Positions 1 to 33,452 of a DNA stretch of 33,452 nt are shown in pieces. Below the pieces are notes generated by a model. It was not told where the DNA came from. It was given only the letters and a program-made list of their open reading frames with translations, and ran no database searches. Location of the stretch: positions 1-33,452 of the forward strand of contig JASHNX010000187.1 in the NCBI GenBank assembly GCA_030041415.1. Reading direction: 5' to 3'. The DNA is from Candidatus Sulfotelmatobacter sp. (GTDB lineage Bacteria; Acidobacteriota; Terriglobia; Terriglobales; Acidobacteriaceae). A program made the translations under genes and the position numbers. The number at the start of each line of letters is the position of its first letter. The first letter of the stretch is position 1.

Positions 1-333
1 AAGGCAATTGCAGATGGAGTGCACAAAGCGCTGGTCGAAGCCATGGACGCGCCTGCGCAAGATCGGTTTCAGGTAATTACGGAGCATCCGGCGAGCGGTT
101 TGATCTACGACCCGACCTATCTAGGCGTGCAGCGCGACGACAACATTGTTTTCGTGCATATTACCCTTTCGACGGGGCGCAAGCTGGCGCAAAAACGCAA
201 GCTTTTTAAGAAAATCACTGAACTCCTGTCGGAGAATCCCGGGCTTCGGCCTGAGGACGTGATGATTAATCTGGTGGAAGTTGCCTGGGAGAATTGGTCG
301 TTCGGCAATGGTGAAGCGCAATACGCGCTGTGA
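1..333 (+). CDS. Tautomerase family protein, 5' end cut by window edge
   Basis: The reading frame is open to the first base (AAG GCA ATT GCA GAT GGA GTG...), so the gene starts outside the window. The GTG at 19 is not the true start, because the upstream residues KAIADGVHKALVEAM fit the first helix of tautomerase-superfamily proteins of the Tautomerase_2 kind. The visible 110 residues include the typical FQVITEHPASG and VQRDDNIVFVHITLSTGR stretches and the C-terminal VEVAWENWSFGNGEAQY. Members use an N-terminal proline as the catalytic base; that residue lies off the left edge and cannot be checked. The substrate is unknown. The stop at 331-333 lies one base from the stop of the convergent neighbour at 335, with no terminator between them. 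Confidence 0.85.
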   Translation, partial: KAIADGVHKALVEAMDAPAQDRFQVITEHPASGLIYDPTYLGVQRDDNIVFVHITLSTGRKLAQKRKLFKKITELLSENPGLRPEDVMINLVEVAWENWSFGNGEAQYAL

Positions 334-334
334 A

Positions 335-1096
335 CTACTTTGTTCCTACGGCGGCGAGTGTAACCGACTCGGGCCGCTCAACGGGAACAACGTCCTGAGT
401 TTCGCGCCAGTCGGCGTAATGCCCTGAAACCATGATATGGAAGACCCACTGGTGACGCTCTTCCTCGGGTTCAACGAGTCCGAGCGCTTTCATGTAGAAA
501 AGATAGCGTTGCATCCAGTGGATCTGGTCCTGCGTCATGCCACGGCGCTGCAGGTCGACGGTGAGTCCGGCCAGATGCGATGAGGCGGTGTCACCCTCTG
601 CGGGCGCCGCATTGCGATTGTGACGGCGCAGTTTTTTCTGACCCTTGACGGTTCGCACGGCCGAGTTTACCTGGATCTGCTCATGAAAGCGGTGATAGTA
701 AGCCTGCGACAGGTCCTGCACAAAGTCTCTCGTCCAGGGACGGCAATAACGCCGCGAAGGATCGAGGCGCGGATCGAAGCGCAGCGCTTCGTTCGCAAGG
801 ATCGGCTGCAGCGCTCCGCTCTCTTTCAGTGCTTCGAGTTCGTTGTCGTCCTGTATGCGGGGAAGTTCCAGGCGGTCGATTTCTGCGTTTTGCAATAACA
901 AAGACTCGTGCGACGGGCGGAACATTGGGTTCCAGCGCGTCCAGTGAAAGCGATGAAAACGGTGACGGTGGATCGGCTTGCGCATTGCGGTGGTCGTGGC
1001 CGCAAATGCGGAGCTGCAGATAAAGGCAAACAAACAGAATAGAGTCAGTTGGCGCTGTAATCTCAAGACTTCGTCTCGTAATCTGCCGCGGTCCAT
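335..1096 (-). CDS. DUF5715-type exported protein, peptidase M15-like fold
   Basis: A 253-residue protein with a hydrophobic signal segment (about 17-33, LTLFCLFAFICSSAFA). A striking His/Arg/Trp-rich stretch follows at about 39-56 (RKPIHRHRFHRFHWTRWN). The C-terminal half (about 120-235) carries SSHLAGLTVD at 172-181. This matches the S-x-H-x2-G-x-(A/T)-x-D zinc motif of M15 D-Ala-D-Ala carboxypeptidases/VanY-like enzymes, with H174 and D181 as probable ligands. A second histidine is in HQWVFHI (H220). This arrangement is what I recall for DUF5715 in Acidobacteria. The likely role is periplasmic peptidoglycan trimming or binding, by inference from the fold. The ATG at 1094-1096 has no good ribosome-binding site, so the start is uncertain. 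It is convergent with the tautomerase gene and seems to be monocistronic. Confidence 0.75.
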   Translation of the reverse strand: MDRGRLRDEVLRLQRQLTLFCLFAFICSSAFAATTTAMRKPIHRHRFHRFHWTRWNPMFRPSHESLLLQNAEIDRLELPRIQDDNELEALKESGALQPILANEALRFDPRLDPSRRYCRPWTRDFVQDLSQAYYHRFHEQIQVNSAVRTVKGQKKLRRHNRNAAPAEGDTASSHLAGLTVDLQRRGMTQDQIHWMQRYLFYMKALGLVEPEEERHQWVFHIMVSGHYADWRETQDVVPVERPESVTLAAVGTK

Positions 1097-1571
1097 TCCG
1101 CGACGGTTGGAATATTCTAAGCTACGCTGTCAAGCGTTCCTACGATTGACTGCGAGCCTGCCATTACGAGCGTTACCGGAAAGGGTGACGATACCGTGGT
1201 TACCTCCACGTTACCCTCCGGCTTCGCATCGCGCTTGCGCCAGAGAAAGGTGCATCCAGAGCGCCACTGGCAGAAGAGGATTACGCGATGCTCATGTGCT
1301 AACGAAACAGCAATTTAGCGAGCGTTCGATGCCGAACAGATGTGACAAGTTGTGTCCGAGTGACAGAAAATCGCCCGCGTAATGAGGGAAAACACGCAGA
1401 TCACTTGCGGAGAGCCGTTTTTTGCGCTCTCAAATTGCCCGTCCAGCGCGGGAAGTCGCGGCTCACGGAAGTGTAGTGTACCTCTGAATCAGTCGTGAAA
1501 CACTCTCACGACAAGTCACGAGTGTAATTAGATTTCTTTTGCCCGAAGACAAGGACGGGCGGCGAGAACAA
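1097..1571. other. Intergenic region with overlapping inverted repeats
   Basis: 475 bases between the start of the DUF5715 gene and the stop of sdhB; I see no convincing gene. It holds a GAGAGC/GCTCTC hairpin around a T6 loop (1410-1431). It also holds a perfect 7-bp inverted repeat GTCGTGA/TCACGAC (1492-1498, 1506-1512) whose right arm overlaps a second pairing, CACTC/GAGTG (1501-1505, 1520-1524). The sdh transcript must end here, but none of these stems is followed by a clear T-tract on the minus strand, so no terminator can be called with confidence. Confidence 0.4.
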
Positions 1572-2321
1572 TCAGCGGCGGAACAGATCGCCGATCGCCT
1601 GCTTCATCACTGCGCCGCCGACCTCGGAGATTGACTTGGTCAACGGAATGTCCTTGGGGCAAATCTCGACGCAATTCTGCGCATAGCCGCATTCCTGGAT
1701 GCCACCGTCGCCCATTAGCGCGGCAAGGCGATCGCGCTTGAGGGCTTGGCCGGTGGGGTGCGTATTGAAGAGCCGGACCTGCGCAATGGTTGCTGCGCCC
1801 ACGAAGCCGGTGTCTTCATCGAATTGCGGACAAACCTCCATGCAACAGCAACAGGAAATGCAGCGGGAAAGCGGATACGCGGCCTCCTGCTCCTGCTGCG
1901 TGAGGCGGGGGCCGGGACCGAGATCGTAAGTGCCGTCGATGGGAACCCAGGCTTTGACCGCTTTGAGATTTTCGAAGATCACGCTGCGATCGACGGCGAG
2001 GTCGCGAATGACGGGAAATTTTGAAAATGGTTCGAGTTTTACCGGCTGCTCAAGATTATCGATGAGCGCGGAACAAGCCATGCGCGCGCGTCCGTTTACG
2101 AGCATGGCGCAGGAGCCGCAGACTTCTTCGAGGCAATTCGAATCGTAGGTGATCGGGGTGGTCTGCTTGCCGTCGCGGGTGACGGGATTGGCGGCGATCT
2201 CCATGAGAGAGGAGATGACGTTCATGCCAGGATGATGAGCAAGTTCGAATTCTTCCCAGTACGGCTTGGAGGTGGGAGTGGCTTGACGCTTGATTTTGAA
2301 GAGAACGGATTTAGTGGACAT
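1572..2321 (-). CDS. sdhB: Succinate dehydrogenase/fumarate reductase iron-sulfur subunit
   Basis: A 249-residue protein that carries electrons from the flavin subunit to quinone through three Fe-S clusters in complex II. All ligand cysteines are visible. The [2Fe-2S] site uses C63, C68, C71 and C83 (SNCLEEVCGSCAM). The [4Fe-4S] site is C154-xx-C157-xx-C160-xxx-C164 inside CISCCCCMEVCP. The [3Fe-4S] site uses C211, C217 and C221 (CGYAQNCVEICP). Length is normal for the family. Its ATG (2319-2321) directly follows the TGA of the 70-aa gene upstream (TGAATG), which implies translational coupling. It is the last gene of the sdhC-sdhA-small ORF-sdhB block, a gene order closer to Bacillus-type than to E. 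coli sdhCDAB. Confidence 0.97.
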   Translation of the reverse strand: MSTKSVLFKIKRQATPTSKPYWEEFELAHHPGMNVISSLMEIAANPVTRDGKQTTPITYDSNCLEEVCGSCAMLVNGRARMACSALIDNLEQPVKLEPFSKFPVIRDLAVDRSVIFENLKAVKAWVPIDGTYDLGPGPRLTQQEQEAAYPLSRCISCCCCMEVCPQFDEDTGFVGAATIAQVRLFNTHPTGQALKRDRLAALMGDGGIQECGYAQNCVEICPKDIPLTKSISEVGGAVMKQAIGDLFRR

Positions 2322-2534
2322 TCAGCAATTCTTCCTTGCGCCCCTGCGATATATCGCACGTCCGGCGCGATAGAGCCACCCGCCCATAGTTAGGAGCCAC
2401 ATCGATAAAAGGACCCATCCGAACGAGTCGCCACGGACGATCATTCTGGCGGAGTAGCTGATCCATAAGATCGACACGACGATCATCAATCCAGCAGCCA
2501 CGAGTTGCGCGGATAGGTCCGATCTCATCGCCAT
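2322..2534 (-). CDS. Small two-helix membrane protein inside the sdh operon
   Basis: A 70-residue hypothetical protein that I cannot assign to a family. Two hydrophobic segments are visible, about residues 9-28 (LVAAGLMIVVSILWISYSA) and 36-54 (SFGWVLLSMWLLTMGGWLY). They are joined by a short polar loop and followed by a very basic tail (RAGRAIYRRGARK). By the positive-inside rule the tail is cytoplasmic. The start ATG at 2532-2534 has an AGGG 9 bases upstream; a second ATG two codons in is possible. Its TGA abuts the sdhB ATG and its start lies 9 bases after the sdhA stop, so it is almost certainly made together with complex II. SdhC already supplies five helices and the heme ligands, so this is unlikely to be a normal SdhD. 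An assembly or stabilising subunit is one possibility, by inference only. Confidence 0.7.
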   Translation of the reverse strand: MAMRSDLSAQLVAAGLMIVVSILWISYSARMIVRGDSFGWVLLSMWLLTMGGWLYRAGRAIYRRGARKNC

Positions 2535-2543
2535 CTTGTAGCC

Positions 2544-4325
2544 CTATTTCGCCGCGTCGTACTTTCTCGGCCTCGGCGGAATCAGCGAAATATCTACTGG
2601 CTCGAACTCGAACTTCGGTTCGTCAGCGTCCGGAGCGAAATATGCTTTCGTCGTCTTCAGCCAATTCTTGTCGTCGCGGTCGGGGAAGTCCGGTTTGTAA
2701 TGCGCACCGCGTGATTCGTCGCGCATCCGCGCCCCTTGCGCGATCACCCGCGACAGCTGCAGCATGTTGTAAAGCTGCCTCGTGAAGACGACGCTAGTGT
2801 TCGCCCACTGCGTACGGTCGCTCAGGTTCACTTTGCGGAAGCGCTCGAGCATTTCGACTAATTTAGCGTCGGTTTGCTGCAAGTTTTTGTTGTAGCGGAT
2901 GACGGTACAGTCTTTCGTCATCAGCTCGCCGAGCTCGCGCCACAGCTTGAACGGATTTTCATTGCCCTGATTGTTGATGAGCAGCGCGTTGCTCTCTTCC
3001 TGTTTCTTCTTTTCCGCCTCGAAGCATCCGTTGCCATCGGACAAGGCTTGCAATCCGCGAGCGTATTTCACGGCATTCGGCCCGGCAATGCTTCCGCCGA
3101 AGATGCAGGAAACGAGCGAATTCGCGCCGAGCCGGTTGGCGCCGTGATACTGATACTCGCACTCGCCGGCGGCGAAAATTCCGGGAATGTTCGTGGCCTG
3201 TTTGAAGTCGATCCACAAGCCGCCCATGGTGTAGTGCATGCCCGGGAAGATCTTCATCGGCGTGTCGCGAGGATCGTCGCCGACAAACTTCTCATAGATT
3301 TCGAGAATGCCTTCCAGCTTGCGATCGAGAATTTTGCGGTCGATGTGCGTGAGATCGAGATAGACCATCGGCTTGCCGTCGATGCCGAGGTTGTGCTCGA
3401 AGACCACCTTGAAGATAGCTCGCGTAGCGATGTCACGCGGCACAAGATTGCCGTACTTCGGATACCACTCCTCGAGGAAATACCAGCGGTCTTTTTCCGG
3501 AATCGACTTCGGATCACGCTTGTCGCCCGCAGTTTTCGGGACCCAGACACGCCCGCCTTCGCCGCGGGCCGATTCCGACATCAAGCGCAGCTTGTCTTCG
3601 CCGGGAATGCATGTCGGATGAACCTGAATGAACTCACCGTTCGCGTAATAGCACCCCTGCTGGTAGAGCGCCGATTGAGCAGAGCCGGTGCAGACAACAG
3701 AGTTGGTGGACTTGCCGAAGATCGCGCCGTTTCCCCCGGTCGCAATGATGATGGCGTCGGCGGGGAAAGTGCGCACTTCCATGGAGCGCAGATCTATGGC
3801 GCAGATGCCGCGACACACGCGGTTGCCATCAAGCACGGCCGACAAAAACTCCCAGTGCTCATACTTCTTTACTTTGCCTTCGGATTCGTAACGCCTGACC
3901 TGTTCATCGAGCGCGTAAAGAAGTTGCTGGCCGGTGGTTGCGCCGGCAAATGCGGTGCGGTTGTATAACGTGCCGCCGAAACGGCGAAAATCAAGCAGGC
4001 CTTCAGGTGTGCGATTGAAGGGAACACCCATTCGGTCGAGCAGATCGATGATGCCCGGGGCGGCCTCGCACATATCTTTTACAGGAGGCTGGTTGGCGAG
4101 AAAGTCTCCACCGTAGACGGTATCGTCGAAATGCTGCCAGGTGGAATCGCCCTCACCCTTCAGATTCTTTGCGGCGTTTATTCCGCCTTGGGCACAAACC
4201 GAATGCGAACGCTTCACCGGAACGATCGAAAACAGATCGACATTTCCGCCCATTTCGGCGATCTTGATCACGGCCGAGAGCCCGGCCAATCCCCCGCCGA
4301 TGACGATAATTTTCGGAGCTGCCAT
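2544..4325 (-). CDS. sdhA: Succinate dehydrogenase/fumarate reductase flavoprotein subunit
   Basis: The catalytic flavoprotein of complex II; it oxidises succinate to fumarate using covalently bound FAD. From the chosen ATG the protein has 593 residues. The N-terminal dinucleotide motif is IIVIGGGLAG (6-15). The covalent-FAD histidine is H41 in RSHSVCAQGG. HPTC (236-239) and ARGEGG (253-258) lie in the substrate/capping region, and LVPRDIATRAI and HYTMGGL follow further on as expected. A GTG at 4329-4331 would add two residues and overlap the sdhC stop. I chose the ATG at 4323-4325 because a GGTGGAG ribosome-binding site sits at proper distance and the sdhC TGA ends two bases before it. It is the middle gene of the sdh block. 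Confidence 0.97.
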   Translation of the reverse strand: MAAPKIIVIGGGLAGLSAVIKIAEMGGNVDLFSIVPVKRSHSVCAQGGINAAKNLKGEGDSTWQHFDDTVYGGDFLANQPPVKDMCEAAPGIIDLLDRMGVPFNRTPEGLLDFRRFGGTLYNRTAFAGATTGQQLLYALDEQVRRYESEGKVKKYEHWEFLSAVLDGNRVCRGICAIDLRSMEVRTFPADAIIIATGGNGAIFGKSTNSVVCTGSAQSALYQQGCYYANGEFIQVHPTCIPGEDKLRLMSESARGEGGRVWVPKTAGDKRDPKSIPEKDRWYFLEEWYPKYGNLVPRDIATRAIFKVVFEHNLGIDGKPMVYLDLTHIDRKILDRKLEGILEIYEKFVGDDPRDTPMKIFPGMHYTMGGLWIDFKQATNIPGIFAAGECEYQYHGANRLGANSLVSCIFGGSIAGPNAVKYARGLQALSDGNGCFEAEKKKQEESNALLINNQGNENPFKLWRELGELMTKDCTVIRYNKNLQQTDAKLVEMLERFRKVNLSDRTQWANTSVVFTRQLYNMLQLSRVIAQGARMRDESRGAHYKPDFPDRDDKNWLKTTKAYFAPDADEPKFEFEPVDISLIPPRPRKYDAAK

Positions 4326-4327
4326 TT

Positions 4328-5098
4328 TCACTCCACCGGCTTTCTATGCGGCGCGGCATGATGAACCATCGCGGCGGTGCCGGGTTCGACCACTTGCAGC
4401 GGCTCCGAGCGGAACGTCGCAAGGCTCGCCAGTCCAACGCCGCTGAGCAGGAAGAAAAAGCAAATGCACACGATCAGGAAGCGCTTGCGCGCGACCTCGC
4501 CGGAAACGATTCCCCACTTCGCGCAGAACAGCCAGATGCCGTAGGCGAAGTGCCAAGAGGCGGCGATCAGTCCCACTACGTAAAAGAGGAAGAGCGGCGT
4601 TTGGAACACCTCATTTTGCACCTTGCCGAAAGAAGCGTAGGGATTGGCGTGCAGATCGATGCCGGTAAAGCGCATCGTGTAGGTATGCCAGAAGATGTAA
4701 ATGAAGGCGATGCCGCCGGTCCAGCGCTGCGCTGTGTACATCCAGTTGCCGGTCCAGGGATAGGAAATCACATTTCCTTCGCCGCGATACCAGATGTAAA
4801 AGCCGTACAACGCGTGGAACGCGATGGGCAGCCAGATGCCGAACAGTTCGAGAAAAAATACCAGCGGAAGCCCGCCGAGAAAAGCTACCTGCTTGGCATA
4901 CGCGGCGGGACCACTGATCGCTGTGGCGTTGGAAATTAAGATATGTTCGAAGAGAAACGCCCCGACGGGAATGATGCCGGTAAGGGAATGAAGCCGGCGC
5001 AATACAAACGAAACGCCTTGCCCGGCGCGCAAAGGCGCTACCCCATGCATTGCTCCTCGCGCGATCGGAGGAGCCGTAGAGCCGGCCGCTGACGCCAC
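4328..5098 (-). CDS. sdhC: Succinate dehydrogenase cytochrome b subunit (five-helix, di-heme type)
   Basis: A 256-residue membrane anchor of complex II that binds heme b and passes electrons to quinone. About five membrane segments are visible (around 38-56, 75-105, 126-147, 168-193, 206-228). The candidate heme-ligand histidines H37, H52, H95, H138 and H183 lie in or next to them, as in the single-gene anchors of the Bacillus/Wolinella type; hence no sdhD is expected. A roughly 25-residue N-terminal extension and a His-rich tail (AAMVHHAAPHRK) are extra. The start is GTG at 5096-5098 with a strong AAGGAG site five bases upstream. The gene's TGA lies within a few bases of the sdhA start, which suggests coupling. 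A promoter and operator-like repeat lie directly upstream. Confidence 0.94.
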   Translation of the reverse strand: MASAAGSTAPPIARGAMHGVAPLRAGQGVSFVLRRLHSLTGIIPVGAFLFEHILISNATAISGPAAYAKQVAFLGGLPLVFFLELFGIWLPIAFHALYGFYIWYRGEGNVISYPWTGNWMYTAQRWTGGIAFIYIFWHTYTMRFTGIDLHANPYASFGKVQNEVFQTPLFLFYVVGLIAASWHFAYGIWLFCAKWGIVSGEVARKRFLIVCICFFFLLSGVGLASLATFRSEPLQVVEPGTAAMVHHAAPHRKPVE

Positions 5099-5121
5099 GA
5101 AAACTCCTTATGAGTTCGGAA

Positions 5122-5147
5122 GTGATAAGAGAACTTTTTATTATCAC
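5122..5147. promoter_or_regulatory. Operator-like inverted repeat over the sdh promoter
   Basis: A perfect 7-bp inverted repeat, GTGATAA at 5147-5141 and TTATCAC at 5128-5122 (minus-strand reading), with a 12-base spacer. Its upstream arm overlaps the predicted -10 box and its downstream arm lies just past the expected start of transcription. A repressor bound here would block the sdhC-sdhA-sdhB operon. The regulator is unknown; the spacing fits a dimeric helix-turn-helix protein. It could also act as an RNA hairpin in the leader. Confidence 0.5.
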
Positions 5148-5168
5148 GGGCGAAAGAAACCAAGTCAA
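5140..5168 (-). promoter_or_regulatory. Sigma-70-type promoter of the sdh operon
   Basis: Reading the minus strand, TTGACT (5168-5163), a 17-base spacer, and GATAAT (5145-5140): five of six consensus bases in each box with ideal spacing. Transcription should begin near 5133, giving a leader of about 35 bases before the sdhC GTG. The -35 box begins eight bases after the rdgB stop codon, so sdh can be expressed separately from the upstream genes even though they are closely spaced. Confidence 0.7.
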
Positions 5169-5175
5169 GGAACGC

Positions 5176-5817
5176 TCAGCGATTCGAGTGAGCGTCGTAC
5201 CAATCGAGGAATTTCCGGAATGCGGCGCCGCGATGGCTGTAGTGGGATTTTTCCTCCGCGCTCAGTTCGGCAAAAGTTTTTTGAATTTGGGGAAAATAAA
5301 ACAGCGGATCGTAACCGAAACCATTCTCGCCGCGCGGAGCGTCGAGAATAATTCCCTCGGCGGTACCGCGAAAGGTGGCCAGGGTTTTGCCATCGCGGGC
5401 GGCAGCAAGGACGCAAACAAATCTTCCCGTACGTTTTTCCGGCGGAACGTTCTTCAGTTCACGCAGCAAACGGGCGTTGTTACTATCGTCGTCGGTGTTG
5501 GCATTGGGTTGATGGGGTTCTTTGTTGTGCAAATCGGGCGCAGCATAACGTGCAGAATGCACGCCGGGTGAACCGCCGAGCGCGTCGACCTCCAGGCCGG
5601 AGTCGTCGGCGAGCACGATTTCGCCGTGTGCGTAGCGGCTGTAAGCTTCGGCTTTTTTCCGTGCATTGGCTTCGAAGGTGAGGCCGTCTTCAACGACCAG
5701 GGGCAGGGAAGAGAAACCGGGAATGCCGGCGATCTCGATGCCGTGGGTCTTTGCTGCACCGACGAAGTCGTGCAATTTGCCGGAATTGGAAGTTGCGATC
5801 AGAATTTTCTTAGTCAT
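5176..5817 (-). CDS. rdgB: XTP/dITP (non-canonical purine NTP) pyrophosphatase
   Basis: A 213-residue cytosolic house-cleaning enzyme of the RdgB/HAM1 family. It hydrolyses dITP, XTP and related nucleotides to monophosphates and so keeps them out of DNA and RNA. Diagnostic motifs are TSNSGK at 9-14 (phosphate binding), LADDSGLEVDALGGSPGVHSARYA in the first half (general base and metal ligands), ENGFGYDPLF, and the C-terminal SHRGAA. A polar insertion rich in Asp and Asn follows SARYA. The frame extends 38 codons further upstream, but those codons overlap the upstream membrane-protein gene and match nothing in the family. MTKKILIATSN is the natural start. Its stop lies just before the sdh promoter; the upstream gene ends 20 bases before its ATG. 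Confidence 0.95.
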   Translation of the reverse strand: MTKKILIATSNSGKLHDFVGAAKTHGIEIAGIPGFSSLPLVVEDGLTFEANARKKAEAYSRYAHGEIVLADDSGLEVDALGGSPGVHSARYAAPDLHNKEPHQPNANTDDDSNNARLLRELKNVPPEKRTGRFVCVLAAARDGKTLATFRGTAEGIILDAPRGENGFGYDPLFYFPQIQKTFAELSAEEKSHYSHRGAAFRKFLDWYDAHSNR

Positions 5818-5837
5818 CGATTTAGAGCAGCGTGTTC

Positions 5838-7550
5838 TCAGCGCAGCGCGAGCCATGAAGGCCGTCGTCGCAAAGCAATGACCAGCAAAACACCGAATAC
5901 AGAAATCCATCCGCCCAGTTTGCGATCCCATGTCCGGGCAAACGTGATCTGCACGCGATTGCTGCCTGGCTGCACGGGAATCAGCATTTGTCCGGTAGCT
6001 TCAAGCGTTCCCGCCTGCACAACCCGCCCATTTACTTCTATGCGCCACGCGGGATAGTTAAACAGCTTGAGGACGAGATTATCCGGAGCAGACATGTCGG
6101 CCGTGAGGAGCTTCAGAGAGGCGTTCCATTGCAAAACGTGGATAGCAGCGTGAGCAGGGCCTTCGACTGTAACGCGCCTCGCGTCTTTATCGATCACGGA
6201 CGGATCGGCCGCGATGGGCGTGTACTCGTCGGTGCCTTCATACCCGATGTTTGATTCCATGTTGTCCTGCATCTCGCGCAGATCCGGGGCGTAGTCCCAG
6301 TAAGGCGCCTGATAGCGGTGCCAGACGAGCGCGATGACGGCAAGGAACGCGAAATACAGCGCCGCGCGTGAGATCCAATTTCGCAGGGCTGCGGTGACGA
6401 AAAAAGTGAACGGGATCGCGAGGCATAGGAGCCATCGCCACGGAAATTGCATGAAGCGCAGCTTTGGAAGAATGCTCCAGAGCGGTAAGGTGACCGGCAG
6501 CATCATGACGGTGCAAGCGCCGGCCCAAGTTACGAGTGCGTACCAGAGTTCGTGATCACGACTGCGCCAAATGCGCACCGCCCAGGCTGTAGCGATAGTT
6601 ACGAGAATCTCGGCGACGGCAATCCAGGAAATCACCCGGTTGAAGGCATCGTGCTCGGCATCAGCAGTGTGAATGAATAAAAAGTTATCGGCGACGCGAT
6701 ATCCGGGAGAGATCGCCTGTGCGATATCAACCCACTTTTGCTCGTGGATTGCGGGCGATAAATAAAACCCGGCCAGAGCCGCGCCGAGCAAAACCGCAAT
6801 GCCTCCATCCAGCAAGACCCCAGGCGAGCGGCGCTGCCACGCTATTACAAGCAGCAACAATGCCAGTGAATAGTGAATCATCACTGCTGCGGGGGCGTTG
6901 GTCAGCCAGGCGCAGGCGAGGACTAGCGCTAGAAAAACTGCCGCTCGGCGGAGCTGGCTTTCAGGGCGCAAGATCAGCACAAGAAGTAATGGCAGCAAGC
7001 AAGCGGCCAGCAGTTCTGCAAAAGCGCTGCGCCAGTAGACGATCACAAGGTTATAAGGATTGACGGCATACAGTACGGCGGCAAATGTTGCATCGCGCCG
7101 ATCAAACCACTCGCGCGCCAGGAAAAACATGGACACACCGGCGGCGGTTAATGCGATCCAAATGTAGAGGCCGGGGACCAAAGTCCAAGGGAAAATTGCG
7201 GCGAGGGCTGATCCCAGCGTCCACGAACCCGGTGGATAGAAAATAAATCGAGGTGCACCGAAACCGAAGTTGGCCAGTTCGGCCCAGCGGGGGAAAATAA
7301 TGCCCATCTTCCATTGCGAAAGAACTTCCAGCCAGGAATAGAGATGAAATTCGAAGTCATGCCCGGAAGGAATGCCGAGAGAAAAAAATGGAATTTCAAC
7401 GGCGAATGCGGCGGCCGCGACCAATACAAGAGGCGTCCAAGTAAGCTTCGCTTTTGTCGTATTCGCCGGGGTCGCCGAATTCTGTTCGCCCAAGCCGGAT
7501 TTTGTGGTCGCTGCCAGATATGCACCGCGTTGCTTCACCAGGAGATGCAA
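5838..7550 (-). CDS. Polytopic membrane protein, GT-C/PTPS-related type
   Basis: A protein of about 570 residues with roughly a dozen hydrophobic segments between about 38 and 440, then a soluble C-terminal domain and a last hydrophobic segment. Near the N-terminus, SGHDFEFHL (62-70), PRWAELANFGFGAPRFIFYPPG (from 88) and later RSAFAELLA resemble the large membrane proteins annotated as 6-pyruvoyl-tetrahydropterin-synthase-related. That name is historical; these proteins look like GT-C glycosyltransferases, with the loop Asp (D65) as candidate catalytic residue. The C-terminal domain (LKLFNYPAWRIEVNGRVV, PGSNRVQITF) resembles the beta-rich tail of YfhO-like proteins. A role in lipid-linked sugar transfer is inference. 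The frame opens at a TTG (7548-7550) without a ribosome-binding site, so the start is uncertain; a downstream GTG at 7536-7538 is possible. Confidence 0.75.
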   Translation of the reverse strand: MHLLVKQRGAYLAATTKSGLGEQNSATPANTTKAKLTWTPLVLVAAAAFAVEIPFFSLGIPSGHDFEFHLYSWLEVLSQWKMGIIFPRWAELANFGFGAPRFIFYPPGSWTLGSALAAIFPWTLVPGLYIWIALTAAGVSMFFLAREWFDRRDATFAAVLYAVNPYNLVIVYWRSAFAELLAACLLPLLLVLILRPESQLRRAAVFLALVLACAWLTNAPAAVMIHYSLALLLLVIAWQRRSPGVLLDGGIAVLLGAALAGFYLSPAIHEQKWVDIAQAISPGYRVADNFLFIHTADAEHDAFNRVISWIAVAEILVTIATAWAVRIWRSRDHELWYALVTWAGACTVMMLPVTLPLWSILPKLRFMQFPWRWLLCLAIPFTFFVTAALRNWISRAALYFAFLAVIALVWHRYQAPYWDYAPDLREMQDNMESNIGYEGTDEYTPIAADPSVIDKDARRVTVEGPAHAAIHVLQWNASLKLLTADMSAPDNLVLKLFNYPAWRIEVNGRVVQAGTLEATGQMLIPVQPGSNRVQITFARTWDRKLGGWISVFGVLLVIALRRRPSWLALR

Positions 7551-8012
7551 GCAAGATTCGAATCATGTTCTCACAAGCCGCCACGAGCCTGCACGAATGC
7601 TCGCTCTTGCGGAGGCACCCTCGAATTGGGTGGATTTTGAGATCTTGTGATTTAACCCAAATTTAATGCGGCTGAAACGATTACGAAACAGGAGGGAATT
7701 AGGTTGATTGGCATTGGGGTGGAACAGAACACCGGGACTTGAGGAACCCGCGCCAGAGACGGGGTGCGGGTTCTTCGATCCTCGGTAGTTCTGGCCGCAC
7801 TGCCTCTCGCGCGCTCTCTCAATCCTCCTGCTTTGATTCTCCCTTCTGCCAGCAAAAAATCCTGACCTGCCAAGCCCAGCCAGCCGCCGCGCGAGGCACG
7901 GCTGCGCGGTTGAGAATCTGAAGACGTGTAAACGTTCGGCCTCAGATAAGCAGTGGATTTGGAGTGCGCCGTTAAATGGATCGTGAGGAGTAGGTGTGGA
8001 AATTCGGTCGAA
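7551..8012. other. Intergenic region with two hairpins
   Basis: 462 bases between two leftward genes; I see no convincing gene. An 11-bp stem with one G-T position, arms 7741-7751 and 7766-7776 around a 14-base loop (core GAACCCGC/GCGGGTTC), is the strongest structure. It may end the transcript of the REC-PilZ gene, but no T-tract follows on either strand. A CCGCGC/GCGCGG pair lies at 7887-7892 and 7904-7909. The promoter of the membrane-protein gene should also lie here, but I cannot point to convincing boxes. Confidence 0.35.
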
Positions 8013-9146
8013 CTAGGCTTCGACGCTCTCGCCCGATCGCTGGTGGCGGAGTTCGGAGAGAAAATCATCCTGCTGAAGTTGAGATCCTCGCCTCAACAGT
8101 TCAAGCAAGGGATCTTCCATTTCGTCGCCTGATTCTGCCGGTCGCTCAAATTCTTTCAAATCTGCAGTCAGGGCACGAGGCGAAATGCTCAACTCGAGCA
8201 TGGACTCCGGCGCGTTGCGCAGAAGGTTAATAACATTTTCCACCTGCGCGCGTTGTTCCGCGGTGCGCGAGGGGAACTCTACGCCCATTCCGTGCCCGGG
8301 ATGAGCGACGCGGACCATGCCGTCGGTGTGAACCTCCATATCGTCCGTGCGCAGACAGAGATCGACCATAGCGCGCTCGGGGAACGGCGACTCGCTTTCC
8401 ACATAGCAGCCGCCCAGACTTAAATCCGTCAGCTTGCAGTGAGGGACGGTCTCTTCCTGTTCTTCACCAAGCGCCACAACCGCAGCGCGCAGCCATTCGT
8501 GGAGCTGCGACTTAACGGATTCAGCCAAGTCGAGAAAGTGGACTCCAGTCAGACCGTTTGGATTGGCCCACGCGACTTGCCCGTTGGCGTGAACTTCGAA
8601 GTTAGCATCGGCGAGCTGAAAGCGAACATTGAGTTGCCCACCTTTCGCCTGGGGTTCGGCGGTGAGAAGTTCCATTCCGGTCTCGCTCAAGTCGATGAGA
8701 ATGCCCTCAACTTTGCGGGAGTCGGGAAGTGTCACGTCTACGGCCGCCTGCACCGGGACACGATGCGCCCGTCGTCGTTCGCGGTTCAACAATGCGGCTA
8801 CCGCACGCAGGCCAGCCTGAGCGGTCTCTTCCAAAAGCGGCTTATAAAGGATGAAGTGTGTTCCGCGGTTAAGGACATGGCGGGCTTTGGCAGACTCGGC
8901 CAGTAAAGCTACAGTAACGGGAGTCCGAGCCGAATTCAACCGGGTAGATTCCTGCAGAACGGCATCGGCTGAGGAAGCATCTTCGAAGTCGACAATGATT
9001 GCGTCAAAGCGCTGTTGCTGAAGGCGATCGATGGCGGTGGGAAGATCGCTGAATCGCTCCACTGCGATACCGAAAGCTGCCAGCACGCGGCCGAGGATGT
9101 CGCAAGCGCCGTCGTCGGTGGAAACCAATAGTGCCAGCAGGGTCAT
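8013..9146 (-). CDS. Response-regulator-like protein with two PilZ domains
   Basis: A 377-residue cytosolic signalling protein. Residues 1-118 form a receiver-like domain with acidic residues D11/D12, the phospho-acceptor position D53 (AIIVDFED) and K102 (LYKPL), so phosphorylation is possible. The first PilZ domain (about 122-222) has both c-di-GMP motifs, R125-xxx-R129 and DLSETG at 152-157. The second (about 232-312) keeps DLSLGG (241-246) but has no RxxxR before it, so it may be a structural or degenerate PilZ. A Glu/Arg-rich tail of about 60 residues follows. No DNA-binding or enzymatic output domain is present; output probably goes through protein contacts. The ATG has no clear ribosome-binding site and lies 30 bases after the stop of the coiled-coil gene, so both are probably one transcript. 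Confidence 0.85.
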   Translation of the reverse strand: MTLLALLVSTDDGACDILGRVLAAFGIAVERFSDLPTAIDRLQQQRFDAIIVDFEDASSADAVLQESTRLNSARTPVTVALLAESAKARHVLNRGTHFILYKPLLEETAQAGLRAVAALLNRERRRAHRVPVQAAVDVTLPDSRKVEGILIDLSETGMELLTAEPQAKGGQLNVRFQLADANFEVHANGQVAWANPNGLTGVHFLDLAESVKSQLHEWLRAAVVALGEEQEETVPHCKLTDLSLGGCYVESESPFPERAMVDLCLRTDDMEVHTDGMVRVAHPGHGMGVEFPSRTAEQRAQVENVINLLRNAPESMLELSISPRALTADLKEFERPAESGDEMEDPLLELLRRGSQLQQDDFLSELRHQRSGESVEA

Positions 9147-9176
9147 AAGTCGGTTTAGTGCGCGATCGAGAAGGAA

Positions 9177-9437
9177 TTAGGGCCAGCGGGGCGCGGAGGG
9201 TCGACTCGACTTCGAGTTGCTCCCACCGGACGCGGCAGAGGCGGCTTTGGCGGCGGCATCAGTGGCAGGCGCTTCTTCGCCGTCCATTAGGACAGCATTA
9301 TCGTCATCGTCATTCTCGGCGAGCAACGGCGCCACTTCACGGAGCTTTTCCGCGGCCTGCTGAAGCATCTCGATCTGCTTTCCCAATTGGGCATATTTCG
9401 TCTGCTTCTGCCGCAATACCTCATGAATATCCTTCAT
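9177..9437 (-). CDS. Small coiled-coil protein with acidic and Ser/Ala-rich tail
   Basis: An 86-residue hypothetical protein. Residues 1-40 form an amphipathic helix with heptad-like spacing (MKDIHEVLRQKQTKYAQLGK, then QIEMLQQAAEKLREVAPLLA). A run of acidic residues (ENDDDD, 41-46) and a low-complexity Ala/Ser/Gly tail ending RPSAPRWP follow. I recall similar small proteins as common in Acidobacteria but know of no function. A GGGGGAA ribosome-binding site lies just upstream of the ATG and a promoter is visible at 9454-9483. It precedes the REC-PilZ-PilZ gene by 30 bases, so it could be a partner of that protein; this is inference from position only. Confidence 0.7.
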   Translation of the reverse strand: MKDIHEVLRQKQTKYAQLGKQIEMLQQAAEKLREVAPLLAENDDDDNAVLMDGEEAPATDAAAKAASAASGGSNSKSSRPSAPRWP

Positions 9438-9453
9438 ACTTCCCCCTCTGGAA

Positions 9454-9483
9454 AATGTAAGGAGGCTTGCGGTTACGGGTCAA
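9454..9483 (-). promoter_or_regulatory. Promoter of the coiled-coil/REC-PilZ pair
   Basis: On the minus strand TTGACC (9483-9478), an 18-base spacer and TACATT (9459-9454) resemble sigma-70 boxes. The expected start is about 10 bases before the ATG at 9437, leaving just enough room for the GGGGGAA ribosome-binding site. Confidence 0.45.
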
Positions 9484-9542
9484 CGGTAATCCCCTCTCGG
9501 GCGTTACTGGGGTAATCTCAATTACGGAAGGAGACGAATGAA

Positions 9543-9567
9543 AAAGCCCCGCCTTCGGCGGGGCTTT
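9543..9567 (-). terminator. Rho-independent terminator of the PEP-CTERM gene
   Basis: An 11-bp perfect stem, AAAGCCCCGCC (9543-9553) with GGCGGGGCTTT (9557-9567), around a 3-base loop. It lies 20 bases after the stop at 9588. Read on the minus strand the stem is followed by a T5 tract (complement of 9541-9545), the classic layout for leftward transcription. Confidence 0.9.
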
Positions 9568-9587
9568 CGTCGGCCGAACGATTGGGC

Positions 9588-10229
9588 TCAGGGCTTAAAT
9601 TTCTTGCGAAAGATGCCTGCCAAGCCGAGCATACCGGTCCCGAGCAAGCCGAGAGTTCCTGGTTCGGGCGTAACGGTGATGACGCTGTTGCCGCTTCCCA
9701 CGCCGACCGATCCCGTGAATCCGTTCTTGCCGGTGTCAACGGTGATTTGGGTGGTGGCACCGTTCACCGCCAGGCCGTTGTACCACGTTCCCGAGATGGC
9801 ACCTGTGAGGGTGTAAAAGATTGAAGGGCTGACGCCAATTGTGCCGCTGGGAATCCAAGTGGTAGTGCCGGTGAAAGTGCCGCTGAAGATCACGCCGTTC
9901 GGCAGGCCGCCCGTTCCATTACCCATAATCACGAAAGTTCCGCCGCCGCCAAAGGTCCCGCCGTACAAGAGACTCCCCGAGGAGAGCGCGCCCGTGGTGA
10001 AGGCAACGCTACCGAGATTCGTTCCTTGGATAATGCCCATTCCATTGAAGCCCGTGACCTGGGTCAATGCCGAGCCGCTCAAAGTCAGGTTAATGGTACT
10101 TCCGGCAAGGCCAGTGGTGCCGCCGTTTGCAGTAAGTGTGCCGCCGGTGTTGGTAAAATCCACTTCATCCGCAAAAGCTACCAAGGGCAGAGTAAGGACG
10201 AGGAGGGCCAGTAACACGATCCGCTTCAT
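9588..10229 (-). CDS. PEP-CTERM exported protein
   Basis: A 213-residue secreted protein. It has a signal peptide (MKRIVLLALLVLTLPLVAFA, 1-20). A Gly/Thr/Ser-rich beta-type body with almost no charged residues follows. The C-terminus is a textbook PEP-CTERM sorting signal: PEPGTLGLLGTGMLGLAGIF followed by the basic RKKFKP. In known systems an exosortase (EpsH/XrtA family) cleaves at this signal during export and exopolysaccharide assembly; no exosortase is in this window. The frame could start 30 codons earlier, but AGGAG sits directly upstream of the ATG at 10227-10229 and the signal peptide begins there. A strong terminator follows. Confidence 0.92.
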   Translation of the reverse strand: MKRIVLLALLVLTLPLVAFADEVDFTNTGGTLTANGGTTGLAGSTINLTLSGSALTQVTGFNGMGIIQGTNLGSVAFTTGALSSGSLLYGGTFGGGGTFVIMGNGTGGLPNGVIFSGTFTGTTTWIPSGTIGVSPSIFYTLTGAISGTWYNGLAVNGATTQITVDTGKNGFTGSVGVGSGNSVITVTPEPGTLGLLGTGMLGLAGIFRKKFKP

Positions 10230-10499
10230 GTCGAACTCCTTTTGTCGCTTTACCGCTTGCACAAGGCCGTCTAGCTTGCGCAGTCTAGTGTAAGCCCAAA
10301 CCCGCGATTGCAACGGCAATTAGTTTCGCACAGGTACCGGACCAGTTGCCCGGAAAATGTGTCGAAGATTTCCACAAGAAGGCCGAAAACCGGCTGGAGA
10401 CGACCTTTCCGCACGGACCCCTAGCATAGGAAAAAGTTTGGTGACCGCGCGCGAATAGCCGAGCGGCAAAGGCCAGCCAAGCCGTGGAGGCAACAACTT

Positions 10500-10958
10500 C
10501 TAACCGGCCGCCGTGGTTTCGGATTCCGTGCCGATAATATTTCTGAGACGGCGCGAGAGGTTCGTAGCCAGGGACCGGTAAAAGCGCGAGCCCAGGTGAG
10601 GAAATAGCTCAAACAAACTTTGCAGGGTCGGCCGGTCGAGGTGGTAGGCCTCGATATTTTCATCGGCGACAACGTTGGCGCTGGCCGCGGTATCCTCAAG
10701 GAAGGACATTTCCCCGCAAACCTCGCCGGGACCAATCGTCCGCGTGGGCGCCGAACGCAGCTCCACTTTCGCCTTTCCCTTCAGCAGAATATATAGACCG
10801 TTGATCGCCTTGCCTTTTTTCACCAGAAAATCGCCCTTCTTAAACTGGACGCGGACGGCCTTATCCGCCAGCAAGTTCCAATCGTTGACGGTGAGGTATG
10901 TCAATCCATTTCTAGCCGCCAGCATAGTGGCAACTTCTCGTTCGATAACCTTGGACAT
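10500..10958 (-). CDS. Stand-alone cyclic-nucleotide-binding-fold protein
   Basis: A 152-residue protein formed by a single Crp-like sensor domain (about 20-125) and a short helix, with no helix-turn-helix. The beta-roll glycines are present (FKKGDFLVKKGKAINGLYILLKGKAKVE), as is the phosphate-binding cassette GEVCGEMSFLEDTAASANVVA (from 78). The arginine that contacts the cyclic phosphate in CRP (R82, before S-A) is replaced by alanine (A92), so classical cAMP or cGMP binding is doubtful. It may bind another ligand or act as a protein-interaction module. No clear ribosome-binding site precedes the ATG; a second ATG lies 11 codons in. It is probably monocistronic. Confidence 0.85.
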   Translation of the reverse strand: MSKVIEREVATMLAARNGLTYLTVNDWNLLADKAVRVQFKKGDFLVKKGKAINGLYILLKGKAKVELRSAPTRTIGPGEVCGEMSFLEDTAASANVVADENIEAYHLDRPTLQSLFELFPHLGSRFYRSLATNLSRRLRNIIGTESETTAAG

Positions 10959-11195
10959 GGGTGTGCGCGACCTGGACGCGGCAAGTCAAATCGAAAGTAA
11001 ACAGAGACAAACGAAGCAAACAACAGGGCAAGGTAAGGTTAGCAGAAAAAGGGCGAAGATGAGAATCGGATGCGGAAGAAAAGGAGCCTGCTCATTGCGT
11101 CATCCGATACGTGATCTGGCCAGTACCTTCGGCGTGTTGGCGGCGCTTCTCTAATGAGGGCTAACGCCCACATTTGTAGATGTCAACGGTCACCC

Positions 11196-12047
11196 TCACA
11201 TGGGCATTTTCAGAATTGCCGACGCAATGTCCTCAAGGTTGGTTTCCAGAGCAAAGTGTCCCGTGTCCAGAAGTGTGACAACTGCATTAGGCAGGTCTCG
11301 CTTGAATGCTTCCGCTCCCGGTGGAACGAAGAAGCTGTCGTTCTTGCCCCAAATGGCGAGCAACGGAGGCCGGTGGGTACGGAGGTACTGCTGGTATAGG
11401 GGATAGCGCTCGATATTGGCTTTGTAGTCAAGCTTGAGATCGACCTGCAGGTCCATCATGCCCGGGCGCGCCAGGAGTGCAGCATCGAGCCAGTAGGCTT
11501 CGGGTTCGATCTTCGAGACGTCCGGAACTCCCTGGAAGTACGCCTCGCGAACGCCATCCAGCGACATACGTTCTTTGAGCTCGTCGCGAATGGCCGCGGA
11601 TGGTTTCTTCCAGTAGGCGCGCAAAGGAGCCCACGGCCCCTCACCCAAGCCTTCTTCGTATGCGTTGCCGTTCTGCGAAATGATCGCGGTAATGCGGTCC
11701 GGATCGGCGACCGCAAGGTTGAACCCGATGGGCGCACCGTAGTCGAAGATGTACATGGCGAAGCGTCGCAATGCGAGCGCGTCCACGAACCCCTGGATGG
11801 TTTCCGTCAATTGGGCGAAGGTATAGCGATAATCTTTTCCATCCACTTTGGTAAAGCCAAATGAAGGCAGGTCAGGAGCAATCAGATGAAAGCGGTTCGC
11901 GAGCCACGGCATCAGGTGCCGAAAGTAGTGCGATGAGTTTGCGAAGCCGTGCAACAACAATAGAACTGGACTACCTTTGAGGCCAGCCTCTCGGTAGAAC
12001 ACGGTGACTGGGCCAATCTTCAGCGTGGAATGCCGGACCTCTGCCAC
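11196..12047 (-). CDS. Alpha/beta hydrolase, haloalkane dehalogenase/epoxide hydrolase-like
   Basis: A 283-residue cytosolic alpha/beta-fold hydrolase. The oxyanion-hole motif HGF is at 33-35. The nucleophile elbow is FDYGAPIG with D102, an aspartate as in haloalkane dehalogenases and epoxide hydrolases rather than the serine of esterases. The charge-relay acid is probably D237 (WGKNDSFF) and the catalytic histidine H264 (DTGHFALE). A helical cap domain lies at about 130-215. The true substrate cannot be read from sequence. Translation starts at a GTG (12045-12047) with GAGGAAG seven bases upstream. The tRNA-Arg gene lies upstream on the same strand, 160 bases away; no terminator is evident after the stop. 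Confidence 0.88.
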   Translation of the reverse strand: MAEVRHSTLKIGPVTVFYREAGLKGSPVLLLLHGFANSSHYFRHLMPWLANRFHLIAPDLPSFGFTKVDGKDYRYTFAQLTETIQGFVDALALRRFAMYIFDYGAPIGFNLAVADPDRITAIISQNGNAYEEGLGEGPWAPLRAYWKKPSAAIRDELKERMSLDGVREAYFQGVPDVSKIEPEAYWLDAALLARPGMMDLQVDLKLDYKANIERYPLYQQYLRTHRPPLLAIWGKNDSFFVPPGAEAFKRDLPNAVVTLLDTGHFALETNLEDIASAILKMPM

Positions 12048-12209
12048 GTCAATCTTCCTCTTCGAGTTTCGGAATGCGGTGACTGAAAAAAGATCGAACC
12101 TAGGCCGCGAGTCCAGTCACTCCTTCAACCACCGGCCTCCGAGTTTCGCTGGATCCAGTATGGGCGTTTGCCATCTGTTCTCACATCGCTTCGTGAGTGA
12201 TGGGATGAA

Positions 12210-12286
12210 TGGTGCGCCCGGACGGAGTCGAACCGCCAACCCCTAGCTTCGTAGGCTAGTGCTCTATCCAGTTGAGCTACGGGCGC
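12210..12286 (-). tRNA. tRNA-Arg (anticodon ACG)
   Basis: The minus strand reads as a complete 77-base cloverleaf. Acceptor arms are GCGCCCG and CGGGCGC, with discriminator A and an encoded CCA (12212-12210). The D-arm contains AGCTCAACTGGATAGAGC. The anticodon stem CTAGC/GCTAG encloses CTACGAA, giving anticodon ACG, whose A34 is normally edited to inosine to read CGU/CGC/CGA. The T-arm contains GGTTCGACTCC. Confidence 0.95.
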
Positions 12287-12320
12287 GGACTGCGCGACAG
12301 CGAGTGAGGCTCGCCCAAGA

Positions 12321-12326
12321 ATTATA
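12321..12326 (-). promoter_or_regulatory. -10 box of the tRNA-Arg gene
   Basis: A perfect TATAAT on the minus strand (12326-12321), 35 bases before the tRNA 5' end. No consensus -35 box is visible at 17 bases, so the promoter call rests on the -10 match and position. Confidence 0.45.
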
Positions 12327-12595
12327 ACGGATCGAATGGTAGCATGTGGCTGCGCCGGAAACATTTTTGGGAGGGTGTCGCGAGAAGGAATCGCATTCAG
12401 CCAAAAAGAGTAACGAGCCGCTTGAAATGTGTTCGTCGACATGCCGCGCGGTAACTAAGGTGTTCTCCCGAAGTAAAAGTTTCCGAGGTCTGAGAAATTC
12501 CTACAAGGCGCTGGCGCGAGGCAATCAATATTATGAGCCACTTAGAGAACGGCACGCGGTGTGCTGTATGAATTCCAGACGAAGTGGCGCGCAAC

Positions 12596-12642
12596 GGGGC
12601 GCTCCAAGAAGAACTTCGGCCAGAGGTTTTCTTGGACGCCCC
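12596..12642. other. Long inverted repeat (hairpin) in intergenic DNA
   Basis: The left arm GGGGCGCTCCAAGAA (12596-12610) pairs with TTCTTGGACGCCCC (12629-12642) over 14 base pairs with one bulged C, around an 18-base loop. A short TTT follows on the plus strand, then a second hairpin TTGCCC/GGGCAA (12650-12655, 12661-12666). No insertion-sequence ORF lies between the arms, so this looks like an RNA structure rather than a mobile-element end. Confidence 0.6.
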
Positions 12643-12682
12643 TTTGCATTTGCCCCCAAAGGGCAAGCTGCCAAGATCCTTT

Positions 12683-12753
12683 CCTCCGGTTCGTCGCTGA
12701 ACCCTCCGGTTCGTCGCTGAACCCTCCGGTTTGTCGCTGAACCCTCCGGTTTT
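12683..12753. repeat. Tandem 20-bp repeat, 3.5 copies, each a hairpin
   Basis: The unit CCTCCGGTTCGTCGCTGAAC recurs at 12683, 12703 and 12723, with a partial fourth copy at 12743. Each full copy contains the inverted repeat GGTTC-GTCGCT-GAACC (12688-12703, 12708-12723, 12728-12743). Copy 3 has GGTTT instead of GGTTC; on plus-strand RNA this still pairs as U-G, on minus-strand RNA it would be an A-C mismatch. The array ends 33 bases from the stop of the leftward 75-aa gene. Confidence 0.85.
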
Positions 12754-12785
12754 AAGCCATAAGCTATTTTCTTAGGCAGGTAATC

Positions 12786-13013
12786 TCAGGCAAGCGCAAC
12801 TTGGTCGCGCACATCGATTCCTGCCTGGCGCAAAAGGCGGGAAACCGCCGGCTCCTTGAGTCGGGAGGCGTCGAATGTGACTCTCACCGTGCGCCGCTTG
12901 TGGTCGAACTGCACCTGTTGAATGCCATAAACCTCGCGCATGCCGTCGATGGCGCGCAGTTCACTCTCGCCCGGGGTTGCCCCGTAACCGAAGACGATTT
13001 CTAGATAAGTCAT
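12786..13013 (-). CDS. Small ferredoxin-fold-like hypothetical protein
   Basis: A 75-residue protein. Predicted order is strand (TYLEIVFGY), helix (ESELRAIDGMREVYG), two strands (IQQVQFDHKRRTVRVTFDASRL) and helix (KEPAVSRLLRQAG), then a short tail. This is the beta-alpha-beta-beta-alpha pattern of small HMA/ACT-like domains. The metal-binding CxxC of HMA proteins is absent, so it is not a copper chaperone of the usual kind. I do not recognise a named family. The frame opens 43 codons upstream, but AGAGGA sits just before the ATG at 13011-13013 and the extension looks non-coding, so I prefer the short form. The dehydrogenase gene upstream ends 143 bases before this start. Confidence 0.7.
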   Translation of the reverse strand: MTYLEIVFGYGATPGESELRAIDGMREVYGIQQVQFDHKRRTVRVTFDASRLKEPAVSRLLRQAGIDVRDQVALA

Positions 13014-13156
13014 GCAATGATCCTCTGACGGGTAGAACGGATTTGGGATTTGTTTCGTTCGATGTTTTAGGACCTGCCTCACAAGAAATAATGGCAAGTC
13101 TGACGGCAAGCGAGGACAACCACCCAAATTCGAGCTCCGCATCTCGGGTGGTTACC

Positions 13157-14038
13157 TTATGCCGCCTCGCCTTTCACCTGAATTCCCGCCCACTTTTCGA
13201 GCAGGCTCAGAGTGGCGGCATAATCGAGGTCGCGGTGCCCGTCCTCGCTGGCCATCTCATACACCTCCTCCACCGTTTCGAGGCCGGGCAACTTTACGCG
13301 CACTTCCTTGGCGGCTTCGAGCGCGAGGAGAATGTCTTTGTGCATCAGGCGCAGCGGGAAGTTGGGGGTGAAGTCACGGTTCAGGACAAAGGGAGCTTTA
13401 TATTCGACCACCCCTGAGCGAACCATAGTCGCTTCGATAAGGGAAACCAACTGCTTGGCATCAACGCCGAGTTTGGTCGCGAGTGTGAGAGCCTCGGCGA
13501 ATCCTTCGAAGATAAGGGCGATTTGCAGGTTCATCGCCAGCTTGGTGGCCTGGCCTTTGCCGGTTTCGCCCATGCGAAAAATCTTCTTGCCCATGGCGGC
13601 AAAGAGCGGACCAAGGCGATCAAGAACGGCTGAGTCGCCGCCAACCATGAAGATCAGGGTCCCGTTGGCGGCTCCGATCTTTGATCCGGTCATGGGCGCA
13701 TCGACATAGGCAGCGCCCTTTTCTTTCAAGCGGGCGGCGAATTTTACTGTGGCCGAGGGCGAGATCGTGCTGGAATCCGCGACGATCATGCCTGGGGCCA
13801 GCGATTGCTCGACGCCATCCGCCCCGAACAGAACCTTCTCGACCGCGTCGGTGTCGGAAACGCACATCCAGACGACTTCCGCCCCTCGCGCTGCAGCAGC
13901 GGGAGTGGGCGCTACACCTGCGCCTTCTACTAATTTTCCCGGCGTACGATTCCAGACGGTGACTTCGTGACCCGCCTTGGCCAAGTTCGTGGCCATCGCA
14001 TGGCCCATAATTCCCAATCCCAAAAAGCCTACGCGCAT
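13157..14038 (-). CDS. NAD(P)-dependent beta-hydroxyacid dehydrogenase
   Basis: A 293-residue cytosolic oxidoreductase of the 3-hydroxyisobutyrate dehydrogenase/glyoxylate-succinic semialdehyde reductase family. The Rossmann motif is GFLGLGIMG (4-12). After beta-2 comes WNRTP (29-33); arginine at 31 usually goes with NADPH preference. The substrate-binding DAPMTGSKIGAANGTL (from 113) and the catalytic lysine K166 in GKGQATKLAMN are in place. The C-terminal helical domain includes MHKDILLALEAA. Sequence cannot separate hydroxyisobutyrate, tartronate semialdehyde and glyoxylate/succinic semialdehyde as substrate. AAGGAG precedes the ATG by nine bases. It is divergent from the Asp-box propeller gene. 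Confidence 0.92.
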   Translation of the reverse strand: MRVGFLGLGIMGHAMATNLAKAGHEVTVWNRTPGKLVEGAGVAPTPAAAARGAEVVWMCVSDTDAVEKVLFGADGVEQSLAPGMIVADSSTISPSATVKFAARLKEKGAAYVDAPMTGSKIGAANGTLIFMVGGDSAVLDRLGPLFAAMGKKIFRMGETGKGQATKLAMNLQIALIFEGFAEALTLATKLGVDAKQLVSLIEATMVRSGVVEYKAPFVLNRDFTPNFPLRLMHKDILLALEAAKEVRVKLPGLETVEEVYEMASEDGHRDLDYAATLSLLEKWAGIQVKGEAA

Positions 14039-14167
14039 TGCAACGTTCTCCTTACAAGCTAACTTCTCGGATTAGATATGAGTGGGATGATCATGGTCAA
14101 GCAAAGTCGATGGAATTTGCAAATTCAACGGACGAACGGAAAGTGGCCATGTGCAAGGATATTCACA

Positions 14168-14196
14168 TCGACAGCGAATCAACTACAGGGTATAGT
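14168..14196 (+). promoter_or_regulatory. Promoter of the Asp-box propeller gene
   Basis: TCGACA (14168-14173), a 17-base spacer, and TATAGT (14191-14196): five of six consensus bases in each box. It predicts a start near 14203 and a leader of about 78 bases. It supports the start codon at 14281 over the upstream ATG at 14038, which would lie before the promoter. Confidence 0.6.
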
Positions 14197-14280
14197 TCTC
14201 CGGATGTTTTCACATCCCCTGCAAACCTGAGTCTCCTAAAAAGTTTCCCAGTGTGGTCCAAAACGAAACAAGGAACTGAG

Positions 14281-15807
14281 ATGAAGACGACATTCTGTGG
14301 TTTCGATAAGAACAACCGCATCTTCTTATTTGCGGTTGCGGTGCTCGGAGTTCTGGTATTCGCTCTGCAATCGCCGGCGCAGCTGGCGCGCCTCAGCGTG
14401 GATAATCTGACGAACAGCGACAGCGATCACAAGACCGAAGTGGAGCCAGATTTTTTTGCATGGGGCAACACGATTGTGGGAACGTTTCACGTGGCGCGGC
14501 GACCGGGATCGATTGGCTGGGGCAGCGGCGATATCGGATTTGCAACCTCGACGGACGGCGGAGTGAACTGGGTGCACGGCGATCTTCCCGGGTTGACCGT
14601 GAACTGGGAGGGGGGCACCTACGGGGCGGTCGCCGATCCTTCGGTCGCCTATGACGCCAAACACGGCGAATGGCTGATTTCCAGCTTGCCGCTCGTCGGG
14701 TTGAACTCGAGTTCGCGCTATATCGGGGACGTTGCGGTGAGCCGCTCGACCGACGGAGTGCATTGGGGAAGCCCGATCAATATCGACAAGACTCATCTCG
14801 ACGACAAGAACTGGACGACCTGCGATAACACCCCGTCGAGTTCTTATTACGGCAATTGCTATACAGAATGGGATCAGGCTTATGGCACTGGCGATGTTCT
14901 GCTGAGCGTATCGAGCGATGGAGGACAAACGTGGGGTCCCGGGCTGGCTTCGTCGGATCACGCGGGCGGGCTGGGAGGCGAGCCGGTCGTCCAGCCGAAC
15001 GGAACGGTGATTGTTCCCTTTCAGGGCGGAGGGATTGACGTGTTCAGTTCGACGAACGGCGGGGCAAGCTGGGGCAAGAGCGAGGTGATCGCGAACATTG
15101 ACAGCCACCTTGACGCCGGTGGGATACGGAATCCGAACTTACCTTCGGTCGGGATCGATGGCGCGGGCAACGTGTACGTGGTGTGGTCCGATTGCCGTTT
15201 CCGCAAGAATTGCGCCTCGAACGATATCGTAATGAGCACGTCCAGTGATGGAAAAACCTGGAGTGTGGTGACGCGGATTCCTATCGATCCCACAACGAGC
15301 ACGGTCGATCATTTTCTGCCTGGGATTGGAGTAGACCCGGCGACTTCCGGAAGCACGGCACACCTGACGATTGTGTATTACTTCTACCCGGTTTCAAATT
15401 GCAGTTCCGCCACTTGCGAGCTTGAGGTCGGTTTTGTTACTTCGTCGGACGGAGGCGCGACGTGGACGGCGGGCACGCAGATTGCTGGTCCAATGAAGCT
15501 GGCATGGCTTCCGGTGTCAGACGAGGGACCGATGGTGGCCGACTACATTGGAGTTACTTATATCAACGGAAATGCATTTGGCATATTCGCTGACGCGAGC
15601 GCGCCTGTCGGCAGTACGCTGGCTGAGGCGATGTATACGACCACACAGCCGCTGCCGGCACCGGGAAGCGCGATTCGGTTTAGCAGCGCAGCCGATAAGC
15701 CGGTTGCCGGGGCGAAATCCGATCACGAAATGCATTTCTATTACGACGATGAGGGAACGAGGGAGATGCCGCGGTCGCGCTGGATCAGGAACACTTCCGG
15801 ACACTAA
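14281..15807 (+). CDS. Exported sialidase-like beta-propeller with Asp-box repeats
   Basis: A 508-residue exported protein. A signal segment (about 12-34, RIFLFAVAVLGVLVFALQSPAQ) is followed by a propeller. It contains six Asp-box (BNR) motifs of the S-x-D/N-G-x-x-W type at about 90-97 (STDGGVNW), 156-162, 211-218, 257-264, 321-327 and 388-395. Such repeats occur in sialidases, glycoside hydrolases and structural propellers. The arginine triad of true sialidases is not obvious, so a catalytic role is unproven. Several cysteines (for example C181/C193, C305/C311, C374/C379) suggest disulfides in the periplasm. The frame is open to an ATG at 14038, but MKTTFCG at 14281 has AAGGAA upstream and begins the signal segment. 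Confidence 0.82.
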   Translation: MKTTFCGFDKNNRIFLFAVAVLGVLVFALQSPAQLARLSVDNLTNSDSDHKTEVEPDFFAWGNTIVGTFHVARRPGSIGWGSGDIGFATSTDGGVNWVHGDLPGLTVNWEGGTYGAVADPSVAYDAKHGEWLISSLPLVGLNSSSRYIGDVAVSRSTDGVHWGSPINIDKTHLDDKNWTTCDNTPSSSYYGNCYTEWDQAYGTGDVLLSVSSDGGQTWGPGLASSDHAGGLGGEPVVQPNGTVIVPFQGGGIDVFSSTNGGASWGKSEVIANIDSHLDAGGIRNPNLPSVGIDGAGNVYVVWSDCRFRKNCASNDIVMSTSSDGKTWSVVTRIPIDPTTSTVDHFLPGIGVDPATSGSTAHLTIVYYFYPVSNCSSATCELEVGFVTSSDGGATWTAGTQIAGPMKLAWLPVSDEGPMVADYIGVTYINGNAFGIFADASAPVGSTLAEAMYTTTQPLPAPGSAIRFSSAADKPVAGAKSDHEMHFYYDDEGTREMPRSRWIRNTSGH

Positions 15808-15953
15808 CCGGCAAGCTATTCGATCCAGACAGACGTTACTCAAGTGTCTAATTCGAGACGGAGGAATCGTACGAATTACGTTCATCCGGGAGCCAAGTGA
15901 ATTAGAATAATCGCAAGGGTCACAGCAATCATCCAAATAAATAGGCCCCCGGG

Positions 15954-16850
15954 ATGATCAAGGCAACACTTCGCAATCGGGCTCTCCGCAAACGGGCATC
16001 GCAATTCGGACGCTTGGTGCGCCATTCGGCGATGACTCCGCGGGTGGGTGAAACTCACAAACCGTGTCTGGTATCGAACGGTGAGCTGGGTGTCACGTTC
16101 ATCGGACACTCCAGCTTTTTCGTTCAGATGGGCGGGCAGAGTGTGATGATCGATCCCAACTTTGCGCGCTGGCTTTTCGTTCTGAAACGGCTGCGGCAGC
16201 CCGGGCTTCGCGTGCGCGACCTGCCTCCGATCGATGTTGTCGCGGTGACGCATGCACACTTCGACCATCTTCACCGCCCATCACTGCGTGCGATTGTGCA
16301 GAATAATCTGCGTACCCGTGGGAAAGCGCCTGCCATCATTGTTCCCACTCACGTAACGGACTTGGTTTCGGATCTTGGTTTTTCCGAGATTATCGAGCTC
16401 GACTGGTGGAAGAATTCGCGCCACGGTAGCCTGGCGGTGACGCATGTTCCCTCACGGCATTGGGGAGCGCGGATTCTGAAGGACTCGCATCGCGGTTATG
16501 GCGGCTATGTGCTGCGAGCCGGGAGACATTCGGTCTATCACGCCGGCGACACCGCTTATTTCTCGGGCTTCCGCGAAATCGGCCGGCGGCTCGCGCCGGA
16601 GCTGGCTCTGCTTCCCATTGGCGCTTACAATCCTGAGACTTTCCGCAACGTTCACACTGATCCCGCCGACGCTACGCGCGCATTTCTTGACCTGAATGCC
16701 CGCTGGATGGTTCCGATGCATTATGGGAGCTTCCGCCTAACGCACGAACCCGTAGACGAACCGCTGCAGTTGTTGAAAAAAGAAGCCCGCGCTGCGGGCA
16801 TCGAGAACCGAGTTGTTGTGCTGGAAGAGGGCGTCACTCGATTCTTCTAA
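15954..16850 (+). CDS. MBL-fold metallo-hydrolase (NAPE-PLD/UlaG-like)
   Basis: A 298-residue metallo-beta-lactamase-fold protein. The zinc motif THAHFDH gives H100, H102, D104 and H105; further ligands are likely H169 (PSRHWG), D199 (AGDT) and H256 (PMHYGSF). The GHSSFFVQMGG and MIDPNFARW stretches near 51-73 and the length fit the branch that includes N-acyl-phosphatidylethanolamine phospholipase D-like and UlaG-like enzymes. The substrate cannot be predicted; a lipid phosphodiester is one option. No signal peptide is seen; the basic N-terminus (KATLRNRALRKRASQFGR) could contact membranes. The ATG has only a weak AGG upstream; M27 (16032) is an alternative. It stands 146 bases after the propeller gene on the same strand. 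Confidence 0.9.
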   Translation: MIKATLRNRALRKRASQFGRLVRHSAMTPRVGETHKPCLVSNGELGVTFIGHSSFFVQMGGQSVMIDPNFARWLFVLKRLRQPGLRVRDLPPIDVVAVTHAHFDHLHRPSLRAIVQNNLRTRGKAPAIIVPTHVTDLVSDLGFSEIIELDWWKNSRHGSLAVTHVPSRHWGARILKDSHRGYGGYVLRAGRHSVYHAGDTAYFSGFREIGRRLAPELALLPIGAYNPETFRNVHTDPADATRAFLDLNARWMVPMHYGSFRLTHEPVDEPLQLLKKEARAAGIENRVVVLEEGVTRFF

Positions 16851-16970
16851 TATCCGGCCTGTGGTTTAGCGAGATCTCCTCGCCTCCGTAAAACGTCTGT
16901 GACAACGCCACCGCGGTTTCGGGTGTAGACTTCCTTGCCACACGTTTTAATTTCCAGCCAGGAGGCAAAC

Positions 16971-17444
16971 ATGTCCGTGAAACCCATACCCGAGGGATAC
17001 CACACGCTTACCCCATACATGACGGTGCGCGACGCCGCTCGCGCCATCGAATTCTATAAACAGGCTTTTGGAGCAGTCGAGAAAGGCGTGATGAAAGGAC
17101 CGGACGGAAAAGTTATGCATGCAGAGCTGCGCATTGGCGATTCGCTTTTCATGCTGGCCGACGAATTTCCGGAATTTGGATCGCATGCGCCCCAGAACGG
17201 GAGCAGCGCCACGGGCTTGCACATTTATACCGAAGATGTCGATGCCGCGTTCGACCGCGCCGTGAAAGCCGGAGGAGTCGTGGAGATGCCGGTGAGCGAC
17301 ATGTTCTGGGGCGACCGCTACGGCAAGCTGATCGATCCGTTCGGGCACAAATGGTCGATTGCGACTCACAAGCGCGATATGTCGATGGACGAAATGAAAG
17401 CGGCGCAGGACGAGTTCATGAAGCAGATGCCGAAAAGCGCGTGA
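16971..17444 (+). CDS. VOC family (PhnB/glyoxalase-like) protein
   Basis: A 157-residue vicinal-oxygen-chelate superfamily protein with two beta-alpha-beta-beta-beta modules. The first is LTPYMTVRDAARAIEFYKQAFGA to FMLADE, the second GLHIYTEDVDAAFDRAVKAGG to the closing DPFGHKWSIATH. The arrangement is PhnB/YaeR-like, as in many uncharacterised bacterial glyoxalase-fold proteins. The C-terminal tail MDEMKAAQDEFMKQM is a short helix. The function may be metal-dependent isomerase or hydrolase, or ligand binding; this cannot be settled from sequence. An ATG 12 codons upstream exists, but AGGAGG lies seven bases before the ATG at 16971. It is convergent with the lectin-domain gene across a shared terminator. 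Confidence 0.9.
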   Translation: MSVKPIPEGYHTLTPYMTVRDAARAIEFYKQAFGAVEKGVMKGPDGKVMHAELRIGDSLFMLADEFPEFGSHAPQNGSSATGLHIYTEDVDAAFDRAVKAGGVVEMPVSDMFWGDRYGKLIDPFGHKWSIATHKRDMSMDEMKAAQDEFMKQMPKSA

Positions 17445-17524
17445 GAAGCTAGTCCGTCAGCCGTTCATGCCGAAAAAGTTGTAACTCAAAAGCCAGGCAA
17501 AAAGCTCACGAAAGAAAAAAGAAA

Positions 17525-17550
17525 AAAGAGGAGCCATCAGGCTCCTCTTT
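17525..17550. terminator. Terminator between convergent genes
   Basis: An 11-bp perfect stem, AAAGAGGAGCC (17525-17535) and GGCTCCTCTTT (17540-17550), with loop ATCA. On the minus strand it is followed by a long T-rich run (complement of the A-rich 17511-17527), so it primarily ends the leftward lectin-domain gene (stop at 17577). The shorter TTT on the plus strand may also stop the VOC transcript. Confidence 0.88.
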
Positions 17551-17576
17551 ATGTTGTGGCCCACTGTTGTAACCGC

Positions 17577-20393
17577 TTATTTGATTACCAGCGTCTGCCA
17601 CTTGACCGTGCTGTACTTCGAGTTGGGATTGGAATTGACCTCGCTCACCGTCGCACTGTCACTTACCGTGGCATTTACCTTTGCGTTCACGTTGACCGTG
17701 ATCTGGACGACCACTCCCGTGGGTGTTTTGGGCGACCAGATCGGCAAGGTTCCCAGATTGCATGTGCCGGCGACGCTTCCGCACGAAGTCGTGGGCGGCG
17801 TAACTGTGCAAATCGGCAGCCCGAGAATGATGGCGCACGACTCACTGGCAAAGCCGGCACTCACGAAAGTGGTTCCTGCCGGTATCGGGTTGCTGAGGGT
17901 GACCTCATCCGCGATACTCGGTCCGGTGTTTGCCACCGCAATGTAATAGGTCATATTCGTGCCGGTCGGAACTACCAGATCTCCGACCATGGCGACGTCC
18001 AATCCGGCAGATCCCACAACTTGGTAAGTAACGCTGGAAGTTCGCGAGGCGTTGCCCGCGACGTCCGAAGCGACGGCCGTGAAGGTTTGGGTTCCAACGG
18101 CTGACGTGTTCAGGGTTATCGGAGACGTCGTGACGCTCTGCTGACCGCTGAAGACTTGCGGAGAGCCCAGCGCCCCGCAAGTGGCGATGCCGGAGAAAAT
18201 GTTTGAGCTGGTTGGGTCTGTGCAGCTGACAGTAGCTGTCAGTGTCGAGTTCTGTGCGTAGTAGCCTCCCGCAGGATTGAGAGTGATCGACGTTACCTGT
18301 GGAGCCGTGAGATCGACGTTGAACTGCACGGTCTTGAACAATATGACGTTCGCTCCGGGGGTGCCAGGCTGCACGTTGAGCTGTTGCGGGAAAACCAGCT
18401 CTTCGAAGGCATCGCAGTCCACCGAGAAATAGTGGGCGTCGTAAGCACCTTCGACCAAGGGACTAGCTGTGTTGTTGTTGTCGTAGGTAGAGATCACGCC
18501 GCTGACGCTGAAGGGCTGCGGATTTTGGGTTGACCACGGAGTTGCCGGAGGTGCACCGGGGACAGGGCATGGGATTTGGTTGTTTAACGTCTGTTCAGCC
18601 GGCAAAGGAAATGTAGTGTCAAGCAATGTTCCGTGGGGTTCGGCGCCGACAACCACAGACGCGCCCTGAGCGGCATGGAAATTGTTCGGGTTCGGGTTGG
18701 GGGTTGGAGGCGGAGCAACGCTGAATGACGCCGGAACCATGACAGAGTTGTTCCACAGCGGAATCGAAGGTGAAGTTGTCCATTCCGGTTCGCAGCAGAA
18801 GAAGATGTAGCTTGAGTTGGTGGTTGTGCCGGTTCCACCGCCATGGGGACTATTGTCTTGCAGTTCGGTCATGATGCTCTGCGGGCAGACTTGTGTCGAC
18901 AGCGGGCCGCCAGCGGGATAAGTGCATTGCGAGCCAGGCACCACGGCATCGGGTCCCATGGCAATTCCCGGGGCATAGCCCGGCGGAATGGTGAGAATTC
19001 CGTTGACGATGTTGGTTTGATTCTGGAGCACGTCAACTTCCTGCTCGAACAAAACGTTTCTGACCGTCGACTGCGGACAATTCGCTCCCGCGGGAGTGGA
19101 ATTGGCAGTCGTGGTGCACTCGATAGTGTAGATTGCGCAGACATTCTGGTCCGCCGCGGCAATGAAGCAAGACGTGTCGGCCATCGACGTTCCACCGACA
19201 ATCGACGTCCAGTCAGACTCGCTGATTCCTGAATTGTTGATGAACGGAGTTGTTCCCCCTTGTATGGTGAGAGTGCCGGCGTCTTGGGAGACGAGGTAGT
19301 TGAAATCGAACTCCGAGATCGTGCCGCTGTTGCTGTTAAAAGAGAAAGTCTGACTCAGGCCACTGCTAGAGCTGATTGGCTGCCCTTCAATCGTCGGTGA
19401 GAAAGTCCAGCTCAGAATGTCTTGCGTCTCCCAATCTCCGCCGGTGGCGCCCGTGAATCCTACGTAGGCCGTTCCCGCGCTCGTCAAAATCGAACTCAAA
19501 TTGACCGGTACTCCGCCTGGATACAAATTGACGCCGTCGAGGTAGACCTCAATGTTGGCTACGGTGGCGGGGGTGCAGGTGGAGCAGGTGGGAGTGTAGT
19601 CAATGGTGACGGTATGGATGTTTCCGTCGGCAAAGTCTTCCGTGAGAACAGGCTGACCGATTGTGGAGTTCGGACCACTGTCGCCTTGGCAAAGATAGTT
19701 GTGGTGAGAGGTGTTCGGTCCTGCGCCGCAGCTCTGGATGGCCACGTGGTACACGCCATTGGTTCCGGCGGCAGGATCCCAGGGATTTTGGAAGCTGTCG
19801 AGTTCTACGGCGAGACTGGTCGGGATGCCTTCACCCAGACTGGGATTCTGGTTGGCATCGTCATCACCGTATCCCAGGGCGCCACCGTTGCCGCCGGTAT
19901 AGCCGATTGCTGCTGTTTGGGCGGACGAGTTCTGAATCATGAAGCTGATTCCGTCCGCGGGAGGAGTGGACGGATTGGTGAATTGGAACTGGAATGTAGT
20001 GCTGAATCCGTTGGAGATCGTTTGCGGTTGCACATACCAGGCGGAGCCGGTCTGATCTCCCGAGCTGGTTGTGAGTTGTAGCGACGTGCTCGTACCCACG
20101 ACGAAGCCAGCATTGTCATTCGTAATTGTGCAAGTCTGGTTCGAACTGAAATCCGGCGTGTAGTTGGGTGAGGGAGGGCAAGCGGCAGAAGCACCCCAAC
20201 TTAGTGCGCTTGCTGAAATAATGACCGCGAGCGCGACGGCCGCTTGTGTGGCTAACGTGACAAGCCGGGATTTTCCACGCCGAGGAGTGCATATCGCCTC
20301 GGCTAGCGATTCGCTTTGCGGAGCGCCGTTAACGGCGTTTTCATTTGCCTCACGCCGGAGGCCGTGAACCAAGCCTGTGATATTTTTGCGCAT
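17577..20393 (-). CDS. Exported L-type-lectin and DUF11 surface protein
   Basis: A 938-residue exported protein. Its N-terminus is unusual: about 45 polar residues precede the hydrophobic segment (about 46-66) and a cleavage-like ASA-AC at 68-72. Residues about 75-340 resemble an L-type (legume-like) lectin domain (TTFQFQFTNP, ADGISFMIQN, SLAVELDSFQNPWD, HTVTIDYT, YVGFTGATGG). The middle (about 350-720) is of unknown fold and Cys-rich. About 725-800 is an Ig-like domain (DLTAPQVTSITLNPAGGYY to GNASRTSSVTY). About 805-938 is a DUF11 repeat (AVANTGPSIADEVTLSNPIPAGTTFVSA). The role is probably cell-surface carbohydrate binding or adhesion. Start chosen at MRKNITG (20391-20393) with AGGAG upstream; the frame runs 26 codons further. 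A promoter about 120 bases upstream and a strong terminator flank it. Confidence 0.85.
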   Translation of the reverse strand: MRKNITGLVHGLRREANENAVNGAPQSESLAEAICTPRRGKSRLVTLATQAAVALAVIISASALSWGASAACPPSPNYTPDFSSNQTCTITNDNAGFVVGTSTSLQLTTSSGDQTGSAWYVQPQTISNGFSTTFQFQFTNPSTPPADGISFMIQNSSAQTAAIGYTGGNGGALGYGDDDANQNPSLGEGIPTSLAVELDSFQNPWDPAAGTNGVYHVAIQSCGAGPNTSHHNYLCQGDSGPNSTIGQPVLTEDFADGNIHTVTIDYTPTCSTCTPATVANIEVYLDGVNLYPGGVPVNLSSILTSAGTAYVGFTGATGGDWETQDILSWTFSPTIEGQPISSSSGLSQTFSFNSNSGTISEFDFNYLVSQDAGTLTIQGGTTPFINNSGISESDWTSIVGGTSMADTSCFIAAADQNVCAIYTIECTTTANSTPAGANCPQSTVRNVLFEQEVDVLQNQTNIVNGILTIPPGYAPGIAMGPDAVVPGSQCTYPAGGPLSTQVCPQSIMTELQDNSPHGGGTGTTTNSSYIFFCCEPEWTTSPSIPLWNNSVMVPASFSVAPPPTPNPNPNNFHAAQGASVVVGAEPHGTLLDTTFPLPAEQTLNNQIPCPVPGAPPATPWSTQNPQPFSVSGVISTYDNNNTASPLVEGAYDAHYFSVDCDAFEELVFPQQLNVQPGTPGANVILFKTVQFNVDLTAPQVTSITLNPAGGYYAQNSTLTATVSCTDPTSSNIFSGIATCGALGSPQVFSGQQSVTTSPITLNTSAVGTQTFTAVASDVAGNASRTSSVTYQVVGSAGLDVAMVGDLVVPTGTNMTYYIAVANTGPSIADEVTLSNPIPAGTTFVSAGFASESCAIILGLPICTVTPPTTSCGSVAGTCNLGTLPIWSPKTPTGVVVQITVNVNAKVNATVSDSATVSEVNSNPNSKYSTVKWQTLVIK

Positions 20394-20515
20394 GACAGGG
20401 AACTCCTGAGTTGCAGGGATTGAACTCCGCACTAAAAATCTTGGTTGGTTCCTCGGGGATGGGAACCGCACTGGGAACAGGGTTCAGAAAACTTGACACC
20501 GCACGATCGCTCTAC

Positions 20516-20543
20516 AAGATACTCTTGGTACGCCGAAAGTCAA
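20516..20543 (-). promoter_or_regulatory. Promoter of the lectin/DUF11 gene
   Basis: On the minus strand TTGACT (20543-20538), a 16-base spacer, and TATCTT (20521-20516). The expected start near 20509 gives a leader of about 115 bases before the ATG at 20393, long enough for post-transcriptional control. Confidence 0.5.
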
Positions 20544-20664
20544 GCCAGACTTGAGAAGTTGCAAGCTTTTGCAACCAGTCGCGAGGCTTGCGGCGGTAGG
20601 GATTTTGCGTGCGGACTGACGAGCGGAAACGCGCCAGGAGAACGCAATCGACCAGGAGAGAATC

Positions 20665-20693
20665 GAATGGCCGGCAGTGAGTGCCGGCCATTC
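20665..20693 (-). terminator. Strong hairpin after the STAS-fusion gene
   Basis: A perfect 12-bp stem, GAATGGCCGGCA (20665-20676) and TGCCGGCCATTC (20682-20693), loop GTGAG, lying 20 bases beyond the stop of the leftward gene at 20714. On the minus strand only a broken pyrimidine run (CGATTCTCTCC) follows, so termination may be partial or the hairpin may protect the 3' end. Confidence 0.65.
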
Positions 20694-20713
20694 CAACATC
20701 GGCGAAACTAAAT

Positions 20714-21568
20714 TTATGCGACGGCCTGCGTTGTACCGCCGATCGCGCTGGCCTCGTCACTGTGTATGTCGAACACGGCCGACAAGCGCGTCAATTGCAG
20801 GAGGTCGGTAACCCGCTTATTGACGCTGGCCAGTTTCAATTCGCCGCCTTTATTGCGAACCGTGGTATGCGCTTTTACCAGTTCGCCCAACCCTGAACTG
20901 TCGATGTAATTCACATCGGCAAGATTCAGCACGATCCGCTTATGACCTTTATCGACCAGATCGCCGACAACCTCGCGAAGCATCACGTTACCTTCGCCGA
21001 GAGTGATTCTTCCGCTGACGGTAAGGACGAGCGTGTCCCCCGCCTGGCGGGTGCTGGTTTGCATTCTGCCCGGAGTATGGCGGCCCTCCATGCCCATGCC
21101 TAATTGATCAAGGATGGCGCAAGCGGCAGTAGCCTCAGCCTGTGATTCTGTACGAACTACGATGAGCGAGCGGCCTTCCTTGAGTACTTCGCGGAAGAAA
21201 GCGGTATCTTCTGCGGACTTGTCCCACGCAGTGGGTTCGGTTTCAGACCGAGTTGCAGCCGAGGCCATTGCAGTGCCTGCACCGGCGCCCGCCGCACCCA
21301 ACAGAGCCGCTGCTCCAAATCCGAGCGCGAAAACAGTCCCAATCCCGGGAAGAAGCAATGTGCCCGCGATCACACCGGCGGTCATGCCGGCCGCCCCGCC
21401 CATAAACCCCCCTATCGAGGCACCGAATTCTTTTGCCACGGCTTTGGCCTCGGTTTCCGAGCGAGTCAGGAAAATGATCGACTCTTCCGGCACTCCGCTT
21501 TGCCGCAATGCCCGTACCGCTTCCTCTGCGCGATCACGGGAGGAAAACACTCCAATTCCAGTTTCCAT
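20714..21568 (-). CDS. Stress-protein-like (YflT/GsiB-type) N-domain fused to STAS domain
   Basis: A 284-residue fusion. Residues 1-42 and 118-160 resemble the alpha/beta domain of general-stress YflT/17M-like proteins (IGVFSSRDRAEEAVRALRQSGVPEESI; TAFFREVLKEGRSLIVVRTES). That domain is split by a Gly/Ala-rich hydrophobic hairpin (about 50-103) able to insert in or lie on a membrane. Residues 176-275 form a STAS domain of the anti-sigma-antagonist (SpoIIAA/RsbV) kind, with VNYIDSSGLGELV at 219-231. S225 is the position phosphorylated by anti-sigma kinases in SpoIIAA. The fusion suggests membrane-linked stress sensing feeding a partner-switching sigma circuit. No RsbW-like kinase or sigma factor is in the window. 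AAGGAG lies 10 bases before the ATG; a terminator-like hairpin follows. Confidence 0.85.
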   Translation of the reverse strand: METGIGVFSSRDRAEEAVRALRQSGVPEESIIFLTRSETEAKAVAKEFGASIGGFMGGAAGMTAGVIAGTLLLPGIGTVFALGFGAAALLGAAGAGAGTAMASAATRSETEPTAWDKSAEDTAFFREVLKEGRSLIVVRTESQAEATAACAILDQLGMGMEGRHTPGRMQTSTRQAGDTLVLTVSGRITLGEGNVMLREVVGDLVDKGHKRIVLNLADVNYIDSSGLGELVKAHTTVRNKGGELKLASVNKRVTDLLQLTRLSAVFDIHSDEASAIGGTTQAVA

Positions 21569-21885
21569 AATGGTCTCTCTCCTTGCCGGCCGAAAATTTC
21601 AGGCGCACTCCGCCCGGCGCGTCGCCTCCCTGTGCATTCGGCAACACTCGGCCACGTTTTCTGGCGCATAACTGTGGCTCCAGGAGAAACATTTGTCAAG
21701 GACAAAACGAAAGAAAAACTTACATCTTGCGGAGTTTCTCGTCCATTTTGAAAGTTTAGGTCCCTCTTTGGGTACCGTTGCCGGGCAGTGTCGTTCAAGG
21801 GCGTGTTGCAGCGGGAAGCGGATTTGCAGTGCCTCTGCGATATGATTTGGGTGCCTGGAAATGCATCGACTTGTCAGGAAGACAT
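21569..21885. other. Divergent promoter region
   Basis: 317 bases between the STAS-fusion gene (leftward) and the PEBP gene (rightward). For the leftward gene, TTGACA (21699-21694), an 18-base spacer and ACAGTT (21675-21670) form a possible promoter with a good -35 and weak -10. For the rightward gene TATGAT (21841-21846) could be a -10 box without a recognisable -35. No further gene is seen; the frame of the PEBP protein is open from 21778 but looks non-coding before 21886. Confidence 0.4.
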
Positions 21886-22473
21886 ATGCCTCTGATTACA
21901 TTCACTACGCGCCGGGGAAACCGAACGCCCGACGACTTTGTTCTGACTCTCCTTGGCGCGCTTGTTGTGTTCGCGATTCTGTTTTCGATTCCGCGAGCGA
22001 AAGGAGCGGACAAGGTTTTTCAAATTTCAAGCGCCGCCTTTTCCGGAAATCAAATGATTCCAAAAAAATTTACCTGTGATGGGGCCGATGTTTCTCCTGA
22101 ATTGGGCTGGAAGGATGCTCCTGCAGGCGTGAAGAGCTTTGCCCTGATCATGGACGATCCGGACGCGCCGGTGGGCACGTGGGTGCATTGGGTCTTGTAC
22201 AACCTTCCCGCCGATGCGAAAGAACTGCCGGAAGGCGTTACGAAGCAGGAGCAACTTCCCGATGGTTCAGTCCAGGGGCGCAACGACTTTCGCAAGATCG
22301 GCTATGGAGGGCCATGCCCACCCGCTGGCAAACTTCACCGCTATTTCTTCAAGTTGTATGCGCTCGACACCAAACTGGGTCTGAAACCCGGAGCCAGCAA
22401 ATCCGACGTGGAACGAGCCATGAAAAGTCACGTGCTGGGCGAAACCGAGTTGATCGGGCGCTACGGGCGGTGA
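21886..22473 (+). CDS. YbhB/YbcL-type PEBP family protein, membrane-anchored
   Basis: A 195-residue protein of the phosphatidylethanolamine-binding/Raf-kinase-inhibitor-like family. A hydrophobic segment (about 18-36, FVLTLLGALVVFAILFSI) forms a signal or anchor, so the domain acts outside the cytoplasm. The PEBP ligand pocket is marked by DDPDAP (90-95), HW (101-102), GGPCPP (141-146) and HRYFFKLYAL (151-160), all typical of the bacterial YbhB/YbcL branch. The ligand in bacteria is not established. AGGAAG lies seven bases before the ATG at 21886. The next gene begins 70 bases downstream on the same strand but has its own promoter. Confidence 0.93.
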   Translation: MPLITFTTRRGNRTPDDFVLTLLGALVVFAILFSIPRAKGADKVFQISSAAFSGNQMIPKKFTCDGADVSPELGWKDAPAGVKSFALIMDDPDAPVGTWVHWVLYNLPADAKELPEGVTKQEQLPDGSVQGRNDFRKIGYGGPCPPAGKLHRYFFKLYALDTKLGLKPGASKSDVERAMKSHVLGETELIGRYGR

Positions 22474-22507
22474 GCGTTGAGTTGCGCCAAGATCTAGAGG
22501 CGAATGC

Positions 22508-22536
22508 TTGGCGAAAATCCAGATTCCCGCTACAAT
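22508..22536 (+). promoter_or_regulatory. Promoter giving a leaderless helicase mRNA
   Basis: TTGGCG (22508-22513), a 17-base spacer, and TACAAT (22531-22536). The expected transcription start, about seven bases past the -10 box, coincides with the A of the ATG at 22543. No ribosome-binding site exists between the box and that ATG, which fits a leaderless transcript. Confidence 0.6.
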
Positions 22537-22542
22537 ATTCGA

Positions 22543-25500
22543 ATGCCGTCCCCTCCGGCCTCTCTTGCATGGGCACACCCACTCGTAGCGGAGTGGTTCG
22601 TCGGCTGTTTCGGCACGCCCACTGAGCCGCAAGAACTGGGCTGGCCGCACATTCTCTCCGGGCGCACCACGCTGATTTCCGCGCCTACCGGATCCGGTAA
22701 GACTCTAGCGGCATTTCTGGCCTGCATTGACCGGCTGGTGCGGAAGGCATTGGCCGGGGAGCTGGCCGACCGAATCGAAGTTCTCTATGTCTCGCCCCTG
22801 AAGGCGCTGGGAAACGATATCCAGAAAAATCTGGAAGTGCCGCTGGGAGAAATTCTCGCCATGGCGGGCGAACGTGGCCTGCTGATGCCGGAGATTCGGA
22901 CCGCGGTTCGCACCGGCGACACGCTCATGCCTGAGCGGCGTGCCATGTTGAAGCGGCCCCCGCACATCCTGGTGACCACACCCGAATCGCTTTACATCCT
23001 GCTGACAGCAGAGAAAAGCCGTGCAATTCTTCGCGATATCGAGACCGTGATCGTGGATGAAATTCACGCCGTCGCCGACGACAAACGGGGCGCGCACCTG
23101 GCTCTATCTCTCGAGCGCCTGGAAGCGCTGACTCACAAAAAGCCGGTGCGAATTGGACTTTCGGCAACGCAGAAACCCATTGAAGAAGTGGCGCATTTTT
23201 TGACTGGTCATTCGGATGCGAATCAGCGTCCTGATCCCGTAATCGTAAACGTTGGCCACAAGCGCGAACTCGATCTCGCGGTCGAGGTTCCACCGATGCC
23301 ACTGGGGCCGGTGGCTTCGAATGAAATGTGGGACGAGGTTTATAACCGCCTCGTGACGCTGGTCGAGCAGCACCGCTCGACCCTGGTTTTTGTGAACACG
23401 CGCCGCATGGCAGAGCGCGTAGCGCACCAACTCGGCGAGCGCATCGGTGAAGAAAATGTTGCCGCGCACCACGGCAGTCTGTCGCGCAAGCTGCGGCTGG
23501 CGGCAGAGAAGAAATTAAAAGAAGGCCAAATACGCGTGCTGGTGGCGACCGCGTCGCTTGAGCTTGGAATCGACATCGGCACCGTCGATCTCGTTGTGCA
23601 GATCAATTCTCCGCGGTCGATCGCGGTTGCTTTGCAGCGCGTCGGGCGATCGGGACACTGGCGCGGGGCAGTTCCCAAGGGAAGATTATTCGCGACTACG
23701 CGCGATGATTTGCTCGAGTGTGCGGCGCTGGTGCGGGCGATCCGGCAGGGAGATCTGGACAGGCTGGTGATTCCTGAATCGCCGCTGGATATATTGGCGC
23801 AACAAGTTGTGGCTTCGTGTGCGGCCGAAGAGTGGGATGAAGATGAAATGTTCGCGCTGGCACGGAGGGCATATCCCTATCGCAATTTGAAACGCGAAGT
23901 TTTCGATTCCATTCTCGAAATGCTCGCGGAAGGAATCGCTGCGCGGCGCGGGCGATATGGTGCATATATTCATCGCGATCGGGTAAATCGAAAGTTGCGA
24001 GCGAGGCGCGGAGCGCGGCTGGCAGCAATCACCAGCGGCGGAGCGATTCCCGACAATTCGCTTTATGCGGTGGTATCCGAGCCGGATGGTTTGACGGTGG
24101 GAACCGTTGACGAAGACTTCGCAGTCGAAAGCATGCGCGGCGACATCATGCTGCTCGGTAATACGTCGTGGATGATTCGCCGCATCGAGACAAACAGCGG
24201 CCGCGTGCTGGTGCAGGATGCGCATGGTGCGCCGCCCAGCGTGCCATTCTGGAATGGCGAAGCGCCGGCGCGGACCGAAGAGCTTTCTGATCATATTGGG
24301 GTTCTGCGGCAAAAAATCAGCGAGATGCTGCCGAACACCTCCCCGGTTGGCTTCTCCGCGACGCAGCCAGAAGTTGCTGCCGCGGTTACGTGGCTGAAAG
24401 AAGAGTGTGGTCTTGATGATTCCGCGGCTGAGCAGTCGATCGAATACATTTTGCAAGGGCGTACAGTGCTCGGTGCCGTCCCGACCCAGACCACGGTGAT
24501 TGCCGAGCGCTTCTTCGATGAGGGCGGGGGCATGCAGTTGGTGATTCACGCCCCGTTTGGCGGACACATCAATAAAGCCTGGGGGTTGGCACTCCGCAAG
24601 CGTTTCTGCGTGGGGTTCAATTTTGAATTGCAGGCTGCGGCCACCGACAACGGCTTAAATATCGCGTTGGCTGAGCAGCACAGTTTCCCCCTCGGGGATG
24701 TTTTCAATTTTCTGAATGCGGCAACCGTGCAGCCGATCCTCGAACAGGCGGCGCTCGATTCTCCGATCTTCGGAACACGCTGGCGCTGGGACGCTAACCG
24801 CGCGCTCGCCCTGCTTCGCTTTCAGCATGGTAAGAAAGTTCCTCCGCAGATTCAGCGCATGCGATCGGATGATTTGCTGGCTTCGGTTTTTCCCGATGCG
24901 GCGGCATGCTTCGAGAATATCGAAGGCGAGCGAAAAATCCCCGATCATCCGCTGGTAGCCGAGGTGATGAAAGACGTACTCACTGAAGCAATGGATGTGG
25001 AGGGCTTGAAATCTGTCTTAAGCGGGTTGGCGTATGGACGCATTCGCTGCATTGCGGTGGATACTCCAGTGCCGTCGCAGTTTTCTCACGAAATTCTCAA
25101 CGCGAATCCGTACGCGTACCTGGACGATGCACCGCTTGAAGAACGCCGTGCGCGCGCCGTGCAAATGCGACGAATGCTACCCGACGCGGTGCTCGAAGAA
25201 GTGGGAGGGCTCGATCCGGCTGCGATTGCGCAGGTGAAACAAGAAGCCTGGCCCGATGTGCGCGACGCTGATGAACTGCATGATGTGCTGCACACGCTAG
25301 TAGCGCTGCCGGAGGCAGCGGTTACAGATCGTCAGTGGGAGTTCTTTTTCGAAAGGTTAGTCGGCGAGAGACGTGCGGGATTGGCGGTTAGTGGTCCGCA
25401 GCGCTACTGGGTTGCGGCGGAGCGAGTCAAAACATTCTCTGCAATTTTTCCCGATGCGCGTTTTGAGTCCGCGTTGAGTGAGGTTGAGACGAACGACTCG

Positions 25501-26940
25501 AGCCGCGACGACGCTTTGTTGACCCTCGCCACTGGATGGATGTCGCACACCGGGCCGACAACGGCCGCAGAGCTGAGCGGAGTTCTGGGACTTTCCGCCG
25601 ATGAGATTACCAGCGCTCTGCTGCGGATGGAAGCAAGCGGAACGATATTGCGAGGGAAATTTATTGGAGCTGCCTCGCGGGCAGGAGTGCCCGCGCCACA
25701 CGAGGCTGTTAAGCTTCGCTCGGCCGAACAGCCGATGGCGGCTGTCCCTACGACAGAACCTGAGATTGAATGGTGCGAGCGGCGTCTGCTGGCGCGCATT
25801 CACCGGCTGACGGTTGCCACGCTACGCAAGCAGATTGAGCCGGTCACTAAGGCGCAGTTTATGGAATGGCTGTTGCAGTGGCAGCATGTGGCGCCGGGAA
25901 CGCAGGTCATCGGCGAGCGCGGCGCGCTGGAAGTTTTGCGGCAACTGCAGGGATTTGAGATTCCCGCGAATGCATGGGAGCGGCAGGTGCTGGCGCGGCG
26001 GGTTTCCGATTATGATCCGAAATGGCTCGATCAGCTTTGTCTGATGGGGACGGTTGGATGGGGAAGGTTGTCGCCGCATCCGGCTACGCTCGATTCGACT
26101 CAGCCGAGAAATGGCGATGAATCACCTTCGCCCGCGAGACAGCGGCGCGTGATTCCGACCAGTGTGGCTCCGATCACATTTTTTGTTCGCGAAGATGCGG
26201 ACTGGATGATGCCACGGCATCCCGCGGCTGAAGGTTCGGAAGGAAACGGCCTCAGCCACGGTGCACAACTCGTGCTTGATTTTCTTCGGCAGCGGGGGGC
26301 GTCGTTTTTTGCCGATATTGTACGTGCCACGGGCAAGCTGAAAGCGGAGATTGAAACTGCGCTATGGGAGCTGGTCGCGGCTGGTCTGGTCACAGCCGAT
26401 GGATTCGACAATCTGCGATCGCTGATCGATCCCAAGCGGCGTGCGGGGCAGGGAAGCGGACGCATTGCGCGTCCCCGGCACAGCGCGGGGCGTTGGGCAT
26501 TGCTGCACACGGAAGAAGCCGTGGAACGTTCACGCGCAGTCGAGGCTGCCTGCTGGATGCTGCTACGGCGCTACGGAATTGTGATTCGTGATGTGCTGGC
26601 TCGCGAATCGAATCTGCCGCCGTGGCGCGAATTGCTCATTGCATTTCGCAGGCTGGAAGACCGCGGCGAGATTCGTGGAGGCCGCTTCGTCGATGGATTC
26701 GTGGGCGAGCAGTTTGCCCTCCCGGTGGCCGTGGAATCGGTGCGGGCGATGCGCAAGCTCGATCCGGCGCCGGGGGCGGTTACTCTGTCGGCTGCGGACC
26801 CGTTGAACTTGGTGGGAATTTTAGTTCCGGGTGAACGAGTTCCGGCGATCTCAGGAAATAGCGTGACCTACAGGGATGGGGTGGCGGTGGCAACGCCTGT
26901 CGTCTCTGCGGCTGTTGCTCCCGAAGTAGCGGCTGGCTAG
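22543..26940 (+). CDS. lhr: Lhr-type DEAD/DEAH-box superfamily 2 helicase
   Basis: A 1465-residue helicase of the large helicase-related (Lhr) family; known members are ATP-dependent 3'-to-5' helicases implicated in DNA repair. The first RecA domain carries the Walker A motif SAPTGSGKT (46-54), motif Ia SPLKALG, motif Ib TTPESL, DEIH at 172-175 and SAT at 207-209. The second carries VNTRR, ATASLELGIDIG and the arginine-finger motif QRVGRSGH. The Lhr-core winged-helix/beta-barrel region follows. The rest, to about 1465, is the Lhr C-terminal extension; length is close to E. coli Lhr. An ATG at 22504 is in frame but lies before the promoter's -35 box; MPSPPASLAW at 22543 fits the predicted transcript start. 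No clear plus-strand terminator follows. Confidence 0.95.
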   Translation: MPSPPASLAWAHPLVAEWFVGCFGTPTEPQELGWPHILSGRTTLISAPTGSGKTLAAFLACIDRLVRKALAGELADRIEVLYVSPLKALGNDIQKNLEVPLGEILAMAGERGLLMPEIRTAVRTGDTLMPERRAMLKRPPHILVTTPESLYILLTAEKSRAILRDIETVIVDEIHAVADDKRGAHLALSLERLEALTHKKPVRIGLSATQKPIEEVAHFLTGHSDANQRPDPVIVNVGHKRELDLAVEVPPMPLGPVASNEMWDEVYNRLVTLVEQHRSTLVFVNTRRMAERVAHQLGERIGEENVAAHHGSLSRKLRLAAEKKLKEGQIRVLVATASLELGIDIGTVDLVVQINSPRSIAVALQRVGRSGHWRGAVPKGRLFATTRDDLLECAALVRAIRQGDLDRLVIPESPLDILAQQVVASCAAEEWDEDEMFALARRAYPYRNLKREVFDSILEMLAEGIAARRGRYGAYIHRDRVNRKLRARRGARLAAITSGGAIPDNSLYAVVSEPDGLTVGTVDEDFAVESMRGDIMLLGNTSWMIRRIETNSGRVLVQDAHGAPPSVPFWNGEAPARTEELSDHIGVLRQKISEMLPNTSPVGFSATQPEVAAAVTWLKEECGLDDSAAEQSIEYILQGRTVLGAVPTQTTVIAERFFDEGGGMQLVIHAPFGGHINKAWGLALRKRFCVGFNFELQAAATDNGLNIALAEQHSFPLGDVFNFLNAATVQPILEQAALDSPIFGTRWRWDANRALALLRFQHGKKVPPQIQRMRSDDLLASVFPDAAACFENIEGERKIPDHPLVAEVMKDVLTEAMDVEGLKSVLSGLAYGRIRCIAVDTPVPSQFSHEILNANPYAYLDDAPLEERRARAVQMRRMLPDAVLEEVGGLDPAAIAQVKQEAWPDVRDADELHDVLHTLVALPEAAVTDRQWEFFFERLVGERRAGLAVSGPQRYWVAAERVKTFSAIFPDARFESALSEVETNDSSRDDALLTLATGWMSHTGPTTAAELSGVLGLSADEITSALLRMEASGTILRGKFIGAASRAGVPAPHEAVKLRSAEQPMAAVPTTEPEIEWCERRLLARIHRLTVATLRKQIEPVTKAQFMEWLLQWQHVAPGTQVIGERGALEVLRQLQGFEIPANAWERQVLARRVSDYDPKWLDQLCLMGTVGWGRLSPHPATLDSTQPRNGDESPSPARQRRVIPTSVAPITFFVREDADWMMPRHPAAEGSEGNGLSHGAQLVLDFLRQRGASFFADIVRATGKLKAEIETALWELVAAGLVTADGFDNLRSLIDPKRRAGQGSGRIARPRHSAGRWALLHTEEAVERSRAVEAACWMLLRRYGIVIRDVLARESNLPPWRELLIAFRRLEDRGEIRGGRFVDGFVGEQFALPVAVESVRAMRKLDPAPGAVTLSAADPLNLVGILVPGERVPAISGNSVTYRDGVAVATPVVSAAVAPEVAAG

Positions 26941-26973
26941 CCAGCTTCATACCCGAGAGAGAAAGGAAAAAAA

Positions 26974-27011
26974 ATCAGGGGCTCGATGAGGGGGCCCTTC
27001 GAGTCCCTGAT
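26974..27011. terminator. Hairpin with T8 tract on the minus strand
   Basis: ATCAGGGGCTCGA (26974-26986) pairs with TCGAGTCCCTGAT (26999-27011) over 13 positions. The position 26981/27004 is a G-U wobble on plus-strand RNA and an A-C mismatch on minus-strand RNA. A run of eight A (26966-26973 region) precedes it on the plus strand, so only minus-strand RNA would have the T-tract of a classical terminator, although both flanking genes are rightward. It may be a weak lhr terminator or mark the end of an unannotated leftward transcript. Confidence 0.5.
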
Positions 27012-27205
27012 TGCGCAAGGCCAGGCAAGAACAGATAACTAAAAGCGCTTCCCCCATCGCTTTTTGCCGAAGGCGTGGCGCATCCGCATTGCTGCACGCT
27101 GTTTGCCATCAGTAAGATTCACGCGAAGGAATGCCAAATCACTATAAATAAAACGGTTTAATAATCGTTCGAGGTACCACTCTTGGTCCGGTGCCGATGA
27201 GAACG

Positions 27206-27240
27206 CTATCCGAACGGATAGCGACTATCTGTTCGGATAT
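27206..27240. promoter_or_regulatory. Tandem palindromic operator-like element
   Basis: CTATCCGAACGGATAG (27206-27221) has perfect 7-bp arms. Three bases later a near copy, CTATCTGTTCGGATAT (27225-27240), repeats it with a 19-base period. In addition TATCCGAAC and GTTCGGATA form a 9-bp inverted repeat across both halves. Two sites about two helical turns apart suggest cooperative binding of a dimer, about 70 bases before the start codon of the FHA/AAA+ regulator. Confidence 0.6.
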
Positions 27241-27308
27241 TGGAACGGAACCAGTTCGGGAATGAATTTCGGCCGAAAGTGTGATAAGAAAGGCCCGACG
27301 GAGGAAGC

Positions 27309-29243
27309 TTGCGCCCTCGACTGCTGGTGCTTTCCGGCCCCCTGAAAGACTCAACCATTCCTCTGTCCGATGCCGAGGTCACGATTGGACGCGAGGCTTC
27401 GAACGCGATCGCGGTTTCCGATCCTTCGGTCTCGAGAAAGCACTGCCATATCGGCGCCCACGACGGCCGATTCCTCGTCCGCGACCTGGAAAGCCGCAAC
27501 GGCACGCTCGTAAACGGGACTCCGGTCGAGGAGCATTGGCTGCAGCACGGAGATACGATCTCTGCGGGAGATTCTTCCTTTCTTTTCTTGCTTGAGGATC
27601 AGGATCTTCCTCCGAGCGTGGGGCTTGTGGAATTTGAGGAATCGAGCCCGACGGCAGAGACCACCATCATTCATCCTAGAGACGTGGTTTACCTGCAACC
27701 GGAAAAATTGTTACGGGAGTTGCCTGCCACTTCGAGCGTGGCGCGCAATCTGAACGTGCTCCTGAAGATCAGCCGCATCGTTCATGCGATCCGCGATCTC
27801 AACGAATTACAAACCCAGTTGCTCGATCTGATTTTTGAGGTTGCTCCCGCCGGCCGGGGCGCGATTCTACTGGCCGATAGCGAAGGCCAAGCTTTCAACT
27901 CGCTGTTTGCCCGCATGCGCCAATCGGCGAAAGCACCGCTCGTCAAAGTGAGCCGGACGGTGGCGCGACAGGTGATGGAGCAAGGAATCGCAGTTCTCGC
28001 CGCGGACGTTCTGGCGAGCGATAACCTGCGGCAGGTCGAGAGCCTCGCCGCACTGGATGTGCGCTCTCTGCTCTGCGTGCCGCTGACGGTATTCCAGCGC
28101 ACGATTGGATGTATCTATCTCGATAACGACGCGGGCGGGGTTCGGTTGAATGAAGAACACCTGCAATTAGTCACGGCCATCGCCGGCATATCGGCGGTCG
28201 CGCTGGATAATTCACGACGCCTTCAGTGGCTGCAGGAGGAGAACGAACGCCTGATCGTGGAGATCACGCAGGATCGCAGCCTGGTGGGGGAAGGCCCGCG
28301 CATGAAGGAGATATACCAGTTCCTCAGGCGGGTTGCGCCGACGGATGGAACGGTTCTGATCGAGGGCGAAAGCGGCACGGGCAAGGAGTTGGCCGCGCGA
28401 GCGATCCATAGAAACAGTCCGCGAGCGAGCAAGCCCTTTATAGCGATCAATTGCGCTGCGATTCCCGAGTCGCTTCTGGAGAGCGACCTGTTCGGCCACG
28501 AGCGCGGCGCGTTTACCGGAGCGGGGTCTCAGAAAAAGGGACGCTTCGAAGTTGCCAACGGAGGAGTGGTTTTTCTCGATGAAATCGGCGAGCTGGCGCC
28601 TACACTGCAAGTGAAATTGCTGCGGGTGCTGCAGGAGCGCGAATTTGAACGTGTCGGGGGAACGCATCCAATCAAAGTCGACATTCGGCTGGTTGCGGCT
28701 ACGAACCGCAACCTCGACCAAGCAGTGCACACCGGGAGATTCCGACAGGACCTGTATTACCGTCTGGCTGTATTGCGGATGACGATGCCGGCGCTGCGCG
28801 ATCGCCGAGAAGACATTCCCATGCTGGTGCGGCACTTTGTGCAGAAACATGCGAAGCGCTGCAAGGTGAAGGTGCGGCCTGTTTCCAGCGCGGCGCTGGC
28901 TTGCCTGGTGAACTACGATTGGCCGGGGAATGTGCGCGAACTGGAAAACGCAATAGAAAGGGCACTGGTGCTTGGATCCTCGGACATGATCCTGCCGGAA
29001 GATTTGCCGGAAACGCTTCTGGAGCGCACACCGCCGGAAATGACGGAGGCGAAGTATCACGTGGCGTTGAAGGAACTGAAAAAGCGACTCATCCTCGACG
29101 CCGTGGAACAGACGCAAGGAAACTACGCCGATGCGGCTCGCATTCTGGGCGTGCATCCCAATTACTTGCATCGTCTGATTCGCAACCTTGATTTGAAGGA
29201 AAGTTTGAGGGAAGTGCTGCGCAACATTCCATCGCCAATCTGA
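27309..29243 (+). CDS. Sigma-54-dependent activator with FHA and GAF sensor domains
   Basis: A 644-residue bacterial enhancer-binding protein. The FHA domain (about 24-95) keeps the phosphothreonine-binding residues: GR (27-28), SRKH (42-45), NGT (64-66). A GAF domain spans about 150-305, then a short coiled linker. The AAA+ domain (about 325-555) has Walker A GESGTGKE (353-360), the sigma-54-contacting GAFTGA (400-405 region, ERGAFTGA) and Walker B VFLDEIGE (421-428). The C-terminal Fis-type helix-turn-helix is [19 protein letters not shown]. Input is therefore probably a phosphorylated partner and/or a small ligand rather than a receiver domain. The start is a TTG (27309-27311) with a strong GGAGGA four bases upstream. 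No neighbouring sigma-54 promoter is recognised, so targets are unknown. Confidence 0.95.
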
Positions 29244-29339
29244 ACAGGAATTCCAGATGCGAACGCGTCAGCCGTCCTGTATTTGGAAGCTTGCCTGCGG
29301 TATCGGGCGTTTGTGGTAGCCGAGTTGTTGGACGTTCTT

Positions 29340-30257
29340 CTAAGGCAGCTGCAACTTCAGGAGCTGCGCAGGATCGAGATAGGTTCCCTGCCAGCGTACC
29401 GCAACGTGCAGATGCGGGCCTGTGGCACGTCCGGTTCCTCCGCTCAGCCCGATTTCCTGGCCACGTTTTACCTGATCACCCTCTTTAACGTTGAACTGGG
29501 AAAGATGAAGATACAGCGTGAGTAAGCCCTGCCCATGATCGATCACGACGAAATTGCCTTCGAAGAACAGCAGCCGCGCAAGCAGGACGGTGCCGGCATT
29601 CATCGCTTCGACAGGAGTGCCGGCGGGAACGCGAAAATCCAAGCCCAAGTGTGGGCTTGAAGTCTTTCCGTTGAAAATGCGCTCGGAACCGAACACGTCG
29701 GAGATGGCGGCTTCGGCGGGAGCGTTGAACTGTCCGTCCCATTCCCGGCTTGGACTGACGCGATTGAGATAATCCTTCTTTACCTGCTGACCTTCTTCAA
29801 TTTGTTTCACCTGCTCGGGACTTGGTTCGGTGAACTTGCTCTCGACATCGAGATTGACTTTGATTTTTGGGTAGTTACCGCGGGTCACGATGAAGGTGCG
29901 TGAGAAAGAGATTTTTGTCGCTGCTGTTTTACCGGCGAGTTTTTCGCCGCTTAGTTCGAGAGCATACGAACCGGGGGATGTTTCCAGGCTGACCCCGGCG
30001 AGCGCAAACCAGATTTTTCTCCTTTCACTGAAGGTGAAGGGAAATTCGTGACCGAGCCAGGAACCGTTCAGGGACTGCAAGCGGGAAGGCGCTTTCACCT
30101 CGAATAGTACGGGACTTCCATTGACCAGTTGTTTTGGTTGAGCGTGAACGCTCCATTCAGCGGCGGATGCTTCAGGGGCAGAGATTGCAGAGAGAAAGAA
30201 GCAAAAAATAATGATTGGGAGTCGGTTGGCAGGAACAGGCGATCGCCTAAGTTTCAC
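29340..30257 (-). CDS. Exported M23 (LytM-type) metallopeptidase
   Basis: A 305-residue periplasmic protein. A signal peptide covers about 13-33 (LPIIIFCFFLSAISAPEASAA). An N-terminal beta-rich domain (about 35-135) precedes the M23 domain (about 185-300). Zinc ligands are H203 and D207 (HLGLDF) and H284 in GPHLHVAV, with H251 (YLHLS) and H282 as catalytic histidines. All are present, so the enzyme is expected to be active, cutting peptidoglycan cross-links, rather than a degenerate EnvC/NlpD-like activator. The start is a GTG (30255-30257) with only a weak TTAGG upstream. It converges on the FHA activator gene (96 bases apart) and is divergent from tRNA-His. Confidence 0.93.
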   Translation of the reverse strand: MKLRRSPVPANRLPIIIFCFFLSAISAPEASAAEWSVHAQPKQLVNGSPVLFEVKAPSRLQSLNGSWLGHEFPFTFSERRKIWFALAGVSLETSPGSYALELSGEKLAGKTAATKISFSRTFIVTRGNYPKIKVNLDVESKFTEPSPEQVKQIEEGQQVKKDYLNRVSPSREWDGQFNAPAEAAISDVFGSERIFNGKTSSPHLGLDFRVPAGTPVEAMNAGTVLLARLLFFEGNFVVIDHGQGLLTLYLHLSQFNVKEGDQVKRGQEIGLSGGTGRATGPHLHVAVRWQGTYLDPAQLLKLQLP

Positions 30258-30325
30258 GCGATTTAGCCTAACATCCGCGCGTGTTTGCGTGCTTGCGGGA
30301 TTTCGGGCCTGGGTTGAACTGCAGT

Positions 30326-30334
30326 TGCTATAAT
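30326..30334 (+). promoter_or_regulatory. Extended -10 promoter of tRNA-His
   Basis: TGCTATAAT is a perfect TGnTATAAT extended -10 element. It lies 11 bases before the tRNA 5' end, placing the transcript start a few bases upstream of the mature RNA. No -35 match is needed for this promoter class and none is evident. Confidence 0.65.
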
Positions 30335-30344
30335 CAAGTTCGGC

Positions 30345-30421
30345 GGTGGGAATAGCTCAACTGGCAGAGCACCGGACTGTGGCTCCGACGGTTGCGGGTT
30401 CGATTCCCGTTTCCCACCCCA
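30345..30421 (+). tRNA. tRNA-His (anticodon GTG)
   Basis: A complete cloverleaf. Acceptor arms GTGGGAA (30346-30352) and TTCCCAC are joined by the extra G(-1) at 30345 opposite C73, the identity element of tRNA-His, and CCA is encoded (ending at 30421). The D-arm contains AGCTCAACTGGCAGAGC. The anticodon stem CGGA/TCCG encloses CTGTGGC, giving GTG. The T-arm contains GGGTTCGATTCCC. Confidence 0.96.
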
Positions 30422-30512
30422 GATTTTCCTCCCGCCTTTCACGCGTCGATCTTCTGGTTCTCGCTTGTCCGCGATGCATATGGGTTGTTCAGTCTTGCAC
30501 ACCGCCGATACT

Positions 30513-32444
30513 CTAGGCGCGTTGTGCTCTGGCTTTCGGTTGTGATGAGATCGGCGCGGAACCCGATTCCTGATCTGACAGCCGGTGTTGCCGTAGCACA
30601 TCGTCCCAGAAAGTGCTGTGCGGATCAATCGTTGAGATTCCGAGCTGACCGGCCATGGGAGTGTTTTCCTCTCCCAGCCAAACAACCATGAAGTCTTCTT
30701 GCCTGTTTTGGCGCGCGAGAGTCACCCTGGAACTGCGCTCGATTTTTTTATAGACATCTTTGAGCAGACATCCTTGCGGGCTGATGTTGACGGTCATCGC
30801 TTCCAGCTCAAAGATCTGGCCGTCGGAGTCAGTTGCAATGAGACGGACCGGAATAGCGACACTGACTCGGGAATCGCGGCGGTCGATCCTGAACTGTGCC
30901 ATCAGGCCGCTCAGTTCGGCGGCGATGGCGGCTAGTTCCTGTGCAGCCTTTTCGGAATCCTGTGCCCGGTTCAAGGTGCCGTCGGCCGCTTGGGCGACTC
31001 CGCCGATGTTTTCGGAAATGTCGCGCGCTCCATTGGCGGCTTCGTTGGCGTTACGTGTCATTTCGCTGGTAGTGGCGCTTTGCTCCTCGACTGCCGCCGC
31101 AATTGTGGCCGAGATGTCGTTGATCTGGTCGATGACACTGCTGATCGTTCCGATAGCGCTGACGGCACCTTTGGTATCTCCCTGAATGGCGCTGATTTTA
31201 CGGCTGATGTCCTCGGTGGCTTTGGCTGTCTGTTTGGCTAGTTCTTTGACTTCGTTCGCTACCACGGCGAAGCCTTTGCCGGCTTCTCCGGCGCGAGCGG
31301 CTTCGATCGTAGCATTCAGTGCCAGTAGATTAGTCTGCTGCGCGATGGTGGTGATCGCTTTGACCACAGCACCGATTTCCGCGCTGGAGTGCCCAAGTTT
31401 TGCCACCGTGGAATTGGCCTCTTCCGCGGTGCTTACGGCGGAAGAGGCTACCTTTGCAGCTTCATTTGCATTTATTGCGATGCTCTGGATGGTCGAAGTC
31501 ATTTCGCCAGCGCCGGTCGAGAGGCTTTGCAGATTCTGGCTGACCTGCTGCGTCAAGTTGGAAACTGCCTTGGCTTGCTCGGCGGTTTGACCGGAGTTGC
31601 CGGTGATGTGCTGGCTGGCCTCGAGCAACTGCTGGCTCGCCGAAGCCAGTTTGCGGGTATGAACAGCTACGCCTCGCAGAAGTCCCTGCAATTTATCCAT
31701 GAAGAGGTTGAACAATCGGCCGATTTCGCTTAGCTCGTCTTTGCCCAGGTTCCCGGAAATATCCAGGCGCTTTGTTACGTCCCCATCGCCTTCCGCGATG
31801 TCCTGGATCATGCCTGTCAGGCGCGCGAGCGACTGCGAGATGGCGCGTACCAGGGCCAGGCTGCCCAGGCACATCACAACCAGGGTAGAGATCACGAGAA
31901 GGTAAACGACAAACTGAATGTGGCGGGTGTGGGCGTTGGCTCTTTGCGCCTGATCATCGAGGGCCAGGCTAAGTTTGTCTTGATGTTCGGAAATCGCGCG
32001 CAAGAATTCTTCGAAAGCTGGATTGGCTTTTTCGATCATCAGTTGATGCGATTCGACGTTGTGCGCGTGGGCCACTAAGTCAATGACTCCAGCATCGGCC
32101 TGGGTGAGTTTGTCGAAAGCCGAGGCAATGTCGGAGCCAGTTCCCGCATCCTGCTGAATCTTCTCCCCCGCCTGCTTGATCAGCGAGTCATTCTGATTCA
32201 TCAGATCTTCAATAGCGTCTGGATCGCTCTGCTGAATCATCCTTTGGGTATTGCCTTGAATCTTGACCGCCATATCGAGCAGTTGAAAAGATGCCTGACT
32301 CTGAGCGCGCGAGCGGGAAGCCACCTCACTCGACAGCGACACCGATACGTGGACGAGACAAGACAATCCGAGGACAGCTGCCGCGGTGATGCCGACGGAG
32401 GCGGCGAGAGCCAGGGTCATGCGGCGCGCGATGCTCAGGTTCAT
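30513..32444 (-). CDS. Methyl-accepting chemotaxis protein with C-terminal PilZ domain
   Basis: A 643-residue transmembrane chemoreceptor. TM1 (about 10-34) and TM2 (about 176-198) enclose a helical periplasmic sensor of about 140 residues. A HAMP linker spans about 199-252. A long signalling coiled coil has its hairpin tip at about 365-405, with the highly conserved [21 protein letters not shown] and [15 protein letters not shown] stretches that bind CheA/CheW. Unusually, residues about 521-615 form a PilZ domain with R522-xxx-R526 and N553-x-S-x-x-G558, so c-di-GMP may bind at the receptor's cytoplasmic end. The frame opens 33 codons earlier, but GGAG precedes the ATG at 32442-32444 and TM1 follows directly. 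It lies 22 bases after the exported Cache-like gene. Confidence 0.95.
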
Positions 32445-32466
32445 AGCGTGTTCTCCTGCCCGCGGT

Positions 32467-33018
32467 TTAGCGAAGCTTGTCAGCCCGCAATCCGAAAACG
32501 ATGGAGCCAATGGGTTTTTTCCCGTCCAGAACGGGAAGGCCAACCTGGATCAATTGCCAGCCGGTGGAATCATCCAGCTTCACAGTGCCGATCCAGGTTT
32601 TGCCGCTCATAGGAACTTCGTGTTTGGGCATGCCTTCGTGAGTCCAATGCTCCGTCTTCGCGTCAAAGCCGACTTTGCCACCATCCGCACCTGAAACGAA
32701 AATCTTGGAAACCACATCGTCTTTCTGAGATTTCAGGTATCCCGAAAGAGAATTCTTGGCAATTGCGCGCACGAAGGGATCGAACAACGAAAGGCTGTGC
32801 CATTTCTCATTCGTCATGGCTTTTGCCTCCGGAGACGCCGGAGTTGAGTTGTAAGCTCTAACGGCGCTGACCACCTGAGAATTGTTGCTGATGCTTTCTA
32901 AGTGTTTGATTTCCGAATTCAGCTTCGCCTGTAGTTCCGGCGGCGCCTGCGCGGGCACGATGCCGGAGAATGAAAGCATAGCCAGAATGATCGAGCTTTT
33001 GAGTGTCATAGGGCGCAC
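32467..33018 (-). CDS. Exported single-domain PDC/Cache-like sensor protein
   Basis: A 183-residue protein with a signal peptide (about 4-24, [22 protein letters not shown]). A helix ([20 protein letters not shown]) and a PDC/Cache-like alpha-beta domain follow. The typical late segment is [21 protein letters not shown], then [25 protein letters not shown]. It has no second membrane segment or output domain, so it probably works in the periplasm, perhaps as a ligand-binding partner of the chemoreceptor encoded 22 bases downstream. The start is GTG at 33016-33018 (GAGG eight bases upstream) or ATG at 33007-33009. A FliA-like promoter lies about 50 bases upstream. Confidence 0.8.
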
Positions 33019-33066
33019 GTTTGAGCCTCGGGGTTTGAAGTAAGTGATGGTTATCCCTGCATACCA

Positions 33067-33093
33067 ATATCGGCATGGGGACGATGAGCATTA
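33067..33093 (-). promoter_or_regulatory. Candidate sigma-28 (FliA) promoter
   Basis: On the minus strand TAAT (33093-33090), a 15-base spacer, and GCCGATAT (33074-33067). The motility sigma factor's consensus is TAAA-N15-GCCGATAA, so this matches three of four and seven of eight positions with exact spacing. It is correctly placed for the Cache-like/chemoreceptor pair. Confidence 0.55.
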
Positions 33094-33195
33094 CCGATTG
33101 CGTGCCGGGATCATCGAGCCGTTTTGGAGGTGGTTCCGTTCTGCTCAATCACCGGAATAAGTTTGAAAAGTACGGTAGAATGTGCACTTCAACCC

Positions 33196-33452
33196 ATGAG
33201 GCGAGTTCTCCATTCACGCTTTTTATCCCGGCGATTGGGACCGCTGGAGTTGCGCATGCTGGATGGCCTGTGGGCAAGGGGAAGCGCCACGGTTCGTGAG
33301 CTGCTGGAAACTGATCACTCCGATTTGGCCTATACGACTTTGATGACGACGCTTGACCGCCTCTTCAAAAAAGGGCTGCTCACCCGCACCGAGGAGGGCA
33401 GGGCGTTTCGCTATGCTCCACGCATGAGCCGCGAGGAACTGCATCGCGAAGC
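33196..33452 (+). CDS. BlaI/MecI/CopY-family repressor, 3' end cut by window edge
   Basis: A frame of 85 complete codons runs from the ATG at 33196 to the right edge without a stop. It shows the winged-helix domain of the penicillinase-repressor family: LGPLELRMLDGLWARGSATVRELLET, AYTTLMTTLDRLFKKGLLTRTEEGRAFRYAPRMSREEL. The YTTLMTTLDRLFKKGLL recognition helix region is the hallmark. Such repressors are often paired with a BlaR1/M56-type membrane peptidase downstream, which would lie outside the window. It is divergent from the Cache-like gene. No clear ribosome-binding site precedes the ATG; upstream TAGAAT (33176-33181) could be a -10 box with a very short leader. Confidence 0.9.
   Translation, partial: MRRVLHSRFLSRRLGPLELRMLDGLWARGSATVRELLETDHSDLAYTTLMTTLDRLFKKGLLTRTEEGRAFRYAPRMSREELHRE

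What the first reader, a model, noticed from the sequence alone, without database searches (positions are those of the whole stretch)
32467..33093. FliA-like promoter driving an exported Cache-like protein and its chemoreceptor
A TAAT-N15-GCCGATAT site precedes a two-gene unit: a soluble periplasmic sensor domain and a chemoreceptor 22 bases later. The receptor's own periplasmic part is helical, so a separate ligand-binding subunit is plausible. This would be a split-sensor chemoreceptor system.
Basis: partly seen in the sequence, partly recalled or inferred. Interest (0 to 1): 0.6.

Follow-up and report, generated by a model that had tools for sequence, protein, structure and literature searches.

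The report
Detached Cache sensor paired with chemoreceptor
A soil bacterium exports a small ligand-sensing protein and makes, from the very next gene, a chemotaxis receptor that seems to rely on it, so the sensing part of the receptor appears to have become a separate protein.

Summary
On the minus strand, TAAT-N15-GCCGATAT (33093-33067) precedes a signal-peptide protein (ATG 33009, stop 32467) and, 22 bases on, a chemoreceptor (32444-30513). By its relatives the window is from an Acidobacteriota MAG near Candidatus Sulfotelmatobacter.

The exported protein models as a Cache domain (pLDDT 87; VIA-align Z 13.2 to DctB), the receptor's periplasmic part as a four-helix bundle. The two are co-inherited: the same 6 of 41 genus genomes and the same 4 of 200 family genomes hold both, and 10 of 10 close sensor genes have the receptor next to them. 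Receptor signalling domains were exchanged while sensor, bundle and HAMP stayed together.

The sigma-28 site is weak alone (10/12; 42 of 1000 shuffles reach it) but 12/12 upstream of three orthologues. In one of these the pair is followed by CheW and CheA beside motA/motB, on a contig with a flagellar cluster. Caveat: FliA and FlhA were not found in this MAG, although FlgM and other flagellar genes were.

Best reading: a split chemoreceptor in which a soluble Cache protein, perhaps carboxylate-binding, signals through a four-helix-bundle receptor. Docking and ligand are inferred. A new variant of binding-protein-assisted chemoreception.

The parts
33067..33093 (-). sigma-28 (FliA)-like promoter: -35 TAAT 33093-33090, 15-base spacer, -10 GCCGATAT 33074-33067
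   Evidence: equivalent sites upstream of orthologous pairs, 12/12 in three of them
32467..33009 (-). exported Cache-like sensor gene (180 aa from ATG 33009; 183 aa if GTG 33018 is used), P0001
32944..33009 (-). signal peptide [22 protein letters not shown], by eye; A-x-A cleavage before PPEL
   Evidence: read from the sequence, no predictor run
32470..32943 (-). mature Cache domain; ends at the C-terminal strand/helix with no second transmembrane helix
   Evidence: model m2f7fe99f2aef, pLDDT 87; VIA-align Z 13.2, rmsd 3.1, 127 residues to DctB 3by9_B
32445..32466 (-). 22-base intergenic spacer with AGGAG (32457-32453), consistent with one transcript
30513..32444 (-). methyl-accepting chemoreceptor, 643 aa, P0002
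   Evidence: MCPsignal 102.9 bits, HAMP 35.7 bits
31911..32357 (-). receptor periplasmic region (residues 30-178), four-helix bundle, co-inherited with the sensor
31686..31853 (-). HAMP domain (residues 198-253)
30885..31661 (-). cytoplasmic signalling domain (residues 262-520), the shorter of two types found among the family's orthologues (7 residues fewer on each arm)
30585..30884 (-). C-terminal PilZ-like tail (RRDSR...NISPQG); weak match
   Evidence: PilZ 13.0 bits here, 18.8 bits in G023, both under the 22.5 cut-off; no PilZ match at E up to 0.5 for the same tail in G024 and G029; motif recalled

Best explanation
A split chemoreceptor. The first gene makes a soluble periplasmic Cache domain, in effect a receptor's ligand-binding domain cut free of its membrane helices. 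The second makes a chemoreceptor whose periplasmic part is a plain four-helix bundle. The ligand, most likely a small carboxylate, binds the Cache protein. The loaded (or empty) Cache protein docks on the bundle, and the signal passes through HAMP to the CheA/CheW array. Transcription starts at a sigma-28 promoter, so the pair is made with the late flagellar genes. Shown: the two genes, their folds by model, co-inheritance, a conserved promoter sequence, and linkage to CheW-CheA in one orthologue. Inferred: docking, ligand, direction of the response, and use of FliA in this organism.
For: Co-occurrence: sensor in 6 of 41 genus genomes and the receptor periplasmic profile in exactly the same 6; 4 of 200 family genomes and exactly the same 4. 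Adjacent in 10 of 10 close sensor loci (9; G259). The Cache model matches DctB, WalK, KinD, Mlp24 and CitA at Z 11.6-13.2 (Foldseek best E 6e-6, KinD). Pfam, at E up to 5: sCache_3_2 in 3 of 9 members, best 1.4e-4. The receptor bundle matches the MCP2201 LBD (Z 15.3, 2.2 A, 132 residues); TorS and LytS chains, some solved with their binding proteins TorT and XylFII, score Z 13.8-15.1. G028 and G076 share 84% (sensor), 72% (bundle) and 88% (HAMP) but only 33% of the signalling domain, whereas G076's signalling domain is 63-65% identical to the window clade's. Trees agree: G028 and G076 are sisters in sensor+bundle+HAMP (support 1.000), but in the signalling domain G028 goes with G191 (0.958) and G076 with the window's clade (split 1.000). 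So the sensor follows the periplasmic part, not the output part. The sensor is more conserved than the bundle in 45 of 45 locus pairs, as expected if it carries the ligand site. Distance correlation with the sensor: bundle r=0.94, HAMP 0.79, signalling 0.73 over 10 loci. G191: sensor-receptor-CheW-CheA on one strand, MotA/MotB diverging, flagellar cluster on the same contig. sigma-28 sites. Ligand hint: a transporter beside the pair in G028 passes the oxalate/formate antiporter model (480 bits, cut-off 335) and the L-lactate model (328, cut-off 320); a partial one in G076 is under cut-off (198).
Against: No physical interaction or ligand shown. P0001 alone has no Pfam match, and searches of PDB sequences gave nothing meaningful. 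Foldseek TM-scores of the sensor model are modest (0.30-0.51 by query length in the rows shown). For the bundle Foldseek has no match at E <= 0.001 (best 1.5e-3), and unrelated helical bundles (talin, catenin, designed proteins) also score Z 12-13.7. FliA over cut-off and FlhA were not found in 7 of the 10 pair-bearing genomes: G000, G024, G023, G029, G009, G076 and G259. G259 keeps the pair without a convincing sigma-28 site. Two remote sensor relatives (G495, G271; 27 and 23% identity) have no chemoreceptor beside them that I could see. All distance correlations, also that with the signalling domain, beat nearly all permutations, and without G259 HAMP (0.61) correlates less than signalling (0.70), so they reflect shared ancestry as well as coupling. 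Four-helix-bundle domains such as that of MCP2201 have been solved with ligands bound directly (titles), so the bundle may have its own ligand.
Confidence: 0.62

Rival explanations
1. The receptor's own four-helix bundle binds the ligand directly, as in Tar or MCP2201. The Cache protein only modulates it, for instance by buffering or delivering ligand, or by sensing a second compound.
For: The best structural matches of the bundle are receptors solved with ligand bound (MCP2201 with citrate or malate, PcaY_PP).
Against: The bundle profile was found in no genome without the sensor in the two samples searched, and the bundle is less conserved than the sensor in 45 of 45 locus pairs.
Confidence: 0.22
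2. The exported protein is co-transcribed with the receptor but has an unrelated periplasmic task; the linkage is an operon of convenience.
For: No interaction was tested; two remote homologues stand without a chemoreceptor beside them that I could see.
Against: Co-occurrence with the receptor's periplasmic domain that persisted through exchange of the receptor's output domain; a Cache fold, a known chemosensory module.
Confidence: 0.1
3. In the window's own lineage the site is a relic: FliA and most of the flagellum have been lost, and the pair is now expressed by another promoter and serves a non-flagellar output, perhaps tied to the PilZ-like tail.
For: FliA and FlhA not found in G000, G024, G023, G029 and G009. 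The site is 12/12 in G191 and G205 (FliA found) but 10, 9 and 8/12 in the window's clade. That clade has the other signalling-domain type, and the tail is seen in 4 of its 5 members (the fifth is cut by a contig end).
Against: G028, with FliA found, also has only 10/12, and G076, where FliA was not found, has 12/12. FlgM with sigma-28 sites and other flagellar genes persist in G000. The -10 core GCCGAT is kept at all five loci of the clade. Part of a MAG may simply be missing.
Confidence: 0.35

Closest known systems
Binding-protein-assisted chemoreceptors (E. coli receptors with sugar- or dipeptide-binding proteins; CtpL-PstS; LsrB-Tsr), PMC6321045 passages and section 6.1 read
   Same: A soluble periplasmic protein carries the ligand and acts on a receptor; the E. 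coli receptors have four-helix-bundle ligand-binding domains
   Different: Here the soluble part models as a Cache domain and is encoded directly upstream of its receptor; the known examples named there use ligand-binding proteins of other kinds (periplasmic-binding-protein fold, as I recall)
TorT-TorS and XylFII-LytS (PDB titles; PMC6321045 section 6.1)
   Same: Soluble periplasmic ligand binder acting through a helical periplasmic domain of a sensor; these chains are among the receptor model's best matches
   Different: Those are histidine kinases with periplasmic-binding-protein partners (recalled); this is a chemoreceptor with a Cache partner
Stand-alone Cache gene predicted in one operon with a ligand-gated ion channel homologue in Rhodopseudomonas (PMC549065, passages read)
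   Same: A separate Cache protein proposed to cooperate with a membrane receptor encoded beside it
   Different: The partner is a channel homologue and one genome is named; here the partner is a chemoreceptor and the pairing is tested across genomes
CetA/CetB and CetA2/CetB2 bipartite aerotaxis receptors (PMC2628428 listing with start of abstract; PMC12442639 abstract and passages)
   Same: One receptor made of two proteins encoded by a gene pair
   Different: The separate sensor there is an FAD-binding protein with a PAS domain (cytoplasmic as I recall); here it is an exported Cache protein
Cache-domain chemoreceptors and kinases (DctB, KinD, CitA, Mlp24, Tlp3)
   Same: Same fold as the exported protein
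   Different: In those the Cache domain is part of the membrane receptor itself (recalled)

Membership tests
Cache superfamily (sCache_3 / distal dCache_1 type) | Long N-terminal helix followed by a PAS-like core sheet | tested here: met
   secondary structure; VIA-align Z 13.2, rmsd 3.1, 127 residues to DctB; Foldseek E 6e-6 to KinD with TM-score 0.42 by query
Cache superfamily (sCache_3 / distal dCache_1 type) | Sequence match to a Cache profile | tested here: inconclusive
   P0001 none; at E up to 5, sCache_3_2 in 3 of 9 members (best 1.4e-4), dCache_1 (0.0048) and sCache_3_3 (0.028) in 1 each; profile A1 finds the periplasmic part of 371-aa proteins in G272 and G295 and a like hit in G260 (E 3.7e-5 to 1.4e-4)
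Cache superfamily (sCache_3 / distal dCache_1 type) | Extracytoplasmic location | tested here: inconclusive
   signal peptide in the nine close homologues by eye only (A-x-A end, or G-x-A in G028 and G076); no predictor run
Binding-protein-assisted chemoreceptor | Soluble exported partner encoded apart from the receptor | tested here: met
   separate ORF; signal peptide and absence of a second transmembrane helix by eye
Binding-protein-assisted chemoreceptor | Partner is a solute-binding protein of periplasmic-binding-protein fold | tested here: not met
   the model matches Cache domains
Binding-protein-assisted chemoreceptor | Physical docking of the loaded partner on the receptor | not testable with these tools
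   no complex prediction offered; co-inheritance only
Four-helix-bundle chemoreceptor | Two transmembrane helices flanking a four-helix periplasmic bundle, then HAMP and MCP signalling domain | tested here: met
   helices 3-71, 75-98, 104-125, 129-199 (mean pLDDT 79, pTM 0.58); MCP2201 Z 15.3; HAMP and MCPsignal over cut-off; no Pfam receptor-domain match of the bundle itself
sigma-28 (FliA) regulon member | TAAA-N15/16-GCCGATAA promoter conserved in orthologues | tested here: met
   12/12 in 3, 10 in 4 (window included), 9 in 1, 8 in 2 (one of them G259) of 10 loci; consensus recalled
sigma-28 (FliA) regulon member | FliA encoded in the same genome | tested here: inconclusive
   none over cut-off in G000 (best 111 bits, a 567-residue frame that I take for RpoD), but FlgM with sigma-28 sites is present and the MAG is 95.6% complete
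PilZ (c-di-GMP binding) chemoreceptor | PilZ domain over cut-off | tested here: not met
   13.0 bits here, 18.8 in G023, no match at E up to 0.5 in G024 and G029; cut-off 22.5

The most novel reading that the evidence does not exclude
A chemoreceptor whose ligand-binding Cache domain has become an obligate separate subunit acting on a ligandless four-helix bundle. This sensing half (sensor, bundle, HAMP) has been re-plugged onto different cytoplasmic signalling domains of different arm length during evolution, in the window's lineage onto one with a c-di-GMP-receptor-like tail, while flagellar genes were being lost.
Probability: 0.4. Interest if true: 0.68.

Novelty: new variant of a known kind. 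Interest (0 to 1): 0.55.

Why it matters
[quoted passage not shown] A natural pair in which the Cache domain is a free protein would show how far ligand recognition and signalling can be separated. It would also give a two-component handle for testing how a Cache domain drives a receptor: add or remove the sensor with the receptor unchanged. The exchange of signalling domains among orthologues is a natural experiment on where the modular joint lies.

Tried and rejected
Early on I took the window's genome and its closest pair-bearing relatives to be without flagella, because FliA and FlhA were not found (notes). A rod/hook search and the contigs it named showed FlgF-, FlgG-, FlgA-, FlgH-, FlgI-, FlgK-, FlgL- and FliD-like genes and FlgM, so I dropped that reading; whether fliA and flhA are lost or only missing from the assemblies stays open. 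Names of flagellar genes are by eye except FlgM (Pfam) and the rod/hook matches.

A relative of the sensor in viral contigs: none by the patterns used. Known RNA in the window at gathering score: only two tRNAs. Is the receptor bundle a degenerate Cache? hhalign gives probability 0.3%. Sequence relatives in the PDB: none for P0001 up to E 10; for profile A2 four matches, best E 0.51; for profile A3 eight matches up to E 1, best 1.5e-5 over 27 residues of a kinesin-light-chain construct, which I take for helix composition. The scan of named genomes returned eight loci, the same as the other eight in the family already found, all from records titled as Acidobacteriota groups; it used only two peptide patterns and did not return G259, so remoter relatives are missed by it.

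The divergent BlaI/M56-like genes (by eye) beside the pair occur in the window (BlaI only, the window ends) and G024; I did not see them at the other loci listed, so they were not counted as part of the system. A carboxylate ligand is only a hint: the antiporter lies beside the pair in 2 of 10 loci, and those two are sister loci.

Print: six library searches looked for a free Cache partner of a receptor, and one used an annotation name (no hit). Of the 25 papers I looked at passages of three (PMC549065, PMC3447947, and PMC8846402, the last); the rest I saw as a listing. The one stand-alone Cache gene that I saw described in an operon with a receptor is the Rhodopseudomonas case of PMC549065. 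Most subscription papers and preprints are not in that library.

Full report
What is there. On the minus strand, TAAT-N15-GCCGATAT (33093-33067) lies before an ORF with a signal peptide (ATG 33009 or GTG 33018, stop 32467); 22 bases after its stop, with AGGAG in between, starts a 643-residue chemoreceptor (32444-30513). The window is contig C293 of a 4.8-Mb MAG, 95.6% complete. The named relatives carrying the gene are Candidatus Sulfotelmatobacter and other Acidobacteriota MAGs.

The exported protein. P0001 has no Pfam match on its own. Of nine close orthologues scanned at E up to 5, three match sCache_3_2 (best E 1.4e-4) and one each matches dCache_1 and sCache_3_3. A profile of the nine finds the periplasmic part of 371-residue proteins in two distant Acidobacteriota and a similar hit in a third, at E 3.7e-5 to 1.4e-4. 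The AlphaFold2 model (12 sequences, mean pLDDT 87) matches Cache domains: DctB Z 13.2 (rmsd 3.1, 127 residues), WalK 12.2, KinD 12.2, Mlp24 11.9, CitA 11.6; Foldseek gives E 6e-6 to KinD, with modest TM-scores. By their titles the rows shown are mostly sensor domains of kinases and chemoreceptors or biosensors made from binding domains. The protein ends where a Cache receptor would enter its second membrane helix, so it looks like a Cache sensor domain with the membrane parts removed (inference from the sequence).

The receptor. Residues 1-200 model as helices 3-71, 75-98, 104-125 and 129-199 (mean pLDDT 79, pTM 0.58). The closest folds are MCP2201 (Z 15.3, rmsd 2.2, 132 residues) and TorS, NarQ and LytS sensor domains; talin, catenin and designed bundles score Z 12-13.7, and Foldseek has no match at E <= 0.001. 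So this shows arrangement, not kinship. HAMP and MCPsignal are clear; the C-terminal tail resembles PilZ but is under its cut-off in the window and G023, and unmatched in G024 and G029.

Co-inheritance. The sensor is found in 6 of 41 genomes of the genus and the receptor's periplasmic profile in exactly the same 6. In a sample of 200 genomes of the family the sensor is in 4 and the receptor profile in exactly the same 4; the window's genome and at least some others are in both samples. In the nine loci that result, and in G259 of another family, the receptor gene follows the sensor gene directly: 10 of 10. Two remote homologues (G495, G271; 27 and 23% identity) have no chemoreceptor that I could see beside them.

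What stays together and what is exchanged. G028 and G076 share 84% of the sensor, 72% of the periplasmic bundle and 88% of HAMP, but 33% of the signalling domain. G076's signalling domain is instead 63-65% identical to that of the window's clade, whose bundle is only 43-49% identical to G076's. Trees bear this out: sensor+bundle+HAMP put G028 and G076 together (support 1.000), whereas the signalling domain puts G028 with G191 (0.958) and splits G076 plus the window's clade from the rest (1.000; G009 left out as truncated). The two types differ by seven residues on each arm of the hairpin. With G028 and G076 as sisters, parsimony needs at least two changes of signalling type, while the sensor stayed with the periplasmic half. 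The sensor is more conserved than the bundle in 45 of 45 locus pairs. Distances of the sensor correlate best with those of the bundle (r 0.94, against 0.79 for HAMP and 0.73 for signalling residues 262-430; without G259 0.90, 0.61 and 0.70), though all exceed nearly all permutations because the loci share ancestry.

The promoter. Alone it is weak: 10 of 12 positions, reached by 42 of 1000 shuffles of the 250-base upstream region, with 6 genome-wide matches against 4 for a control pattern. Comparison changes that. G205, G076 and G191 have 12 of 12 (0 of 1000 shuffles each); G028, G023 and G024 have 10 (8, 27 and 65 of 1000); G009 has 9 (339) and G029 8 (841), which would not stand out alone; all lie 46-148 bases before the start. 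G259 has none worth the name. In G191 the pair is followed on the same strand by CheW and CheA, with MotA and MotB diverging from it, on a contig that also holds a flagellar cluster with FliA and FlhA. This is the clearest sign that the pair belongs to flagellar chemotaxis.

The FliA question. Of the 10 pair-bearing genomes, FliA over cut-off and FlhA are found in G028, G205 and G191 but not in G000, G024, G023, G029, G009, G076 (53% complete) or G259. Yet G000 has FlgM (50.8 bits) with sigma-28-like sites before it and several hook, rod and filament genes; rod/hook matches are also in G024, G029 and G009, but not in G023, G076 or G259. Either the cluster with fliA and flhA is missing from these MAGs or it has been lost in this lineage. 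The weaker sites of the window's clade would fit loss, but G028 has FliA and also only 10/12; the kept GCCGAT core and the FlgM sites would fit continued use. I cannot decide this here.

How it most likely works. Ligand, probably a small carboxylate, binds the free Cache protein, which docks on the four-helix bundle and sets CheA activity through HAMP. The ligand guess rests on the fold relatives (dicarboxylate, pyruvate and citrate sensors by title, but amino-acid sensors too) and on a transporter beside the pair in G028 that passes both the oxalate/formate antiporter and the L-lactate models, with a partial one under cut-off in G076. Docking and ligand are inference.

Known or new. Soluble binding proteins that stimulate chemoreceptors are well known, also for four-helix-bundle receptors (PMC6321045 section 6.1), and bipartite receptors with a separate PAS protein exist (CetA/CetB; PMC12442639 abstract and passages). 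A stand-alone Cache gene beside a channel-type receptor was noted in Rhodopseudomonas (PMC549065 passages). I saw no report of a free Cache protein as partner of a chemoreceptor in the listings, which cover open-licence papers only and of which I opened few. I call it a new variant of a known kind.

Noticed in passing
L120 (G000:C117) 850-1324 and L119 (G000:C101) 8552-12921: The window's genome has FlgM with sigma-28-like sites before it and FlgF/G/A/H/I-like genes, while no FliA over cut-off and no FlhA were found in the assembly. G024 (L124) and G009 (L122) have by eye the same flgM-like gene with such a site, and also no FliA or FlhA found.
   Followed up: partly
L008, L009, L010 and window 30585-30884: In 4 of the 5 receptors of the window's clade (the fifth is cut by a contig end) a tail of about 125 residues follows the signalling domain, PilZ-like by weak matches in two of them; the receptors of G028, G205, G076 and G191 have only 24-50 residues there.
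   Followed up: partly
L012 and L018: Sister loci G028 and G076 keep the same sensor, periplasmic bundle and HAMP but carry signalling domains of different types (33% identity) differing by seven residues per arm.
   Followed up: yes
L012 10228-11574 and L018 1-606: Oxalate/formate (or lactate) antiporter family genes lie downstream of the pair, and a second MFS transporter upstream, in G028 and G076; the one in G076 is cut by the contig start.
   Followed up: partly
L019 3948-10941: In G191 the pair is followed by CheW and CheA genes, with MotA and MotB diverging upstream; CheA matches a c-di-GMP-binding motif model of NCBIfam (41.7 bits, cut-off 38).
   Followed up: no
window 33124-33450: A BlaI/MecI-like regulator diverges from the pair; in G024 it is followed by an M56-peptidase-like gene. 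Names by eye.
   Followed up: no
G013:C10:93157 and G040:C95:28960: Two genomes of the genus rated 100% complete (G040 with 6% contamination) have FliA over cut-off but no FlhA match; G013 also has no rod/hook match, G040 has one.
   Followed up: no
L045 8424-14133 and L047 5188-12829: The Pfam signalling-domain search found only two other chemoreceptors in the window's genome, each near CheA- and CheR-like genes (by eye); neither has a signalling domain close to that of the window's receptor (29 and 28% identity).
   Followed up: no
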